Shown here: positions 1-64,000 of the stretch, one piece after another
Position numbering within the stretch: position 1 is the stretch's first letter
How the letters are laid out: the number at the start of each line of letters is the position of its first letter
Assembly: GCF_000474945.1 (NCBI RefSeq)
Contig: NZ_AXDW01000004.1
Span: 124,001 to 188,000, forward strand
Length of the DNA stretch: 64,000 nucleotides
From: Solimonas soli DSM 21787
Lineage (GTDB): Bacteria > Pseudomonadota > Gammaproteobacteria > Nevskiales > Nevskiaceae
Direction: 5' to 3'
Notes under the pieces: generated by a model
Told to the model about the DNA's origin: nothing
The model's database searches: none
What the model saw: only the letters and a program-made list of their open reading frames with translations
Made by a program: the position numbers and the translations under genes

Positions 1-1
1 C

Positions 2-379
2 CTGGACGCCGTCGAGGCGCTCCGCAGCGAGGTGTTCGGGCCGGTGCTGCACCTGGCGACCTGGAAGGCCGGCACGCTGGCGTCGATGGTCGAGCGCGTC
101 AATGCCGGCGGCTACGGCCTGACCATGGGCCTGCACAGCCGTCGTTCGGAAGCGCTCGACGAGCTGCGCGCACGTGCGCGGGTCGGCAATCTCTACGTCA
201 ACCGCACGATGATCGGCGCCGTGGTCGGCAGCCAGCCGTTCGGCGGCGAGGGCCTGTCCGGCACCGGGCCGAAGGCCGGCGGTCCGCACTACCTGCTGCG
301 CTTCGCGACCGAACGCACGCTGTCGGTCGACACGACCTCGGCCGGCGGCAACGCCTCGCTGCTGAGTCTCGACGCCTGA
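2..379 (+). CDS. putA: PutA C-terminal fragment (proline dehydrogenase / glutamate-semialdehyde dehydrogenase), 5' truncated by window edge
   Basis: Only the last ~125 codons are inside the window; the reading frame is open from the first bases. The residues NLYVNRTMIGAVVGSQPFGG followed by GLSGTGPKAGGP are the signature near the end of the aldehyde dehydrogenase domain of trifunctional or bifunctional PutA, which oxidises proline to glutamate in two steps. The few residues after the aldehyde dehydrogenase core are short and polar, so there is no long C-terminal extension. Monofunctional P5C dehydrogenase also carries a related motif, so the full PutA assignment rests on the missing N-terminal part and is likely but not proven. 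The neighbouring peptidases and amino-acid permease fit an amino-acid catabolic setting. Confidence 0.85.
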   Translation: MDAVEALRSEVFGPVLHLATWKAGTLASMVERVNAGGYGLTMGLHSRRSEALDELRARARVGNLYVNRTMIGAVVGSQPFGGEGLSGTGPKAGGPHYLLRFATERTLSVDTTSAGGNASLLSLDA

Positions 380-439
380 GTCATCGAGCGCATACGCTGC
401 GCGAACCGCGCACTCATCACCGAGCAGGACACTGAACCC

Positions 440-2194
<1,755 letters not shown>

Positions 2195-2205
2195 ACGAAA
2201 ATGTT

Positions 2206-2241
2206 CCCTCTCCCTCGTCGCGTCAGCGATGGGGGAGAGGG
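2206..2241. repeat. GC-rich palindromic intergenic element, copy 1
   Basis: Imperfect palindrome between the DUF885 gene and the permease gene: CCCTCTCCC at 2206-2214 is matched by GGGAGAGGG at 2233-2241, with CGTCGCG in the loop region. Similar CTCTCCC/GGGAGAG-type elements occur at 16628-16752 and 57085-57180. It lies about 28 bases before the permease start and is followed by an A/T run (2242-2250), so it could also act as a weak terminator or processing hairpin. Confidence 0.6.
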
Positions 2242-2268
2242 AAAAATTTTGCGGTGGAGGGAGAGCAC

Positions 2269-3678
2269 ATGTCGTTCTGGAATCGCCGTCGACCGTGGGG
2301 CAGTGCCCTCGCTGCGCACGCCGACGGCACGCCGCACCTGAAGCGCTCGCTATCCTGGCCGCATCTCGTCGCGCTCGGCGTCGGCGGCATCGTCGGCACC
2401 GGCATCTATACGCTGACCGGCGAGGCGGCGGCGCTGGCCGGGCCGGCGGCGATGCTGTCCTTCGTCATCGCCGGTATCGTCTGCGCCTGCGCGGCGCTCG
2501 CGTATGCGGAAATGTCGACGATGATTCCCGTCGCCGGCAGCGCCTACACCTACACGTACACGGTGATCGGAGAGGGCTGGGCCTGGATCGTCGGCTGGAG
2601 CCTGATCCTCGAGTACACCCTGGTCTGCTCGGTCGTCGCCGTCGGCTGGGGCGGTTACGCGAGCGGCCTCATCCACCAGGCGGGCCTGCCGGTGCCCGAG
2701 CTGCTGCTGACCGCGCCGGCGAACGGCGGCCTGATCGATCTGCCCGCGGTGCTCATCGCGCTCGCCGTCGCCGGCATGCTGACGCTCGGCACACGCGAGA
2801 GCGCGCGCGTGAACCTCGTGCTGGTGATCGTCAAGATCGTCGCGCTCGCCGGCTTCGTCGCCCTCTGCCTGCCGGCCTTCGACGCGGCGCACTTCACGCC
2901 CTTCATGCCGCAGGGTTTCGCGGCCCATGAAGTCGACGGCGTCAAGGTCGGCGTGATCGCCGCCGCGTCGATCATCTTCTTCGCGTTCTACGGCTTCGAC
3001 ACGATCTCGACGGCTTCCGAGGAGACACAGAACCCCGGCCGCGACCTGACCATCGGCATCGTCGGCTCGATGCTGCTCTGCACGCTGATCTACATGGCGG
3101 TCGCGGCCAGCGCGATCGGCGCGCGGCCGGTGGCCGAGTTCGCCAGGAGCGGCGAGCCGCTCGCGCACATCCTGCGCAGCCTCGGCCATCCGCGCGCCGC
3201 GGTGGCGATCGGCGCGGCGGCGGTGATCGCCCTGCCGACGGTGATCATGGCCTTCATGTACGGGCAGAGCCGCGTGTTCTTCGCGATGGCGCGCGACGGC
3301 CTGCTGCCGCGACGGCTCGCCGCCGTGCACGCGACGCGCGGCACGCCGGTCGCGGTGACGCTGCTGACCGGCGTCATCGCCGCAACGCTCGCCGGCTTTG
3401 TGCCGCTGGCGCGCATCGTCGCGCTCGCCAACGCCGGCACGCTCTGCGCATTCATCGCCACGGCGGCGGCGATGATGCTGCTGCGCGTGCGCGAACCGCT
3501 GCGCGCGCGGCGCTTTCGCGTGCCGCTGTGGTGGCTGGTCGGCGCGGTCGCGATCGCCGGCTGCCTGTACCTGTTCGCGAGCCTGCCGCGCGAGACCATC
3601 CGCTTCTTCTTCATCTGGAACGCGCTCGGCCTGGCCCTCTATCTGGCCTACGCGCGGCGTCGCAGCGCGCTGGCCTGA
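2269..3678 (+). CDS. APC superfamily amino acid permease (cationic amino-acid transporter-like)
   Basis: A 469-residue inner-membrane transporter with about 12 hydrophobic helices. The first helix carries VALGVGGIVGTGIYTLTG, the glycine-rich unwound helix that binds substrate in APC transporters, and helix 6 has FFAFYGFDTISTASEE, close to the YhdG/CAT group that moves cationic or neutral amino acids with protons. The start at 2269 follows a good ribosome-binding site (GGAGGGAG). The frame is open further upstream inside the DUF885 gene, but that is overlap without initiation signals. Substrate is not predictable beyond amino acid. Confidence 0.88.
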   Translation: MSFWNRRRPWGSALAAHADGTPHLKRSLSWPHLVALGVGGIVGTGIYTLTGEAAALAGPAAMLSFVIAGIVCACAALAYAEMSTMIPVAGSAYTYTYTVIGEGWAWIVGWSLILEYTLVCSVVAVGWGGYASGLIHQAGLPVPELLLTAPANGGLIDLPAVLIALAVAGMLTLGTRESARVNLVLVIVKIVALAGFVALCLPAFDAAHFTPFMPQGFAAHEVDGVKVGVIAAASIIFFAFYGFDTISTASEETQNPGRDLTIGIVGSMLLCTLIYMAVAASAIGARPVAEFARSGEPLAHILRSLGHPRAAVAIGAAAVIALPTVIMAFMYGQSRVFFAMARDGLLPRRLAAVHATRGTPVAVTLLTGVIAATLAGFVPLARIVALANAGTLCAFIATAAAMMLLRVREPLRARRFRVPLWWLVGAVAIAGCLYLFASLPRETIRFFFIWNALGLALYLAYARRRSALA

Positions 3679-3722
3679 GCGGTCGAACATGCCGAAAATC
3701 GGAACGAATAACTGGAGTGAGC

Positions 3723-5936
3723 ATGAGAATCCTGGCTTCCACCCTGACGATGTTCGCGCTGCTGCTCGGCGGTGCCGCGCACGCCGAAAAGCTTACGCCG
3801 GAGCGCTTGTTCGCCGATCCCGATCTGAACGGCCCGCGCGTCCGCGGCGTGCAGCTGTCGCCGGATGGGCGGATCGTCAGCTATCTGAAGGCCAAGCCCG
3901 ACAACCAGAACGTGCTCGACCTGTGGGCGGTCAACACGCGCGGCGGCGAGCCGTACCGCCTGATCGACGCGAACACGCTCGGTGCGCCGGACAAGGCCCT
4001 CTCGGAAGCCGAGAAGGCGCGGCGCGAGCGGCAGCGCGTGAGCCAGCGCGGCGTCGTCGACTACGCCTGGAGTGCGGACAGCCGTTCGCTGCTGGTGCCG
4101 GTCGACGGCGATCTGTTCGTCGTCGATCGCGCCACGCACGCGCCACGCCGCCTGACCGAGACCCCGGCCGATGAAATCGACGCCAAGCTCTCGCCGCGCG
4201 GCCGCTACGTCTCCTACGTGCGCGAGCAGAATCTCTATGTGCGCTCGCTGCGCGGCGGCGACGAGCGCGCGCTGACCACGGACGGTGCCGGCACGCTGAG
4301 CTGGGCGACGGCCGAATTCGTCGCGCAGGAGGAAATGGATCGCGACACCGGCTACTGGTGGTCGCCGGACGAGCAGCGCATCGCCCTGACGCGCGTCGAC
4401 GAAACCGGCGTCGACGTCATCGAACGTCTCGACCTCGGCCCGCAGGGTGCAACCACGGTCGCGCAGCGATACCCGCGTGTCGGTCGGCCGAACGCCATCG
4501 TCTCGCTGTTCGTCGCCGACGTGGCGAGCGGCGCGCGCGTCGCCGTCGATCTCGGCCCCGATACGGATATCTACCTGGCGCGCGTCGAGTGGTCGCGCGA
4601 CGGCCGCACGCTGTACGTGCAGCGCCAAGCGCGCGACCAGAAGCGTCTCGACCTGCTGGCCTGCGAGCCGGAGACGGGCGCCTGCGCCGTGATCCTCAGC
4701 GAGACCTCGCCGCACTGGGTCGAGCTGAGCAAGGACTTCCAGCCGCTCGCCGACGGCGACTTCCTGTGGTCGTCCGAGCGCTCGGGCTGGCGGCATCTCT
4801 ATCTTTACCATCGCGACGGCACGCTGGTGCGCCAGATCACCGGCGGCGACTGGCCGGTCGCCGCGCTGCTCGGCGTCGACGAGACGCATCAGCGCCTGTT
4901 CTTCGCCGCCTCGATCGATGATCCGCTCGGCAAGCAGATCTGGAGCGTCGCGTATGAGCGCGGCGCCGAGCCGCGGCGCTTGACGGACGGCGAGGGCGTC
5001 TGGACGGCGAGCTTCGCCGAGCGCGGCAACGCCTTCGTCGGCACCTACTCCGATCCGCGCACGCCGCCGCGAACCGCGCTGTACGACGCGAGCGGCCGGC
5101 GCCTGCGCTGGATCGAGGCGAACGCGCTCGACGCGACGCATCCCTATCACGCCTACCTCGATCATCACCGTGTGCCGCAGTTCGGCACGCTGAGCGCGGA
5201 CGACGGCACGCCCCTGTACTACTCGCTGGCGACGCCGCCCGGCTTCGATCCGCGGCGCAAGTATCCGGCGATCGTGCTCGTCTACGGCGGCCCGCACGTG
5301 CAGACCGTGACGAAGGCCTGGGGCGATCTGAAGGATCAGCTCTACCTCGCCGCCGGCTACGTCGTGTTCCGTCTCGACAACCGCGGCTCGGACAATCGTT
5401 CGGTGGCGTTCAAGACGGCGATCGACCGCCACCTCGGCACCGTCGAAGTGCGCGACCAACGGGTCGGCGTGAACTTCCTGAAGTCCTTGCCTTACGTCGA
5501 TGCCGCGCGCATCGGCTACCAGGGCTGGAGCTATGGCGGCTTCATGACCCTGCGCATGCTGACCGAGCCCGGCGCCGGCATTCGCGCCGGCGCCGCCGGC
5601 GGTCCGCCGACCGACTTCGCGCTGTACGACACGCACTACACCGAGCGCTACATGGGCACGCCCGCCGACAACGCCGAGGGCTATCGCGGTACTGACATCC
5701 TGCCGCGCCTGCCGAACCTGTCGGGCCGCCTGCTGCTCATGCACGGCATGGCCGACGACAACGTGCTGTTCGCCAATTCCACGCGCCTGATGGAAGCGCT
5801 GCAGCAGCGCGGCATCGTCTTCGACCTGATGACCTATCCCGGCCAGCGCCACGGCGTGCGCGGCAACGCCAAGCAGCTGCAGCAGTGGCGCACGTATCTC
5901 GATTTCTTCGGACGCGAGCTGAAGCCGGACCCATGA
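3723..5936 (+). CDS. Secreted S9 family peptidase, dipeptidyl-peptidase IV-like
   Basis: A 737-residue protein with a signal peptide (cleavage near AHA-EKL, residue ~20). Residues ~40-480 form the eight-bladed propeller of the DPP IV N-terminal domain, including the paired glutamates in VAQEEMDRDTGYWWSPD that hold the substrate amino terminus. The C-terminal alpha/beta-hydrolase domain shows the catalytic Ser603 in GWSYGG, the acid in HGMADDN (Asp ~678) and His710 in GQRHGV. It should remove X-Pro dipeptides from peptides in the periplasm. The ATG at 3723 is preceded by GGAGTGAG and gives the signal sequence. It likely works with the DUF885 protein and the permease upstream. Confidence 0.92.
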   Translation: MRILASTLTMFALLLGGAAHAEKLTPERLFADPDLNGPRVRGVQLSPDGRIVSYLKAKPDNQNVLDLWAVNTRGGEPYRLIDANTLGAPDKALSEAEKARRERQRVSQRGVVDYAWSADSRSLLVPVDGDLFVVDRATHAPRRLTETPADEIDAKLSPRGRYVSYVREQNLYVRSLRGGDERALTTDGAGTLSWATAEFVAQEEMDRDTGYWWSPDEQRIALTRVDETGVDVIERLDLGPQGATTVAQRYPRVGRPNAIVSLFVADVASGARVAVDLGPDTDIYLARVEWSRDGRTLYVQRQARDQKRLDLLACEPETGACAVILSETSPHWVELSKDFQPLADGDFLWSSERSGWRHLYLYHRDGTLVRQITGGDWPVAALLGVDETHQRLFFAASIDDPLGKQIWSVAYERGAEPRRLTDGEGVWTASFAERGNAFVGTYSDPRTPPRTALYDASGRRLRWIEANALDATHPYHAYLDHHRVPQFGTLSADDGTPLYYSLATPPGFDPRRKYPAIVLVYGGPHVQTVTKAWGDLKDQLYLAAGYVVFRLDNRGSDNRSVAFKTAIDRHLGTVEVRDQRVGVNFLKSLPYVDAARIGYQGWSYGGFMTLRMLTEPGAGIRAGAAGGPPTDFALYDTHYTERYMGTPADNAEGYRGTDILPRLPNLSGRLLLMHGMADDNVLFANSTRLMEALQQRGIVFDLMTYPGQRHGVRGNAKQLQQWRTYLDFFGRELKPDP

Positions 5937-6290
5937 CAGTGAAGGAACACGGCGCCGCCGCTCGTCGCGGGCTCTGACGGCTTGGTGCCCGGCGCGCTTG
6001 AGCTCAAGCATGCTCGAAGTCATAGCCTGCAGCGACCTGTTCGCGGCGCAGCGCGAGCGCATCGGGCCGTTTCTCGAACGGACCTCTCTCCGTTTCGCGT
6101 CATCCACGAGAGCGGTACGGTCTGAACGGCGTGGCGCGACGCTGGCGGTAAATGTCAAGAAACCGCCGACGCCCGTCCGCACGATGCGAACATCGTGCGC
6201 AAGCTGCATGCATCGCCGATCCGCACGGATCGCCATCATCCGCTTGCCTGGCAAGGCCAATGCGGGACCGGCACACGCGCGGAGGGAGCG
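5937..6290. other. Non-coding stretch upstream of the ceramidase gene with two hairpins
   Basis: About 350 bases without a convincing gene. Two adjacent perfect inverted repeats stand out: CGCACGATG / CATCGTGCG (6178-6186 and 6191-6199) closed by a CGAA tetraloop, and CGATCCG / CGGATCG (6217-6223 and 6226-6232). They lie 60-110 bases before the ceramidase start, so they may be in its leader RNA or part of a repeat element. There is no T-tract after either, so they are not standard terminators for the S9 gene. Short open frames cross the region but have no coding character. Confidence 0.5.
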
Positions 6291-8732
6291 ATGGAGACAT
6301 GCGGCAAGGGCGGGGCCGTGCAGAGGATGCGTCGCCGGCGGATCGGCGGCCTCCTGGTGATCGCGGCCGCTGTCGGGCTCGCCGCCTGCGGCAGCAGCTC
6401 GCCGTCCGTCCATCAGGCCGGCGCCGTCTGCGAGGTCGGCCAGCTCGACGAGACGCAGATGCTCGCGTTGAAGCGCGCCGCGCCCGACCAGCCGCTCGCC
6501 GATCTTTCGCATTACGCGCCGCGCCGCCACGCGCGCGCCGCCGACGCGCTGCTGAACGGCGGCGGCTGCGAGTCGAATCGCAGCTTCCGCTACGGCGCCG
6601 GCGTCGGTGACATCACCGGACCGGCGCTCGGCGAGGAGCAGCTCGGCTACGCCGATCCGGCGCAGGTCTCGCAAGGCATCCATACACGCGAGCATGCGCG
6701 CGCGTTCGCCTTTTCATCGCAATGCGGCGGCCGCAGCGGCTACGCGATGCTGGTCAATGTCGACAACGCGCTGGCCTTCGACTCGATCAAGTTCGGCGTG
6801 ATGAAGAAGATCGCCGACGATACCCAGGACCGTCTGGCCGACTACTGGACGATGGACAATGTCCTGATTTCGGCGACGCACACGCATTCCAGCGCCGGCG
6901 GACAGGCGCATTACGACTACGTCAATCTGTTCGCGCTCGGCTTTGACCAGCAGGCCTACGGCGCCGTCGTCGATGGCATTTTCCAGGCGATCGTGCAGGC
7001 GCACCGCAACCTGATGCAGGCGACGCCGGGACCGATCGCGATCGCCACCAGGGAATTGCTCGACACCGCCGTCAACCGCTCGCCGCCGGCCTACGCGCAG
7101 GACCCGGAGGCGGAGCGAAGGGCGTTCGTCGACACCGCGGGCCGCGAGGTGACGACCAATCGCATGATGACCCTGCTCAAGCTCAAGCGCGACGACGGCA
7201 CGCCGGTCGGCATGATCAACTGGTATTCGGTGCACGGCACGTCGATCGGCCAGACGCACAAGCTGCTGTCCGGCGACAACAAGGGCTACGCGGCGCAGCG
7301 CTTCGAGCACGAGTTCAGCCGCGGCGTCTACGCGGACGGCGCTTTCGTGGCCGGCTTCTTCCAGTCCGACGAGGGCGACTCGTCGCCGAACCTGTTCATG
7401 ATGGAACTGCCGGAATCGGTCCTGCATGCGCATGGCGGCGAGGGCTGGGACACGCGCGGCGGCGGCCGCGACGATTACGAGAGCGCGATGATCTCCGGCT
7501 ACAAGCAGTATCACCATGCGCTGGCGCTGTGGGACGACGCGGACGAGAAGCTGCACGGCGAGGTGAAGGCGATCCACATTCCGATCGACATGAGCAAGGT
7601 CGTCATCGAAGCGCCGAAGACTTATCCGGACGCGCTGATGCCGGCGGTCGGCGCGCAGCGCACCTGCGAGCCGGCCTTCGGCGTCACCTTCGCCGCCGGC
7701 GCCGAGGACGGTCGCGGGCCGTTCAGCGAGGAGGGCGCGGCGTGCCCGATGAGCGACGACCGGCTGCTGCCGTTCATCACCGGCTATCTTCAGACGACGC
7801 TGGGCGTGCTGCCGGACGGCGCGCTGCCGTCGACCCTGATCGAGCCGGTCGGCTGCTACAACCCGGCCTTCGCGCTGCTGGGCTACGCCTGCCAGCAGGA
7901 GAAGCCGATCCTGCTGCCGCTCGCCGTCGCGCCGGCCGGACTGCCGCTGGTGCTGCTGCAGGCGCGCACCGCGCCGCTGCAGATCGTCACGCTCGGCAAC
8001 CTGGCGATCATCTCGCTGCCCTGGGAAGTGACGACGATGGCCGGCCGCCGCCTGCGCGAGGCCGTGCTCGACACGCTGCAGGATGCCGGCATCGACTACG
8101 CGGTGATCGCCGGCCTGTCCAACAGTTACGTCGACTACCTGACCACGCGCGAAGAGTATTCGGTGCAGAACTACGAGGGCGGCTCGAACATCTACGGTCC
8201 CTGGTCGCTCGACGCGGTGATCCAGGAGATGACGCGCCTCGCCAGCCATCTGCGCGACGGCAGCGCGGCGGCGAGCCCATACGCCGATCCGCGTTATCGC
8301 GATCACGTGCCCCTGCTGCCGTTCCACCTCGGGCTGGTGGTCAGCGACAGCCGCCTGCCGGCCGGCGCCGCCTTCGGCGACGTCACGCAGCAGCCGGCGG
8401 CCGAATACCAGATGACGCGCGACGAGCGCCTCACCGTCAGCGCGCGCTTCTACAGCGCGCATCCGCGCAATGACCTGATGCTCGGTTCGAGCTATCTCTA
8501 CGTCGACCGCAAGGTCGGCGACGACTGGAAGGTGGTCGCCACCGACGACGACTGGTGGACGCGCTTCACCTATCTCAAGAACGGCGGCGGCAGCGACGAG
8601 GCGCTGGTCGAATGGCAGGTACCGGCCGGCACCGAGCCCGGCACCTACCGCATCCGCTACCAGGGCGTCACGCAGGACGGCACGCCGTACAGCGGCAGCA
8701 CGCAGCCCTTCGCGCTGAAAGGCTGCAGCTGA
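6291..8732 (+). CDS. Neutral/alkaline non-lysosomal ceramidase, lipoprotein
   Basis: A protein of about 813 residues of the neutral ceramidase family, which cleaves ceramide to sphingosine and fatty acid. The zinc-site motif SATHTHSSAGG is at residues ~194-204 (His197, His199). The nucleophile motif VNRSPPAYAQDP has Ser264, matching the conserved NRS serine. The last ~170 residues look like the C-terminal Ig-like domain. The N-terminus has basic residues, a hydrophobic helix and VGLAACG, a lipobox, so it is probably membrane-anchored after export. The start at 6291 has GGAGGGAG seven bases upstream; an internal ATG at 6327 is an alternative. In Gram-negative bacteria the substrate is host or dietary sphingolipid, or self-made sphingolipid if the organism makes it. 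Confidence 0.92.
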   Translation: METCGKGGAVQRMRRRRIGGLLVIAAAVGLAACGSSSPSVHQAGAVCEVGQLDETQMLALKRAAPDQPLADLSHYAPRRHARAADALLNGGGCESNRSFRYGAGVGDITGPALGEEQLGYADPAQVSQGIHTREHARAFAFSSQCGGRSGYAMLVNVDNALAFDSIKFGVMKKIADDTQDRLADYWTMDNVLISATHTHSSAGGQAHYDYVNLFALGFDQQAYGAVVDGIFQAIVQAHRNLMQATPGPIAIATRELLDTAVNRSPPAYAQDPEAERRAFVDTAGREVTTNRMMTLLKLKRDDGTPVGMINWYSVHGTSIGQTHKLLSGDNKGYAAQRFEHEFSRGVYADGAFVAGFFQSDEGDSSPNLFMMELPESVLHAHGGEGWDTRGGGRDDYESAMISGYKQYHHALALWDDADEKLHGEVKAIHIPIDMSKVVIEAPKTYPDALMPAVGAQRTCEPAFGVTFAAGAEDGRGPFSEEGAACPMSDDRLLPFITGYLQTTLGVLPDGALPSTLIEPVGCYNPAFALLGYACQQEKPILLPLAVAPAGLPLVLLQARTAPLQIVTLGNLAIISLPWEVTTMAGRRLREAVLDTLQDAGIDYAVIAGLSNSYVDYLTTREEYSVQNYEGGSNIYGPWSLDAVIQEMTRLASHLRDGSAAASPYADPRYRDHVPLLPFHLGLVVSDSRLPAGAAFGDVTQQPAAEYQMTRDERLTVSARFYSAHPRNDLMLGSSYLYVDRKVGDDWKVVATDDDWWTRFTYLKNGGGSDEALVEWQVPAGTEPGTYRIRYQGVTQDGTPYSGSTQPFALKGCS

Positions 8733-8749
8733 ACGGGCGCCGCCAACGA

Positions 8750-8776
8750 AAAAGCCCCCGCGAGGCGGGGGCTTTT
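8750..8776. terminator. Bidirectional rho-independent terminator between the ceramidase gene and rpsT
   Basis: An 11-bp stem, AAAAGCCCCCG pairing with CGGGGGCTTTT around a five-base loop, with A and T runs on both sides. It lies between convergent genes and can stop transcription from both. Confidence 0.9.
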
Positions 8777-8794
8777 CGAAGACGTCGCCTCGCT

Positions 8795-9058
8795 TCAGGC
8801 GAGGGCGAGAATCCTGGCCGCGAGGCGCGACTTGTGGCGCGCGGCCTTATTCTTGTGGATCTGGCCCTTGGTCGCGTAACGGTCGACGACCGGCACCATT
8901 TCAGCGTAGGCGGCCTGAGCGGCGGCCTTGTCCTTCGCGTCGATGGCCTTGACGACCTTCTTGATGTAGGTGCGGATCATCGAGCGCTGCGCGACGTTGC
9001 GGGCACGGCGCTTCTCGGACTGGCGGGCGCGCTTCTTCGCGCTGGCAATGTTGGCCAA
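8795..9058 (-). CDS. rpsT: 30S ribosomal protein S20
   Basis: An 87-residue, very basic protein that starts [18 protein letters not shown], the typical S20 sequence, and binds 16S rRNA early in 30S assembly. The start codon is TTG (9058-9056) rather than ATG. E. coli rpsT also starts with UUG, where the weak start is part of its autogenous control, so the choice here looks conserved. A clear AGGAG sits at 9070-9066. A strong sigma-70 promoter lies about 70 bases upstream and a terminator follows the gene, so it is a single-gene transcript. Confidence 0.98.
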
Positions 9059-9129
9059 GGTAAAACTCCTGAAACTCGGGTCTCGAAAACCCGCAACCGA
9101 AAGATCGGGGTCTGTTTGAAAGGTCGCGG

Positions 9130-9158
9130 AGTATGGGGAGGGAGGCTTTGTTTGTCAA
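9130..9158 (-). promoter_or_regulatory. Sigma-70 promoter of rpsT
   Basis: On the minus strand TTGACA (9158-9153) is followed after exactly 17 bases by CATACT (9135-9130). This is a perfect -35 box with a good -10 box and the ideal spacing. Transcription should start near 9123, giving a leader of about 65 nt before the TTG start. Confidence 0.88.
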
Positions 9159-9215
9159 CCGCTCGCGGTCCGGGAAACGAAGGATAAGACGCGGAAAACA
9201 TTGACGCTTGCGACC

Positions 9216-9244
9216 GCCTGGGCGTGCCCTGCGCGCGCCCAGGC
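9216..9244 (+). other. Hairpin in the murJ leader
   Basis: A perfect 9-bp inverted repeat, GCCTGGGCG (9216-9224) and CGCCCAGGC (9236-9244), lies 18 bases before the murJ start. There is no T-tract, so it is not a simple terminator. It might fold in the 5' leader of the murJ-ribF-ileS transcript; function unknown. Confidence 0.45.
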
Positions 9245-9261
9245 TCTACACTTCGCGCCCT

Positions 9262-10806
9262 ATGTCGAAATCCCTGTTCCGGGCCTCCGGCGTCGTCGGC
9301 CTGATGACCCTGCTGTCGCGCCTGCTCGGTTTCGTGCGCGAGATCATGCTGGCCGCCGCCTTCGGCGCCGGCGCCGGCATGGACGCCTTCCTCGTCGCGC
9401 TGATGATTCCGAACTTCGGCCGCCGCATGTTCGCCGAGGGCGCGTTCTCGCAGGCCTTCGTGCCGGTGTTCACGGCGACCAAGACCACGGCGCCGCACGA
9501 GGAGGCGCGCGCGCTGGTGGCGGTGACGATGGGCACGCTCGGCGGCGTGCTGTCGCTCATCACGATCGTCGGCTGCGTCGCCTCGCCGCTGCTGGTCTGG
9601 GCCTTCGCGTCCGGTTTCCACGACGACCCGGACAAGGCCGCGCTGTCGGCCGGCCTGCTGCGCTGGACCTTCCCGTACCTGATGTTCATCTCGCTGACCT
9701 CGATGGCCGGCGGCATCCTCAATGCCTACGGGCGCTTCGCGATTCCGGCCTTCACGCCGGTGATCCTCAACGTCTGCATGATCGCCTCGGCCTTCGTCGA
9801 TTCCGGCTCCGTGCAGGCGCTGGCCTGGGCGGTGTTCGCGGCCGGCATCCTGCAGTTCGCCTTCCAGCTGCCGTCGCTGTGGACGCTGCGCCTGTTGCCG
9901 CTGCCGCGCTGGGGCTGGGGCGACGCGCGCGTCAAGAAAATCGTCGGCCTGATGCTTCCGGTGATGGTCGGCTCGTCGATCGCGCAGATCAGCCTGCTGC
10001 TCAACTCGAACCTCTCCACGCACCTCGGCGACGGCCCGGTCAGCTGGCTGTACTACGCCAACCGCCTGATGGAATTCCCGCTCGGCATCTTCAGCATCGC
10101 CATCGGCACGGCGATCCTGCCGACCCTGTCCGCCCAGCACGCCACCCGATCGGCGGAGCAGTTCGCGGCGACGCTGGACTGGAGCCTGCGCCTGATGCTG
10201 GTCATCGGCCTGCCGGCGGCGGTCGGCATGGTGCTGTTCGCCGGGCCGCTGGTGGCGACCGTCTACGGCCACGGCCGCTTCGGCGCCGACGACGTGCGCA
10301 TGACGACGTATGCGCTGTGGGCCTACGGCGCCGGCTTCATCGGCTTCTCGCTCATCAAGGTGCTGACGCCGGGTTTCTACGCCCGCCAGGAGACGCGGCT
10401 GCCGGTGCGCTTCGCGATCATCGGTCTGTGCGTCGGCATGGCGATGAGCCTGCTGCTGTTCGCGCTGGCCCGGCATTTCGAGTTCCGCGCGGCGCACGCC
10501 GGGCTGGCGGCATCGACGTCGCTGACCGCCTGGATCAATGCGCTGCTGCTGCTGCATCGCCTGAAGCGCGACGGCGTCTACGTGGCGTCGGCCGGCTGGG
10601 GCGCATTCACGCTGCGCCTGCTGCTGGCCTGCGCGCTGCTGACCGGCGTGGTGCTCTGGGGCATGGGTTCGCTCGCCTGGTGGACCGAGGCCGGCGCGCG
10701 GGACAAGGCGGTGCGCGCGCTGCTTGTCATCGTCGCGGCGATCGTCGTCTACTTCGCTGCTCTGGCGGCCGGCGGCCTGCGGCCGCGGCATTTCCGGCGG
10801 AGTTGA
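9262..10806 (+). CDS. murJ: Lipid II flippase MurJ (MviN)
   Basis: A 514-residue inner-membrane protein with about 14 hydrophobic helices. It begins SLFRASGVVGLMTLLSRLLG and continues with FVREIMLAAAFGAGAGMDAF, typical of MurJ of the MOP exporter superfamily, which flips lipid-linked peptidoglycan precursor to the periplasm. LIPNFxRR-like residues follow (MIPNFGRRMFAEGAFSQAF). The ATG at 9262 matches the family N-terminus; upstream in-frame codons would add a non-conserved extension. It heads the conserved murJ-ribF-ileS-lspA-ispH order and ends two bases before ribF. Confidence 0.96.
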   Translation: MSKSLFRASGVVGLMTLLSRLLGFVREIMLAAAFGAGAGMDAFLVALMIPNFGRRMFAEGAFSQAFVPVFTATKTTAPHEEARALVAVTMGTLGGVLSLITIVGCVASPLLVWAFASGFHDDPDKAALSAGLLRWTFPYLMFISLTSMAGGILNAYGRFAIPAFTPVILNVCMIASAFVDSGSVQALAWAVFAAGILQFAFQLPSLWTLRLLPLPRWGWGDARVKKIVGLMLPVMVGSSIAQISLLLNSNLSTHLGDGPVSWLYYANRLMEFPLGIFSIAIGTAILPTLSAQHATRSAEQFAATLDWSLRLMLVIGLPAAVGMVLFAGPLVATVYGHGRFGADDVRMTTYALWAYGAGFIGFSLIKVLTPGFYARQETRLPVRFAIIGLCVGMAMSLLLFALARHFEFRAAHAGLAASTSLTAWINALLLLHRLKRDGVYVASAGWGAFTLRLLLACALLTGVVLWGMGSLAWWTEAGARDKAVRALLVIVAAIVVYFAALAAGGLRPRHFRRS

Positions 10807-10808
10807 CC

Positions 10809-11735
10809 ATGTTGCTCGTCAGGGGCGTGCAGAATCTGCCGAAGGACTGGCGCGGCTGTGCGCTGACCATCGGCAATTTCGACGGCCTGCATCTCGGCCA
10901 TCGGGCGCTGATCGAGCGCACGCGCCTGCGCGCGCAGGAGCTCGGGCTGCCGCTGACCGTGATGTGCTTCGAGCCGACGCCGCGCGAATACTTCCGGCCG
11001 CAGTCGGCGCCGGGCCGCATCAGCAACCTGCGCAGCAAGCTCGCCGACTTCGAGGCGGCTGGCGTCGAGGTGGTCGTCGTGCAGCGCTTCGGCAAGCCGT
11101 TCTGCACGCTCAGCGGCCTGGCGTTCATCGACCACATCATTCACCAGCATCTGCGCGCCAGGGCGGTGATCGTCGGCGACGATTTCAATTTCGGTGCGGC
11201 GCGCTCCGGCGACATGGGCCTGCTGCGGGCGCGGGGCGCCGAATGCGGCTTCACGACGGAAAGCGTGCCGAGCGTCGTCGTCGACGGCGAGCGCTGCAGT
11301 TCGACGGCGATCCGCGAGGCGCTGGCGATCCCGGATCTTTCGCGCGCGGCGCGGATGCTCGGTCGGCCGTACCGCCTGCTCGGCCATGTCCGCCATGGCC
11401 TCAAGCTCGGCCGCGAACTCGGCATGCCGACCGCCAATCTCTACCTGCTGCGGCCGCCGGCCCTGCGCCTCGGCATCTATGCGGTCGAGGCGCAGCTGCG
11501 CGGCGAACCGCGCCCGTGGAAGGGCGTCGCGGCGCTCGGCGTGCGGCCGACGCTGGGCCTGACGCACGTGCTGCTCGAAACGCATCTGTTCGAGCCGCCG
11601 GGCGATATCTACGGCGCGCGCATCGAGGTCGAGTTCCGGCATTTCCTGCGTCCCGAACTGCGCTTCGATTCGCTCGATGCGCTGAAGGTGCAGATGCAGC
11701 GCGACAAGCTCGATGCCATGGCCCTGCTCCGATAG
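10809..11735 (+). CDS. ribF: Bifunctional riboflavin kinase / FAD synthetase
   Basis: A 308-residue cytoplasmic enzyme making FMN and FAD from riboflavin. The N-terminal nucleotidyltransferase domain shows TIGNFDGLHLGHRALIERT (residues ~19-37) with its HxGH site, and GDDFNFG and SSTAIREAL motifs follow. The C-terminal kinase domain shows GRELGMPTANL. It starts two bases after murJ stops, so it is translationally close. The gene order murJ-ribF-ileS is widespread in gammaproteobacteria. Gene end to ileS start is about 100 bases. Confidence 0.97.
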   Translation: MLLVRGVQNLPKDWRGCALTIGNFDGLHLGHRALIERTRLRAQELGLPLTVMCFEPTPREYFRPQSAPGRISNLRSKLADFEAAGVEVVVVQRFGKPFCTLSGLAFIDHIIHQHLRARAVIVGDDFNFGAARSGDMGLLRARGAECGFTTESVPSVVVDGERCSSTAIREALAIPDLSRAARMLGRPYRLLGHVRHGLKLGRELGMPTANLYLLRPPALRLGIYAVEAQLRGEPRPWKGVAALGVRPTLGLTHVLLETHLFEPPGDIYGARIEVEFRHFLRPELRFDSLDALKVQMQRDKLDAMALLR

Positions 11736-11839
11736 CTTTTGGGGGCGGGGCGGCCGATAATCGGCAGCTCACTCCACCGCTTACCGCCGCGCCGGCATCC
11801 GCCGCCGGCCGCCGCAGCCGCGCGATACGCAAGCCGACC

Positions 11840-14677
11840 GTGACCGACAAGCCGCCCAGCCCGCTGGACCTCAAAGCCACCATCAACCTGCCGGAAACCG
11901 CGTTTCCGATGCAGGCCAACCTCGCCAGGCGCGAGCCGGAGATGCTCGCGCGCTGGCTGGCGGAAGACCTTTACGGGCAGATCCAGAAGGCGACGGCCGG
12001 CCGGCCGAAGTTCTGGTTCGTCGACGGCCCGCCCTACGCGAACGGCGACATTCACCTCGGCCACGCCGTCAACAAGACGCTGAAGGACATGATCGTCAAG
12101 GCCGCCCGCCTCGACGGTTACGACGCCGCCTTCGTGCCGGGCTGGGACTGCCACGGCCTGCCGATCGAACTGCAGGTCGAGAAGAAGTTCGGCAAGGTGG
12201 GCGACAAGGTGGATGCGAAGACCTTCCGCGAGAAGTGCCGCGAGTACGCCACCGAGCAGGTCGGCCGTCAGCGCGAAGGCTTCAAGCGGCTCGGCGTGCT
12301 CGCCGACTGGGAGCGTCCGTACCTGACGATGCGTCCGTCCTACGAGGCCGAGCAGCTGCGCGTGCTGGCCCGGATCATCGACAACGGCCACGTCGTGCGC
12401 GGCTTCAAGCCGGTGCACTGGTGTCTCGATTGCGGCTCGTCGCTCGCCGAGGCGGAAGTCGAATACCAGGACAAGCAGTCGAGCGCGATCGACGTGAAGT
12501 TCGCGGCGGCCGACGCCGCCGATCTCGCGCGGCGCTTCGGCGTCGGCGATGCCAGCGGCGCGGCCTTCGTGATCTGGACGACGACGCCGTGGACGCTACC
12601 GGCCAACCAGGCGGTCGCGGCGAACGCCGGGCTCGACTACGCGCTGGTCGACTTTGCCGGAGCCGGCCGCGTCGTCATCGCCGCCGATCTCGTCGAGGCG
12701 ACCGCCCGACGCTGGGGCGATGCAGCGAAAGTGCGGGCGACGGTGAAAGGCGCCGCGCTCGAAGGCGCCAAGGCGCAGCATCCGTTCGCCGAGCGCATCG
12801 TGCCGGTCGTTCTCGGCGAGCACGTCACGCTCGACGCCGGCACCGGCCTCGTGCACACGGCGCCGGCGCACGGCGTCGAGGACTATGCGGTCGGCAAGCT
12901 CTACGGCCTGCCGGTCGACAATCCGGTCGCCGGCAACGGCGTGTTCATCAGCGGCACGCCGCGGGTCGCCGGCCTGCACGTGCGCAAGGCCGAGGCGCCG
13001 ATCATCGACGCGCTGCGCGACGGCGGCGCGCTCGTGCACCTGGCGACCATCACGCACAGTTATCCGCACTGCTGGCGGCACAAGACGCCGCTGATCTTCC
13101 GCGCCACGCCGCAGTGGTTCATGTCGATGGACCGGCGCGGGCTGCGCGAGGGCGCGCTCGAGGCGATCGCCAGGACCGACTGGATTCCCGACTGGGGCCA
13201 GAACCGCATCCACGACATGATCGCCAGCCGCCCGGACTGGTGCATCTCGCGCCAGCGCTACTGGGGCGTGCCGCTGGCGATCTTCATCGACCGCCAAACG
13301 CAGGAGCTGCATCCGGATGCGGCGGCACTGCTGCGCAGGATCGCCGACAAGGTCGAAGCCGAAGGCCTCGAAGCCTGGTTCGGCTCGACGCCGGCCGACT
13401 GGGGTGTCGATGAGGCGCAATACGAGAAGGGCAGCGACACGCTCGACGTCTGGTTCGATTCCGGCGTCGCGCACCAGTGCGTGTTCAAGTCGATGATCCC
13501 GGAGGCGCTCGACGCCGACGGTCTGGCGCCGCAGGCCGATATCTATCTCGAAGGCTCCGACCAGCATCGCGGCTGGTTCCACTCGTCGCTGCTCACGTCC
13601 GTGGCGATGCGCGGCCGCTCGCCGTACAAGCAGGTGCTGACGCACGGCTTCACGGTCGACGAGCAGGGCCGCAAGATGTCGAAGTCGCTCGGCAACGGCA
13701 TCGAGCCGCAGGAGATCATGAAGACCCTGGGCGCCGACGTGCTGCGCCTGTGGGTGGCGTCGAGCGATTACTCCGGCGAGATCGTGCTGTCGAAGACGCT
13801 CTTGCAGCGCATCGCCGAGGCGTATCGCCGCATCCGCAACACGGCGCGCTATCTGCTCGGCAGCTTCAAGGACTTCGATCCGGCCACCGATCTGGTCGCG
13901 CCGGATCAGCTGGTCGCCGTCGACGCCTGGGCGATCGCGCAGGCGGCGGCGCTGCAGGCCGAACTCAAGGAGGCCTACGGCCGCCGCGAGTTCCATCTGG
14001 TCTATCACAAGCTGCACAACTACTGCGTCAACGATCTCGGCGGCCTGTATCTCGATCTGCTCAAGGATCGTCTGTACACGCTGCCATCGCGGTCGCTGGC
14101 GCGCCGCTCGGCGCAGACCGCGCTGCTGCACATCGCCGAGGGCATGGTGCGCTGGATCGCGCCGATCCTCTCGTACACCGCCGACGAGATCTGGCGCATG
14201 CTGCCGGGCGAGCGCACGGTCACCGTCTTCGCGCAGCCCTGGTATGCCTTTCCGGCCGTGCCGGCGACGACGGTCGACTGGGCGACGCTCAAGGCGGTGC
14301 GCGAGCCGGTCAAGAAGGTGCTCGAGGAGTTGCGCGTCGCCGGCCAGATCGGCTCGGGTCTCAATGCCGAGGTGACGCTGTACGCCGACGGTGCGCCGGC
14401 CGAGGCGCTCGCCAAGGTCGGTGACGAACTGCGCTTCTGGTTCATCACCTCGGGCGCGAGTGTCGCGCCGCTCGCCGCGAAGCCGGCGAACGCGACGGCG
14501 GCCGGCGAGGGCAGCAATGTCTACATCGTCGCGCAGCCGTCGCCGCATGCGAAGTGCGAGCGCTGCTGGCACCAGCGGGCGGACGTCGGCGTCGATCCGG
14601 CGTATCCGACGATCTGCGGGCGCTGCGTCGTCAACATCGCGCCTGACGGCATCGGCGAAACGCGGAGTTTCATTTGA
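11840..14677 (+). CDS. ileS: Isoleucyl-tRNA synthetase
   Basis: A 945-residue class I aminoacyl-tRNA synthetase, normal length for bacterial type IleRS. The HIGH box is H72-L-G-H75 in GPPYANGDIHLGHAVNK, and the KMSKS box is at residues 612-616. The C-terminal zinc finger CERCWHQ / CGRCVV is present. The start is taken as GTG at 11840 because the residues after it align with the family N-terminus (LKATINLPETAFPMQANLA); an ATG at 11909 would cut off that conserved segment. Its stop overlaps the next gene by one base. Confidence 0.97.
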   Translation: MTDKPPSPLDLKATINLPETAFPMQANLARREPEMLARWLAEDLYGQIQKATAGRPKFWFVDGPPYANGDIHLGHAVNKTLKDMIVKAARLDGYDAAFVPGWDCHGLPIELQVEKKFGKVGDKVDAKTFREKCREYATEQVGRQREGFKRLGVLADWERPYLTMRPSYEAEQLRVLARIIDNGHVVRGFKPVHWCLDCGSSLAEAEVEYQDKQSSAIDVKFAAADAADLARRFGVGDASGAAFVIWTTTPWTLPANQAVAANAGLDYALVDFAGAGRVVIAADLVEATARRWGDAAKVRATVKGAALEGAKAQHPFAERIVPVVLGEHVTLDAGTGLVHTAPAHGVEDYAVGKLYGLPVDNPVAGNGVFISGTPRVAGLHVRKAEAPIIDALRDGGALVHLATITHSYPHCWRHKTPLIFRATPQWFMSMDRRGLREGALEAIARTDWIPDWGQNRIHDMIASRPDWCISRQRYWGVPLAIFIDRQTQELHPDAAALLRRIADKVEAEGLEAWFGSTPADWGVDEAQYEKGSDTLDVWFDSGVAHQCVFKSMIPEALDADGLAPQADIYLEGSDQHRGWFHSSLLTSVAMRGRSPYKQVLTHGFTVDEQGRKMSKSLGNGIEPQEIMKTLGADVLRLWVASSDYSGEIVLSKTLLQRIAEAYRRIRNTARYLLGSFKDFDPATDLVAPDQLVAVDAWAIAQAAALQAELKEAYGRREFHLVYHKLHNYCVNDLGGLYLDLLKDRLYTLPSRSLARRSAQTALLHIAEGMVRWIAPILSYTADEIWRMLPGERTVTVFAQPWYAFPAVPATTVDWATLKAVREPVKKVLEELRVAGQIGSGLNAEVTLYADGAPAEALAKVGDELRFWFITSGASVAPLAAKPANATAAGEGSNVYIVAQPSPHAKCERCWHQRADVGVDPAYPTICGRCVVNIAPDGIGETRSFI

Positions 14678-15072
14678 TGCTGCGCCGTCTGTCTCTGGCC
14701 TACGCGGCCGGACTCGCGGCGGCGCTGGTCGCCAGCGTCGCCTTGTGGGCGGCCGGGCACTTCGGCCTGCTCGCCAGGCTGCACGTGGCGATCGCGCCGG
14801 CGCTCGGTCTGTACTGGCTTTATCCGCGCCTGATCGTCGGCGGTCTCTGGGGCCTTCTGCTGCTGCTGCCGATCGGCGGCTCGGCGTTCCTGCGCGGCGT
14901 CGTGCTGAGCCTGGCGCCGACGCTGGTCACGCTGCTGTGGATCTTTCCGTTCCAGACCGGGCAGGGCTGGCTGGGGCTCGAACTCGGCCTGCTGACGCCG
15001 CTGGTGATCTGGGCCGTCAATCTCATCTGGGCCTGGACTGCGGTAATCTGGTCGCGTGCGACCGGGCTATGA
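14677..15072 (+). CDS. Small integral membrane protein of unknown function
   Basis: A 131-residue, strongly hydrophobic protein with probably four membrane helices (about residues 7-28, 45-62, 68-88 and 100-122). A conserved-looking block LYPRLIVGGLWGLLLLLPIG joins helices 2 and 3. I do not recognise a named family. Its ATG overlaps the ileS stop (TGATG), so it is translationally coupled to ileS and co-transcribed with lspA about 90 bases downstream. Position suggests, but does not show, a role at the inner membrane; it could simply ride in the operon. Confidence 0.8.
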   Translation: MLRRLSLAYAAGLAAALVASVALWAAGHFGLLARLHVAIAPALGLYWLYPRLIVGGLWGLLLLLPIGGSAFLRGVVLSLAPTLVTLLWIFPFQTGQGWLGLELGLLTPLVIWAVNLIWAWTAVIWSRATGL

Positions 15073-15162
15073 ACCTGCAACGTCACTCCCGCGGTAGCGC
15101 CGGATCTCTGGATGCCCTCTTGCGCGCATGATGGAAATGGACTGAAGCCTCGCCCTGAACCC

Positions 15163-15657
15163 ATGTCTTTTCAGTACAAAAACGTTTACTGGCTGTGGCT
15201 GACGGTGGCGGTGATCCTCGTCGACCAGATCAGCAAGCAGCTGATCGTCCGCCATTTGCAGTGGTTCGACGTGATGCCGCTGCTGCCGCATTTCAATCTC
15301 GTGCACATGAAGAACACCGGCGCGGCGTTCTCGATGATGTCGGATGCCTCGCCGGTGCTGTTCGTGCTGCTCGGCGTCGGCGTCAGCATCGGCATCCTGG
15401 TCTGGCTGCGCCGGCATCCGCGCGACCAGCATCTGGTCGCCGTGGCGCTGTCGCTGATCATGGGCGGCGCGCTCGGCAATGTCATCGACCGCGTCACGCG
15501 CGGCCACGTCGTCGACTTCGTCGATTTCTATGTCGGCAGCTGGCACTTCGCGGCCTTCAACGTCGCCGACATGGCGATCAGCTGCGGCGCCGCGCTGCTG
15601 GTGCTCGACATGCTGCTCGACACGTTCCGCCGCAGGACGGCGAAGGCCCCGGGCTGA
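15163..15657 (+). CDS. lspA: Lipoprotein signal peptidase
   Basis: A 164-residue aspartic protease of the inner membrane with four helices. It cleaves the signal peptide of prolipoproteins before the lipid-modified cysteine. The catalytic aspartates are D118 in [10 protein letters not shown] and D136 in FNVADMAIS, and the conserved NTGAAFS and GALGNVIDR blocks are present. Substrates visible in this window are BamE and probably the ceramidase. It is part of the ileS-lspA-ispH group; ispH starts two bases after its stop. Confidence 0.97.
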
Positions 15658-15658
15658 G

Positions 15659-16624
15659 ATGCAAGGCATGGAGATCCTGCTCGCCAATCCGCGCGGATTC
15701 TGCGCCGGCGTCGATCGAGCGATCGAGATCGTCGAGCGCGCGCTCGAGGTGCTCGGCGCGCCGATCTACGTGCGCCACGAAGTCGTGCACAACCGCTTCG
15801 TGGTCGAGAACCTCCGTGCCAAGGGCGCCGTTTTCGTCGAGGAAGTCGACGAGGTGCCGATCGGTGCAACCTGCATTTTCTCCGCGCACGGCGTCTCGCA
15901 GGCGGTGCGCGAGGCGGCGGCGAGGCGGCACCTGACCGTGTTCGACGCGACCTGTCCGCTGGTCACCAAGGTGCACATCGAGGTCAAGCGCTATTCGCGC
16001 GAGGGCCGCGAGGTGGTGCTGATCGGTCATGCCGGGCATCCGGAGGTCGAAGGCACGATGGGCCAGTTCGACGCCAGCCAGGGTGGTGCGATCTATCTCG
16101 TCGAAACACCGGACGACGTCGTGCGCCTGCCGATCCGCGATCCGGCGCGCGTCGCCTTCGTCACGCAGACCACGCTGTCGATGGACGACACCGCCAAGGT
16201 CATCGACGCGCTGCGCGCGCGGTTCCCGCAGGTGCACGGCCCGCGCAAGGACGACATCTGCTATGCGACGCAGAATCGCCAGGACGCGGTGAAGGATCTG
16301 GCGGCGCAGTGCGACGCGCTGCTCGTGGTCGGCTCGCGCAACAGTTCCAACTCGAACCGCCTGCGCGAGCTGGCCGAGAGCCGCGGCACGCCGGCCTATC
16401 TGATCGACGGGGCGCAGGACATCCGCGCCGAATGGATCCAGGGCAAGCGGCGCGTCGGCGTCACCGCCGGCGCATCGGCGCCGGAAGTGCTGGTGCGCGA
16501 GGTCATCGCGCGGCTCAAGGAGTTCGGCGGCACGGCGGTCAGCGAGCTCGCCGGTCGCGAGGAACACATCGTCTTCTCGCTGCCGCCGGCGCTGCGTCGC
16601 GCCACGAAGACGGCGATCCCGTGA
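15659..16624 (+). CDS. ispH: 4-hydroxy-3-methylbut-2-enyl diphosphate reductase
   Basis: A 321-residue iron-sulfur enzyme for the last step of the MEP isoprenoid pathway, reducing HMBPP to IPP and DMAPP. The three cluster cysteines are C15 ([13 protein letters not shown]), C99 ([12 protein letters not shown]) and C201 ([11 protein letters not shown]). [14 protein letters not shown] is also typical. An ATG three codons in (15668) aligns with the E. coli start and is an equal candidate; either start gives an intact enzyme. It is the last of the ileS-lspA-ispH run, immediately followed by a repeat element and thiO. Confidence 0.97.
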
Positions 16625-16627
16625 CTT

Positions 16628-16752
16628 CCTCGCCCTCGTCGCGTAGCGAGGGGGGAGACGGTGCGGGCGAGGCGGAGTCCGCCAATGGCGCCTGTCGATC
16701 CATTGGCCCCTCAACCCGACCCTCCACGCTCGTTCGAGGGGAGGGCGAGTCC
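16628..16752. repeat. GC-rich palindromic element, copy 2, between ispH and thiO
   Basis: Starts four bases after the ispH stop and fills the gap to thiO. It contains CCTCGCCC (16628-16635) and GGGCGAGG (16665-16672) as outer arms with CCCTCGTCGCG-TAG-CGAGGGG nested inside, then a second half with CTCGTTCGAGGGGAGGGCGAG near 16733-16750. The core resembles the element at 2206-2241 (CCCTCGTCGCGTxxCGA...GGGGGAGA). The end of the element supplies the purine-rich ribosome-binding site of thiO. Confidence 0.6.
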
Positions 16753-17679
16753 TTGAGGCGCTACGACGTCGCCATCGTCGGTGGCGGCGTCATCGGCATG
16801 GCCTGCGCCGAAGCGCTGAGCCGCGCCGGCCAGTCGGTGTGCATCGTCGAAAAGGGCGAACTCGGCCGCGGCGCCTCCTGGGCCGGCGGCGGCATGTTGT
16901 GCCCGCTGCCACCGGATCATGTGCCGGAGCCGATCCGTGAACTGCTCGCCGAGAGCCTGGCGCTGTATCCCGAATGGTGTGCGCGCCTGCAGCGTGAATC
17001 CGGCATCGACCCCGAGTACTGGGAATGCGGCGCCGACTACATCAAGAACGACGGTCGCCACATCGAGTATCCGCGCCTGGCGCAGGTGCGCAATCCGCGC
17101 CTGATGAAAGCCCTCGCCGGCACGCTGCGCGCGCGCGGCGTGAGCGTGCGCGAACACAGCACGGCGCTCGGCTGGATCGAAGCCGATGGCGTGGTGAACG
17201 GCGTGCGCACCACGCGCGGCGATATCGCCTGCGGCAAAGCCGTGCTCGCCGCCGGCGCGTGGTCGGCGGCGCTGGGTGCCGACGACGTGCGCCCGGCGAA
17301 GGGACAGATGCTGCTGCTGCGCTCCACGCCGGGCCATCTGCCGCGCATGCTGATCGGCGACGAGGTCTATCTGATCCCGCGCCGCGACGGGCACATCCTC
17401 GTCGGCAGCACGATCGAGGATGTCGGCTTCGATGTCGCGCCGACGGCTGCCGCGCGCACGCATCTGCTCGCGCGCGCCGTCCGGCTCTGGCCGCCGGCCG
17501 CCGGGCTGCCCCTCGTCGCGCACTGGGCGGGACTGCGGCCGCGGCTGGCAGGCGACGGCCCGGCGCTCGGGCCGCACCCGCGCACCGGCGGTCTGTGGCT
17601 CGCGACCGGCCACTTCCGCATCGGCCTGACGCTCGCCCCGGCCAGCGCGGCGCGAATCGCGGCACAGTTCACGAACTGA
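16753..17679 (+). CDS. thiO: FAD-dependent glycine oxidase ThiO-like
   Basis: A 308-residue protein of the D-amino-acid oxidase fold. The N-terminus has the dinucleotide motif VAIVGGGVIGMACAEAL, followed by EKGELGRGASWAGGGML; the C-terminal part has HWAGLRPRLAGDGPALG and GLWLATGHFRIG, typical of glycine oxidase. It would oxidise glycine to the imine used in thiazole synthesis for thiamine. No ATG fits: the frame is open upstream through the repeat element, but homology begins right after TTG at 16753, which has GAGGGCGAG just before it, so I take TTG as start. No other thi gene is near, so a general amine oxidase role is possible. Confidence 0.85.
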   Translation: MRRYDVAIVGGGVIGMACAEALSRAGQSVCIVEKGELGRGASWAGGGMLCPLPPDHVPEPIRELLAESLALYPEWCARLQRESGIDPEYWECGADYIKNDGRHIEYPRLAQVRNPRLMKALAGTLRARGVSVREHSTALGWIEADGVVNGVRTTRGDIACGKAVLAAGAWSAALGADDVRPAKGQMLLLRSTPGHLPRMLIGDEVYLIPRRDGHILVGSTIEDVGFDVAPTAAARTHLLARAVRLWPPAAGLPLVAHWAGLRPRLAGDGPALGPHPRTGGLWLATGHFRIGLTLAPASAARIAAQFTN

Positions 17680-17850
17680 TCGCCCCTGGCCCGGTCGGCC
17701 GCGCCGTATCGCGACGAACTGCGAAGCATTCGGCAGTTTCATCCGTCCGCCCACCGCTAGCATCGAGCCGACACGGGTTCGGTCGCGATGTCAGGGGCGG
17801 GAGCATGATGTGGCAATGGTCTCCCGGGTGCCGGTCGCTTGGAGAGCGCC

Positions 17851-18450
17851 ATGGACGGCCAAGGTATGGGCGTGCGGGGACGGCGGAAGCAGCACTGCCG
17901 GCGAGGGCAAGCGGGTTGGTCGGTGTTGGAGGTTCTGACGACGGCGGCCATCGTCTCGGTGAGCATGGGCATCGCGATTCCGGCCGTGCAGGGCGCGCTG
18001 GCGCAGAACCGCCGGGCGGCGGCATCGAACCAGCTGCAACTCGCTTTATTGTCAGCGCGCCAGATGGCGGTAACGCGGAACAGCGCGATGACTTTTTGCG
18101 CCGGCAGCGCGGCAGAGGGCTGTCATGGCGACTGGACGCGCAAGGAGTGGATCATTTTTTCCGACCGCGATCACGACGGCAATGTCGACGATGACGAGCC
18201 ATTGACGTTCGTGGATCGCCTGTCGTCGTCAAGTTCGCTCGAAATAGCCGGGAACGGGCCGTTCCGCCGCGCCGTGGTGTTTCGCGAAAGCGGCGCGGCG
18301 GAGACGGTGACGGGCGCTTTTGCCGCCGGCACGCTGCGCATCTGCATCAAGAAGGCGGCGGGGACCAATGCGACCGACCTTCTGCTGATCGGCAGCGGCC
18401 GCGCCGAGCCGACACTGCGGAATTTCGCAGGTAACTGTCCGGCGCCCTGA
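17851..18450 (+). CDS. FimT/GspH family type IV pseudopilin, variant with Trp at mature position 1
   Basis: A 199-residue prepilin-like protein. The leader of 22 residues ends in GQAG, and the mature protein would start WSVLEVLTTAAIVSVSMG: Glu is at +5 as required, but residue +1 is Trp instead of the usual Phe. The rest matches the GspH/FimT shape (NQLQLALLSARQMAVTRNSAM, then FRESGAAETV). It is encoded opposite to, and convergent with, the pilE cluster. Position equals the fimT/fimU slot beside ispH in Pseudomonas. GGAG lies six bases before the ATG; a TTG at 17839 is an alternative start. Likely a minor pilin of the same pilus. Confidence 0.82.
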   Translation: MDGQGMGVRGRRKQHCRRGQAGWSVLEVLTTAAIVSVSMGIAIPAVQGALAQNRRAAASNQLQLALLSARQMAVTRNSAMTFCAGSAAEGCHGDWTRKEWIIFSDRDHDGNVDDDEPLTFVDRLSSSSSLEIAGNGPFRRAVVFRESGAAETVTGAFAAGTLRICIKKAAGTNATDLLLIGSGRAEPTLRNFAGNCPAP

Positions 18451-18462
18451 GCTGAGCAGCGG

Positions 18463-18891
18463 TTACCAGCAATCCGTGGTGCCGGCGCCGCGCGTGCCGG
18501 TCTGGTTGAGCGTCAGCGTTCCGCACTGCGTATCACGGATGGCTTGCTTGCCGGTGGGTACGGCCTGCAAGGTGTAGCTTGAAGCAGCAACGGTGCTGAG
18601 GCTGTATCCATAGTCCTTGCCGGTGTTCTGCGTGCCGGCGCAGTCGAGCGTCGGCAGGCTGATGGCCGTGCCGGCCAGATCCTGGTCGTAGCGCAGATTC
18701 GTGGCGTAGAAGCGCTCCATGTACGTCGCGTAGTTCGACAGACAGGCTTCGGCGGCGCGTCGCTTGGTTTTGGTCACGGACTTGACGTAGGAGGGATAGG
18801 CGATTCGCGCCAGAATGCCGACGATCAAAACGACGATCATGAGTTCGATCAGCGAGAAGCCGGCCTGGCCGCTCCTGGGATGTCTCAGCAT
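18463..18891 (-). CDS. pilE: Type IV minor pilin PilE
   Basis: A 142-residue prepilin with an 11-residue leader ending GQAG and mature start FSLIELMIVVLIVGIL; Glu at +5 is present. Two cysteines near the C-terminus (CGTLTLNQ... and the final DCW) could form the D-region disulfide. Last gene of the fimT-pilV-pilW-pilX-pilY1-pilE run on this strand, the same order as in Pseudomonas and Xanthomonas. Minor pilins form the pilus tip complex that primes assembly and carries PilY1. Confidence 0.93.
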   Translation of the reverse strand: MLRHPRSGQAGFSLIELMIVVLIVGILARIAYPSYVKSVTKTKRRAAEACLSNYATYMERFYATNLRYDQDLAGTAISLPTLDCAGTQNTGKDYGYSLSTVAASSYTLQAVPTGKQAIRDTQCGTLTLNQTGTRGAGTTDCW

Positions 18892-18910
18892 GGCATCTAC
18901 TCCGATGCGC

Positions 18911-21900
18911 TCATTGCGTGATCAGCTCGCGCCAGGTCAGCCGTTGCAGCGTGCCGGTCGTGCCTGCGGTCTGCACATTGCCCAGCGTGGCGTTGTCGTA
19001 GCTGATGAGCATGTCGTTGCCGACGAAGATCGGATTGTTGGCGATCTGGTCGAAGCCGACGCCGGCAACCACATACGACGTGCTGCCGCTCGTGATGTTG
19101 TCGCTGTCGTCGATGGTTCCGTTCTGCGTGGTATCGAAGAACGGTTTGCCGGGCGGCGCGCCGGTGAACGGATTGATGGCCATGATCCAGCTATTGCCGG
19201 ACGGATTGCAGGAATTCGAATTCGTCGTCGGCAGTCGCGTGGTGCCGATCAGCAGGGTGCCCTGGAACTGGTTGGGTGTGACCATGCGCTCGCCTTTCGC
19301 TGCAGAGCCCGGCGAAACCAGGTCCATGTACCAGCCGAGTGTGACGTCGCCAGCCGTCGGCGTGGTGATGCCACGAGCCGCCAGCGAGGATCCCGACGCC
19401 GAGGTTTCCACGGCGATGGTGCGCTGCGCGAGATTGCTGCGCGTGGTCGAACTCGAAACCGCCGAATAACCGCTGCTGCCGGCCTGGACGATGAGCCCGT
19501 ACCAGGTCTGCACGGCCGTCGACCAGCCGCCGCTCGGGGCCGTGAAGTCAGAAGACGTGAGGTACTTGCCTGTGCCGAAGAAGATCCAGACGTTGCCGGT
19601 CGCCGGGTCCTTGCCGGCCAGCATGCCGGCAGTGATGGGCTGTGCCCTGGCGCCCGTGCCCGTTCCGTCTTTAGCGATGAAGATGTTCGAGCTCGTGCCG
19701 CTGCTGAGCGTGAACGACCAGACCCGGCCGAGTACATCGCCGGCGTAGGCTGTCGTACTGATGCCGTTCGCCGGATTGGACATCCATACGGCGGGCGCGG
19801 CGAGTCCGTTTCCCGTGTTGGTGTCGGTCGTGATCTTGCTGATGGTGCCGGCGAGCACGTCGAACTGAAGCAGCGCGGCGGTTCCGCTCGCGCTGTTGAA
19901 GCCGTTGCCCAGCAGCACCGACCATGTGGCATCGGCGGTCTGCGCGATGATCGGCTGGCCGACGATCTGACCGATATAGGCATAGTCGCCGCCTTCGCTC
20001 GCGGAGTGCTCCCAGAGCAGCGACACCGAGGATGGGCTGCTGACATCGAATGCGTAGACGGCACGGGCCGCGCCGCGGCCCGTTGTGCCGACCAGGATCG
20101 TGCGCCACTTCGACTGGGCGTTGTCGTAGATATCGCTGACGGTCAGCAGGCCGTCGTTGTAGTACTGGTGAGGCAGGCTGTTGCTGCCGTAATCCTGATC
20201 GCTGTAGTTCTTGATCGACGGCAGTACCGCGGCCGGTAGATAGGCGAAGGTTTCCACGCCCGTGTCCGCATTGAACGCGTGCAGCATGCCATCGTTCGCG
20301 GCGACCCAGACCGTCGCTTGACGACCGGCGACGCCGCCGTTGGCGGTTGAATTCGTCGCGAATGCCGAGTAGGCACTGGAACCGGTGAAGGTTTTGCCGT
20401 TGTAGAGATTCGGATCGGGTGTGCCGACGTAGACAGGCTGCGAATCGACGATGTCGCCCATGGGCGCGGTGCTGTTGACGCTTCCCGCCGGCACCGGCCG
20501 GTTGCGCAGACTGCCGCCGTTGCGCTGCTCGTTGCTGGTGTCGCCGCGCAGATAATTGATGACTTTTGTTCGATCGGTGGCGGATGATCCGAAATAGGCG
20601 AGCTGAGTGGTCGTCATGGCCGGCGACGCACCGCTCGCGACGAAATCGACCATCGCCGTGCCGTTGTAAGTCTTGATCACACGGCTGCCGTAGGCCGGCA
20701 GCTTTGCCGACGCGGACCAGTTCGCCGTGCCGCTGATCGCGCCCGTGCTCGCATTGACGGTGTATGAAGTGAGGTCGCCGGTCCACACGCCGCTCTGGTA
20801 CGTCGCCTGGTACGTCCTCGTGCCGGTGTCGAGCTTGGTGCTGTTCGCCGCGAGGCTCGCGCCCGAGCCGGCGCGTTGCGACACGCGCTTCAGCGCGTCG
20901 GCAATGCCGCTGGAGAATTCTTCAGGGTTGTTCGCGGAATAGAAGCCACCGTGCCCATTGACGGCAGCGTGTGCGAGGTCGGCGATATTGGCCGCGGTGT
21001 TATTGACCGGCTGTGGCCATTTGAAATTGCTGATCTGGCTGCTCGGTGCCGAACTACCGGTGCCGCCGCCATCGTTCGCCCACTTGAAGATCAGCGGGAC
21101 GGTCGCGCTGCTCGGTGTGATGCCGGTTGGTGTGTAGCCGAGGCCGACAGTGAACGTCGTCATGTGCTGCCAGAACGCCGGGTCGACGCCGGGGCTGACC
21201 GGCACCTTGTTCGTCAGGCTGGGCTGCAGGTCCATCAGCCAGTAATACATGGCGACGTCGGCGAGCGATGTGATCGAGTACGTCGAGTTGTAGCTGTCCT
21301 TCCAAGGGAGAGCCGCGGTCTTCGTGCCGTCGTAGCTGAAGTTGCCGCCCACCGGGTTGACGTGCGTGACCTTGGCTGTCGAATCGATATCGCTGGGCGA
21401 CGACAGGGACGGCAGGGTGACTGTATCGCCGGACGGCGTGCTGATGGTTGTCAGCGTCGGCGTGGTGGATTCGTTCCAGAAGCCGTCGGTGGTGAGAATC
21501 GTGTACGCCTGGCGGCATTCGAGCTTGCTCGTATCCGTGGACGAGCTTTGCCAGGGTTGATCGGTCGTGTAATAGGTGCCGACCGCATTGAGCGCGCCGC
21601 GCAGCGGTGTATTGCCATTCGGCGATTCGGCGACGAGCCAGTCCCAGAAATTCGCGCGCTGCGTGCCGCTCTGACCCTTCGTGCACGTATTCGGATCGGC
21701 CGGCGGCGTGCAGTTGCTGTCGAAGGTCGCGACCCTGGCGAGCCGGTTGCTGCTGTTCGTGGCAGTGCTGAAGGGATAGAAGCCGGCGCCCTTGTCGGAG
21801 GTGATCTGGGACGTCGCTCTGCCGTTGATGCTGCCGTAGCCAAACCGGATCGTCGGTGCCAAGTCGTTGAAGGCGGCCATCAGGCCGCTCTTTGCCATCA

Positions 21901-22768
21901 GGATGCGCTTTCTGTAATAGGAGAACCAGTTGGCGACGTTCTGCTGGGTCGGCACATCGTCGGCGCAGGTCGCCTGTGCGGTGCTGCTGGTGAGCTTGGC
22001 GCAATCGCCCGTCTGGCCCACGTAGTAGCGCGTGAAACTGGTGGAGCTCGTGATCGGCGTCGTTCTTGGAACGGTATAGGTGAAGAAGTTCTTGTTGTAC
22101 GTGGTCGTCACGACGCACTGGTTGGTCGCCGTGTCGAGCGTGCCGCTGGCGCAATAGGGCAGCGTGTAGTAGGTGTACGTGCAGCCGAAAAAATTGCACG
22201 AGACCGTGTGTTGGCACTGTCCCTTTCGCGTCCCGCTCGTGATCAGCGTATCGCCATTCGCATCACAGGTCGTCGCCGCGGCCGAACGGGTCGTATCCGC
22301 CACCTGGAGCGCCGTGTAGTAGGCGTAGTTGTCGTTGTAGTAATTGGTGATGTCGGTGGTCGACTGGTTGCAGCCCGATGTCGGCGCCGTCGTGCTGCTG
22401 AACGGGTCGGAATAGCCGCACGGAAACGTCGGCTGCGGCCATGAGGAGCCGTTTGCGCGCGGTGGCGGCGCATAGGTCACGGCGGGGTTGTAGTAAGTAC
22501 CGTTATTGACCGAGTTGCGATAGCCGTCGTTGCTTGTGTTGACCGGATTGTCGGGCATGTAGTCGCTGTCCATCGAGCCCGAGTCGTCGAACATCAGCAC
22601 CATGTTCGGCGGCAACTGCGCGGTGGTCGTCAGCGGTGCCTGATCGACGACGGGATTGTCAGCCCGTGCCGCCGGCGGAACCGTGATCGCCAAGCCGAGG
22701 CCGAAGGCGGCGAGTGCGAGCCGGTACCAGTAACGAAGCTGTGCGCGTGGCGTCATGGCATCCCTCAT
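18911..22768 (-). CDS. pilY1: Type IV pilus tip adhesin PilY1
   Basis: A 1285-residue exported protein. After a signal peptide (cleavage near residue 36, ARA-DNP) comes a von Willebrand A-like part whose metal site starts MVLMFDDSGSMDSDYM (DxSxS). The region around residues 780-1100 is the PilY1 beta-propeller, seen as VWVAANDGMLHAFNADTG, GLLTVSDIYDNAQSKWRTIL and VGTTGRGAARAVYAFDV. A calcium-loop-like segment DTTQNGTID is at about residues 1212-1220. PilY1 sits at the pilus tip, promotes extension and mediates adhesion and surface sensing. Its start overlaps the pilX stop by four bases. The N-terminal third is rich in Tyr, Thr and Asn and probably lineage-specific. Confidence 0.95.
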   Translation of the reverse strand: MRDAMTPRAQLRYWYRLALAAFGLGLAITVPPAARADNPVVDQAPLTTTAQLPPNMVLMFDDSGSMDSDYMPDNPVNTSNDGYRNSVNNGTYYNPAVTYAPPPRANGSSWPQPTFPCGYSDPFSSTTAPTSGCNQSTTDITNYYNDNYAYYTALQVADTTRSAAATTCDANGDTLITSGTRKGQCQHTVSCNFFGCTYTYYTLPYCASGTLDTATNQCVVTTTYNKNFFTYTVPRTTPITSSTSFTRYYVGQTGDCAKLTSSTAQATCADDVPTQQNVANWFSYYRKRILMAKSGLMAAFNDLAPTIRFGYGSINGRATSQITSDKGAGFYPFSTATNSSNRLARVATFDSNCTPPADPNTCTKGQSGTQRANFWDWLVAESPNGNTPLRGALNAVGTYYTTDQPWQSSSTDTSKLECRQAYTILTTDGFWNESTTPTLTTISTPSGDTVTLPSLSSPSDIDSTAKVTHVNPVGGNFSYDGTKTAALPWKDSYNSTYSITSLADVAMYYWLMDLQPSLTNKVPVSPGVDPAFWQHMTTFTVGLGYTPTGITPSSATVPLIFKWANDGGGTGSSAPSSQISNFKWPQPVNNTAANIADLAHAAVNGHGGFYSANNPEEFSSGIADALKRVSQRAGSGASLAANSTKLDTGTRTYQATYQSGVWTGDLTSYTVNASTGAISGTANWSASAKLPAYGSRVIKTYNGTAMVDFVASGASPAMTTTQLAYFGSSATDRTKVINYLRGDTSNEQRNGGSLRNRPVPAGSVNSTAPMGDIVDSQPVYVGTPDPNLYNGKTFTGSSAYSAFATNSTANGGVAGRQATVWVAANDGMLHAFNADTGVETFAYLPAAVLPSIKNYSDQDYGSNSLPHQYYNDGLLTVSDIYDNAQSKWRTILVGTTGRGAARAVYAFDVSSPSSVSLLWEHSASEGGDYAYIGQIVGQPIIAQTADATWSVLLGNGFNSASGTAALLQFDVLAGTISKITTDTNTGNGLAAPAVWMSNPANGISTTAYAGDVLGRVWSFTLSSGTSSNIFIAKDGTGTGARAQPITAGMLAGKDPATGNVWIFFGTGKYLTSSDFTAPSGGWSTAVQTWYGLIVQAGSSGYSAVSSSTTRSNLAQRTIAVETSASGSSLAARGITTPTAGDVTLGWYMDLVSPGSAAKGERMVTPNQFQGTLLIGTTRLPTTNSNSCNPSGNSWIMAINPFTGAPPGKPFFDTTQNGTIDDSDNITSGSTSYVVAGVGFDQIANNPIFVGNDMLISYDNATLGNVQTAGTTGTLQRLTWRELITQ

Positions 22769-23325
22769 TGCTTGTACATCGCTTGCAAGGTGACGATCGC
22801 GCGATCGGTGACTTGCGAAGGGTCCGCGCTGCGGGCGGTGATGCGGTAGTACTTCGCGGTCGTTGACACGCCCTGCGCGCCATACTGCATGGCATTGGCG
22901 CTTTGCGTGAAGCCGTTCGCGGCATTCGGATCAATCCAGTTGCCCATGTCCTCGATCACGAACTGCGGTTGTCCCTGCGCGTTGCCGGGTGCCGTGTAGC
23001 TGCCGGCGCCGGAGGTCGGCGCGGTCTGAATGAAGGCGGTCGCGTTGGCATCCAGGAACGGGTTGGCCAGGCAAGGGTTCGCGGTGCCGACGCAGTTGCG
23101 GATACCGCTACCCGTCAGCAGCACGGCGGCGCCGGACACCAGGCCCGCTTCGGCGTTCTGGAAGGCGATTTCGCGATCGTAGAAGTTGCTCGTCATCTTC
23201 TGCTGCGTCGTCGTGCCGCGAAGCGCGGCAAGACCGATCAGCGTGACGAGAATCAACAGGATCAGGGCGATGGCGAGAGCAATGCCGTGTTGCGTGCGTG
23301 GATTTTGCGTCGCGCGCATCTTCAA
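22765..23325 (-). CDS. pilX: Minor pilin assembly protein PilX
   Basis: A 186-residue protein with a 14-residue leader ending in HG and mature start IALAIALILLILVTLIGLAA. As in other PilX (and GspK-type) proteins the usual Glu at +5 is absent. The following TTQQKMTSNFYDREIAFQNA is the PilX N-terminal domain. It should act with PilW, PilV and FimT in the tip complex. It overlaps pilY1 and pilW by four bases on each side, indicating a tightly coupled operon. Confidence 0.93.
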   Translation of the reverse strand: MKMRATQNPRTQHGIALAIALILLILVTLIGLAALRGTTTQQKMTSNFYDREIAFQNAEAGLVSGAAVLLTGSGIRNCVGTANPCLANPFLDANATAFIQTAPTSGAGSYTAPGNAQGQPQFVIEDMGNWIDPNAANGFTQSANAMQYGAQGVSTTAKYYRITARSADPSQVTDRAIVTLQAMYKQ

Positions 23326-24380
23326 TTGACCCGGTTGCGCAGCGCGATGGTAGTGATCATCTGGCGCGTGATGGGTTGGGCACGCGCGCCGGCGCGTGTG
23401 TCGGCGCTTTGCATGGTGATCGTGACTTGCACTGCATCGACCGTCGCCCAGTTCGCCGAACCGGCGGCGCCCACGCCGGCGGCATCGACGAAAGCGGCTC
23501 CGCCGCTCATGTGGTAACGGAGCTGGAAATTAGTGACGTTGCGGACCATCTCCTGCGGCGTCGGCGACGCCGTCGGGACGCCACCGGGTAGTGTGGCGGT
23601 CTGCAGCGTCATCCGGTAGAGCGAAGTGGTGCCCTGCGGATTCGCCGCCATATACCAGCTGACCGCCTTCAGCTTGGACAGCAGCGAGTTGCGCAGGAAG
23701 GTGTACGATGCGGTGCTCGAGCACAAGGTCGGGTAGCTGAGATCGTGTGAGCAATTGCCTGGCGAGGTCGTCGGCGTCGTCGTGTCGGTTTTTTCGGTGA
23801 TGAACGAGCTACCATTGATCGAGGTGATCTGCGTGATCGTGGCATGATCGGGATCGCATACGACAATCACGTCGCCGACCTGAAGGTCCGAGCTGCCTTC
23901 GCTGATCTGGAAGCCGGCCGGGCTGGATGTCGAGGTGCCATTGGCATTGTTCGAAATGCCATAGCCTGAGTCCGATGCGCCGATGAGGATGATCGAATCG
24001 GTGCCAGTGACGTGCTGGGCGGAACCGGTGCCCGTGGTCAAGGACGGGTTGCTGTCCGCGCTCGTGCCGCCGTATCCGGCCACGACGTTGGCCCAGTTGG
24101 CCCACCACGCGGTGGCAGAATTGTTGAGCACATTGGCGACGCGCCCCGAGTTGCCACAACCGGTCAAGGCGGCGTTGCGTATGTCGCGCGCGATGAGATC
24201 GAAGGCGACTCTGGCGTTCTCCTGCAGACGGCCGATCGCTTCATTGGTACGGTAGGACTGCTTGTTGGAAAGGAACACGGAGCTGGCACCGCCGATCACC
24301 AGCAGGCCGAGCAGCAGCGCGATCATCAGCTCGACGAGGCTGAAGCCCCGTAGGCGCGAACGGAGCGTGTAAGGTTTCAT
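23322..24380 (-). CDS. pilW: Minor pilin PilW
   Basis: A 352-residue prepilin-like protein with leader MKPYTLRSRLRG and mature start FSLVELMIALLLGLLVIGG (Glu +5 present). SNKQSYRTNEAIGRLQENAR and ARDIRNAALTGCG are the conserved PilW block. The long C-terminal globular part is Ser/Thr rich, like the neighbouring pilY1. It overlaps pilX at its 3' end and pilV at its 5' end by four bases. Part of the tip-priming complex of the type IV pilus. Confidence 0.93.
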   Translation of the reverse strand: MKPYTLRSRLRGFSLVELMIALLLGLLVIGGASSVFLSNKQSYRTNEAIGRLQENARVAFDLIARDIRNAALTGCGNSGRVANVLNNSATAWWANWANVVAGYGGTSADSNPSLTTGTGSAQHVTGTDSIILIGASDSGYGISNNANGTSTSSPAGFQISEGSSDLQVGDVIVVCDPDHATITQITSINGSSFITEKTDTTTPTTSPGNCSHDLSYPTLCSSTASYTFLRNSLLSKLKAVSWYMAANPQGTTSLYRMTLQTATLPGGVPTASPTPQEMVRNVTNFQLRYHMSGGAAFVDAAGVGAAGSANWATVDAVQVTITMQSADTRAGARAQPITRQMITTIALRNRVN

Positions 24381-24901
24381 AGGGCCGCCTGGGTGACGAC
24401 GGTCTGCGTCGAGCTCGACGCATAGGCCGTCGCGGCGGAACTGCCGGAAGCCGGGCCGATGCCGCGGCTGTCATCGTAGGTAATAGTGACAGTGCAGACG
24501 CCGCCGGCTGTGCAGCTGATGACGCCGGTGGTTGTCGCCGCCGCGCCAAGCTGGGCCGCGAGCTGATTGGCGCACCAAGCGCGCAGGCGCTCCTGCGCCA
24601 GTGCGCTGCTGGTGACCGCGTTGCAGTTGTTGCCGGCCACGGTCTTGTTGTAGCTGCCGCCCAAGGCATTCGCGCGGTCGGCGCGCATGGCTTCGAGAAT
24701 CGAATAGCTGGCGACAACGGCCATGCTGCGCGCCATGGAACTGTTGTTGCCGGAAAGCGAGCGCGTCTGCACGAGCGCGATGCCGAGCAGACCGATCGAA
24801 AGAATGAGCACGGCGACGAGCACTTCGATCAGGCCGACGCCCTTCTGGCGGTAGCGGCCCGCGCGCAAGGCCGGCTTATTGACATGTGGTCGGTGCGGCA
24901 T
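24377..24901 (-). CDS. pilV: Minor pilin PilV
   Basis: A 174-residue prepilin. The leader is 21 residues (ends RQKG) and the mature part starts VGLIEVLVAVLILSIGLLG with Glu at +5; LVQTRSLSGNNSSMARSMA follows as in PilV/GspI proteins. The ATG chosen at 24901 overlaps the end of fimT by 26 bases, an unusually deep overlap for this otherwise four-base-overlap operon; no better start exists before the leader. Acts with PilW, PilX and FimT at the pilus tip. Confidence 0.9.
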   Translation of the reverse strand: MPHRPHVNKPALRAGRYRQKGVGLIEVLVAVLILSIGLLGIALVQTRSLSGNNSSMARSMAVVASYSILEAMRADRANALGGSYNKTVAGNNCNAVTSSALAQERLRAWCANQLAAQLGAAATTTGVISCTAGGVCTVTITYDDSRGIGPASGSSAATAYASSSTQTVVTQAAL

Positions 24902-25460
24902 TGGGGCAGCTCGTGCTGAGGGAACAGGAACTGACGGCGCTGCCCGTGCTGACATAGAGGCAGCGGTGATTGTTGCTGCTGATCTTGATCGAATACACGT
25001 CAGCCAGCAGACCGGTGTAGGGCGCATTGCTCGTCGTCGTATGCGCGAGCCCCTGTCCGCCAAAGCGCAGTGCCACCATGCTGTTCGTGCCGCTGCCGAG
25101 CTGCACGCCGGAGGGCAGGGCGGGTGGGCTGTAGGTCTGACTCGGACTGACGGCATTGCCATCGGCATCGTTCGGTTCGGCCACGTATACGGCCGCCGCG
25201 GTGGCGGAGCCACAGGATGTACCCAAGGTATCGCTGCCATTGCCGGTGCTGCCGCAGAGCTGCGTCGCGCTGTTGCGCCGGATCGCTTCCATGCGGGCGG
25301 TGTTGAACGCGGCGACGATGTCGTTGGCGGCCGTCGCCAGGCGGTTAGAGGTCACCACATAGCGGTAGCCGGGCACGGCGATCGACAACAAGATTCCCAT
25401 GACGGCGACTACCGTCATTAGCTCGATCAGCGAAAATCCAGCGCCACGTCTGACATTCAC
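24876..25460 (-). CDS. fimT: Minor pilin FimT (GspH family)
   Basis: A 194-residue pseudopilin. I take GTG at 25460 as start: it has GGAG seven bases upstream and gives a short leader VNVRRGAG followed by FSLIELMTVVAVMGILLSIA (Glu +5). The open frame runs about 200 bases further upstream, but that part is not prepilin-like. TAANDIVAAFNTARMEAIRRN is the GspH/FimT signature. Three cysteine pairs in the last 25 residues (CSLSTSC, TTC) suggest disulfides. First gene of the minor-pilin operon; FimT of other bacteria can bind DNA for uptake, but this cannot be inferred here. Confidence 0.9.
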   Translation of the reverse strand: MNVRRGAGFSLIELMTVVAVMGILLSIAVPGYRYVVTSNRLATAANDIVAAFNTARMEAIRRNSATQLCGSTGNGSDTLGTSCGSATAAAVYVAEPNDADGNAVSPSQTYSPPALPSGVQLGSGTNSMVALRFGGQGLAHTTTSNAPYTGLLADVYSIKISSNNHRCLYVSTGSAVSSCSLSTSCPNAAPTTCQ

Positions 25461-25985
25461 CTTGCGCTCCCTGGCCGAGGCCGGCGCGACGAATGGTTTT
25501 GCGTTTTTCAATGACCCCGCGCAGGCCGGCGAAACGATGCTCCGGACCAATGCCAACCAGCGTACGCGCAGCGGACACCACGAGCCGTGTCCGGCAATGA
25601 TCAGCGGCATTTTGCGGCCGACGAATGGCCACGCATCGAGCCTTTTCCCTCCCTCTTTCATGCAGCAACATCCTGTCGATGCTGGGCGGCTTCCCGGTGC
25701 CGCCGATTGTCAGGAGGCTAGCACAAGTGAATGACTTGAATGAATATCTTCATGCAGGAAATGAACAACGCTGTCGGTCCGCGCCGGGCCTTGCCGGGCT
25801 TTGTGTGCGCTTCGTTCATATTGGGTTCGGATTGAAACGCTAGTCTGAGCGTCGAGTCACTCCCAAGGACTCTTCTCAACCACTCACCCGCGCCCATCGG
25901 CGCGGGTTTTTCTTTTGCGCGCTGCGCTGCGCCGGGGTAACGGGCACGGCAAGTGCGCATGTGGTGATTGAACTGGACCCTTCGC
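25461..25985. other. Long intergenic region between fimT and mscS
   Basis: About 525 bases between divergent genes. It must hold the promoters of the minor-pilin operon (minus strand) and of mscS (plus strand), but I could not identify convincing boxes; no sigma-54 TGGC-N-TTGC pattern was seen. It is slightly more AT-rich around 25720-25860 than the surroundings. The one clear element is a plus-strand terminator at 25887-25916, which has no protein gene ahead of it and therefore hints at a short untranslated RNA. Confidence 0.5.
25887..25916 (+). terminator. Rho-independent terminator with no upstream protein gene
   Basis: Perfect 8-bp stem CCCGCGCC / GGCGCGGG with a CATC loop, followed by TTTTTCTTTT. 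It points along the plus strand about 70 bases before mscS. Because fimT is transcribed away from it, it must end either an antisense/leader transcript or a small RNA starting somewhere in 25700-25860. Confidence 0.85.
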
Positions 25986-27125
25986 ATGCGCGAACTGATC
26001 GACTCCTTGCAGAACCTCGGCCCGGACTGGGCCTGGACCGGCATCGCCGCCTGCTTGAGCCTGCTCGTCGTGCTCGGCGGCATGCACTTCGTGCACAGGC
26101 TGGTGCTGCGTGCGGCCAGCCATTCGACGGTGATGGGCCTGGTCGTGCGTCGCACGCACGCGCCGCTGACGATCGTGGTGGCGATCGCCGCGCTGAATCT
26201 GGTCTGGCAGGCGGCGCCGGACGACATCCCGCTGATCGGTGTCGTGCGCCGCGTATCGGTCGTGCTGTGGATCGCCTCGCTGACCTGGCTCGCGCTGCGC
26301 GGCGTCGCGCTCGGCGGTGACGCGGTCGTCGAGCTCAACCCGTACAACATGGCGGACAATCTGCACGCGCGCATGCTGCTCACACGCACCCGCGTGCTGA
26401 CGCGCACGCTGTACGTGATCATCCTGCTGGTCGGGCTGTCGCTGGCGCTGATGGCGATTCCCGGCGTGCGCCAGATCGGCACCAGCCTGCTCGCGTCGGC
26501 CGGCATCGGCGCTCTGGCGATTGGTCTGGCGGCGCGGCCCGTGCTCGGCAATCTGCTGGCCGGCCTGCAGCTTGCCATCACCCAGCCGATCCGCATCGAC
26601 GATGTGCTGGTGCTGGAAGGCGAGTGGGGACGCGTCGAGGAAATCACCGGCACCTATGTCGTGGTGGCGATCTGGGACCAGCGGCGCCTGGTCGTGCCGC
26701 TGCAGTACTTCATCGAGAAGCCCTTCCAGAACTGGACTCGCCAGACCTCGCAGATTCTCGGCACGGTCATGCTGTGGGTCGACTACCGCCTGCCGGTCGA
26801 CGCGGTCCGCGCCGAACTGAAGCGACTGGTCGAAGGCGACAAGGACTGGGATCGGCGCGTGGCCATCGCGCAGGTCACCGACACCAGCGAACAGACCATG
26901 CAGCTGCGCGTGCTGCTGTCGTCGGCCGATTCCGGGCGCAACTTCGATCTGCGCTGCCGCGTGCGCGAAGCGCTGATCTCCTTCATCGCCCGCGAGTACC
27001 CGCTGTATCTGCCGCATACACGGGCCGAGCTGATGCGCGGCGAAACGCCGCCGGGCGCGCCGCCGCCGGGCCCGCGCAGCGACGCGCCGGCGAGTTCGCC
27101 GACGCCGACCCTGCCGCAGGCCTAG
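25986..27125 (+). CDS. MscS family mechanosensitive ion channel
   Basis: A 379-residue inner-membrane protein. Four or so helices precede the MscS core: the pore-lining helix ASAGIGALAIGLAARPVLGN with its Gly/Ala pattern at residues ~165-190, then the beta domain with ITQPIRIDDVLVLEGEWGRV and VPLQYFIEKPFQNW. It releases solutes on hypo-osmotic shock. The C-terminus is a Pro-rich tail (PPGAPPPGP). The ATG at 25986 is used; a TTG six codons earlier is possible and no strong ribosome site is visible for either. Confidence 0.92.
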   Translation: MRELIDSLQNLGPDWAWTGIAACLSLLVVLGGMHFVHRLVLRAASHSTVMGLVVRRTHAPLTIVVAIAALNLVWQAAPDDIPLIGVVRRVSVVLWIASLTWLALRGVALGGDAVVELNPYNMADNLHARMLLTRTRVLTRTLYVIILLVGLSLALMAIPGVRQIGTSLLASAGIGALAIGLAARPVLGNLLAGLQLAITQPIRIDDVLVLEGEWGRVEEITGTYVVVAIWDQRRLVVPLQYFIEKPFQNWTRQTSQILGTVMLWVDYRLPVDAVRAELKRLVEGDKDWDRRVAIAQVTDTSEQTMQLRVLLSSADSGRNFDLRCRVREALISFIAREYPLYLPHTRAELMRGETPPGAPPPGPRSDAPASSPTPTLPQA

Positions 27126-27130
27126 AAACA

Positions 27131-27159
27131 AAAAGACCACCGCGAAGGTGGTCGTTTTT
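27131..27159. terminator. Bidirectional terminator between mscS and ssrA
   Basis: Stem GACCACC / GGTGGTC with a GCGAA loop, flanked by AAAA on the left and GTTTTT on the right. It begins just after the mscS stop and ends two bases from the mature 3' end of tmRNA, so it serves both converging genes. Confidence 0.9.
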
Positions 27160-27161
27160 GT

Positions 27162-27517
27162 TGGTGGAGCTGGCGGGAATTGAACCCGCGTCCGCCAGAT
27201 CGTAGCCCTCAGATCTACATGCTTAGCCCGATCTTTGGTTTTCGTCGCTGGCTGCCGGACGGGCACGGAACGCCAACGCTTATCCCCTTAGAGATTTAGC
27301 AGATCGGCCAAGGGCGGACGTCACTGCGATCCGATAAGAGTCGACGGTCGCACCAACCGGTATCGGAACCAGAAGGGCAACCGCTCACCGGGATTTAGGC
27401 GGCGAGGGCGTAGTTGGAGTCGTTCGCAACTAGCTTGGTTGTCACAGGTTTTACGAGGACATGACACCTCGGCATGCACTTCGGATTCCGTTACCAGCGT
27501 CGAAACCGGTCAGCCCC
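27162..27517 (-). ncRNA. ssrA: Transfer-messenger RNA (tmRNA)
   Basis: A 356-nt RNA on the minus strand. The 5' end GGGGCTG pairs with CAGCTCC before the encoded 3' ACCA, forming the alanine-tRNA-like acceptor stem; GGGTTCAATTCCCGCC is the T arm. The resume codon and tag are at 27427-27395 and read ANDSNYALAA-stop, a normal tag ending in the degradation signal LAA. tmRNA rescues stalled ribosomes together with SmpB, encoded 350 bases upstream on the same strand. The 5' leader must be removed by RNase P. Confidence 0.97.
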
Positions 27518-27529
27518 GTGTGCGTCCTT

Positions 27530-27538
27530 AGTGTAGCA
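27530..27538 (-). promoter_or_regulatory. Extended -10 promoter of ssrA
   Basis: Minus-strand TGCTACACT (27538-27530), an extended -10 box (TGn + TACACT), 13 bases before the mature 5' end of tmRNA. The best-spaced -35 candidates are weak, which fits an extended -10 promoter. Start of transcription would be a few bases before the mature end. Confidence 0.6.
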
Positions 27539-27606
27539 AGATGATGGCGCGACATGCCGATTCAAGAGCGGCGAGGCTGCACAGGGGCCTGACGGACGCG
27601 AAACCT

Positions 27607-27906
27607 GGCGCCTCAGGCCGCATGGCGCATGACGCGGCCTTTTTCGCGCTGCCAGTATCGACGCGAGCCGCCCGCGCCGCGTAGCAGCGCCGGCGAGACC
27701 GGCGAACGGACTGGCGGGATGGACCCGATCCGGCGCCTCAGGCCGAATGGCGCATGACGCGGCCTTTCTCGCGCTGCCAGTATCGACGCGAGCCGCCCGC
27801 GCCGCGCAGCAGCGCCGGCGAGACGGCGAACGGGACTGGCGGGATGGACCCGAGCCGGCGCCTCAGGCCGAATGGCGCATGACGCGGCCTTTCTCGCGCT
27901 GCCAGT
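27607..27906. repeat. 125-bp tandem repeat, 2.4 copies, derived from the smpB 3' end
   Basis: Copies start at 27607, 27732 and 27857, exactly 125 bases apart. The first two are full length and differ at only a few positions (about 95% identical). The third is 50 bases and is the genuine end of smpB: its last 13 codons plus stop and a few bases beyond. Each copy therefore repeats the smpB C-terminal codons ([11 protein letters not shown]..) and stop on the minus strand. The other ~75 bases of the unit have no counterpart inside smpB. The repeat fills the gap between smpB and the ssrA promoter. Confidence 0.92.
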
Positions 27907-28339
27907 CCCGCTCCTTGATGTCGGCCCGCTTGTCGTGCTCCTTCTTGCCCTTGGCGAGGCCCACCTCGAGCTTGGCGCGGCCTTTTTCCCAGTGCAGATC
28001 GAGCGGAATCAGGGTGTAGCCGGCACGCTCGACCTTGCCGATCAGCGTCGCCAGCTCGCGCTGGTGCAGCAGCAGTTTGCGGGTGCGGGTAGCGTCGGCG
28101 ATCTCGTGGGTGGACGTCTGCTTCAGCGGCGTGAAATGCGCGCCGATGAGCCAGGCTTCGCCGTTCTTCAGCGTCACGTAGGCTTCGGCGATCTGCGCGC
28201 GGCCGGCGCGCAGGCTCTTGACCTCCCAGCCCTTGAGGACGAGGCCGGCCTCGTAGCGCTCTTCGATGAAGTACTCGAAGCGGGCGCGGCGGTTGACGGC
28301 GATCGTGCGCTCCGGCGCGGCCGTTTCTTTTTTGCTCAT
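27863..28339 (-). CDS. smpB: SsrA-binding protein SmpB
   Basis: A 158-residue basic protein that binds tmRNA and places it in stalled ribosomes. [34 protein letters not shown] and [11 protein letters not shown] are family signatures; the last helix enters the mRNA channel. Start ATG at 28339. The 3' end is copied twice downstream in a 125-bp tandem repeat. It is divergent from the sodium symporter gene, with about 40 bases between the start codons. Confidence 0.97.
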
Positions 28340-28380
28340 GCATCAATTATATAGAGCCGCCCACAGGCTAGACTAATCCG

Positions 28381-29766
28381 ATGAACATCCGCGAAAGCAG
28401 CTATGGGTACTGGAGTTCGCACCGCGCCTTCCTGTGGGTGGCGGTCGGCGCCGTGCTCGGCGTCGGCAATGCCGTGCGTCTGCCGGGCCTGATGGCCGAA
28501 TACGGCGGCGTGCTGTTCCTCGCGGTCTATCTGCTCGGCCTCCTGCTGGTCGGCCTGCCGCTGCTGCTCGCCGAATGGATGCTCGGCCGCTGGATGCGCG
28601 ACGACCTCGTTGCCGGCTTCGGGCGGCTCGTGGAAACGGCGAGGGCGAAACGCGCCTGGGTCGTGATCGGCGGCCTCGCGCTGCTGACCGCCGGCCTCAT
28701 TCTCTCGTACTACAGCGTCATCGCCGGCTGGAGTCTGGCCTACGCCTTTCGCGCCGGCAGCGGCCTGTTCGGCCAGCTGACGGCCGACGGCGCCAGCGAG
28801 ATCTTTCTCGATCTCGCGCAGGATCCGGAGCGCAGCCTGTCCTGGCACACGCTGTTCATTCTCGCGGCCTGCATCGTCGTCTCGCACGGCTTTCGCGAAG
28901 GCGTCGAGCGCGCCTCGCGCGGCCTCGTGCCGTTCGTGCTGGTCCTGGTCCTGGCGATGTGCTGGTACGCCTTCAGCCACGGCGATGCCAACGCGGCGCT
29001 GGAACGGGTCTTCGCTCCGCATCCCGAGAAGCTCGGCTGGCGCGGCGTGATGGAGGCGCTGCACCACGCCTTCTTCACGCTCGGGCTCGGCATGGGCGTG
29101 ATGATGGGCGTCGGCAGCTATCTGCCGGTCGACGCGCCGCTGCGCCGCGTGGCGCTGACGCTGATCCTCATCGATACCGTGTTCAGCCTGCTGGTCGGCC
29201 TGTCCGTCCTCGCCATCGTGCTCGGCGCCGGACTGGAGCCGACCTCGGGCATCACCCTGATGTTCCAGACCCTGCCGCGCGCCATCAGCGCCGATCTCGG
29301 CGGCTCGCTGTTCGCCGCCGGCCTGTATCTGATGACCTTCATTGTGACGATGACCTCGGCGACCACCATGCTCGAGCCGCTGAGCCGCTATTTCATGGAC
29401 CGCCAGCGCTGGACGCGCGTGTTCGCGGCGACCTGCGCGGCGCTGCTGATCTGGTTCATCGGCCTCGGCACCCTGCTGTCGTTCAGCGTGCTGCAGGATC
29501 TGCGGCTGCTGGATCGCAACTTCTTCGAGTGGGTGCAGTGGCTGACCTCGAGCTGGTTCGCGCCGCTCGGCGGCCTGTTGATTTGCGTGTTCGTCGTCAG
29601 CATCATGCCGCGCGATCTGGCGCGCACGCTGTGGGGGGAATCACGATCGTGGCTGTATCCGGTCTGGTTCGGCACGCTGCGCTATCCGGCACGCCTCGGT
29701 CTCATCGCCGTCCTCGTCTATTCGACCGGTCTGCTCGACTGGCTGGCATCGCTGTGGGAGAAGTGA
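28381..29766 (+). CDS. Sodium-dependent transporter, NSS (SNF/LeuT) family
   Basis: A 461-residue membrane protein with about 12 helices. The first helix has FLWVAVGAVLGVGNAVRLPG, the NSS unwound helix that binds sodium and substrate, and LLLVGLPLLLAEWMLGR follows as in bacterial LeuT/TnaT relatives. TLGLGMGVMMGVGSYLP is the helix 6 equivalent. It should import an amino acid or related amine with sodium. Substrate unknown. Its stop is one base before the ratA start codon, so the two are co-transcribed, an arrangement I do not know from the standard smpB-ratA order. Confidence 0.9.
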   Translation: MNIRESSYGYWSSHRAFLWVAVGAVLGVGNAVRLPGLMAEYGGVLFLAVYLLGLLLVGLPLLLAEWMLGRWMRDDLVAGFGRLVETARAKRAWVVIGGLALLTAGLILSYYSVIAGWSLAYAFRAGSGLFGQLTADGASEIFLDLAQDPERSLSWHTLFILAACIVVSHGFREGVERASRGLVPFVLVLVLAMCWYAFSHGDANAALERVFAPHPEKLGWRGVMEALHHAFFTLGLGMGVMMGVGSYLPVDAPLRRVALTLILIDTVFSLLVGLSVLAIVLGAGLEPTSGITLMFQTLPRAISADLGGSLFAAGLYLMTFIVTMTSATTMLEPLSRYFMDRQRWTRVFAATCAALLIWFIGLGTLLSFSVLQDLRLLDRNFFEWVQWLTSSWFAPLGGLLICVFVVSIMPRDLARTLWGESRSWLYPVWFGTLRYPARLGLIAVLVYSTGLLDWLASLWEK

Positions 29767-29767
29767 G

Positions 29768-30205
29768 TTGCGGTCCTTGCAACGTTCGAGTCTGCTCAAA
29801 TACCGCGCGCAGGACATTTACCGGCTGGTCGGCGACATCGAGTCGTATCCGCACTTCGTGCCGGGCTGCGTGTCGGCGGCGGTCGAGCACACCGAAGGCG
29901 CCCAGGTGCGGGCGCGGCTCGGCTTCCGCGTCAAGGGACTCAGCGACAGCTTCGCCACGGAGAATCTGCTCGACGACGGCAACCGCATCCGCATGCGCCT
30001 GCTCGACGGCCCGTTCCGCCTGCTGCAAGGACACTGGCAGTTCGAGCCGCTCGGCGAGACGGCCTGCAAGGTTTCGCTGCAGCTCGACCTCGATTTCGGC
30101 AACCGTCTCATGGAAGCGACGCTGGGGCCGTGGATCGACCGCGCGGTCGGCTCGGTGATGGACGCCTTCCGCCTGCGCGCCGAATCCCTGTACGGCCGTG
30201 CCTGA
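29768..30205 (+). CDS. ratA: RatA/COQ10 family START-domain protein
   Basis: A 145-residue protein of the polyketide cyclase/START fold. SSLLKYRAQDIYRLVGDIES and YPHFVPGCVSAAVEH are the family signature. E. coli RatA was described as a ribosome-association toxin; the wider family (Coq10) binds ubiquinone or its precursors, and the second role seems more general. The start is TTG (29768), immediately after the transporter stop; no ATG is suitable. It overlaps rnfH by eight bases. Next to smpB in many gammaproteobacteria. No cognate antitoxin is needed to explain the neighbours, RnfH being only a loosely associated partner. Confidence 0.92.
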   Translation: MRSLQRSSLLKYRAQDIYRLVGDIESYPHFVPGCVSAAVEHTEGAQVRARLGFRVKGLSDSFATENLLDDGNRIRMRLLDGPFRLLQGHWQFEPLGETACKVSLQLDLDFGNRLMEATLGPWIDRAVGSVMDAFRLRAESLYGRA

Positions 30206-30500
30206 GCTGCGGATCGAAGTCGTCTACGCGCTGCCGGAGCGCCAGGTCGTGAAAGTCCTGCGCCTCGCGCCCGGCGCGACGGTGGCCGACGCGATCGCCG
30301 CGTCCGGTCTGCCTGGCGAATTTCCGCAGATCGATCCGCACCGCGACGCGGTCGGTGTGTTCGGCCGCGTGGCCGAACTGGCGCAACGGCTCGACGACGG
30401 CGACCGCGTGGAGATCTACCGCACGCTGCGCGCCGATCCGAAGGAAGCGCGCCGCGCGCGCGTGCGCGAGTCGCGCGGCGGCCGAGCGCCCAAGCCTTAA
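30198..30500 (+). CDS. rnfH: RnfH family ubiquitin-like protein
   Basis: A 100-residue protein of the RnfH (UPF0125) family with a beta-grasp fold. IEVVYALPERQVVKVLRL and DGDRVEIYRTLRADPKEARR are conserved. Start is GTG, overlapping the end of ratA. The function is unclear; the name comes from linkage to rnf genes elsewhere, none of which is here. The C-terminal tail is Arg-rich. Its stop codon overlaps the bamE stop from the other strand (shared TTAA). Confidence 0.93.
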   Translation: MPELRIEVVYALPERQVVKVLRLAPGATVADAIAASGLPGEFPQIDPHRDAVGVFGRVAELAQRLDDGDRVEIYRTLRADPKEARRARVRESRGGRAPKP

Positions 30501-30937
30501 GGCTGCGAACCCGGCGGCGTGACGACCACGCCGCTCTGGCGATCGCTGGCCGCGCGCGAATCCTCGTTCGCGTTCTTTTTCTCTTGCTTGAGAATGGTGC
30601 CGACGTCGGGCGAATCGATCGCCTTCTGGCCGGTCGCCGGCTCGGCGCCTTCCATGCGCGCCAGGACATCGCCTTCGAAGTAGAGGCTGACGACGCGCTG
30701 CGTGACATCGCCGCGCGGCGACTTGTAGTAGCCGACGTAGTCCCAGCGGTTCGGCTGGAAGGCGCTGGCCGCGATCGGCGTGCCCATCAGGTAATGCACC
30801 TGCTCGTGCGTCATGCCGAGCTTCAGCTGGTCGACCTGCTTCTGTTCGATGACGTTGCCCTGGCGGGTCGGCAGCTTGTAGATGATCGAACAGGCCGACA
30901 GCGCGAGGGCTGCGGAAACGACGAGAAGGACGCGCAT
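30497..30937 (-). CDS. bamE: Outer membrane protein assembly factor BamE (SmpA), lipoprotein
   Basis: A 146-residue lipoprotein with a lipobox ALSAC (Cys16) and the SmpA/OmlA fold: QVDQLKLGMTHEQVHYLMGT and WDYVGYY are signature blocks. It is part of the BAM complex that inserts beta-barrel proteins in the outer membrane. The ATG at 30937 gives the proper lipoprotein signal. A ~45-residue polar C-terminal extension follows the domain. Divergent from fur, the classical arrangement in Xanthomonas and Pseudomonas (omlA-fur). Confidence 0.95.
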   Translation of the reverse strand: MRVLLVVSAALALSACSIIYKLPTRQGNVIEQKQVDQLKLGMTHEQVHYLMGTPIAASAFQPNRWDYVGYYKSPRGDVTQRVVSLYFEGDVLARMEGAEPATGQKAIDSPDVGTILKQEKKNANEDSRAASDRQSGVVVTPPGSQP

Positions 30938-30952
30938 CGGGGGTCGCTGGGC

Positions 30953-30981
30953 TTGCTGCAAAAGGTAGAGCGGGGATAATA
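30953..30981 (+). promoter_or_regulatory. fur promoter, overlapping the divergent bamE promoter
   Basis: On the plus strand TTGCTG (30953-30958) and GATAAT (30975-30980) are 16 bases apart, a good sigma-70 promoter for fur. The same bases read TATTAT on the minus strand (30981-30976), a likely -10 box for bamE. The two polymerases would compete for one site, as reported for the omlA-fur region of relatives. Confidence 0.75.
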
Positions 30982-31012
30982 GCGGAATCCCCGCCGCACA
31001 GCGCCAGAGCCC

Positions 31013-31429
31013 ATGGAATCCGCAGATCTCCGCAACGTCGGCCTGAAAGTCACCCTGCCGCGCCTGAAGATTCTCGAGATGCTCGAGAACAGCGATGCGC
31101 GTCATCTTTCGGCCGAAGACATCTACCGCCGCCTGATCGATCTCAACGAGGACGTCGGCCTCGCCACGGTCTATCGCGTGCTGACGCAGTTCGAGGCGGC
31201 CGGCCTCGTGCGTCGCCACAACTTCGAGGGCGGCCATGCCGTGTTCGAGCTCGAACGCGGCCCGCACCACGATCACATGGTGCGGCTCGACACCGGCGAG
31301 GTGATCGAGTTCGTCAGCGAGGAAATCGAGAAGCTGCAGCAGCAGATCGCCGAGCGGCACGGCTTCATCGTCGAGGAACACAGTCTCGTGCTGTACGTCC
31401 GGCCGAAGAACAAGACCGGCAAGAACTGA
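31013..31429 (+). CDS. fur: Ferric uptake regulator Fur
   Basis: A 138-residue metal-dependent repressor. The winged helix (residues ~10-80) includes LTLPRLKILEML-like KVTLPRLKILEML and VGLATVYRVLTQFEAAGL; the metal site has H85-H-D-H88 in GPHHDHMVRLD. The CxxC pair found in E. coli Fur is absent, as in Pseudomonas-type Fur, so it lacks that structural zinc site. With iron it represses iron-uptake genes. Start ATG at 31013. Followed at 25 bases by the 11-mer repeat protein. Confidence 0.97.
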   Translation: MESADLRNVGLKVTLPRLKILEMLENSDARHLSAEDIYRRLIDLNEDVGLATVYRVLTQFEAAGLVRRHNFEGGHAVFELERGPHHDHMVRLDTGEVIEFVSEEIEKLQQQIAERHGFIVEEHSLVLYVRPKNKTGKN

Positions 31430-31453
31430 GCGGTTGGCTACAAGGAGCCTGTC

Positions 31454-31849
31454 ATGCGTGGACTATGGGTGGTTTCCGTGCTGGGCCTGCTGATGGCGCC
31501 GCCGCTGCACGCGCAGGAACAAGGCAAGGGCGAGGGCGTCGGCCAGGAATTGCGTGACGCGGCCCGCGATGTCGGCCATGGCGCCAAGGAGGCGGCCAAG
31601 GACGTCGGTCATGCGACGCGCGATGCCGCCAAGGCGACCGGCCACGCGGCGCGCGACGGCGCCAAGGCGGTCGGCCACGCCAGCCGCAATGTCGCCAGGA
31701 AGGCGGGCCATGCGACGCGCGATGCCGCCAAGGCGACGGGCCACGCCACGCGCGACGCGGCCAAGGCCACCGGCCACGCCGTGCACGAAGGCGCGCAGGA
31801 TGTGAAGCAGGCGGTCAGCGGCGAGCCGGCCGAAGCGAAAAAACCCTAG
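31454..31849 (+). CDS. Secreted LEA-like 11-residue repeat protein
   Basis: A 131-residue protein with a signal peptide (cleavage near LHA-QEQ, residue 20). The mature part is almost entirely an 11-residue repeat of the type AAKATGHATRD, with at least seven contiguous copies (about residues 36-112), mirrored by a 33-base period in the DNA. Such Ala/Lys/Asp repeats form amphipathic helices in group 3 LEA-like and apolipoprotein-like proteins. A His recurs once per repeat (GHA), so it could bind metal, notable right after fur. No family name is certain. Possible roles are membrane or protein protection in the periplasm, or metal buffering. Confidence 0.82.
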   Translation: MRGLWVVSVLGLLMAPPLHAQEQGKGEGVGQELRDAARDVGHGAKEAAKDVGHATRDAAKATGHAARDGAKAVGHASRNVARKAGHATRDAAKATGHATRDAAKATGHAVHEGAQDVKQAVSGEPAEAKKP

Positions 31850-31856
31850 CGTCGCC

Positions 31857-33542
31857 TCAGCCCGTCTGGCCGGCGCGCCGCAGCAGATCGCGCGCGTGCT
31901 CGAGCGCCGCGGCGGAAATCTCCACGCCGCCCTGCATGCGCGCCAGCTCCTCGACGCGTGCGCTGGCCGGCAGCGCCGTCACCCGCGTGTAGGTCTGCTG
32001 CTTGTGGATTTCCTTGCGGATCGCGAAATGCGCGTGGCCCTGCGCGGCGACCTGGGCGAGGTGCGTGACGCTCATCACCTGCCGCTGCGCTCCGAGCGCG
32101 CGCAACTGCTGCCCGACGATCTCGGCGACGCCGCCGCTGATGCCGGCGTCGACCTCGTCGAAAATCATGGTCGCAGTGCCGTGCCGGGCGAGCGCGGCGA
32201 CTTGGATCGCCAGCGACACGCGTGACAACTCGCCGCCGGACGCCACCTTGGCCAGGGCGCGCGGCGGCTGGCCGGGATTGGCCGAGAAATCGAAGCGCAC
32301 CGCATCGACGCCCTGCGCCCGTACCGGCGCGTCGGCGGCCGGCTCGACGGCGACCACGAACTGCGCGTTCGGCATGCCGAGCGTGCGCACGATGGCCGTC
32401 ACCGCGGAGCCGAACCTCGATGCGGCGCGCCGGCGTTCGGCGCTCAGCTTGCCGGCGGCTTCCAGGTAGCGCTGCAGCGCCGCGTCGCGCAGGCGTTCGA
32501 GTTCGGCGAGGCGGCCGGCGGCGTTCGCCGATTCGTCGAACTGCGCGCGCAGGCTTTGCAGATGCGCCGGCAGTTCGGCCGCCTTGAGGCGATGCTTGCG
32601 CGCCAGATCGTGGATCGCGCCGAGCCGTCGCTCGACTTCGGCGAGCCGCTCGGGGTCGAGATCGAGCTTGTCGAGCACGCGGCGCGCGCCGTCGGCGGCG
32701 TCGCGCACCTGCGCCAGCGCTCCTTCGGTCGCCTCCAGCGCGGCGCGGAAGCCGTCGTGCAGCGGCACCAGGCCGGCGAGCAGGGCCTGGGCGCCGCCGA
32801 GCTGGTCGTAGATGCTGTTCTCGCCGCCGTACAGCAGCTCCTGCACCTGTTCGCCTTCACTCAGCAGGCGGCCGGCGTGCGCCAGCTGGCGGTGCTCGGC
32901 TTCGAGCTCTTCGAGTTCGCCGTCGCCGAGGGCGAGGGCTTCGAGCTCGCCGATCTGGAAACGCAGGAAATCGATCTGCGTCTGATCGCGGCTGCCGGCG
33001 CCGCGCAGGCGTTCGAGCGCGCGCTCGGCGTCGCCATGCGCCTGCGCGGCGGCGGCGACCGCCGCCAGTGTCGCCTCGCCGCAGCCGTAACCGTCGAGCG
33101 CTTCGCGCTGCACCTCGGCGCGCAGCAGGGTCTGGCTCTCCGACTGGCCGAAGATCTCGATCAGCTGTTCGCCCAGCTCGCGCAGCTGGCCGGCGTTGAC
33201 CGGCGCGCCGTTGACGAAGGCGCGCGTGCGGCCCTCGGCGTAAACGACGCGACGGATGACCAGCAGGGCGGGGTCGTCGGCATCGGCGAGCTCGTGCTCG
33301 GCGAGCCAGCGGCGCGTCGGATCGCGCGCGTCCAGCTCGAAGCTGGCGCCGATCTCGGCCTTGTCCTGGCCGGCGCGGACCAGTGCCGCGTCGGCGCGCA
33401 GGCCGATGGCGAGACCGATGGCGTCGATCAGGATCGACTTGCCGGCGCCGGTCTCGCCGGTCAGCACGGTAAAGCCCGTGGTGAACTCGAGATCCACTGC
33501 GTCGATGATCGCGAGGTTTCGTATGGACAATGATTTCAGCAT
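31857..33542 (-). CDS. recN: DNA repair protein RecN
   Basis: A 561-residue SMC-like ATPase acting in double-strand break repair. Walker A is GETGAGKS at residues 29-36; the signature LAKVASGGELSRVSLAIQ and Walker B TMIFDEVDAGISGG are near the C-terminus, with coiled coils between. I choose ATG 33542 because LKSLSIRNLAIID is the family start; a GTG eight codons upstream is possible and would overlap nadK. Converges with the LEA-like gene with only seven bases between. LexA control is common for recN but I saw no clear box, and nadK lies just upstream, so it may be co-transcribed. Confidence 0.95.
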   Translation of the reverse strand: MLKSLSIRNLAIIDAVDLEFTTGFTVLTGETGAGKSILIDAIGLAIGLRADAALVRAGQDKAEIGASFELDARDPTRRWLAEHELADADDPALLVIRRVVYAEGRTRAFVNGAPVNAGQLRELGEQLIEIFGQSESQTLLRAEVQREALDGYGCGEATLAAVAAAAQAHGDAERALERLRGAGSRDQTQIDFLRFQIGELEALALGDGELEELEAEHRQLAHAGRLLSEGEQVQELLYGGENSIYDQLGGAQALLAGLVPLHDGFRAALEATEGALAQVRDAADGARRVLDKLDLDPERLAEVERRLGAIHDLARKHRLKAAELPAHLQSLRAQFDESANAAGRLAELERLRDAALQRYLEAAGKLSAERRRAASRFGSAVTAIVRTLGMPNAQFVVAVEPAADAPVRAQGVDAVRFDFSANPGQPPRALAKVASGGELSRVSLAIQVAALARHGTATMIFDEVDAGISGGVAEIVGQQLRALGAQRQVMSVTHLAQVAAQGHAHFAIRKEIHKQQTYTRVTALPASARVEELARMQGGVEISAAALEHARDLLRRAGQTG

Positions 33543-33552
33543 CTTGGCGTGC

Positions 33553-34470
33553 TTATTTAATGTCACTGCCGGCGTCAGGCTGCGCGTTCAGGGCCGGCCC
33601 GCGACCCCAGTGCAGCTTGCTGCGCAGGATGTTGAAGTACGAGTACTGCCGGGGATGCACGAGGTTCAGGCGGAAGTCCGCCTCGCGCACCTCGAAGGAT
33701 TCGCCGGCGTGCAGGGTCTCGGCGGTCTGGCCGTCGCAGGTGTACATGGCCACCGTGTTCGGCGCGCCGCGCAGGGTGATGCGCACCGTCTGCCGGCTCG
33801 ATACGACGATCGGGCGGTCGGACAGGGTGTGCGGGCAGATCGGCACGAGCGTCAGCGCATCGAGGCCCGGATGCACGACCGGCCCGCCGCCGGACAGGGC
33901 ATAGGCGGTCGAGCCGGTCGGCGTGGCGACGATGAAGCCGTCGGCGCGGTGCTGCGAGATGAACTCGCCGTCGAGCCAGGTCTCGAACTCCAGCATGCGG
34001 ATCGCCGCCTGGTTGCGGATCACGACGTCGTTGACCGCCAGGCGCGGCGGCGGCGGCGGCCGCCTGTCGCGCAGCAGGCGGGTCGACAGCAGCAGGCGCT
34101 GCTCGCGCACATACTCGCCGGCGAACACCGCGGCGAGTGCCTCGCGCATCTCCGCCGGCGGCACGTCGACCATGAAGCCGAGACGGCCCTGGTTGATGCC
34201 GAGCAGGGCGACGCCGGCCGGCGCCAGATCGCGCGCCGCCGACAGCAGGGTGCCGTCGCCGCCGACGACGATGACCAGATCGCAGCGGCCCATGTCCTTG
34301 CGCGCCAGACGCTCGATGCCGGCCGGCAGCTCGTGACCGTGCAGGCTGGCGTCCTCGACGTAGATCTGCCGGCCGAGGGCACGCAGCACGTCGAGCAGTT
34401 GCAGCAGCGTGCCGTCGGCCTGCGGATCGCGCCGCTTGCCGACCACACCGACGATCTTGAAGTGATGCAT
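33553..34470 (-). CDS. nadK: NAD kinase
   Basis: A 305-residue enzyme phosphorylating NAD to NADP. The GGDGT motif is at residues 70-74 (VIVVGGDGTLL), followed by GINQGRLGFM, an ND variant of the NE/D motif in LAVNDVVI, and TPTGSTAYALSGGGP. The ATG at 34470 matches the family start MHHFKIVGVVGK. It lies between recN and hrcA and is divergent from hrcA with about 110 bases between. A proline run (RRPPPPPRL, residues ~157-165) sits in a surface loop. Confidence 0.96.
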   Translation of the reverse strand: MHHFKIVGVVGKRRDPQADGTLLQLLDVLRALGRQIYVEDASLHGHELPAGIERLARKDMGRCDLVIVVGGDGTLLSAARDLAPAGVALLGINQGRLGFMVDVPPAEMREALAAVFAGEYVREQRLLLSTRLLRDRRPPPPPRLAVNDVVIRNQAAIRMLEFETWLDGEFISQHRADGFIVATPTGSTAYALSGGGPVVHPGLDALTLVPICPHTLSDRPIVVSSRQTVRITLRGAPNTVAMYTCDGQTAETLHAGESFEVREADFRLNLVHPRQYSYFNILRSKLHWGRGPALNAQPDAGSDIK

Positions 34471-34584
34471 CCCGCGAAAGTCCCCGAGCACTTCGCGGAA
34501 AGTTATCACGAATGACGTGGCGCGCCGTCGCGCCTCGTGTCTCAGCCTATTGAAAAGGCGCCGGAAAACCTGCACTTTTGCAGT

Positions 34585-35622
34585 ATGTCGCAAGCCCTAG
34601 ACCCGCGCGCCGCCGAACTGCTGAAGCTGCTCGTCGAGCGCTACATCCACGACGGCCAGCCAGTCGGCTCGCGCACGCTGTCGCGCATGTTCAATCCGGG
34701 CCTGTCGTCGGCAACCATCCGCAACGTCATGGCCGATCTCGACGATCTCGGCTTCGTCGCCTCCCCGCACACCTCGGCCGGCCGCGTGCCGACCACGCGC
34801 GGCTATCGCTATTTCGTCGACGCCCTGCTGTCGCCGGAGCCGCTGTCGGCGAACGAGCAGGACCTGATCGCCGAGGAGCTGCTGCCGGGCGACCGTTCGC
34901 CGGCCGACCTCGTGCAGGCGGCGTCGAATCTGCTGTCGCAGATGTCGAGGATGGCCGGCGTCGTCACCGTGCCGCAGCGCAATCTCACGGTCCTGCGCCG
35001 CATCGAGTTCCTGCCGCTGTCCGGCAACCGCGTGCTGGCGATCCTCGTCGTCAACCAGCACGAGGTGCAGAACCGCATCGTCAATACCGATCGGCCCTAC
35101 GGCGCCGACGAGCTCGAACGCTACGCCAACGTCCTCAACGAGCACTTCGCCGGCCGTGACCTGGTCAGCCTGCGCCAGGCGCTGATGCAGGAAGCGGCGG
35201 AAGCGCAGGCGCACGTCAACCAGCTGCTGCGCGAGGCGGCGGCCATGGCCGAGCAGGCACTGCGTCCGCAGAGCGGCGGCGACTACGTGGTCGCCGGGCG
35301 GCCGAACCTGATGGGCTTCCAGGAACTGGCCGACGTGCAGCGCCTGCGCGGCCTGTTCGAGGCGCTCGACACCAAGCGCGACCTGCTGAACCTGTTCGAC
35401 CAGTGCCTGAGCGCCGACCGCGTGCAGCTGTTCATCGGCGACGAATCGGGCTACCGCGTGCTCGACGAGTGCAGCGTCGTCACCGCGCCGTACTACGTCG
35501 AGGGCAAGGTCGCCGGCATCCTCGGCGTCATCGGCCCGACGCGCATGGCCTATCACCGCATCATCCCCATCGTCCGCGAAACCGCGCGCCTGCTCGGCGC
35601 GGGCTTGAACGGCGAGGCCTGA
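34585..35622 (+). CDS. hrcA: Heat-inducible transcription repressor HrcA
   Basis: A 345-residue repressor of class I heat-shock genes. The N-terminal winged helix has GQPVGSRTLSRMFNPGLSSA then TIRNVMADLDDLGF; GYRYFVDALL and the C-terminal GAF-like dimerisation domain (LFIGDESGYRVLDECSVV) follow. Start ATG 34585. It should bind CIRCE operators, yet none is present upstream of hrcA, grpE or dnaK, so its target may be groESL elsewhere. Upstream TTGAAAA (34550-34556) is a possible sigma-32 -35 element, weakly supported. Confidence 0.95.
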   Translation: MSQALDPRAAELLKLLVERYIHDGQPVGSRTLSRMFNPGLSSATIRNVMADLDDLGFVASPHTSAGRVPTTRGYRYFVDALLSPEPLSANEQDLIAEELLPGDRSPADLVQAASNLLSQMSRMAGVVTVPQRNLTVLRRIEFLPLSGNRVLAILVVNQHEVQNRIVNTDRPYGADELERYANVLNEHFAGRDLVSLRQALMQEAAEAQAHVNQLLREAAAMAEQALRPQSGGDYVVAGRPNLMGFQELADVQRLRGLFEALDTKRDLLNLFDQCLSADRVQLFIGDESGYRVLDECSVVTAPYYVEGKVAGILGVIGPTRMAYHRIIPIVRETARLLGAGLNGEA

Positions 35623-35649
35623 GCCTCCAGTAAGCGGAAGCCTCGCGGT

Positions 35650-35707
35650 TTCGCCACGGCGATCCGCTGGCTATCATGGCGCCCCTCGCGGCCGGCCGGC
35701 CGCGGGG
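35650..35707 (+). promoter_or_regulatory. Probable grpE promoter and GC-only palindrome in its leader
   Basis: TTCGCC (35650-35655) and TATCAT (35672-35677), 16 bases apart, form a plausible sigma-70 promoter. Transcription would begin near 35684, directly before an 18-bp perfect palindrome CGCGGCCGGCCGGCCGCG (35687-35704), which is further flanked by CCCC and GGGG. The palindrome would fold at the very 5' end of the grpE-dnaK RNA, or could bind a dimeric regulator. It is about 40 bases before the grpE start. Confidence 0.5.
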
Positions 35708-35745
35708 CCCCTTCCTTCGCTGGATCAAAAGACCGATTTGCTCTT

Positions 35746-36285
35746 ATGACGGACACGACCGAACAGGCCGCCCCGGCCGCGTCGCCCGAAACCGCCGCCG
35801 GCGACGAACTCGCGACCCTGCGCGCCCAGCTCGCCGACGCGGAAGCGCGCGCCGCCGCCGCCAAGGACGCGCAGCTGCGCGCCGCCGCCGACATCGAGAA
35901 CACGCGCCGCCGCCTCGAGCGCGACGCTTCCAACAACCTGAAGTACGCCGCCGAGAAGCTGCTCGGCCAACTGCTGGCCGTCGCCGACAGCCTGGAGCTG
36001 GGCCTGAAGGCCGCCGAGGGTGCCGATGGCGCGATCAAGGCGATGGCCGACGGCATGGAGCTGACCTACCGCCAGCTGATGAGCGTGCTGGAGAAGAACG
36101 GCGTGCGGCAGATCGATCCGGCCGGACAGCCCTTCAATCCCGATTTCCACCAGGCGATGACCATGGTGCCGAGCGCCGACGTGCCGGCCAACCATGTGCT
36201 GAGCGTGATGCAGAAGGGCTACAGCCTGCACGAACGCCTGCTGCGGCCGGCGATGGTCGTCGTGGCGCGAGCGCCCGACGCCTGA
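35746..36285 (+). CDS. grpE: Nucleotide exchange factor GrpE
   Basis: A 179-residue cofactor that releases ADP from DnaK. The acidic, Ala-rich N-terminus leads to a long coiled coil (residues ~20-75) with AADIENTRRRLERDASNN, and the C-terminal beta domain has PNHVLSVMQKGYSLHERLLR (with A before N). Starts with ATG at 35746. dnaK follows after about 105 bases and has its own promoter-like sequence. Order hrcA-grpE-dnaK-dnaJ is as in Xanthomonas. Confidence 0.96.
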   Translation: MTDTTEQAAPAASPETAAGDELATLRAQLADAEARAAAAKDAQLRAAADIENTRRRLERDASNNLKYAAEKLLGQLLAVADSLELGLKAAEGADGAIKAMADGMELTYRQLMSVLEKNGVRQIDPAGQPFNPDFHQAMTMVPSADVPANHVLSVMQKGYSLHERLLRPAMVVVARAPDA

Positions 36286-36328
36286 AGCGCCGGCTTGCCC
36301 GATTCTCCGCGCGGACTGCACAAAACCT

Positions 36329-36355
36329 CTTGAAACCCTTCCTGGCGGCACTAGT
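36329..36355 (+). promoter_or_regulatory. Possible sigma-32 promoter of dnaK
   Basis: CTTGAAA (36329-36335) is a perfect sigma-32 -35 element. A -10-like CACTAGT (36349-36355) lies 13 bases downstream and matches the CCCATNT consensus only partly. Distance to the dnaK ATG is about 38 bases. No CIRCE is present, so heat control would rest on sigma-32. Confidence 0.5.
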
Positions 36356-36392
36356 TAACGGTCAGGACTGAATCCTTTCGGAAGACACAGAC

Positions 36393-38321
<1,929 letters not shown>

Positions 38322-38340
38322 GCGGCACGCGTTTCACCGA

Positions 38341-38365
38341 GAGCGCCCGGCAATCCCGGGCGCTC
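38341..38365 (+). terminator. Stem-loop after dnaK
   Basis: A perfect 10-bp stem GAGCGCCCGG / CCGGGCGCTC with a CAATC loop, 20 bases after the dnaK stop. The following bases are only weakly T-rich (GTCGTTATG), so it may be a partial terminator or mRNA-stabilising hairpin that lowers expression of the downstream genes relative to dnaK. Confidence 0.6.
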
Positions 38366-38387
38366 GTCGTTATGGGGGCATGACGAA

Positions 38388-38963
38388 GTGGGCAAGGGCA
38401 GGCTGGAGGCATTCAGCGACGGCGTGATCGCGATCATCATCACGATCATGGTCCTCGAACTGAAAGTGCCGCACGAACCGACGTTCGCGGCGCTCGGCGA
38501 ACTGTGGCCGACGTTTCTCAGCTACGTGCTGAGCTTCATCTACGTCGGCATCTACTGGAACAACCATCACCATCTGCTGCACGCGGTCGGCTCGGTCGGC
38601 GGCGGCGTGATGTGGGCGAACCTGCATTTCCTGTTCTGGCTGTCGCTGTTCCCGTTCACCACCGCCTGGATGGGCGAGAACCATTTCGACAGCCTGCCGA
38701 CGGCGCTGTACGGTGCCGTGCTGTTGGCAGCGGCGGTGTCGTACTTCATGCTGCAGTTCGCCATCGTCCGGCACGATGGCTCGCGGTCGCGCCTGAAGGA
38801 AGCCCTCGGCCGCGATCTCAAGGGCAAGATCTCGCCGCTGCTCTACCTGTCGGCGATCGCGCTGTCGTTCTGGCAGCGCTGGCTGGCCGACCTGATCTAT
38901 GTCGCCGTGGCATTGATGTGGCTGGTCCCCGATCGGCGGATCGAGTCGAAACTGAAGGATTGA
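38388..38963 (+). CDS. TMEM175/DUF1211 family membrane protein (putative potassium channel)
   Basis: A 191-residue membrane protein. The first helix contains RLEAFSDGVIAIIITIMVLE, the (F)SDGVFAI-type motif of the TMEM175 family, bacterial members of which form potassium channels as tetramers. About five to six helices follow; a His-rich YWNNHHHLLH lies near residue 65. Start GTG at 38388. It sits between dnaK and dnaJ, 24 bases before dnaJ, on the same transcript unless the dnaK stem-loop stops it. Channel function is by family only. Confidence 0.88.
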   Translation: MGKGRLEAFSDGVIAIIITIMVLELKVPHEPTFAALGELWPTFLSYVLSFIYVGIYWNNHHHLLHAVGSVGGGVMWANLHFLFWLSLFPFTTAWMGENHFDSLPTALYGAVLLAAAVSYFMLQFAIVRHDGSRSRLKEALGRDLKGKISPLLYLSAIALSFWQRWLADLIYVAVALMWLVPDRRIESKLKD

Positions 38964-38986
38964 CGAGCGCCAGTGAGTGAACGCCT

Positions 38987-40114
38987 GTGAGCAAGCGTGA
39001 CTATTACGAAGTGCTGATGGTCGAAAAGACCGTCGACGAAGATGGACTGAAGAAGGCCTATCGCAAGCTGGCGATGAAGTATCACCCGGACCGCAATCCG
39101 GGCGACAAGGCCGCCGAGGAGCACTTCAAGGAAGTCAGCGAGGCCTATGAGGTTCTCAGCGACGACAAGAAGCGCGCCATCTACGACCAGTACGGCCACG
39201 AAGGCCTGAGCCGCGGCGCCGGTGGCGCCGGCTTCGGTGGCGCAGGCGGTTTCGCCGACATCTTCGGCGACGTGTTCGCCGACATCTTCGGCGGTGGCGG
39301 CGGCGGGCGCGGCGGTCCGCGGCGCGGCGCCGACCTGCGCTACATGATGGAGCTGACGCTCGAGCAGGCCGTGTTCGGCGCCACCGAGAGCATTCGCATT
39401 CCGAGCTGGCAGGAATGCGAAACCTGTCATGGCCACGGCACCGCCGACGGCAGGAAGCCCCCGACCTGTTCCACCTGCCGCGGCACCGGCCAGGTGCGCG
39501 TGCAGCAGGGCTTCTTCGTGCTGCAGCAGACCTGTCCGAACTGCCGCGGCCTCGGCACCGCCGTCAGCGATCCGTGCAAGAGCTGCCGCGGCGCCGGCAA
39601 GCTGCGTCGCGAGAAGACGCTCGAGGTGAAGATTCCGGCCGGTGTCGATATCGGCGATCGCATCCGCCTGTCCGGCGAAGGCGAGCCCGGCGACGCCGGC
39701 GCGCCGAACGGCGATCTCTACGTGCAGATCAACGTCAAGCCGCACGAGATCTTCGAGCGCGACGGCAACGATCTGCACTGTTCGGTGCCGATCTCGGTCG
39801 TCACCGCCGCGCTCGGCGGCACGATCGAAGTGCCGACGCTGGAAGGCAAGATCGAAGTCGACGTGCCGGAGGGCTCGCAGAGCGGCAAGCAGTTCCGCCT
39901 GCGCGGGCGCGGCGTGCGTTCGGTGCGCACCTCGGGGCCGGGCGACCTCTACTGCACGGTGTTCGTGGAGACGCCGGTGCGGTTGACCAAGCAGCAGAAG
40001 GAACTGCTGCGCCAGTTCGGCGAGACGCTCGACAAGGAAGGCAACAAGCATCATCCCGAGGCATCGAGCTGGCTCGGCAAGGCGAAGCGCTTCTTCGACG
40101 ACCTGACGACGTAA
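38987..40114 (+). CDS. dnaJ: Chaperone protein DnaJ (Hsp40)
   Basis: A 375-residue type I J-protein. The J domain has [19 protein letters not shown] with the HPD motif near residue 34, a Gly/Phe-rich linker (residues ~77-108, [20 protein letters not shown]), four CxxCxGxG zinc repeats beginning at Cys144 ([32 protein letters not shown]) and the C-terminal substrate domains. Start is GTG at 38987. It stimulates DnaK ATPase. Separated from dnaK by the TMEM175-type gene, unlike the usual adjacent pair. Confidence 0.97.
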
Positions 40115-40130
40115 GAAAAAAGAAAAGCGG

Positions 40131-40199
40131 AAGCACGGACTTCACAGATTGAAGAAGAAGCTCTTGCCTTTTCCGTGCCATCCGTGAAATCTGTGGTCA
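40131..40199. repeat. Intergenic imperfect inverted repeat (CCGTG / CACAGATT type)
   Basis: Between dnaJ and parA. CACGGACTTCACAGATT on the left (near 40133-40149) and CCGTGCCATCCGTGAAATCTGTGG on the right (near 40172-40195) share the units CCGTG/CACGG and AATCTGTG/CACAGATT in inverted sense. This looks like a dispersed intergenic repeat; it may also help end the convergent dnaJ and parA transcripts. No second copy was seen in the window. Confidence 0.45.
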
Positions 40200-40220
40200 A
40201 ACGCTTCTTCTGAAAAACCC

Positions 40221-40988
40221 TCAGCCGGCGTGCAGCGCTTCGTACAGCGCCATGTATTCCTGAGTGACGCGGTGGCTGCGGTCAAGGTAGATCATCGGCT
40301 TGTGCTGCTCGTGCGATTCCTTGACGCGCACCGAGCTCGACAGCGTCTGTTCGAGCACCGGCTTGCCCTCGGCGCGCAGCTCGTCGATCAGCCGCGTCGG
40401 CAGCTTCGAGCGCGCCGAGAACTGATTGGCGACGATGCCTTCGATGCGCAGCTCGTCGTTGTGGTCGGCGCGCAGCTCCTCGATGTTGGCGAGCAAGGTG
40501 TACAGCGCCTGGCGCGCGAATTCGTCGCAGTCGAACGGAATCAGCACGCTGTCGGCGGCGATCAGGGCCGAGCGCGCGTAGAAGTTCAGGGCCGGCGGCG
40601 TGTCGATGAACACCGCGTCGTAGCCCTTCAGGCGGCGCAGGGCGTCGCGCAGCTTGTAAATCTTCTGCTTGGACTCGAGCTTGATCGACAGCTCCTCGAG
40701 GCGCGGATCGGCCGCCACCACGTCGAGATTCTCGAACGGCGAATTCGTCACGTAGGTGACGAACGGCGGCGGTGCCAGCGAGAACGACAGGGTCGATTCG
40801 AAGAAGTCGGCGATCGTGCGGTCGACGCGCGCCGCGCGCTCGCCGAGCAGGTACTGCGTGGCATTGCCCTGCGTGTCGAGATCGACGACCAGCGTGCGCA
40901 AGCCGTTGGCGGCCGCGATCGCGGCCAGGTTGCAGACGATCGTCGTCTTGCCGACGCCACCTTTCTGGTTGAATACCACGCGCTTCAT
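40221..40988 (-). CDS. ParA family ATPase, orphan
   Basis: A 255-residue deviant Walker ATPase. The P-loop QKGGVGKTTIVCNLAAIAAA (residues ~8-27), DLDTQGNATQYLLG and VFIDTPPALNFYARSA are typical of ParA/Soj/MinD-like proteins. The lack of an N-terminal helix-turn-helix makes it like chromosomal ParA. No parB, rsmG or origin-like sequence is adjacent, so it is probably not the main chromosome ParA; such orphans can position other cell machines. Stands alone, convergent with dnaJ and divergent from the SDR gene. Confidence 0.9.
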   Translation of the reverse strand: MKRVVFNQKGGVGKTTIVCNLAAIAAANGLRTLVVDLDTQGNATQYLLGERAARVDRTIADFFESTLSFSLAPPPFVTYVTNSPFENLDVVAADPRLEELSIKLESKQKIYKLRDALRRLKGYDAVFIDTPPALNFYARSALIAADSVLIPFDCDEFARQALYTLLANIEELRADHNDELRIEGIVANQFSARSKLPTRLIDELRAEGKPVLEQTLSSSVRVKESHEQHKPMIYLDRSHRVTQEYMALYEALHAG

Positions 40989-41155
40989 GACGTCTCCACG
41001 GTTCCCGGCAATATCCGCAAATCCTCATCGTCCGTGCAAGCATCCATCGTGCCGGCCGCGCGACGATGGCAAAATGCTAGCTCATGCCTTTGCCGCGCGG
41101 ACTGGCCGGCCAGCCAGCCGGGACCGCGGGCGCCGTTTCAGGATCTGCCTCCGTC

Positions 41156-41929
41156 ATGAAGTCCCCATCGAACATTCTCGTGACCGGCGCTACCTCCGGT
41201 TTCGGTGCCGCCATCGCGCGCCGCTTCATCGCCGAGGGCCATCGCGTGATCGCCGCCGGCCGTCGCGCCGAGCGCCTGCAGGCACTGGCCGCCGAGGTCT
41301 CCGGCCTGTCCGGAGGTGGGCGCCTGCACACGGTCGTGCTCGACGTGCGCGACCCGCCGGCCGTCGAAGCGGCGATCGCGGAGCTGCCGGCCGAGTTCGC
41401 GGCGATCGACGTGCTGGTCAACAACGCCGGCCTCGCGCTCGGCCTCAAGCCGGCGCACGAGGCCGAGCTGTCGGACTGGGAGCAGATGATCGACACCAAC
41501 ATCAAGGGCCTGGTCTACGTGACGCGCGCGGTGACGCCCGGCATGGTCGAGCGCGGCCGCGGCCACGTGATCAACATCGGTTCGGTGGCCGGCGAATGGC
41601 CGTATCCCGGCGGCAACGTCTACGGCGGCACCAAGGCCTTCGTGCGCCAGTTCTCGCTGAATCTGCGCGCCGATTTCGTCGGCCGCGGCGTGCGCGTCAG
41701 CAACGTCGAGCCGGGCATGGCGGAAACCGAGTTCTCGCTGGTGCGCTACAGCGGCGACGCCGAGAAGGCCGCGGCGATCTACGCCGGCACCACGCCGATG
41801 ACCGCCGACGACATCGCCGAAACCGTCTACTGGATCGCCTCGCGGCCGCCGCACGTCAATGTCAACACCATCTCGCTGATGCCGGAGTGCCAGGCCTTCT
41901 CGCCGTTCGCCGTCAAGCGCAAGGGCTGA
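41156..41929 (+). CDS. ydfG: NADP-dependent short-chain dehydrogenase, YdfG-like
   Basis: A 257-residue classical SDR. The cofactor site is TGATSGFGAAIARRF, with AAGRRAERL favouring NADP; NNAGLALGLKPAHEAELSDW and the catalytic YGGTKAFVRQFSLNLRAD follow, and HVNVNTISLMP is close to E. coli YdfG. YdfG oxidises 3-hydroxy acids such as serine and reduces malonic semialdehyde. The ATG at 41156 aligns with the family; an upstream ATG would add an unlikely extension. Alone on its strand. Confidence 0.9.
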   Translation: MKSPSNILVTGATSGFGAAIARRFIAEGHRVIAAGRRAERLQALAAEVSGLSGGGRLHTVVLDVRDPPAVEAAIAELPAEFAAIDVLVNNAGLALGLKPAHEAELSDWEQMIDTNIKGLVYVTRAVTPGMVERGRGHVINIGSVAGEWPYPGGNVYGGTKAFVRQFSLNLRADFVGRGVRVSNVEPGMAETEFSLVRYSGDAEKAAAIYAGTTPMTADDIAETVYWIASRPPHVNVNTISLMPECQAFSPFAVKRKG

Positions 41930-41938
41930 CGGCGCGGC

Positions 41939-42304
41939 TCAGGAAGCGGGTGGCCAGACCGCGCGCGCCTGCTGGCTGCGCACCCTGAGCAGATGGTTGT
42001 TGTAGTCGACGCGCGCGCAGGTTTCGCGCAGATTGGCGCGGTAGATGCGCATCTCGTCGCTCGAACCGCCGAGCGCGGCGCGCAGCTCGTAGGCGAACAG
42101 ATCGCGCTCCAGCCAGACGCGGCGCGTGGCCGGTTCGGTCGCGGCGAGCACGCCGCGACAGGATGCGACCAGATCCGTGTCGGTCGCCGCCATGGCGACC
42201 TTGCCGCTCGGGCCGAGCAGGCCGATGGCCGTGCCGGCCATGCAATAAAAGAGTCTGAAGCGCAAAACGAAAAGCTCTCGGTTCTTGAAGCGGCGTCGCG
42301 CCAT
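41939..42304 (-). CDS. Small probably exported protein of unknown function
   Basis: About 121 residues from the ATG at 42304 (later ATG at 42241, earlier at 42355 also possible). A basic N-terminus and a mild hydrophobic segment ending VAMA-ATD suggest a signal peptide. The mature part has two cysteines (ASCRGVL and ETCARVDYNN) and an acidic-basic mix, WLERDLFAYELRAALGG. I recognise no family. It lies convergent with the SDR gene with nine bases between. Codon use is like that of real genes here, but expression is unproven. Confidence 0.5.
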   Translation of the reverse strand: MARRRFKNRELFVLRFRLFYCMAGTAIGLLGPSGKVAMAATDTDLVASCRGVLAATEPATRRVWLERDLFAYELRAALGGSSDEMRIYRANLRETCARVDYNNHLLRVRSQQARAVWPPAS

Positions 42305-42568
42305 TGGCCTGGCGCTTGCCGTTTCGGGGAGCGGCTGCGACTTTGCAGTCCGCACGTTCCGTCAAGCAGCTTCCGTGCCGGCGCAGGAACAACGCTTTGT
42401 AGCGCAGCTTCGTGACGTCGTCGTGACCCGCGTACCGCGGCGCCGTGTGCCCTGCGCGCGGCGGCCGAGGCTGCCGTCCAACCTACAAGCATGCGGGTGA
42501 ACGCCTGACGGGTGCGAGCCCGGCGCTTGCTTATCCTGCGGCAGAGCGGACCGTATGGAGGAGAGAAC

Positions 42569-43489
42569 ATGCGATCGACGACGGCCCTGCGCCTGCTGCT
42601 CGGCGCCGCGCTGCTGGCCATGACGCAGCTCGCCGCGGCCGCGGTGACGCCCGACGAGAACGTCGTCGTCTTCCGCAAGACGATTCTCGACCAGGGCGTG
42701 AGCCGGAGCATCGTCTATCTGCGTCCACGCGAGGCGCCGTCGACACCGCCGCCGGCGTTCTTCCTGCTGCCGTACCGCAACGGCACGGCCGACGACATGG
42801 CCGATCTCGTGCGCGCCGGCCGCCTGGCGCGCGACTACGGTGCCTGGGTGATCATCCCCGAGGCCTTCACCGGCCTGTGGAACTACAAGATGCTGATCGG
42901 CCCGCTGACCACGCCGAACGATCTCGAATTCCTCGACCGCATCATCGACGATGCGGTGTCGGCCTACGGCGTCGATGCGCAGCGTCTCTACATGGGCGGC
43001 TATTCCGGCGGCGCGATGATGACGCTGCGCTACCTCTGCGAGCGGCCCGGCCGCATCGCCGCCGCGACCGTCGTCGGCGCGCAGATGATCCGCACGCTCG
43101 CGGACAGCTGCGGCACCAGCCGGCCGCCGGCGCTGACCTTCGTCAACGGCATCGAGGACCCGATCGGCCCCTACGAGGGCAATGCGACCCTGATGCCGGC
43201 CGTCGACAGCGCCGCGTTCTGGGCGCGGGCCAACGCTTGCAGCACCATCCCGCAGCGCAGCGCCTTGCCCGATCTCGTCGAGGACGGCACCACGGTGCTC
43301 GTTGATCGCTACGGCGACTGTGCGAGCGGCAAGGCCGTGCAGCTGTACACCGTCGTCGGCGGCGGTCACACCTGGCCGGGCGCCGTCGACTTCACGCCGT
43401 CGCTTGGCCTGACGACGCAGGACTTCGACGCGACCACGACGTTCATGCAGTTCCTGCTGCAGTTCTCGCGACAAGGAGCGTCGCCATGA
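42569..43489 (+). CDS. Secreted LpqC/PHB-depolymerase-like esterase
   Basis: A 306-residue alpha/beta hydrolase with a signal peptide (cleavage near AAA-AVT, residue 25). The nucleophile is Ser146 in YMGGYSGGAMMTLRYLCE and the His is H267 in VVGGGHTWPG, as in the LpqC and poly(3-hydroxybutyrate) depolymerase/feruloyl esterase group. Six cysteines suggest disulfides and a periplasmic or extracellular site. Substrate (ester of a polymer or a phenolic acid) cannot be told. GGAGGAG precedes the ATG. It overlaps the next gene by four bases, so the two products are made together. Confidence 0.85.
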   Translation: MRSTTALRLLLGAALLAMTQLAAAAVTPDENVVVFRKTILDQGVSRSIVYLRPREAPSTPPPAFFLLPYRNGTADDMADLVRAGRLARDYGAWVIIPEAFTGLWNYKMLIGPLTTPNDLEFLDRIIDDAVSAYGVDAQRLYMGGYSGGAMMTLRYLCERPGRIAAATVVGAQMIRTLADSCGTSRPPALTFVNGIEDPIGPYEGNATLMPAVDSAAFWARANACSTIPQRSALPDLVEDGTTVLVDRYGDCASGKAVQLYTVVGGGHTWPGAVDFTPSLGLTTQDFDATTTFMQFLLQFSRQGASP

Positions 43490-44673
43490 CCCGTCCCGTC
43501 ATTCGCATGCTCTGGCTGTGCGCGGCGCTGCTCGGCCCGCCGCAGCTGCAGGCACAGGCACCGGGCGCCGAGTTTCGCGTCAACGTGAACACGGCCTACG
43601 ACCAGCAGCGCCCGGCGGTGGCGCGCAGCGCCGGCGGCAGCTTCGTCGTCGCCTGGGACAGCACCGAGGCCGGCGGCGTCGCCGGCGATGTCTACGCGCG
43701 CCGCTACGCCGCGAGCGGCACGGCGCTCGGCGGCGAGTTCCGCGTCAACACGACGACGCGCGACCGCCAGTACGCGCCGCGCATCGCCGCCGACAGCGAC
43801 GGCGGCTTCGTGGTCGCCTGGCTCAGCAACGCACAGGATCGCATCGGCCTGTCGATCTATGCGCGCCGCTACGATGCGTCCGGCACACCGCTGGGCGACG
43901 AGTTCCGGGTCGACGGCACCGGCCGCGCCACGTCGGCGCAATTCGACGTGGCCATGGCGCCGAACGGCGCCTTCGTCGTGGTCTGGGCCGACCACGACAG
44001 CATCGTCGGCGCCAGCCTGCAGACCCGCTACGTCAACGCGCAGCGCTATTCGCGCGACGGCATCGCGCAGGGCGCGCCGATCACCGTCTACAGCACGCCG
44101 CTGTTCCAGGTGCGCGTGCCGACGGTCGCCGCCGACGGCGCCGGCAACTTCGTCGTCGCCTGGTTCATCGGCGCCAACAGCATCTGGGCGCGGCGCTATG
44201 ACGCCGCCGGCGCGGCGCGCGGGCTGAGCTTCCGCGTCAGCGGCGCCGGCGACGATGTCGACCGCCCGCGGATCGCGGCCAGCGCCGGCGGTGCGTTCGC
44301 GATCGCCTGGGAGACGGGCGACGAGGCGTTCACCGATACCGGCGTCTACCTGCGCGCCTACAGCGCGGCCGGCCGCGCGACGATGGCGCCGACTCGCGTC
44401 GACGGCCGCCTGCTGCGCTTTCCGCAAATCGCCTTCACCAACGACACGCAGCTGGTGGTCGCCGCCCACGGCGACGCGATCTACGCGCAGTGCTGGAGCG
44501 TCACCGGCAGCGCGCCGGGCGGTGCGTTCCGTGTCGACGCTTCGTCGACGCTGCACACGCCGCTGCTGGCGAGCGTCGCCAGCGACGGCAGCGGGCGGCT
44601 CTTGTTCGCCTGGCAGAACTTCAGCGCGGCCGAGGGCCGTGACATCTACGCGCGTCTCTTCTCGAGCTGCTGA
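43486..44673 (+). CDS. Secreted repeat protein, probable beta-propeller, unknown function
   Basis: A 395-residue protein with a signal peptide (cleavage near LQA-QAP). The mature part consists of about six repeats of some 55-65 residues with the pattern AaDsdGgFVVAW...IYARRYdasGtplGdeFRV, a typical arrangement for a propeller-like secreted protein. It ends in a Cys (LFSSC). It is translationally coupled to the esterase gene, so it may assist or accompany that enzyme. No catalytic residues are apparent and I do not assign a family. Confidence 0.75.
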   Translation: MTRPVIRMLWLCAALLGPPQLQAQAPGAEFRVNVNTAYDQQRPAVARSAGGSFVVAWDSTEAGGVAGDVYARRYAASGTALGGEFRVNTTTRDRQYAPRIAADSDGGFVVAWLSNAQDRIGLSIYARRYDASGTPLGDEFRVDGTGRATSAQFDVAMAPNGAFVVVWADHDSIVGASLQTRYVNAQRYSRDGIAQGAPITVYSTPLFQVRVPTVAADGAGNFVVAWFIGANSIWARRYDAAGAARGLSFRVSGAGDDVDRPRIAASAGGAFAIAWETGDEAFTDTGVYLRAYSAAGRATMAPTRVDGRLLRFPQIAFTNDTQLVVAAHGDAIYAQCWSVTGSAPGGAFRVDASSTLHTPLLASVASDGSGRLLFAWQNFSAAEGRDIYARLFSSC

Positions 44674-45259
44674 GGTTCGTGCCGCGCGACCGGATAGCGG
44701 CGCCAGCGGAACAGCGCGTTGAATACGATGGCGACGCCGAGCAGAACGATGACATTGAGCAGCACCGGATGCAGCAAATGGCCGAACCCGAGCGCGTGCA
44801 CCGAAGGGCCGCCGATCACCGCCGTCAGCGCGGTCGCGCCGCCGGGCGGATGCAGACAGCGCAGATAGGGCATCACGCCGATGGCCACGCCACCGCCGCG
44901 GCCGCGGCGAGCAGCGGATCGCCCAGCCAGCGCTGGCTGGCGACGCCGACGATGGCCGAAACGAGATGTCCGCCGAATACCGGCCAGGGTTGCGACAGCG
45001 CGCCGTGCGGCACACCGAACAGCAGGACGGCGGAGGCACCCATCGAGGCGACGATCAGCATCTGCGCGCCGGCGTCGACATCGGGCGCGAGCCACAGCAC
45101 GGCGGCGATGGCGACGAAGCCGCCGAACGCCGACACGAGGCGTTCGGCGTGGCTGACCGGGCTCCGCTCGACGCCGAGCCAGTGCAGCAGCCAGGGCAGG
45201 GAATAAGAAGCTGTGTTCACGCGCTCGCCGTTGAAGTCGTGAATCGAAAAAGCGTCCAT
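44646..45259 (-). pseudogene. HPP family membrane protein, frameshifted
   Basis: Two overlapping frames together give one HPP family protein of about 200 residues (integral membrane; some members transport nitrite). Frame one runs from ATG 45259 to about 44890 (LLHWLGVERSPVSHAERLVS, MGASAVLLFGVPHGALSQPW) and then hits a stop. Frame two carries on with GVAIGVMPYLRCLHPPGGAT, the HPP signature, to 44646. The shift is in a GC-rich run around 44886-44896 and needs one base. It is either a real inactivating mutation or a sequencing error. The 3' end overlaps the convergent propeller gene by 28 bases. Confidence 0.8.
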
Positions 45260-45260
45260 C

Positions 45261-45289
45261 AAAAAGAGAGGGCGCCGCTGCGCCCTCTC
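45261..45289 (-). terminator. Terminator of acnA
   Basis: Minus-strand stem GAGAGGGCGC / GCGCCCTCTC with a four-base loop, followed on the minus strand by TTTTT (45265-45261). It lies about 45 bases after the acnA stop and abuts the HPP gene start. Confidence 0.85.
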
Positions 45290-45332
45290 GCTTGCCTGTG
45301 CACCGCGGCGCCGTTGCCGCGGCGACCGCGAA

Positions 45333-47999
45333 CTACGCCGCCATCTGGCGCAGCATGTACTGCAGCACGCCGCCGTTCTCGTAGTACTCCCACTCCTTCG
45401 GCGTATTGATGCGTACCTTGGCCTTGAACTGCACCGTCGAGCCGTCGGCCTTGCGTGCCGTCACGTCGAGCAGCAAAGCGCCATTCTTCAGGCCGTCGAA
45501 GTCGAAGACTTCCGTGCCGTCGAGGCCGAGGCTCTGCGCGTTCTGGCCATCGACGAAGTTCAGCGGCAGCACGCCCATGCCGACGAGGTTCGAGCGGTGG
45601 ATACGCTCGAAGCTCTCGGAGATCACCGCCTTCACGCCGAGCAGGATCGTGCCCTTGGCCGCCCAGTCGCGCGACGATCCGGTGCCGTATTCCTTGCCGG
45701 CGAGCACGACCAGCGGCGTGCCCTCCTTCTGGTACTTCATCGCCACGTCGTAGATCGATTCGACGTCACCGGCCTTGCCATCCTTGCCGATATACTTGGA
45801 GACGCCGCCCTCGACGCCCGGCGTCATCGCGTTCTTGATGCGCGTGTTGGCGAAGGTGCCGCGCATCATGATCTCGTGATTGCCGCGCCGCGAGCCGAAG
45901 CTGTTGAAGTCGGCCTTCTTGACGCCATGCGCCTCGAGGAACTTGCCGGCCGGACCGTCCTTCTTGATGTCGCCGGCCGGCGAAATATGGTCGGTGGTGA
46001 TCGAATCGCCGAGCACGGCCAGCACGCGCGCGCCGCGGATCGGCTGGATGCCCGGCGGCGTCTTGGTCATGCCGACGAAGTACGGCGGGTTCTGGATGTA
46101 GGTGGACTTCGCGTCCCAGGGATAGGTTTCCGATTTGGCGACCTTGATGCCCTGCCAGCGCTCGTCGCCGCGCAGCACGTTGGCGTAGCTGGCCTTGAAC
46201 AGGTCGCTGGTCACGGCCTTGGCGACGACGGCCTGGATCTCGGCATTCGACGGCCAGATGTCCTTCAGATAGACATCCTGCCCGTCCTTGCCCTTGCCGA
46301 TCGGTTCGCTGGTGAGATCGATGTCGGTCGTGCCGGCGAGCGCGTGCGCGACAACCAGCGGCGGCGAGGCAAGGTAGTTCATGCGCACGTCCTGATGGAC
46401 GCGGCCTTCGAAGTTTCGATTGCCCGACAGCACCGCCGACACGCTCAGGGTGTTGTCGTTGATCGCCTTGCCGATCGGCTCGTCGAGCGGGCCGGAGTTG
46501 CCGATGCAGGTCGTGCAGCCGTAGGCCGAGACGAAGAAGCCGAGTGCTTCGAGGTCTTCGAGCAGGCCGGCCTTCTTCAGGTATTCGGTGACGGCCAGCG
46601 AGCCCGGTGCCAGCGAGGTCTTCACCCAGGGCTGCGTGCGCAGGCCGGCGGCGCGCGCCTTGCGCGCGAGCAGGCCGGCACCGATCAGCACCGACGGGTT
46701 CGAGGTGTTGGTGCACGAGGTGATCGCGGCGATCACGACGGCGCCGTCCTTCAAGTCAAACGTTTCGCCCTTGTGCGTGACCTTGGCCGGGCCTTTCGAC
46801 GGGCGCAGCTTCTGCTCGCCCTCGAAGGCCTTGCGGAAGTTGGCCTTCACGTCCGACAGCAGCACGCGGTCCTGCGGGCGCTTGGGGCCGGCCATCGACG
46901 GCTTGATGCTGCCGAGGTCGAGATGCAGCACGTCCGTGTACTCGGCTTCCGGCGCATCCGGCGTCCACCACAGGCCCTGCGCCTGCGCATAGGCCTTGAC
47001 CACGGCGATGTGCTCCTCGCTGCGGCCGGTCAGGCGCAGGTAGTTGAGCGTCTCCTCGTCGATCGGGAAGATGCCGCAGGTCGCGCCGTATTCCGGCGCC
47101 ATGTTGCCGATGGTGTTGCGGTCCGATGCCGACAGGTTGGCGATTGCCGGGCCGAAGAATTCGACGAACTTCTCGACGACGCCGCGCTTGCGCAGCATTT
47201 CGGTGACGGTGAGCACGAGGTCCGTCGCCGTCGCGCCTTCGGCGAGCCTGCCGGTGACGCGCACGCCGATCACTTCCGGAATCAGCATCGACGAGGGCTG
47301 GCCGAGCATCGCCGCCTCCGCCTCGATGCCGCCGACGCCCCAGCCGAGCACGCCGATGCCATTGACCATCGTCGTGTGCGAGTCGGTGCCGAAGCAGGAG
47401 TCGGGATACAGCACGCCGTCGCTGTTCTCGAACACCACGCGCGCCAGGTATTCGATGTTGACCTGGTGCACGATGCCGGTATCCGGCGGCACCGCCTTGA
47501 AGTTCTTCAGCGCCTCCTGGCCCCAGCGCAGGAACTTGTAGCGCTCCTCGTTGCGCTGGAACTCGATCTTGGCGTTGAGATCGAGCGCCTCCTTGCTGCC
47601 GTAGTGATCGATCATCACCGAGTGGTCGATGACCAGTTCGACCGGGCACAGCGGATTGACCTTGGCCATGTCGCCGCCGAGGTTCTTCATCGCGTCGCGC
47701 ATCGCCGCCAGGTCGACGACGCAGGGCACGCCGGTGAAGTCCTGCAGCACCACGCGCGCCGGCGTGAAATTGATGTCCTTGTTCGGCAGCTGCTTGATGT
47801 CGGCGCCGGCGAGCGCCTCGATGTCGGCCTTCGTCGTATTGACGCCGTCCTCCCAGCGCAGGAGGTTTTCGAGCAGGATCTTGTGCGAGTAGGGCATGCG
47901 CGAGAGCTTGTACGTCGGCTCCAGCGCCCTGAGATTGAAATACGTGTAGGTCTTGGACCCGACCGTCAAGCTGGCTTTACTCTTGAAACTGTCCGTCAT
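45333..47999 (-). CDS. acnA: Aconitate hydratase AcnA
   Basis: An 888-residue iron-sulfur enzyme of the AcnA/IRP1 type interconverting citrate and isocitrate. Cluster cysteines are C429 ([12 protein letters not shown]), C495 and C498 ([12 protein letters not shown]). [20 protein letters not shown] and [20 protein letters not shown] are also typical. The ATG at 47999 matches the family start; the open frame extends upstream without homology. AcnA is usually the stress-stable aconitase. It lies downstream of acnB on the same strand, but a terminator stands between, so they are separate units. Confidence 0.97.
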
Positions 48000-48127
48000 G
48001 GCGTTTCTCGGTATGGCTGCCGTGGTGACGTCGTGGCAGCGGTGGCTGGACATGAAGGTCTCGCGAGGCGAGCTTCGGCTGCAATCATCGGCGCTATTAT
48101 CGCCCACGGTGCGAAGCGGCGAAACCG

Positions 48128-48160
48128 AAAAGCCCGCCGGTTCGCACCGGCGGGCTTTTT
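48128..48160. terminator. Terminator between acnB and acnA
   Basis: A 14-bp near-perfect stem AAAAGCCCGCCGGT / ACCGGCGGGCTTTT with a TCGC loop, 78 bases after the acnB stop on the minus strand. It separates acnB from acnA; the acnA promoter must lie in 48000-48127. Confidence 0.9.
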
Positions 48161-48237
48161 CGACAATGGCGTGCGCGGGGCGGTCCGGCGCCGCGCCCGC
48201 ACCGGCCCCAAGACGGTGCCGGCGCGGCAAGACAGGC

Positions 48238-50832
48238 TTACGCGACTTCCACCGACTTCGCCGTCTCCGCGTATTCTTCGATCTTGTCGAAGTTGAGGTA
48301 CTGGTAGATCTGGTCGGCGTTCTTGTCGACGATGCCCATCTCGGCGAGATACTCCTCGCGCGTCGGCAGCCTGCCCATCTTCGAGGCGATCGCCGCGAGT
48401 TCCGCCGAGCCGAGGAACACATTGGTGTTCTTGCCGAGGCGGTTGGGGAAGTTGCGCGTCGAGGTCGAGATCGCCGTGGCGCCTTCCTTCATCTGCGCCT
48501 GATTGCCCATGCACAGCGAGCAGCCGGGCATTTCGGTGCGCGCACCGGCCGTGCCGAAGGTGTTGTAGACGCCTTCCTGGGTGAGCTTGGCGGCGTCCAT
48601 CTTGGTCGGCGGGGCGACCCACAGGCGCACCGGGATGTCCTTCTTGCCTTCGAGCAGACGGCCGGCGGCGCGGAAGTGGCCGATGTTGGTCATGCACGAG
48701 CCGATGAAGGCTTCGTCGATCTTGGTGCCGGCGACTTCGGAGAGGAACTTGGCGTCGTCCGGATCGTTCGGGCAGCAGACGATCGGCTCCTTGATGTCGG
48801 CGAGGTCGATGTCGATGACCGCCGCGTACTCGGCATCCTGGTCGGCTTCGAGCAGGTTCGGCTTGGCCAGCCACTCTTCCATTTTCTTGATGCGGCGCTC
48901 CAGCGTGCGCGCATCCTTGTAGCCGTCGGCGATCATGTTCTTCATCAGCACGATGTTCGAGTTCATGTACTCGATGATCGGCGCCTGGTTGAGCTTGATC
49001 GTGCAGCCGGCGGCGGAGCGTTCGGCCGAGGCGTCGGACAGCTCGAAGGCCTGTTCGACCTTGAGATCCGGCAGGCCTTCGATTTCGAGGATGCGGCCCG
49101 AGAAGATGTTCTTCTTGCCGGCCTTGGCGACCGTCAGCAGGCCGGCCTTGATCGCGTACAGCGGGATCGCGTGCACGAGGTCGCGCAGCGTGACGCCCGG
49201 CTGCATCTTGCCCTTGAAGCGGACCAGCACCGATTCCGGCATGTCGAGCGGCATGACGCCGGTCGCGGCGCCGAAGGCGACGAGGCCCGAGCCGGCCGGG
49301 AAGGAGATGCCGATCGGGAAGCGCGTGTGCGAGTCGCCGCCGGTGCCGACCGTGTCGGGCAGCAGCAGGCGGTTGAGCCAGGAGTGGATGACGCCGTCGC
49401 CGGGGCGCAGGGCGACGCCGCCACGGTTCGAGATGAAGGCCGGCAGTTCGCGATGGGTCTTGACGTCGACCGGCTTCGGATAGGCGGCGGTGTGGCAGAA
49501 CGACTGCATCACCAGGTCGGCCGAGAAGCCGAGGCAGGCGAGATCCTTCAGTTCGTCGCGCGTCATCGGGCCGGTCGTGTCCTGCGAGCCGACCGTCGTC
49601 ATCTTCGGTTCGCAGTACGTGCCCGGACGGATGCCCTGGCCTTCCGGCAGGCCGCAGGCGCGGCCGACCATCTTCTGCGCGAGGGTGTAGCCCTTGCCCG
49701 AATCCTTAGGCGCCTGCGGCAGGCGGAAGGTGGTCGAGGCGGGCAGGCCGAGGAATTCGCGGGCCTTGGCGGTCAGCGAGCGACCGATGATGAGGTTGAT
49801 GCGGCCGCCGGCGCGCACCTCGTCGAGCAGCACCTGGCTCTTCAGCTCGAAGTTGGCGGCGACGGCGCCGTTCTTCTCGATCTTGCCTTCGTAGGGAAAG
49901 ATGTCGATGACGTCGCCCATCTCGAACTTCGAGACGTCGACTTCGATCGGCAGCGAGCCGGAGTCTTCCTGGGTGTTGAAGAAGATCGGCGCGATCTTGC
50001 CGCCGAGCGTGACGCCGCCGAAGCGCTTGTTCGGCACGAAGGGGATGTCTTCACCCGTCGCCCAGATCACGCTGTTGGTCGCCGACTTGCGCGAGGAACC
50101 CGTGCCGACCACGTCGCCGACGTAGGCGACGAGGTGGCCCTTCTTCTTGAGATCCTCGATGAACTGGATCGGACCGCGCTTGCCTTCCTCTTCCGGCTTG
50201 AAGGCGGCGTCCGGGCGCACCATCTTCAGCATCGCCAGGTAGTGCAGCGGGATGTCCGGGCGGCTCCAGGCATCCGGCGCCGGCGACAGGTCGTCGGTAT
50301 TGGTCTCGCCCGGCACCTTGAACACGGTGACGGTGATCTTCTTCGCCACTTCCGGGCGGCTGGTGAACCACTCGGCGTCGGCCCAGGACTGGATCACCGC
50401 CTTGGCGTTGGCGTTGCCGGCCTTGGCCAGTTCGGCGACGTCGTGGAAGAAATCGAACATCAGCAGCGTCTTCTTCAGCGCATCGGCGGCGACGGCGCCC
50501 ACTTCGGCGTCGGCGAGCAGCTCGATCAGCGGCTTGACGTTGTAACCGCCGACCATGGTGCCGAGCAGCTCGGTGGCCTTGGCGCGCGAGATCAGGCCGA
50601 CCTCGAGGTCGCCGTGCGCCACGGCGGCGAGGAACGAGGCCTTGACCTTGGCCGCGTCGTCGACGCCGGGCGGCACGCGGTAGGTGAGCAGATCGACCAG
50701 AAACGCCTCTTCCCCCGCCGGCGGCTTCTTGATCAGCTCGATGACGTCGGCGGTCTGCTGCGCGGACAGCGGCAGCGGCGGAATACCGAGCGCGGCGCGC
50801 TCGGCTACGTGTTGGCGATAGGCTTGCAGCAT
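48238..50832 (-). CDS. acnB: Aconitate hydratase B (bifunctional aconitase / 2-methylisocitrate dehydratase)
   Basis: An 864-residue aconitase of the AcnB class with an N-terminal HEAT-like domain (residues ~1-160, [17 protein letters not shown]) and swapped domain order. Cluster cysteines are C713 ([13 protein letters not shown]), C771 and C774 ([12 protein letters not shown]). [20 protein letters not shown] is also characteristic. AcnB is the main TCA-cycle aconitase and in E. coli also a labile iron sensor. Start ATG at 50832. Confidence 0.97.
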
Positions 50833-50979
50833 GGTGTTTGGCGGTCCGATTGCGAAAGAACGGGGATCAATGGGCGAAGCCCGAACCCGGCGATCGGCGA
50901 CCTTGCTGTCCACGGGTTGCTGCGCTCCGCGCCCGCCATTCTAGCATTGCAGGGCTTCGTCACGCGGATGGGCGTGGCG

Positions 50980-51313
50980 TCAGCGCCGCCGCAGGGCGCG
51001 CGCCGGCGCGGCATCGGCGGTCGCGCGCGGCCGTTCATGCGCGGTCGCGAAGCAGGCGGCGAGGCCGAGCGTCGCCAGCACGCCGATCAGCGCCGCGGCG
51101 GTGCCGTATGCGAGGGCGCCGCCGCCGAAGCGGGCGGCGAGGCTCGGCAGCGGATGGGCGACCAGCGTGCCGCCGAGGAAGGCGAACTGCATGCGCAGGC
51201 CGGTCAGCGCCCCGCGCTCGTCGCTGTCGTCGGTGAGGCCACCGACCGCGAGCCGCAGGGAATCGCCACCGCCGTATACAGCGTGCGCACCGCGACGTGC
51301 CTGAGCAGGCGCG
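50980..51313 (-). pseudogene. Remnant of a GPH/MFS-type sugar-cation symporter
   Basis: A decayed fragment between acnB and mnmA. On the minus strand the middle part of a glycoside-pentoside-hexuronide type symporter can be followed: LLRHVAVRTLYTAVAIPCGS in one frame, then after a frameshift near 51235, TDDSDERGALTGLRMQFAFL and ALAYGTAAALIGVLATLG, ending ATAHERP. Normal members are ~450 residues; only ~110 remain, with neither the first helices nor the C-terminal half. It begins right behind the mnmA stop. A 70-codon frame (51192-50980) is open but I do not consider it a functional gene. Confidence 0.7.
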
Positions 51314-51319
51314 GCCCGC

Positions 51320-52408
51320 TCAGGCGAGCGGCATCGTGTCCTCGATCTCGCCGCCGCCCAGGCACTCGTCGCCGTCGTAGAGCACGACGTACTGGCCGGC
51401 GACCGCGGCGCGCTGCGCGTGTTCGAAGCGCACGCGCACGCGGCCGTCGGCGAGCGCCTCGGCGCTGCAGGCCTGCAGCGGCTGGCGATGGCGGATGCGC
51501 GCGTGCAGCCGCGACGGCAACGTCGTCGGCCGCCGGATCCAGTGGAACGGCGTGGCGCTCAGCTCGCGCGTCATCAGCAGCGGATGCGCGGCGTCCTGCG
51601 AGGCGACGAGGCGATTGCGCGCCGCGTCCTTGGCGACCACGTACCACGGCGCGTCGCGCGCGCCGCGCGTGCCGCCGACGCCGAGCCCGCGGCGCTGGCC
51701 GAGCGTGTAGTACATGAGACCCTGGTGGCGGCCGATGACGCGGCCGGCGTCATCGACGATGTCGCCGGGGTTCGGCTTCAGATAGGCGGCGAGGAAATCG
51801 CGGAACTCGCGCTCGCCGATGAAGCAGATGCCGGTCGAATCCTTCTTGCGATGCACCGGCAGGCCGGCGCGCGTCGCCACGGCGCGCACCTCGGGCTTGT
51901 GCAGGCCGCCGACCGGGAACAGCACGCGTTCGAGCTGCGCGCGCGCGACGGCGGCGAGGAAGTAGGTCTGATCCTTGTTGTCGTCGACCGCGCGCAGCAG
52001 GTGCGCGCCGTCGCCGCCATGGGTGATGCGCGCGTAGTGGCCGGTGGCGATGAAGTCGGCGCCGAGGCGCAGCGCATGCTCGCGGAACGGCGCGAACTTC
52101 ACCTCGCGGTTGCACAGCACGTCGGGATTCGGCGTCTTGCCGGCGGCGTAGTCTTCGATGAAGCGCGCGAACACGCGCTCGCGGTATTCGCGCGAGAAGT
52201 CGACGCGGTGCAGCGGGATGTCGAGTTCCTCGCAGACGGCGCGCGCGTCCTGGAAATCGTCGGCGGCCGTGCAGTAGCCCTGTTCGTCCTCGGTCCAGTT
52301 GACCATGAACAGGCCGGACACGCGGTAACCCTGTTCCTTGAGCAGGTACGCGCTGACCGAGGAATCGACGCCGCCGGACAGGCCGACGACCACGTGCGGC
52401 GCGCTCAT
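51320..52408 (-). CDS. mnmA: tRNA-specific 2-thiouridylase MnmA (TrmU)
   Basis: A 362-residue enzyme that thiolates U34 of Lys, Glu and Gln tRNAs. The PP-loop VGLSGGVDSSVSAYLL (SGGVDS at residues 11-16) binds ATP; catalytic cysteines are C99 (NPDVLCNREVKF) and C195 (STGICFIGEREF). The Nudix gene ends 17 bases upstream, an order also seen in E. coli (nudJ-mnmA). An 8-bp inverted repeat GCCTGAGC / GCTCAGGC spans the mnmA stop (51325-51299) and may slow transcription; no T-tract follows. Confidence 0.97.
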   Translation of the reverse strand: MSAPHVVVGLSGGVDSSVSAYLLKEQGYRVSGLFMVNWTEDEQGYCTAADDFQDARAVCEELDIPLHRVDFSREYRERVFARFIEDYAAGKTPNPDVLCNREVKFAPFREHALRLGADFIATGHYARITHGGDGAHLLRAVDDNKDQTYFLAAVARAQLERVLFPVGGLHKPEVRAVATRAGLPVHRKKDSTGICFIGEREFRDFLAAYLKPNPGDIVDDAGRVIGRHQGLMYYTLGQRRGLGVGGTRGARDAPWYVVAKDAARNRLVASQDAAHPLLMTRELSATPFHWIRRPTTLPSRLHARIRHRQPLQACSAEALADGRVRVRFEHAQRAAVAGQYVVLYDGDECLGGGEIEDTMPLA

Positions 52409-52424
52409 CGCACGGCCTCTGCGC

Positions 52425-52892
52425 TCAGGGCGCGTCCCGCAGGTGCGCGATGATGTCGAGCGGCAGGCGGCGGCCGGCGAGGGCGTCGTCGATGCAGCGC
52501 AGGACCATCGGGCTGCGATGCCGTGCGCGGCTGGCGAGCAGCTCGTCGCGCGTCAGCCACAGCACGCGCTCGATGCCGTGATCGAGCGCATGTCCGGCGC
52601 GCTCGCCCAGCGCTTCGGCGATGAAGGCGACGCGCAGGAAGCCGTAGCCGAGGCCCGGCGGATCGTAGTGATAGAGGCCGAGCACGGCGGTCGGCCGCAC
52701 GTCCCAGCCGGTTTCTTCGAGCGTTTCGCGGATGCCGGCCTCGATCAGCGTCTCGCCTTGCTCCCAGTGGCCGGACGGCTGGTTCAGCACGAGCTGCGGC
52801 AGGCCGGAGATGCGCTCCTCGACGATCAGATAGCGGCCGTCGCGTTCGACGACGCAGGCGACGACGACGTGCGGCGTCCAGCTGCGGCTCAT
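52425..52892 (-). CDS. nudJ: Nudix hydrolase, NudJ-like
   Basis: A 155-residue Nudix protein. The Nudix box GHWEQGETLIEAGIRETLEE followed by TGW fits GX5EX7REUXEEXGU (residues ~41-63) and binds the metal for diphosphate cleavage. FVVACVV-like VVVACVVERDGRYLIVEE precedes it. NudJ hydrolyses thiamine pyrophosphate intermediates and other diphosphates; the adjacent mnmA supports this identity. It overlaps gspN by four bases, so it is co-transcribed with the secretion operon, an unexpected link. Confidence 0.9.
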   Translation of the reverse strand: MSRSWTPHVVVACVVERDGRYLIVEERISGLPQLVLNQPSGHWEQGETLIEAGIRETLEETGWDVRPTAVLGLYHYDPPGLGYGFLRVAFIAEALGERAGHALDHGIERVLWLTRDELLASRARHRSPMVLRCIDDALAGRRLPLDIIAHLRDAP

Positions 52893-53650
52893 GATTCGAC
52901 CTTGCCCTCGCGGCGCAGATGGTAGTAGCCCTGCGGATCGGGCGCGCCGAGCGAGCGCAGCAGATTGGGCAGCAGCGGCGGCGCGTCCGCCTTCGGGCGC
53001 AGCTGCAGATGCAGCTCGTAGGAATGATCGGCCTTGGCGCGCGCGTCGCCGTTGACTTCGAGCGCGCCGCCGAGCGTATGCACGAGCGCGACGATGTCGT
53101 TGCCGTCGCGGCTGAAGGTCGCCTCGTAGTCGCCGAGCACGATCGGCTCCTTGGCCAGCGTCCAGGCCAGGCCCTCGATGCGCAGCGTGCCGGCGGCATC
53201 GCTGGGCCAGCCGCCGAGCAGCTTGAGCTGCGCCAGCTCCAGGCGCGCCTGGCCGTCGAGCGGCGCGAACGGCTGGCCGATGGCGGCGAGCAGCGGCTTC
53301 GCCGGCGCGCTGAGGGTCAGATCGTGTGCGCGCAGCGTGTTGAAGCCCTTGCTGACATGCCCGTCGAGCAGGAAAGTGCCGCGGCTGTCGAAGTCGGCAC
53401 CGATGCGCGCGAGCAGCAGCTCGCCGAGGCTGAGGCGCCAGTGCAGCTTGTCGACCAGCGGCCGGCCGCCGACCAGCACGGCCGCGACGCTGCCGTCGCG
53501 CAGCGTGCCGCTGACGCCGCTGAGCTCGAAACGCGCGTCGCCGAGGCGCGGCTTGAGCCAGCCGTACAGCGTCGCGGCCGGCGCCAGCAGCACGACGCTG
53601 GCGAGGAAGACGAGCGTGCCGACCAGCACGTAAGGCGTGCGGCGCGACAT
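52889..53650 (-). CDS. gspN: Type II secretion system protein N
   Basis: A 253-residue single-pass inner-membrane protein with an N-terminal anchor (residues ~8-28, VLVGTLVFLASVVLLAPAAT) and a periplasmic part. WLKPRLGDARFELSGVSGTL, DKLHWRLSL and ARLELAQLKL are typical of GspN. Its role in the secretin/inner-membrane platform is poorly defined; some T2SS lack it. It overlaps gspM by one base and the Nudix gene by four. In Xanthomonas xpsN lies between xpsM and xpsD; no gspD follows here. Confidence 0.9.
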   Translation of the reverse strand: MSRRTPYVLVGTLVFLASVVLLAPAATLYGWLKPRLGDARFELSGVSGTLRDGSVAAVLVGGRPLVDKLHWRLSLGELLLARIGADFDSRGTFLLDGHVSKGFNTLRAHDLTLSAPAKPLLAAIGQPFAPLDGQARLELAQLKLLGGWPSDAAGTLRIEGLAWTLAKEPIVLGDYEATFSRDGNDIVALVHTLGGALEVNGDARAKADHSYELHLQLRPKADAPPLLPNLLRSLGAPDPQGYYHLRREGKVES

Positions 53651-54159
53651 CAGCGGCTCAGGGTGAAACGTGCGGTGACGGTGCCCGGTGCCGAGCCGGG
53701 TTCGATCTCCGCGCTCGACACCGTGACGGCGTAGCGCGCCTGCAGTTCGCCGAGCCAGCGCACGGTATTGTCGAAGGGCACGTTCTCGAACCAGACCTTG
53801 ACGGCCTTGTCGCCGTTGCCTTCCGGCTGCACGCGCGTCGGCGGCACGCCGAGCGTGCTGCCGCGGCTGCTCTGGTCGACGACGCTGACGATCGGGGTGC
53901 CGCGGTCGACGGCGCCGCCGGCGCGGCCGCTCTGCGCGAGACTGGCGGCGGACTCGATGCGCACGGCCAGCGCGCGGGCGCTGTCGAGTTCATCGGCGCG
54001 GCGCTTGCCGGCGAGCAGCAGCGGTTCCCACAGCGCCAGGTAGAAGATGACGACGAGCAGCACGGCGCCGCCGGCGAGCACCATCAGGCGTTCGCGCGGC
54101 TGCAGCTGGTCGAGTTGGCCGCGGACGCGGGCCTGCAGTTGTTCGAGCTGGGCGTTCAT
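53650..54159 (-). CDS. gspM: Type II secretion system protein M
   Basis: A 169-residue inner-membrane protein. A short cytoplasmic N-terminus with a coiled coil (QLQARVRGQLDQLQPRERLM) precedes one transmembrane helix (residues ~27-46) and a periplasmic ferredoxin-like domain (VRWLGELQARYAVTVSSAEI). It binds GspL in the assembly platform. Start ATG 54159 overlaps gspL by four bases. Confidence 0.92.
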   Translation of the reverse strand: MNAQLEQLQARVRGQLDQLQPRERLMVLAGGAVLLVVIFYLALWEPLLLAGKRRADELDSARALAVRIESAASLAQSGRAGGAVDRGTPIVSVVDQSSRGSTLGVPPTRVQPEGNGDKAVKVWFENVPFDNTVRWLGELQARYAVTVSSAEIEPGSAPGTVTARFTLSR

Positions 54160-55361
54160 GCGGCGGAGAGGCGGATGCGGATCTGCACGCCTTCGGCGCC
54201 CGAGTTCGCCGATTCGACTTCGAGCCGCGCGCCGCGCGCGCCGGCGAACCAGCTCTTGAGGCGTTCGAGCAATTCGAGATTGGCGGCGCCGAGGCCGGCG
54301 TACAGGGTATTGTCGCGATACTGCAGGTTCTGCAGGCGCAGGCCGGGCTGCGCGGCGAGCGCCTGCGCGAGCACGTCGAGCAGGCCGATGAACTGGCCGC
54401 CGCCGCTGCCGTTCTGCAGCGCGTTGAGCTGCTGCGTCAGCTGCGCGTCGAGATCGACGATGCGCGTCTCGGCCGGGAACAGCTGCTGGTAGCGCGCGAC
54501 GTTGGCGGCTTCCTGCGCGCTCAGCTCGCGCTTCAGGCGCAAGGCTTCGATGCCGTGCGTGACGAGCGAGAGCACGATCGCCGCGCCGGCCAGCGTGGCC
54601 GCCGCCTTCCACGGCGCGAACCAGCGCAGGCGGTCGCGCTGCGGCGAGTAGGCGCCCTGCAGCAGATCGATGGCGTCGTCGCTGCGCAGCTGCTGCAGCA
54701 GCGCTTCGAGCGGGCTGGCGAAACCATGGCGCGGTTCGACCGGCCAGCCGAGCCGGCTGAGATCGAATTCCTCGCCGCGCGGCACGATGACGCGCACGCT
54801 GCGCCGCTTCTCGGCGTCGGCCAGTTCGAGGCACAGCGGCAGATCGTCGAGCAGGCAGACGAAGCCGCCGTCGCGCGCCGTCCGCACGATGGCCTGGCCG
54901 CCGTCGATCAGGGCGCTGAAGTGCGCATCGTCCGGGACCTGCAGGGCGAGCAGATCCGGGATCATCAGGTCGGCGTGCAGGCTGTGATCGGCGAGCAGCT
55001 CGAGCCAGATCGCCATGCGCTGCCGGGCGATGATCGCCAGCGGCCAGCGCTTGTCGGCCTGTCGCGCGCCGAGCGCGAAGTGCAGGGTGTCGACGTCGTC
55101 GGCGAGCTGCTCCTCGAGCACGAACGGCGCCGCCTGCAGGACCTTGGCCGGCTGGCGTGCCGGCACCTGCACGGAGGCGAAGCGCAGATCGGCGGACGGC
55201 ACCAGCACGACGACGCGGCGCGCCGTCGCGAGCGCCGCCAGCTGCGCGAGCGGCGCGCGCTGCACGACGAAGGAGGCGACCGCATCGGCACGGGCCAGGC
55301 AGTATTCGACGGGCTCGGCGGCGTCTGCCGAGCGCAGGCGTATGTAGAGGGTTTCGCGCAT
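54156..55361 (-). CDS. gspL: Type II secretion system protein L
   Basis: A 401-residue protein that recruits the GspE ATPase to the membrane. The N-terminal actin-like cytoplasmic domain has VLQAAPFVLEEQLADDVDTL, the usual PF/EEQLA motif; a single helix at about residues 252-270 and a periplasmic ferredoxin-like domain follow. Binds GspM (next gene). gspE itself is not in this window, so the cytoplasmic ATPase is encoded elsewhere. Confidence 0.93.
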   Translation of the reverse strand: MRETLYIRLRSADAAEPVEYCLARADAVASFVVQRAPLAQLAALATARRVVVLVPSADLRFASVQVPARQPAKVLQAAPFVLEEQLADDVDTLHFALGARQADKRWPLAIIARQRMAIWLELLADHSLHADLMIPDLLALQVPDDAHFSALIDGGQAIVRTARDGGFVCLLDDLPLCLELADAEKRRSVRVIVPRGEEFDLSRLGWPVEPRHGFASPLEALLQQLRSDDAIDLLQGAYSPQRDRLRWFAPWKAAATLAGAAIVLSLVTHGIEALRLKRELSAQEAANVARYQQLFPAETRIVDLDAQLTQQLNALQNGSGGGQFIGLLDVLAQALAAQPGLRLQNLQYRDNTLYAGLGAANLELLERLKSWFAGARGARLEVESANSGAEGVQIRIRLSAA

Positions 55362-55384
55362 GGGCCTGTTTACGCTGCGGGCGT

Positions 55385-56356
55385 CTATTCAGTAAAGGTG
55401 CTGCGTCCGTAGACCACCGGCGCGGCACTGCCCGCACGGTAGAGGAAACTATACAGTTCGAGCCGTCCGCTGCCTATGTAGGCTTCGACCTGCAATTGGA
55501 AGTAGTCGCTCTTGTAGCTGAGCATCGAAGACGGCACGGCACCGGCACCGAGCTGCACGCGCTTGTTGAAATCGCTGATCGACTCCACCGGCTGTTTCAG
55601 CCGCTCGGTGACGAACTGCTCCAGCTCAGTGCCGGGCTGCGGCGTCAGCGCCTGCAGCAGCAGCGGCGCCGCGGTGTTGACGTTCAGCGGCGTCAGCTTG
55701 GGCAGGGCGCTGAGGTAGGGCGCGAGCTTGCCGTAGATCTCCGGCGTCATGCCGCGCACGCCGAGCAGTTCGCTGACCGATTGCAGCGGACGGTTCGGCA
55801 CGCGCCGCGGCGGGTCCATGCCGAGATAGTCGGCGTCCTCGGCGCCGCCGCTGCCGGTCGGTTCGCTGTCGGCATCGACGTAGTCACGAATCGCGTCGGC
55901 GAGCGCTTCGCCCTGGTAGGCATCGCCGCCGGTGGCGAGCGCGTAGAGGCGCGAGAAGAAGGCCTTCTCGCTCGGATAGCCGGCGACGGTGGCGGTCGTG
56001 CCGCCGCTGCCGGCCGCGGTCGCGTTGCTCAGGCCGAGATTGTTGACGTTGTAGCGGCCCTGCAGGTCGATGATCACGCCGCGCAGGCCGCCTTCGTCGA
56101 CCGGCAGGGCGGCCGGCATCGCCCAGATGTCGCTCAGCGCGTCGTACTTGTTGATCTCCGTGTCGCGCTGCAGGATGGTCTTGACCCAGCTCTCGACGCC
56201 GTCGACGTACCACCAGCCGAGCTCGGATTCCTGCAGGTTCTGCGTGCGGTGAATCGCCAGATTGGCGGACGTGAGGATCGCCGCCGCGGCGATCGCCGCG
56301 AGCGCGACGACCAGCACGGCGGTGATCAGGGCGATGCCCCGCTGGCGCCGCCTCAC
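55385..56356 (-). CDS. gspK: Type II secretion pseudopilin GspK
   Basis: A 323-residue minor pseudopilin capping the pseudopilus tip. Leader VRRRQRG, mature start IALITAVLVVALAAIAAAAI with no Glu at +5, normal for GspK. The large globular part has GWWYVDGVESWVKTIL, DLQGRYNVNNL and LPKLTPLNVNTAAP, typical of the family. The start is GTG at 56356, whose bases overlap the gspJ stop (GTGA). An upstream start would lack the short leader. Confidence 0.93.
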   Translation of the reverse strand: MRRRQRGIALITAVLVVALAAIAAAAILTSANLAIHRTQNLQESELGWWYVDGVESWVKTILQRDTEINKYDALSDIWAMPAALPVDEGGLRGVIIDLQGRYNVNNLGLSNATAAGSGGTTATVAGYPSEKAFFSRLYALATGGDAYQGEALADAIRDYVDADSEPTGSGGAEDADYLGMDPPRRVPNRPLQSVSELLGVRGMTPEIYGKLAPYLSALPKLTPLNVNTAAPLLLQALTPQPGTELEQFVTERLKQPVESISDFNKRVQLGAGAVPSSMLSYKSDYFQLQVEAYIGSGRLELYSFLYRAGSAAPVVYGRSTFTE

Positions 56357-57198
56357 TGCGTGTCCCCGTTGGCGGTCGAGCCCTCGCCGCCGTCGCCGGT
56401 CGTCGTGCCGTCGTCGACGGTACCGCCGCCGGTGCCGGGCAGCGGCGGCGCGACGCCGGCGCCGGTGTCCGCATCGAGGCCGATGCGGAACAGGAAGCTC
56501 AGTTCGCCGAGATCCTTGGTCTTCAGCGTGACCTCGACGCCGGCCGGCGGCGCGACCACGGCGGCCTGCGCGGCGGTCGCGCCGCTGGCCAGCGGCGGCC
56601 AGCGCGTCTGCCATTCGCGCTGCTGGTCGAGAAAGCGCCAGCGCAGATCGGTGACGTCGCGCAGCAGCACGACGTCCACCGGCTTGGTGTCCTGCGCGCG
56701 GTCGAGCAGGCGCCAGCTCGAACGCAGCAGCGCGCCATCCTCGAGCCGGTAGCCGACCCGCTCCAGCGTCGAGCGCGGCTGCGACAGCGGATTGCGCCAG
56801 CCGCCGCGCGTGAACTCGACGGCGGCGTTGTCGGCGCCGCGCAGGCCCGGCTGCTGGTCGCCGTAGTTGTCGCGGATCGGCCGGTTGCGCACCTGCTGGA
56901 AATCGTCGCGCAGGCGGATGTAGGCCTTCTGCAGCTCGGCGAGACGCAGCTGCGCGGTCTCGACCGACTTGCGCGTCTTCAGCACGGCGTCGAGGCCGCC
57001 GTAGGCGAGCATGGCGAAGATCGCGAAGATGGCGACGACGATGATGATCTCGAGCAGCGTGAAGCCCCGGACAGACTTGCGGCCGCGGGCCGACGTTCGT
57101 CCCCCGCCCGCGCAGCGGCACCTCGGCCCCCGCACAGGGGAGAGGGGGGGACCGCTTGCAGGGCAAACGGTGGGGTGGGGGCGGCCGTCGTTCATCAT
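56353..57198 (-). CDS. gspJ: Type II secretion pseudopilin GspJ with unusually long leader
   Basis: A 281-residue minor pseudopilin. The mature part starts at FTLLEIIIVVAIFAIFAMLA (Phe46, Glu +5), and LQKAYIRLRDDFQQVRNRPI and VVLLRDVTDLRWRFLD are GspJ motifs. The predicted leader is 45 residues, against 6-20 in most prepilins, and is Pro/Gly/Arg/Cys rich; it is encoded by a GC-rich repeat element (57085-57180). The ATG overlaps the gspI stop (ATGA); no later start precedes the leader apart from internal non-ATG codons such as those around 57080. The C-terminus is a Gly/Thr/Asp tail. Confidence 0.9.
   Translation of the reverse strand: MMNDGRPHPTVCPASGPPLSPVRGPRCRCAGGGRTSARGRKSVRGFTLLEIIIVVAIFAIFAMLAYGGLDAVLKTRKSVETAQLRLAELQKAYIRLRDDFQQVRNRPIRDNYGDQQPGLRGADNAAVEFTRGGWRNPLSQPRSTLERVGYRLEDGALLRSSWRLLDRAQDTKPVDVVLLRDVTDLRWRFLDQQREWQTRWPPLASGATAAQAAVVAPPAGVEVTLKTKDLGELSFLFRIGLDADTGAGVAPPLPGTGGGTVDDGTTTGDGGEGSTANGDTQ
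57085..57180. repeat. GC-rich repeat element inside the 5' end of gspJ
   Basis: A run of C-rich and G-rich blocks (CCCCCGCCCGCGC, CGGCCCCCGCACAGGGGAGA, GGTGGGGTGGGGG) resembling the elements at 2206-2241 and 16628-16752 (CTCTCCC/GGGAGAG type). It falls between the gspJ start codon and the conserved prepilin cleavage site. In length (about a multiple of three) it keeps the frame open, so it reads through as a leader extension. Confidence 0.55.
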
Positions 57199-57599
57199 TT
57201 GCGCCCCGCGTCGGCGAGGAAGGCGGACAGGTGCGCCAGCGGCGTCTGCTTGTCGAGCGCGCTGGCGGTCGCCTTCGGATCGACGCGGCGCACGCTGAGG
57301 TTGACGCGGCGCAGGTGCGGGTCCTGCGTCGCCAGCACCTCGGCGTCCCAGCGCCAGCGCGTGCCGGCCATTTCCACTTCGCCGTTGCTCTTGCCGGCAT
57401 CCGGCCAGCCGCGCTGCAGCTCCAGCTCGGTCATGCGGTTGTGCGCGACCCACAGCGCCACGGTCTTCTGGCGCAGGTAGGAGGCGTTGTCGGTATAGCG
57501 CGCCATGCCGGCGATGATCGCGCCCATGGCGATCGCCACCACGGCGACCGCCGCGAGCATCTCGATCAGCGTGAAGCCGCGCGCCGCGCGTGCGCTCAT
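57195..57599 (-). CDS. gspI: Type II secretion pseudopilin GspI
   Basis: A 134-residue minor pseudopilin with leader MSARAARG and mature start FTLIEMLAAVAVVAIAMGAI (Glu +5). ALWVAHNRMTELELQ is the typical GspI segment. It nucleates the tip complex with GspJ and GspK. Overlaps gspH by four bases. Confidence 0.94.
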   Translation of the reverse strand: MSARAARGFTLIEMLAAVAVVAIAMGAIIAGMARYTDNASYLRQKTVALWVAHNRMTELELQRGWPDAGKSNGEVEMAGTRWRWDAEVLATQDPHLRRVNLSVRRVDPKATASALDKQTPLAHLSAFLADAGRK

Positions 57600-58300
57600 T
57601 TGCCGCCTCCGAGTACGCCGAGCTTGCTGCGCCCGAGGTTGTCGATTTCCAGCCGGTAGACGTCGGCGACGCCGGGCGCGGCGACGTCGACACTGATCGC
57701 CGTCGCTTCGCCGCTCGACAGGAACATGGCCTGCGGCTTCAGCGCCTTGCTGTTCTTGTCGTCGTCCTGCTTGTCCTTGTCGTCCATCTTTTTGCCGGCC
57801 TCGTTCGCCGACAGGGTCGCGCCGGCGACGCCGGCGACCGGCTGCGCCGCGCTGTCCTTCTGCTGCGCCTTTTCGGCATCGGCCATCGCCGCCTTGCCGG
57901 CCGCGATCAGATCGGCGAGCGGCGTCGGCGGCACCAGCCGGCCCTCGACGCGCAGGCTGAGGGTGATCGGTTCCTTGACTTCGCGCGGGCGCAGCGCGCC
58001 GTCCGGGATCGGCACCCAGCGGCCGTTCGGGCCGATGGTGACGAAGGCGTAGCCCTGGTCGGTGTAGACGAAGCCGATCTCGGCGCCGTGCATCTCGGCG
58101 TCTTCGCCGGCCATCGCGAACAGCTGCTGCAGGCGCCGCGCCTCGCTTTCGAGACGATCGGTCAGCGCGCGGTTGCCGATCGACAGCGTCGCGAAGGTGA
58201 CGAGGATGCCGACGATGACGATGACGACGAGGACTTCGATCAGCGTGAAGCCACGCGCCGGCGGGCGAAGCGGTGCGCGGGAGCGGGGCGGCGGGATCAT
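57596..58300 (-). CDS. gspH: Type II secretion pseudopilin GspH
   Basis: A 234-residue pseudopilin. Leader of 17 residues (Pro-rich, ends PARG), mature start FTLIEVLVVIVIVGILVTFA (Glu +5). RRLQQLFAMAGEDAEMHGAE and GFVYTDQGYAFV are GspH motifs. A Lys/Asp-rich insertion (about residues 165-185, KKMDDKDKQDDDKNS) lengthens it compared with the usual 150-190. First gene of gspHIJKLMN here; gspG is not adjacent. The upstream 150 bases before the SDR gene should contain the operon promoter unless transcription reads through from the SDR gene. Confidence 0.93.
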   Translation of the reverse strand: MIPPPRSRAPLRPPARGFTLIEVLVVIVIVGILVTFATLSIGNRALTDRLESEARRLQQLFAMAGEDAEMHGAEIGFVYTDQGYAFVTIGPNGRWVPIPDGALRPREVKEPITLSLRVEGRLVPPTPLADLIAAGKAAMADAEKAQQKDSAAQPVAGVAGATLSANEAGKKMDDKDKQDDDKNSKALKPQAMFLSSGEATAISVDVAAPGVADVYRLEIDNLGRSKLGVLGGGK

Positions 58301-58458
58301 GCCCGGTCTTGGAGCGGCGAGCGGAGGTCGAAGTTCAGTATGCCGGCCCGGCGCGTCGCCGCGCGTCCCGCACACGGGGGAAGGACGACAGTGTAGCGTG
58401 CCGCTGCGCGAAACGACGGGCAGCCGCGCGCCGCCGTCGCCGATGCCGCCCCTCGACC

Positions 58459-59070
58459 TCAATAGGCGACGCTGAAGCGCTGCCGCGAGTGTTGCGGCCG
58501 CTCGATCTCGTCGGCCATGGCGATCGCGTAGTCCTCCATCGAGATGCGGCTGTTGCCCTGCGCGTCGAGCAGCAGGCGGTCGCCGCCGATGCGGAAACGG
58601 CCGCTGCGTTCGCCCGGCTCGAACAGCGCCGCCGGCGAGAGAAAAGTCCAGTCGATGTCGACGACGCCGCGCAGCGCATCGAGGAAATCGCGGCCGGCCA
58701 GCGCCTCGGGCTTGTAGGCGGCCGGGAAGTCCGGCGTATCGACCAGCGCGACGCCCGGCGCGACTTCCAGGCTGCCGGCGCCGCCGACGACCAGCAGGCG
58801 ACCGACGCCGGCCTTGCGCAGCGCCGCGAGCAGCGGCGCCGGCGCGGTGCTGGCGAAGCGGCCGGCGCTGATCACGACGTCGTGACCGGCGATCAGCGTG
58901 GCCAGCGCGTCGGCGTCGTTGGCGTCGCCGCGGACCACGTTCAGGCCGGCCGGCGCCGCAATGCCCGCCGTGTTGCGCGCGATGCCGGTCAGGCGATGGC
59001 CGCGCCGCAGCAGTTCCTGGGCGAGACGCGAGCCGACGCGGCCGCTGATGCCGATGATGGCGATGTTCAT
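58459..59070 (-). CDS. NAD(P)-binding oxidoreductase, atypical SDR (NmrA/YwnB-like)
   Basis: A 203-residue protein with an N-terminal Rossmann motif AIIGISGRVGSRLAQELLRR, then VVRGDANDADALATLIAGHD and VVGGAGSLEVAPG, as in YwnB-type atypical SDRs that bind NAD(P) and often sense or reduce small molecules. No catalytic YxxxK is clear. Divergent from the LysR gene with about 130 bases between, the usual layout of a regulator and its target. The pair sits in the middle of the T2SS gene order, between gspG and gspH, on the gsp strand. Confidence 0.87.
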   Translation of the reverse strand: MNIAIIGISGRVGSRLAQELLRRGHRLTGIARNTAGIAAPAGLNVVRGDANDADALATLIAGHDVVISAGRFASTAPAPLLAALRKAGVGRLLVVGGAGSLEVAPGVALVDTPDFPAAYKPEALAGRDFLDALRGVVDIDWTFLSPAALFEPGERSGRFRIGGDRLLLDAQGNSRISMEDYAIAMADEIERPQHSRQRFSVAY

Positions 59071-59199
59071 GGTGATGCTCCCGTTGAGGCGTTGCGGGCC
59101 AGCGCCCGATGCCTGGCACCTTAGGCCCTCACGCTGTTTCGATAAATGCTCTAATCAAAGAATATTTGTTGCAGGATTCGCGCAAAAGGAACGACCGAC

Positions 59200-60126
59200 A
59201 TGGATCGGCTGAAAGCCGCGCAGGTCTTCGTGGAAGTGGTCGAGCGTGGCAGCCTGACCGCCGCCGCCGAGCGGCTCGACATGTCGCGCGCCATGGTCAC
59301 GCGCGGGCTGGCGGCGATGGAGCGCTGGGCGGGCGCGCGGCTCCTGCATCGCAGCACGCGACGCCTCGGCCTGACGCCGGCCGGCGAGCAGACGCTCGCG
59401 CGCTGCCGCGCGCTGCTCGACGCCGCCGACGGCATCGAGGCCGAGCGCGCGGCGCAGGACGCGACGCCGCGCGGCCTGCTGCGCCTCAGCTGCAGCTCGG
59501 CGTTCGGCTATGACCTGCTGGCGCCGGCGATCGCCGGATTCCTGGCGCGCCATCCGCAGATGGCGATCGACGTGCAGATCGTCAACCGCATCGTCAATCT
59601 CATCGAGGAGCGCATCGATCTGGCGCTGCGCATCACCGACGCGCCGGACGACGCGCTGATCGCGCGCCGACTCGCGCCGTGCCGCTCGGTGGTTTGCGCG
59701 GCGCCGGCCTATCTCGCGCGCCATGGCCTGCCGCGACGCGCCGAGGATCTCGTCCGGCACAACTGCCTGACGTATTCATACTTCGGAAAAAACCTCTGGC
59801 GGTTCGAGCGCAGGGGCCGCGCCGTCGAGGTGCCGGTCGCCGGCAATCTCAGCAGCAACGAGACGGCGGTCCTGCTCGAGGCGGCGCTCTGCGGCGCCGG
59901 CGTCGTCATGCAGCCGAGCTTCGCCGTCGCCGAACACCTGCGCGCCGGCCGTCTCGTCGCCCTGCTGCCGGCGGAGCCGCCGAAACCTCTGCACCTGTAC
60001 GCCGTGTATGCCACGCGCCGCCACATGCCGGCGGGCCTGCGTGCCTTGCTCGATTTTCTCGCCGAGCGCTATGCCGATGCGCCCTGGGACGCGGCGCTGA
60101 AGCCGCGCACGAAAAAGCCCGCCTGA
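59200..60126 (+). CDS. LysR family transcriptional regulator
   Basis: A 308-residue regulator. The N-terminal helix-turn-helix (residues ~1-60) reads FVEVVERGSLTAAAERLDMS and MVTRGLAAMERWAGARLLHR, and the effector domain has RIVNLIEERIDLALRITDAP. This is the CrgA/DsdC-like LysR type common near NAD(P)H oxidoreductases. It probably controls the divergent SDR gene in response to an unknown effector. The AT-rich stretch at 59140-59175 before the start is the likely binding region. Its stop codon lies inside the gspG terminator. Confidence 0.93.
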   Translation: MDRLKAAQVFVEVVERGSLTAAAERLDMSRAMVTRGLAAMERWAGARLLHRSTRRLGLTPAGEQTLARCRALLDAADGIEAERAAQDATPRGLLRLSCSSAFGYDLLAPAIAGFLARHPQMAIDVQIVNRIVNLIEERIDLALRITDAPDDALIARRLAPCRSVVCAAPAYLARHGLPRRAEDLVRHNCLTYSYFGKNLWRFERRGRAVEVPVAGNLSSNETAVLLEAALCGAGVVMQPSFAVAEHLRAGRLVALLPAEPPKPLHLYAVYATRRHMPAGLRALLDFLAERYADAPWDAALKPRTKKPA

Positions 60127-60135
60127 CGGCGGGCT
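60112..60135 (-). terminator. Terminator of gspG, overlapping the LysR gene stop
   Basis: Minus-strand stem AGCCCGCC / GGCGGGCT with a TGAC/GTCA loop, followed on the minus strand by TTTTT (60116-60112). It is 22 bases after the gspG stop. It means gspG is transcribed alone and not into gspH. Confidence 0.85.
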
Positions 60136-60157
60136 CGGTGCGAAGCGGCGCGGCAGC

Positions 60158-60628
60158 TCAGCTGCCGAGATCCCAGTTGCCGATGTCGGCGTCGGTGCCT
60201 TCGCCGCCCGGCTTGCCGTCGCGGCCGTAGGAGAAGATGTCGATCTCGCCCTTGGTGCCCGGCGACAGATACTGGTACGGATTGCCCCAGGGATCCTTGG
60301 GCAGCGACTTCACGTAGCCGCCGACCTTGTAGTTCTTCGGCTCCGGATCGCCGCCCGGCTTGTTGACCAGCGCGTCGAGGCCCTGCTGCGTCGACGGATA
60401 GTTGAAGTTGTCGAGCTTGTAGAGGTTGAGCGCCGACTCGATCATGCGGATGTCCTGCTTGGCCTTGACCACGCGGGCTTCGTCAGGACGATCCATGATG
60501 CGCGGCACCACCACCGCGGCGAGAATGCCGAGGATGACGACCACGACCATGATCTCGATCAGGGTGAAGCCGCTTTGGCGGGCGTTTTGATGAGCGCCCT
60601 GACGGCGGCGCGCGCGGAATGCATTCAT
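60158..60628 (-). CDS. gspG: Type II secretion major pseudopilin GspG
   Basis: A 156-residue major pseudopilin. Leader of 20 residues, mature start [20 protein letters not shown] (Glu +5). The rest is classical: [47 protein letters not shown] and a calcium-binding C-terminal loop ([15 protein letters not shown]). It is the main subunit of the pseudopilus that pushes exoproteins through GspD. It has its own terminator and is separated from gspH by two unrelated genes. Divergent from the rhombosortase-like gene, about 47 bases apart. Confidence 0.96.
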
Positions 60629-60675
60629 TGGAGATAATGTCGGCTGTTATAGAGAGGCGATGCGCCTTTCCCCCG

Positions 60676-61344
60676 ATGATAACAAAGTCGATCGTGCGCT
60701 CCCGCGACGTCTGCTTGTGGCCGCTGCTGCTGGTACTGCTGATGATCGTTGCCGAGCTGTTCGGCGACGCCGGCCGCGCCGCGCTCGAATACGAGCGCTC
60801 GCTGATCGCGCAGGGCCAGTGGTGGCGTCTGCTGACCGGCAGCCTCGTGCACCTGGGCTGGTATCATCTGATGCTCAACGCGATCGGCATCGGCGTGCTC
60901 GTGCTGCTCTGCCCGCAGGCGCTGCCGCCGCGGATCTGGCTGCGCCGGCTGGCACTGCTCGCGCTGGGCATGAGCCTGTGCCTCTACGCCTTCGTGCCGA
61001 ACCTGCAGACCTACGTCGGCATGTCCGGCGTGATCCATGGCCTGTTCGTGCTCGGCCTGGTGCCGCAGCTGTTGCGCCGCGCCCCGGACGGACATCCATA
61101 CGACCGGCGAGACCGCATCATCGCCGGGCTGTGCCTGGCGTACCTGCTCGGCAAGCTCGGCTGGGAACTGGTCACCGGCACGCCGGTTTCGGACGAGGCC
61201 GCGATCGGCGGCCATGTCGTCACCGAGTCGCATCTGTACGGCTCGCTCAGCGCTTTCGTTTACGGCCTTGTGTTTGGCAGCTTCAGCGGGCGCGAAGCCC
61301 GTTCCGCTTCACCCCAACCACTACCGCAGGAATCGATCAAATGA
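60676..61344 (+). CDS. Rhombosortase-like rhomboid family intramembrane serine protease
   Basis: A 222-residue membrane protein with about six to seven helices. The catalytic dyad is visible as Ser in YVGMSGVIHGLFVLGL (GxSGxxHG) and His in TESHLYGSLSAFVYGLVFG. WWRLLTGSLVHLGWYHLMLN is the rhomboid L1/helix 2 region. The GxSGxxHG form and size match rhombosortases, which process GlyGly-CTERM proteins exported by T2SS. The start is taken as ATG 60676; an upstream ATG at 60619 lies inside gspG and is unlikely. Divergent from gspG and overlapping fabD by four bases. Confidence 0.85.
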   Translation: MITKSIVRSRDVCLWPLLLVLLMIVAELFGDAGRAALEYERSLIAQGQWWRLLTGSLVHLGWYHLMLNAIGIGVLVLLCPQALPPRIWLRRLALLALGMSLCLYAFVPNLQTYVGMSGVIHGLFVLGLVPQLLRRAPDGHPYDRRDRIIAGLCLAYLLGKLGWELVTGTPVSDEAAIGGHVVTESHLYGSLSAFVYGLVFGSFSGREARSASPQPLPQESIK

Positions 61345-62270
61345 GTTACGCGATGCTGTTTCCCGGCCAGGGCTCGCAGGCCGTCGGCATGCTGTCCGGT
61401 CTCGACGATGCGCGTGTGCGCTCGACCTTCGACGAGGCCTCGCAGGCGCTCGGCTGGGATCTCGCCGGGCTGGTCGCCGCCGGTCCGGCGGAAGCGCTGA
61501 ACCAGACCGCGCGCACGCAGCCGGCGCTGCTCGCGGCGGGCATCGCGGTGTGGCGCCTCTGGCAGGCGCAGAACCCGCCGGCGCCGGCCGCGCTGGCCGG
61601 GCACAGCCTCGGCGAATACACGGCGCTGGTCGCCGCCGGCAGTCTCGATTTCGGCGAGGCGCTGCGCCTGGTCGAGCTGCGCGGCAAGCTGATGCAGGCG
61701 GCGGTGCCGGAGGGCGTCGGCGGCATGGCGGCCGTGGTCGGCCTCGACGATGCGGCGGTCGAGGCTTTTTGCGCGAAGTACGAGGGCGCGGGCGTGCTCG
61801 AGCCGGCCAACTACAACGCGCCGGGCCAGGTCGTGGTCGCCGGCAACGTGCCGGCGCTCGAATGGCTGGAGCGCGAAGGCAAGGCCCACGGCGCGCGCAT
61901 GATCGTGCGCCTGCCGATGTCGGTGCCCTCGCATTGCTCGCTGATGCGCGGCGCCGCTGACAAGCTCGCCGAGCGCCTCGCCGCGATGCGCGTTAACAAG
62001 CCTGCAATCCCGGTGCGCCACAATCTCGATGGCGCCGCGCGCGATGACGCGGACAGCATTCGCGCGGCGCTGCATCAGCAGCTGTTCAAGCCGGTGCGCT
62101 GGGCGACGACCATCGCGCAGCTCAAGGGCGAGGGCGTGGGCAGCTTCGTCGAGTGCGGACCGGGCAAGGTGCTGGTCGGCCTCAACAAGCGCATCGCCAA
62201 GGACGCGGCGTCTTTTGCGCTCGAGGATCGCGAGGGCTTCGACAAGGCCGTGGCCGCTGTCAAGGCTTGA
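61341..62270 (+). CDS. fabD: Malonyl CoA-acyl carrier protein transacylase
   Basis: A 309-residue enzyme loading malonyl groups onto ACP. LFPGQGSQAVGM at the start, catalytic Ser89 in LAGHSLGEYTAL and His198 in VPSHCSLM; ECGPGKVLVGLNKRI near the C-terminus. Its ATG overlaps the stop of the rhombosortase-like gene (ATGA), so expression is coupled. fabH and plsX, often upstream of fabD, are absent here. Confidence 0.97.
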   Translation: MSYAMLFPGQGSQAVGMLSGLDDARVRSTFDEASQALGWDLAGLVAAGPAEALNQTARTQPALLAAGIAVWRLWQAQNPPAPAALAGHSLGEYTALVAAGSLDFGEALRLVELRGKLMQAAVPEGVGGMAAVVGLDDAAVEAFCAKYEGAGVLEPANYNAPGQVVVAGNVPALEWLEREGKAHGARMIVRLPMSVPSHCSLMRGAADKLAERLAAMRVNKPAIPVRHNLDGAARDDADSIRAALHQQLFKPVRWATTIAQLKGEGVGSFVECGPGKVLVGLNKRIAKDAASFALEDREGFDKAVAAVKA

Positions 62271-62316
62271 CGCAGGCGGCGGGCGGCCGGCTAAATGCGC
62301 GCCGCCAGCCAATCGA

Positions 62317-62341
62317 TATAAAGTGTTGCGGTGCAGCAACA
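62317..62341 (+). promoter_or_regulatory. Possible fabG promoter with an overlapping dyad
   Basis: TATAAA (62317-62322) is a good -10 box in the 107-base gap between fabD and fabG. Immediately after it is the dyad TGTTGC / GCAACA (62324-62329 and 62336-62341), placed where RNA synthesis would begin, so it may be an operator. No clear -35 is visible. Which regulator could bind is unknown. Confidence 0.45.
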
Positions 62342-62377
62342 GGGTCTGAACCGTGACCAACTCGACTCCTACATCCG

Positions 62378-63133
62378 ATGACTGAATCCGTTCGTGCTGC
62401 CGGCGCCGAGGGTGCGTCGCGCGAGGTAGCCTTGATTACCGGCGCCAGCCGTGGCATCGGCCAGGCCATCGCGCTGCGCCTCGCCCGCGATGGCGCCAAG
62501 GTCTACGGCACCGCCACCAGCGAAGCCGGCGCCGCCAAGATCAGCGAGACGCTCGCGCCTTACGGCGGCGAGGGGCGCGTGCTCGACGTGCGCGATCCGG
62601 CGGCGATCGAAGCGCTGCTCGACTCGATCGGCACGCCGGCCATCCTCGTCAACAACGCCGGCGTCACGCGCGACACGCTGATGCTGCGCATGAAGGACGA
62701 AGACTGGGATCAGGTGATCCAGACCGATCTCACCTCGGTGTTCCGCCTGTCGCGCGCCGTGCTGCGCGGCATGATGAAGGCGCGCTACGGCCGCATCGTC
62801 AGCATCGGCTCGGTGGTCGGCAGCATGGGCAATCCGGGCCAGGCGAATTACTGCGCGGCCAAGGCCGGCCTGATCGGCTTCTCGAAGTCGCTGGCGCAGG
62901 AAATCGGCTCGCGCGGCATCACCGTCAACGTGGTCGCGCCGGGCTTCATCGACACCGACATGACCAAGGCGCTCAGCGACGACGTGCGCAAGGGCCTCAT
63001 GGACCGCGTGCCGGTGCAGCGCCTCGGCACGCCGGACGACATCGCCGCCGCCGTCGCCTATCTCGTCTCGCGCGAGGCGGGCTACGTGACCGGCACGACG
63101 CTGCACGTCAATGGCGGTCTCTACATGGATTGA
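62378..63133 (+). CDS. fabG: 3-oxoacyl-ACP reductase
   Basis: A 251-residue SDR that reduces beta-ketoacyl-ACP in the fatty acid cycle. TGASRGIG (residues 21-28) binds NADPH; catalytic Ser145, Tyr158 and Lys162 lie in SIGSVVGSMGNPGQANYCAA and the following K. NNAGVTRDTLMLRMKDEDW is typical. It has a ~15-residue N-terminal extension compared with E. coli. Part of fabD-fabG-acpP-fabF. Confidence 0.97.
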   Translation: MTESVRAAGAEGASREVALITGASRGIGQAIALRLARDGAKVYGTATSEAGAAKISETLAPYGGEGRVLDVRDPAAIEALLDSIGTPAILVNNAGVTRDTLMLRMKDEDWDQVIQTDLTSVFRLSRAVLRGMMKARYGRIVSIGSVVGSMGNPGQANYCAAKAGLIGFSKSLAQEIGSRGITVNVVAPGFIDTDMTKALSDDVRKGLMDRVPVQRLGTPDDIAAAVAYLVSREAGYVTGTTLHVNGGLYMD

Positions 63134-63267
63134 TGGTGCGGCGGCGTGCGAAGGTGCCTACGGCATCCGCGCATACGCCCGCGTATGTTTCCCGATGTGC
63201 GCCGCAGCGGAACAAGGCACTGAATTTGCGTAGTTTTGCCGCGGCTGTGTCCCTCACGGCGTTTGTC

Positions 63268-63273
63268 TACAAT
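63268..63273 (+). promoter_or_regulatory. acpP promoter -10 box
   Basis: TACAAT, one mismatch to the -10 consensus, 46 bases before the acpP start. A weak -35 (CTGTGT) is 17 bases upstream. The 185-base gap after fabG and this box suggest acpP can be made separately at the high level it needs. AGGAG is seven bases before the start codon. Confidence 0.6.
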
Positions 63274-63318
63274 ACGCCGGCTTCACATATCGACAACAGT
63301 GGTCCCCAGGAGTAATGC

Positions 63319-63564
63319 ATGAGTACGTTGGAAGAGAAGGTCAAGAAGATCATCGCTGAGCAGCTGTCGGTCAGCGAAGATCAGATCACGCCGGAGGCCT
63401 CGTTCGTCGAAGACCTCGGTGCCGACTCTCTGGACACCGTCGAGCTCGTGATGGCGCTCGAAGAAGAGTTTGAAATCGACATCCCGGACGAAGAAGCCGA
63501 GAAGATCGTGACGTTCAACGACGTGCTGACCTACATCAAGGCGCACGCTCCGCAGCAGGGCTGA
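63319..63564 (+). CDS. acpP: Acyl carrier protein
   Basis: An 81-residue, very acidic protein. Ser37 in [20 protein letters not shown] receives the phosphopantetheine arm. It carries growing acyl chains between Fab enzymes, and donates acyl groups to phospholipid and lipid A synthesis. Codon use and isolation by its own promoter fit a highly expressed gene. Confidence 0.98.
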
Positions 63565-63600
63565 TCGCACCGCCAATCCCCCGACAATCAGGAATTGCTG

Positions 63601-64000
63601 ATGAGCCGTAGGCGCGTTGTCGTCACCGGCCTGGGCATCGTGTCCCCTGTGGGCAACGATGTCGCCACGGCCTGGAGCAACATCATCGCGGGGAAATCCG
63701 GTATCGGGCCGATCACGTACTACGACGTGTCGGCCTATACCACCCGGTTCGGTGGCATGATCAAGGACTTCAAGGCCGGCGACTGGCTCGGCGTGAAGGA
63801 GGTCAAGCGCACCGACCCGTTCATTCACTACGGCGTGGCGGCGGCCAAGCAGGCCATCCGCGACGCCGGCATCGAAGTCACCGACGACAACCGCGAGCGC
63901 ATCGGCATCTGCGTGGGCTCGGGCATCGGTGGCATCGGCAGCATCGAGGAGGAGTGCCGCGCGCTCCACAACGGCGGTCCGAAGAAGGTCTCGCCATTCT
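63601..64000 (+). CDS. fabF: 3-oxoacyl-ACP synthase II, 5' part (cut by window end)
   Basis: The first 133 residues of KASII. RRVVVTGLGIVSPVGNDVAT at the start and GICVGSGIGGIGSIEEE are typical of FabF. The catalytic Cys-His-His triad lies beyond the window. It extends acyl-ACP chains, notably palmitoleate to cis-vaccenate. It begins 36 bases after acpP. Confidence 0.95.
   Translation, partial: MSRRRVVVTGLGIVSPVGNDVATAWSNIIAGKSGIGPITYYDVSAYTTRFGGMIKDFKAGDWLGVKEVKRTDPFIHYGVAAAKQAIRDAGIEVTDDNRERIGICVGSGIGGIGSIEEECRALHNGGPKKVSPF

Follow-up and report, generated by a model that had tools for sequence, protein, structure and literature searches.

The region between smpB and ssrA of Solimonas soli DSM 21787 raises the question of why the 3′ end of smpB should stand three times in succession in front of ssrA. 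We propose that the repeated sequence is probably a member of a dispersed family of mobile hairpins, found in Solimonas and its relatives, that copies the ends of genes.

The end of smpB is repeated in tandem in front of ssrA

The window, that is, the whole stretch of 64,000 nucleotides that was analysed, holds in the gap between smpB and ssrA a 125-bp tandem array of 2.4 copies (27607-27906), which was the top tandem repeat of the window (TRF score 556; 183 for the runner-up). Both genes lie on the minus strand, so the array is 3′ of the smpB stop and 5′ of the ssrA 5′ end. The unit consists of the last ~50 bp of smpB (A) and 75 bp (B) that contain a hairpin core, and the region reads gene-A-B-A-B-A in the direction of smpB. 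The parts are as follows.

27863-28339, minus strand: smpB, the host gene of the array (SsrA-binding protein, 158 aa; NCBIfam NF003843, TIGR00086)
27901-27909, minus strand: S, the smpB bases GGGACTGGC at the start of the copied segment, complementary to the left flank of B
27857-27906, minus strand: A, gene-attached, the 13 final smpB codons, stop and 6 nt
27782-27856, minus strand: B1, short spacer, left flank and hairpin core
27832-27840, minus strand: left flank of B1, GCCAGTCCC, the reverse complement of S
27782-27828, minus strand: hairpin core of B1 (CGCCGTCTCGCC..GGCTCGCGTCGAT)
27732-27781, minus strand: A′, second copy of the smpB end
27657-27731, minus strand: B2, second copy of B
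27607-27656, minus strand: A″, third copy of the smpB end, farthest from the gene, with one Ser to Ala change in the next-to-last codon
27162-27517, minus strand: ssrA (tmRNA, tag ANDSNYALAA), outside the element, 5′ end toward the array

The first-pass annotation had described three register-perfect copies, and the starts at 27607, 27732 and 27857, spaced by 125, bear this out. Every copy holds the final 13 smpB codons and the stop, as was claimed; the gene-attached and middle A segments showed no difference over 50 bp, and all three encode the same protein end apart from Ser/Ala at the next-to-last residue. The two extra units, said to be about 95% identical, matched at 115 of 125 positions without gaps, at 95% in BLAST and at 0.968 in a gapped alignment. 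The units are indeed tied to a gene end that remains intact. A search of 27100-28400 against Rfam returned tmRNA as the sole family at the gathering score, and the core was unmatched. Elsewhere in the window, 33-bp tandem repeats in 5-6 copies (31595-31780) lie within an ORF for an Ala/Lys/His-rich repeat protein (KDVGHATRDAAKATGHA-like).

Arrays at smpB vary among relatives and are homogenized within species

Variable copy number among relatives had been suggested as a check, and it was found. The 11 genomes of the GTDB genus (G000 to G010) comprise four with resolved smpB arrays (G000, the window's own; G001, S. marina; G006, S. flava; G008, S. terrae), one broken at the array (G010, where one contig stops at the array start and another starts inside B) and six without (G007, S. 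variicoloris; G002, G003, G004, G005 and G009), with gaps of 45-291 bp. More arrays were present in G028, G063 and G072, with a partial one in G013, and S. fluminis has B at smpB without a clear copy of the gene end. In Stagnimonas aquatica (L079) and a Nevskiaceae MAG of its GTDB genus (L078), units of 141 bp begin at the same smpB codons. Clear downstream copies of the smpB end were found in 5 of the 80 smpB loci compared (L069, L071, L072, L078 and L079), a set in which L094 and L135 have too little sequence to judge; single matches of 18 and 13 bp at L076 and L084 were regarded as chance. The smpB-ssrA gap reaches 2323 bp in distant relatives.

The units are homogenized within species. Across seven array genomes (G063 and G072 left out, G001 with a single unit), unit identity was 0.92-1.00 within a genome (eight comparisons, six genomes) and 0.61-0.91 between genomes. 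The units therefore evolve in concert, with the working smpB end being one of them. In S. terrae (L010), the gene-attached end uses AT-rich synonymous codons (ATT, AGA, CAT) unlike those of the third copy, and the protein is unchanged.

Related cores lie beside other genes

Related cores of about 40-70 bp occurred at several genes. An exact two-part pattern of 22 bases, covering both core ends, matched 7 of 58 family genomes, with one or two matches per genome. It is common to the smpB cores of S. flava and three other genomes, the dgt cores and the permease cores. Beyond smpB it matched at dgt in G066 and G068 and, in G075, where an FtsX-type permease gene begins; at each of these the gene's own end is copied in tandem. 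The element mostly lies directly after stop codons and once before a gene; at the permease it precedes the gene and is antisense to it. A model made from 14 cores matched 30 of the 58 family genomes at E up to 0.05. When 18 of the sites it found were read, a gene-end copy was visible by BLAST in 10 (DMT_6/DUF486 three times, argG, metF, purL, dgt, an FGE-sulfatase protein and rlmN twice, the neighbours being named via family models), was weak at rnfA and was not seen in seven, some of which may be chance matches of the model. Later searches added dcd and rlmN within the genus. The number of candidates scored per genome was 87 in the family model search and 14 in the class search, a depth at which absence is weak evidence.

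The window's own genome carries the element at smpB, DUF486 (C14), dcd (C5), rlmN (C13) and argG (C7, without a copy). It has further cores at C2, an array of three, and at C8, a single core without a copy between genes that by eye resemble atpG and atpA. Its dcd and rlmN cores are 85% identical, and in each the flank and the copy follow the host gene. The C2 array (L340, G000:C2:189808-190084) consists of three core-like hairpins in a 108-bp unit whose repeat is 100% identical. In another family of the class, two tandem core-like hairpins (L283, G202:C1:1103421-1103595) have genes resembling nuoA and nuoB (by eye) on either side. In this pair and in the C2 array, the spacers resemble flanks no better than shuffles do and no gene end is copied. 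Phage and plasmid collections gave no match to one 70-base permease core. Two pattern matches in viral contigs were put down to chance, one lying inside an ORF and the other overlapping ORFs with no hairpin by eye.

Twenty aligned cores form a short predicted hairpin, in which three of the six pairs are changed on both sides. A model built from these twenty, with the Solimonas smpB cores excluded (R3), gave 9 matches with E no greater than 5 in the window's genome, where 150 of the 8655 candidates were scored. Because the window's own smpB cores scored at background level (20.6 and 18.7 bits; 20.3 for a background match), their kinship with the dcd and rlmN cores rests on intermediate cores that have both ends exactly alike. 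The smpB repeats look like one instance of a small dispersed hairpin beside several housekeeping genes of the family, usually with a spare copy of the neighbour's end.

Filled and empty sites show the extent of the copied segment

Within the genus, filled and empty sites were found at the same genes. At dcd, B is present in 7 of the 11 genomes, six of them with gene-end copies (G000, G001, G003, G004, G006, G007) and one with B only (G008), and nothing was found in the other four (G002, G005, G009, G010). B without a copy was also noted above at argG of G000 and at smpB of S. fluminis. At rlmN, six of the 11 genomes have A-B-A (G000, G001, G002, G006, G007, G008) and the other five do not. In the empty G003, G005 and G009, the rlmN stop overlaps the start codon of the next gene; in the filled G000, G001 and G008, it is the distant copy of the rlmN end whose stop overlaps the start of the following gene, as in the empty G003 and G009. 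These junctions fit insertion plus duplication of the gene end. The overlap could also have been re-formed after a trailing B was lost, ATGA/GTGA being within the copied segment. Behind the second rlmN end of G002 (L320), a partial B is in frame from the overlapping ATG and may supply the N-terminus of the next protein (MIRRLMRALVASSPRGAVV...).

The copied part of the gene was 33-91 nt as aligned (median 56) in the 34 loci with a copy. At the end of the array, 20 of 34 loci showed no B-like sequence and 14 did, at a cut-off of 12 near which smpB of G000 (11.0), metF (11.5) and DUF486 of G000 (12.0) are borderline; this set is made up of loci with a known gene-end motif, copy-less sites (the cores labelled ilvC, atp and mac, for example) being excluded.

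The left flank of the core is often matched to the host gene

Often, the sequence that adjoins the core on the left can base-pair with the host gene at the place where the copied segment begins. In smpB, GGGA/CTGGC (the slash marking the break as written) pairs with the flank GCCAGTCCC; in dgt, GACCGA/TCGC pairs with GCGATCGGTC; in metF, GTGCA/CTTC pairs with GAAGTGCAC; and in rlmN, GGCCTGCGG pairs with CCGCAGGCC. Matched flanks were found at many loci. A flank score of at least 8 was reached with the own gene in 15 of 26 loci, compared with 6 of 544 pairings with other genes, although this set keeps three loci with no usable gene-end copy and an arbitrary target window (smpB_G017, mac_G068, mac_G012). 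For sums at the level of 11 genes, the minimum in 2000 draws was 75 and the maximum in 2000 derangements was 64. The best partner of the flank within 400 nt upstream was the duplication start in 20 of 34 loci, compared with 4% for shuffled flanks. Split by gene, this positional test succeeded at smpB (8/9), dcd (5/6), rlmN (6/8) and dgt (1/3) and at no locus of six other genes, so that in blind form it had at least one successful locus in just 4 of 10 genes.

The flank mirrors synonymous changes of the host gene in certain species, but not in others. In smpB of S. fluminis, GCGATTGGC stands in place of the GGGACTGGC of Solimonas and the flank is GCCAATCGC, which scores 9.0 with its own gene and 6.0 with that of each of nine other species. 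At dcd, the own gene was the best partner in G000, G001 and G004 and tied in G007, but failed in G003, G006 and G008. For rlmN, variation between species is too small for this comparison. Overall, the match was 9.42 with the own species (n = 31) and 8.63 with other species (n = 200).

Search for a partner transposase

The search for a partner enzyme covered Y1_Tnp genes. The window's own genome gave no Y1_Tnp match. When 30 Y1_Tnp loci were examined, two adjoined an array, that of dgt in G066 and G068, on one side only; no RAYT gene with the element on both sides was found among them. In these two loci (L188, L189), a gene for a REP-associated tyrosine transposase lies, by eye, between the dgt array and a gltB-like gene. 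The 3′ side of this transposase gene bears GGGGTCAG/GGGGACAG and not a core of the smpB type, and these sequences fit the TIR motif GGGGWSAS as given in a passage of PMC3733652. At one further Y1_Tnp locus (L214), both half-motifs are present on one strand, which on reading was judged to be chance. A RAYT as the mover of the core is not supported, given the lack of a Y1_Tnp match in G000 and of a core on both sides of a RAYT gene.

Comparison with known repeat systems

Several known systems share features with the element. The MIRUs of mycobacteria, short sequences repeated in tandem where two genes meet, disrupt neither gene and carry short open frames of their own. Our element likewise forms small tandem units at gene junctions with the genes intact, but its unit copies the end of the host gene. 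In integrons, each cassette of a head-to-tail array is closed by a folded, bulged attC hairpin with the R box GTTRRRY/RYYYAAC, on which an integrase acts. Here too a bulged folded hairpin closes head-to-tail units; the units, however, are gene fragments, the closing stem differs from gene to gene, and inspection of the printed cores by eye revealed no GTTRRRY/RYYYAAC boxes. As in MITEs, the element is short and noncoding, with a duplicated target and empty sites, the duplication being 33-91 nt, variable in length and lacking at certain sites. Fixed terminal inverted repeats shared with an autonomous element were not seen when Y1_Tnp genes were searched as partners, and the outer left arm follows the host gene.

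REP, BIME and REPIN sequences are small, dispersed noncoding hairpins, mostly 3′ of coding regions and thought to be non-autonomous (PMC3733652, PMC8266576, PMC3116915). The element resembles these RAYT-associated sequences in being a small dispersed noncoding hairpin that lies mostly just after genes. It differs from what those passages describe in its target-matched left flank, its copying of the neighbour's end, its low copy number (the 9 R3 matches in the own genome, and 1-2 strict pattern matches in each of 7 genomes) and its lack of a conserved GTAG/CGTC head, the right end being GTCGNTAC at several smpB sites and GTCGCCAT, GGCGCA or CGTCTT at dgt, DUF486 and rlmN. The YPAL/RU-2 elements of Yersinia are palindromic and MITE-like, with target duplications of 3-26 bp, variable in length, and filled and empty sites (PMC2229807). 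Internal inverted repeats, a composition that is not A+T-rich, variable-length target duplications and filled/empty sites are common to both; the duplications here are 33-91 bp and reach the gene end, whereas the passages on YPAL mention no target-complementary flank (PMC2229807). In IS200/IS605, the target or cleavage site is chosen by pairing with a short sequence of the element (PMC8266576). Pairing of a short element sequence with the target is thus a shared feature, but the guide described there is a tetranucleotide that belongs to the element, whereas here a flank of 8-11 bases varies with the host gene. In the passages compared, the literature on REP/REPIN/RAYT and YPAL/RU-2 (PMC3733652, PMC8266576, PMC3116915, PMC2229807) describes neither copying of the host gene's end nor a flank that follows the host gene. 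Among the matches listed in the open-access literature, neither gene-end copying by a REP-like element nor an array between smpB and ssrA was described, as far as the excerpts go.

A model for the copying of gene ends and its alternatives

In the preferred reading, a mobile hairpin of the REP/MITE type would arrive first, moved by some enzyme. The stem of S with its reverse complement, rc(S), together with the core hairpin would then form a three-way junction that brings the end of the core beside S, and a template switch during replication at this junction would yield the second copy of the gene end. We hold this route to be a plausible guess, with somewhat less than an even chance. As to timing, the gene end may have been copied by the insertion itself or by later template switching, with the gene intact in either case. 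The gene would stay whole because its last 33-91 bp exist in a second copy. Unequal exchange would then multiply and homogenize the units. Correction of imperfect palindromes (quasi-palindromes) by template switching is a process that would tend to keep rc(S) matching S. The first-pass annotation had offered simple slippage; slippage or unequal exchange can account for the later growth in copy number and the homogenization, but alone it leaves the related cores at other genes unexplained. Several observations tell against the preferred reading, namely the B-like sequence at 14 of 34 array ends, the cores without a copy, the two arrays that copy no gene end, the genes and species in which the flank tests fail, the background-level R3 scores of the window's own cores and the lack of a Y1_Tnp match in its genome. 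The element would presumably have no selected function for the host. If this reading is right, a small selfish hairpin can inhabit the ends of essential genes, which are spared because the end is copied. The loci would also be a natural record of template switching, in which a noncoding flank tracks synonymous changes tens of bases away in coding sequence, and a system of many genes and species for how REP-like hairpins spread and tandem repeats of gene ends arise.

Other explanations are taken in falling order of probability. An unlikely one is a miniature element directed by a guide. Here rc(S) would act as a splint, copied from or re-matched to each new target and bridging the insertion point by base pairing in single-stranded DNA or RNA. 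An essential gene would then come to no harm when the element moves into or out of its end, and a fresh copy of that end would travel along.

Next, and also unlikely, comes a circular cassette of gene end and B, inserted at S by a site-specific or single-strand recombinase that reads the folded B, as the integron integrase does with attC, rc(S) being the part that pairs with the target. The head-to-tail repetition of S″-A-rc(S)-core units, the 20 clean array ends, the full gene end at every filled rlmN site and the folding of B as single-stranded DNA, which closes on S″ in two of four tested sequences, are consistent with it. A fixed core site is lacking, however, since S changes from one gene to the next; no recombinase gene for such a cassette emerged from the enzyme search, which covered Y1_Tnp genes; and the 14 B-like array ends also speak against it.

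An RNA element under selection is improbable. S in the coding mRNA would pair with rc(S) past the stop, and the resulting three-way junction would fix the 3′ end of the mRNA or its termination. In smpB of S. fluminis and in dcd of G000, G001 and G004, S and rc(S) co-vary; this, the hairpin pairs changed on both sides and the position mostly just after stop codons point to such an element. On the other hand, the element is present or absent at dcd, rlmN and smpB inside one genus and stands before the FtsX-type permease gene in antisense. Four cores folded with DNA parameters were barely stabler than shuffles (z -1.2 to -1.5), and no Rfam family corresponds to it, five loci searched with E up to 0.1 yielding a tRNA in L283 and nothing else.

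It is very improbable that no mobile element is involved and that the smpB 3′ end was simply duplicated in place as a VNTR whose units evolve in concert. Such a duplication would explain the head-to-tail, homogenized units of variable number, the B-like sequence after the last copy in 14 of 34 arrays and the weak R3 scores of the Solimonas smpB cores, but it is largely refuted because the element is distributed over multiple genes, with related cores at unrelated genes whose own ends are copied.

That the units are attachment-site scars left by islands at the 3′ end of ssrA, as the first-pass annotation had considered, is hardly credible and for ssrA is refuted by geometry, because its 5′ end, not its 3′ end, borders the array: gene ends are intact, as at att sites, but the copied segment is the end of smpB and not of an RNA gene, and gaps of 45-508 bp in 10 genus genomes are too short for an island. 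The resemblance of the units to the tmRNA T arm (ACTGGCGGGATGGACCC) stood in part. The likeness score is 10.5 in the window and 9.0-9.5 in three further species, while at least 9 is reached by 0.12% of sampled 17-mers of the window, so 4 of 9 element-bearing species are above chance; in the other 5 of 9 it is absent (at most 6.5), and a T-arm relic was rejected. The likeness is taken as a coincidence, because GCCAGT within the T-arm-like stretch is complementary to the smpB codons with which the copied segment begins.
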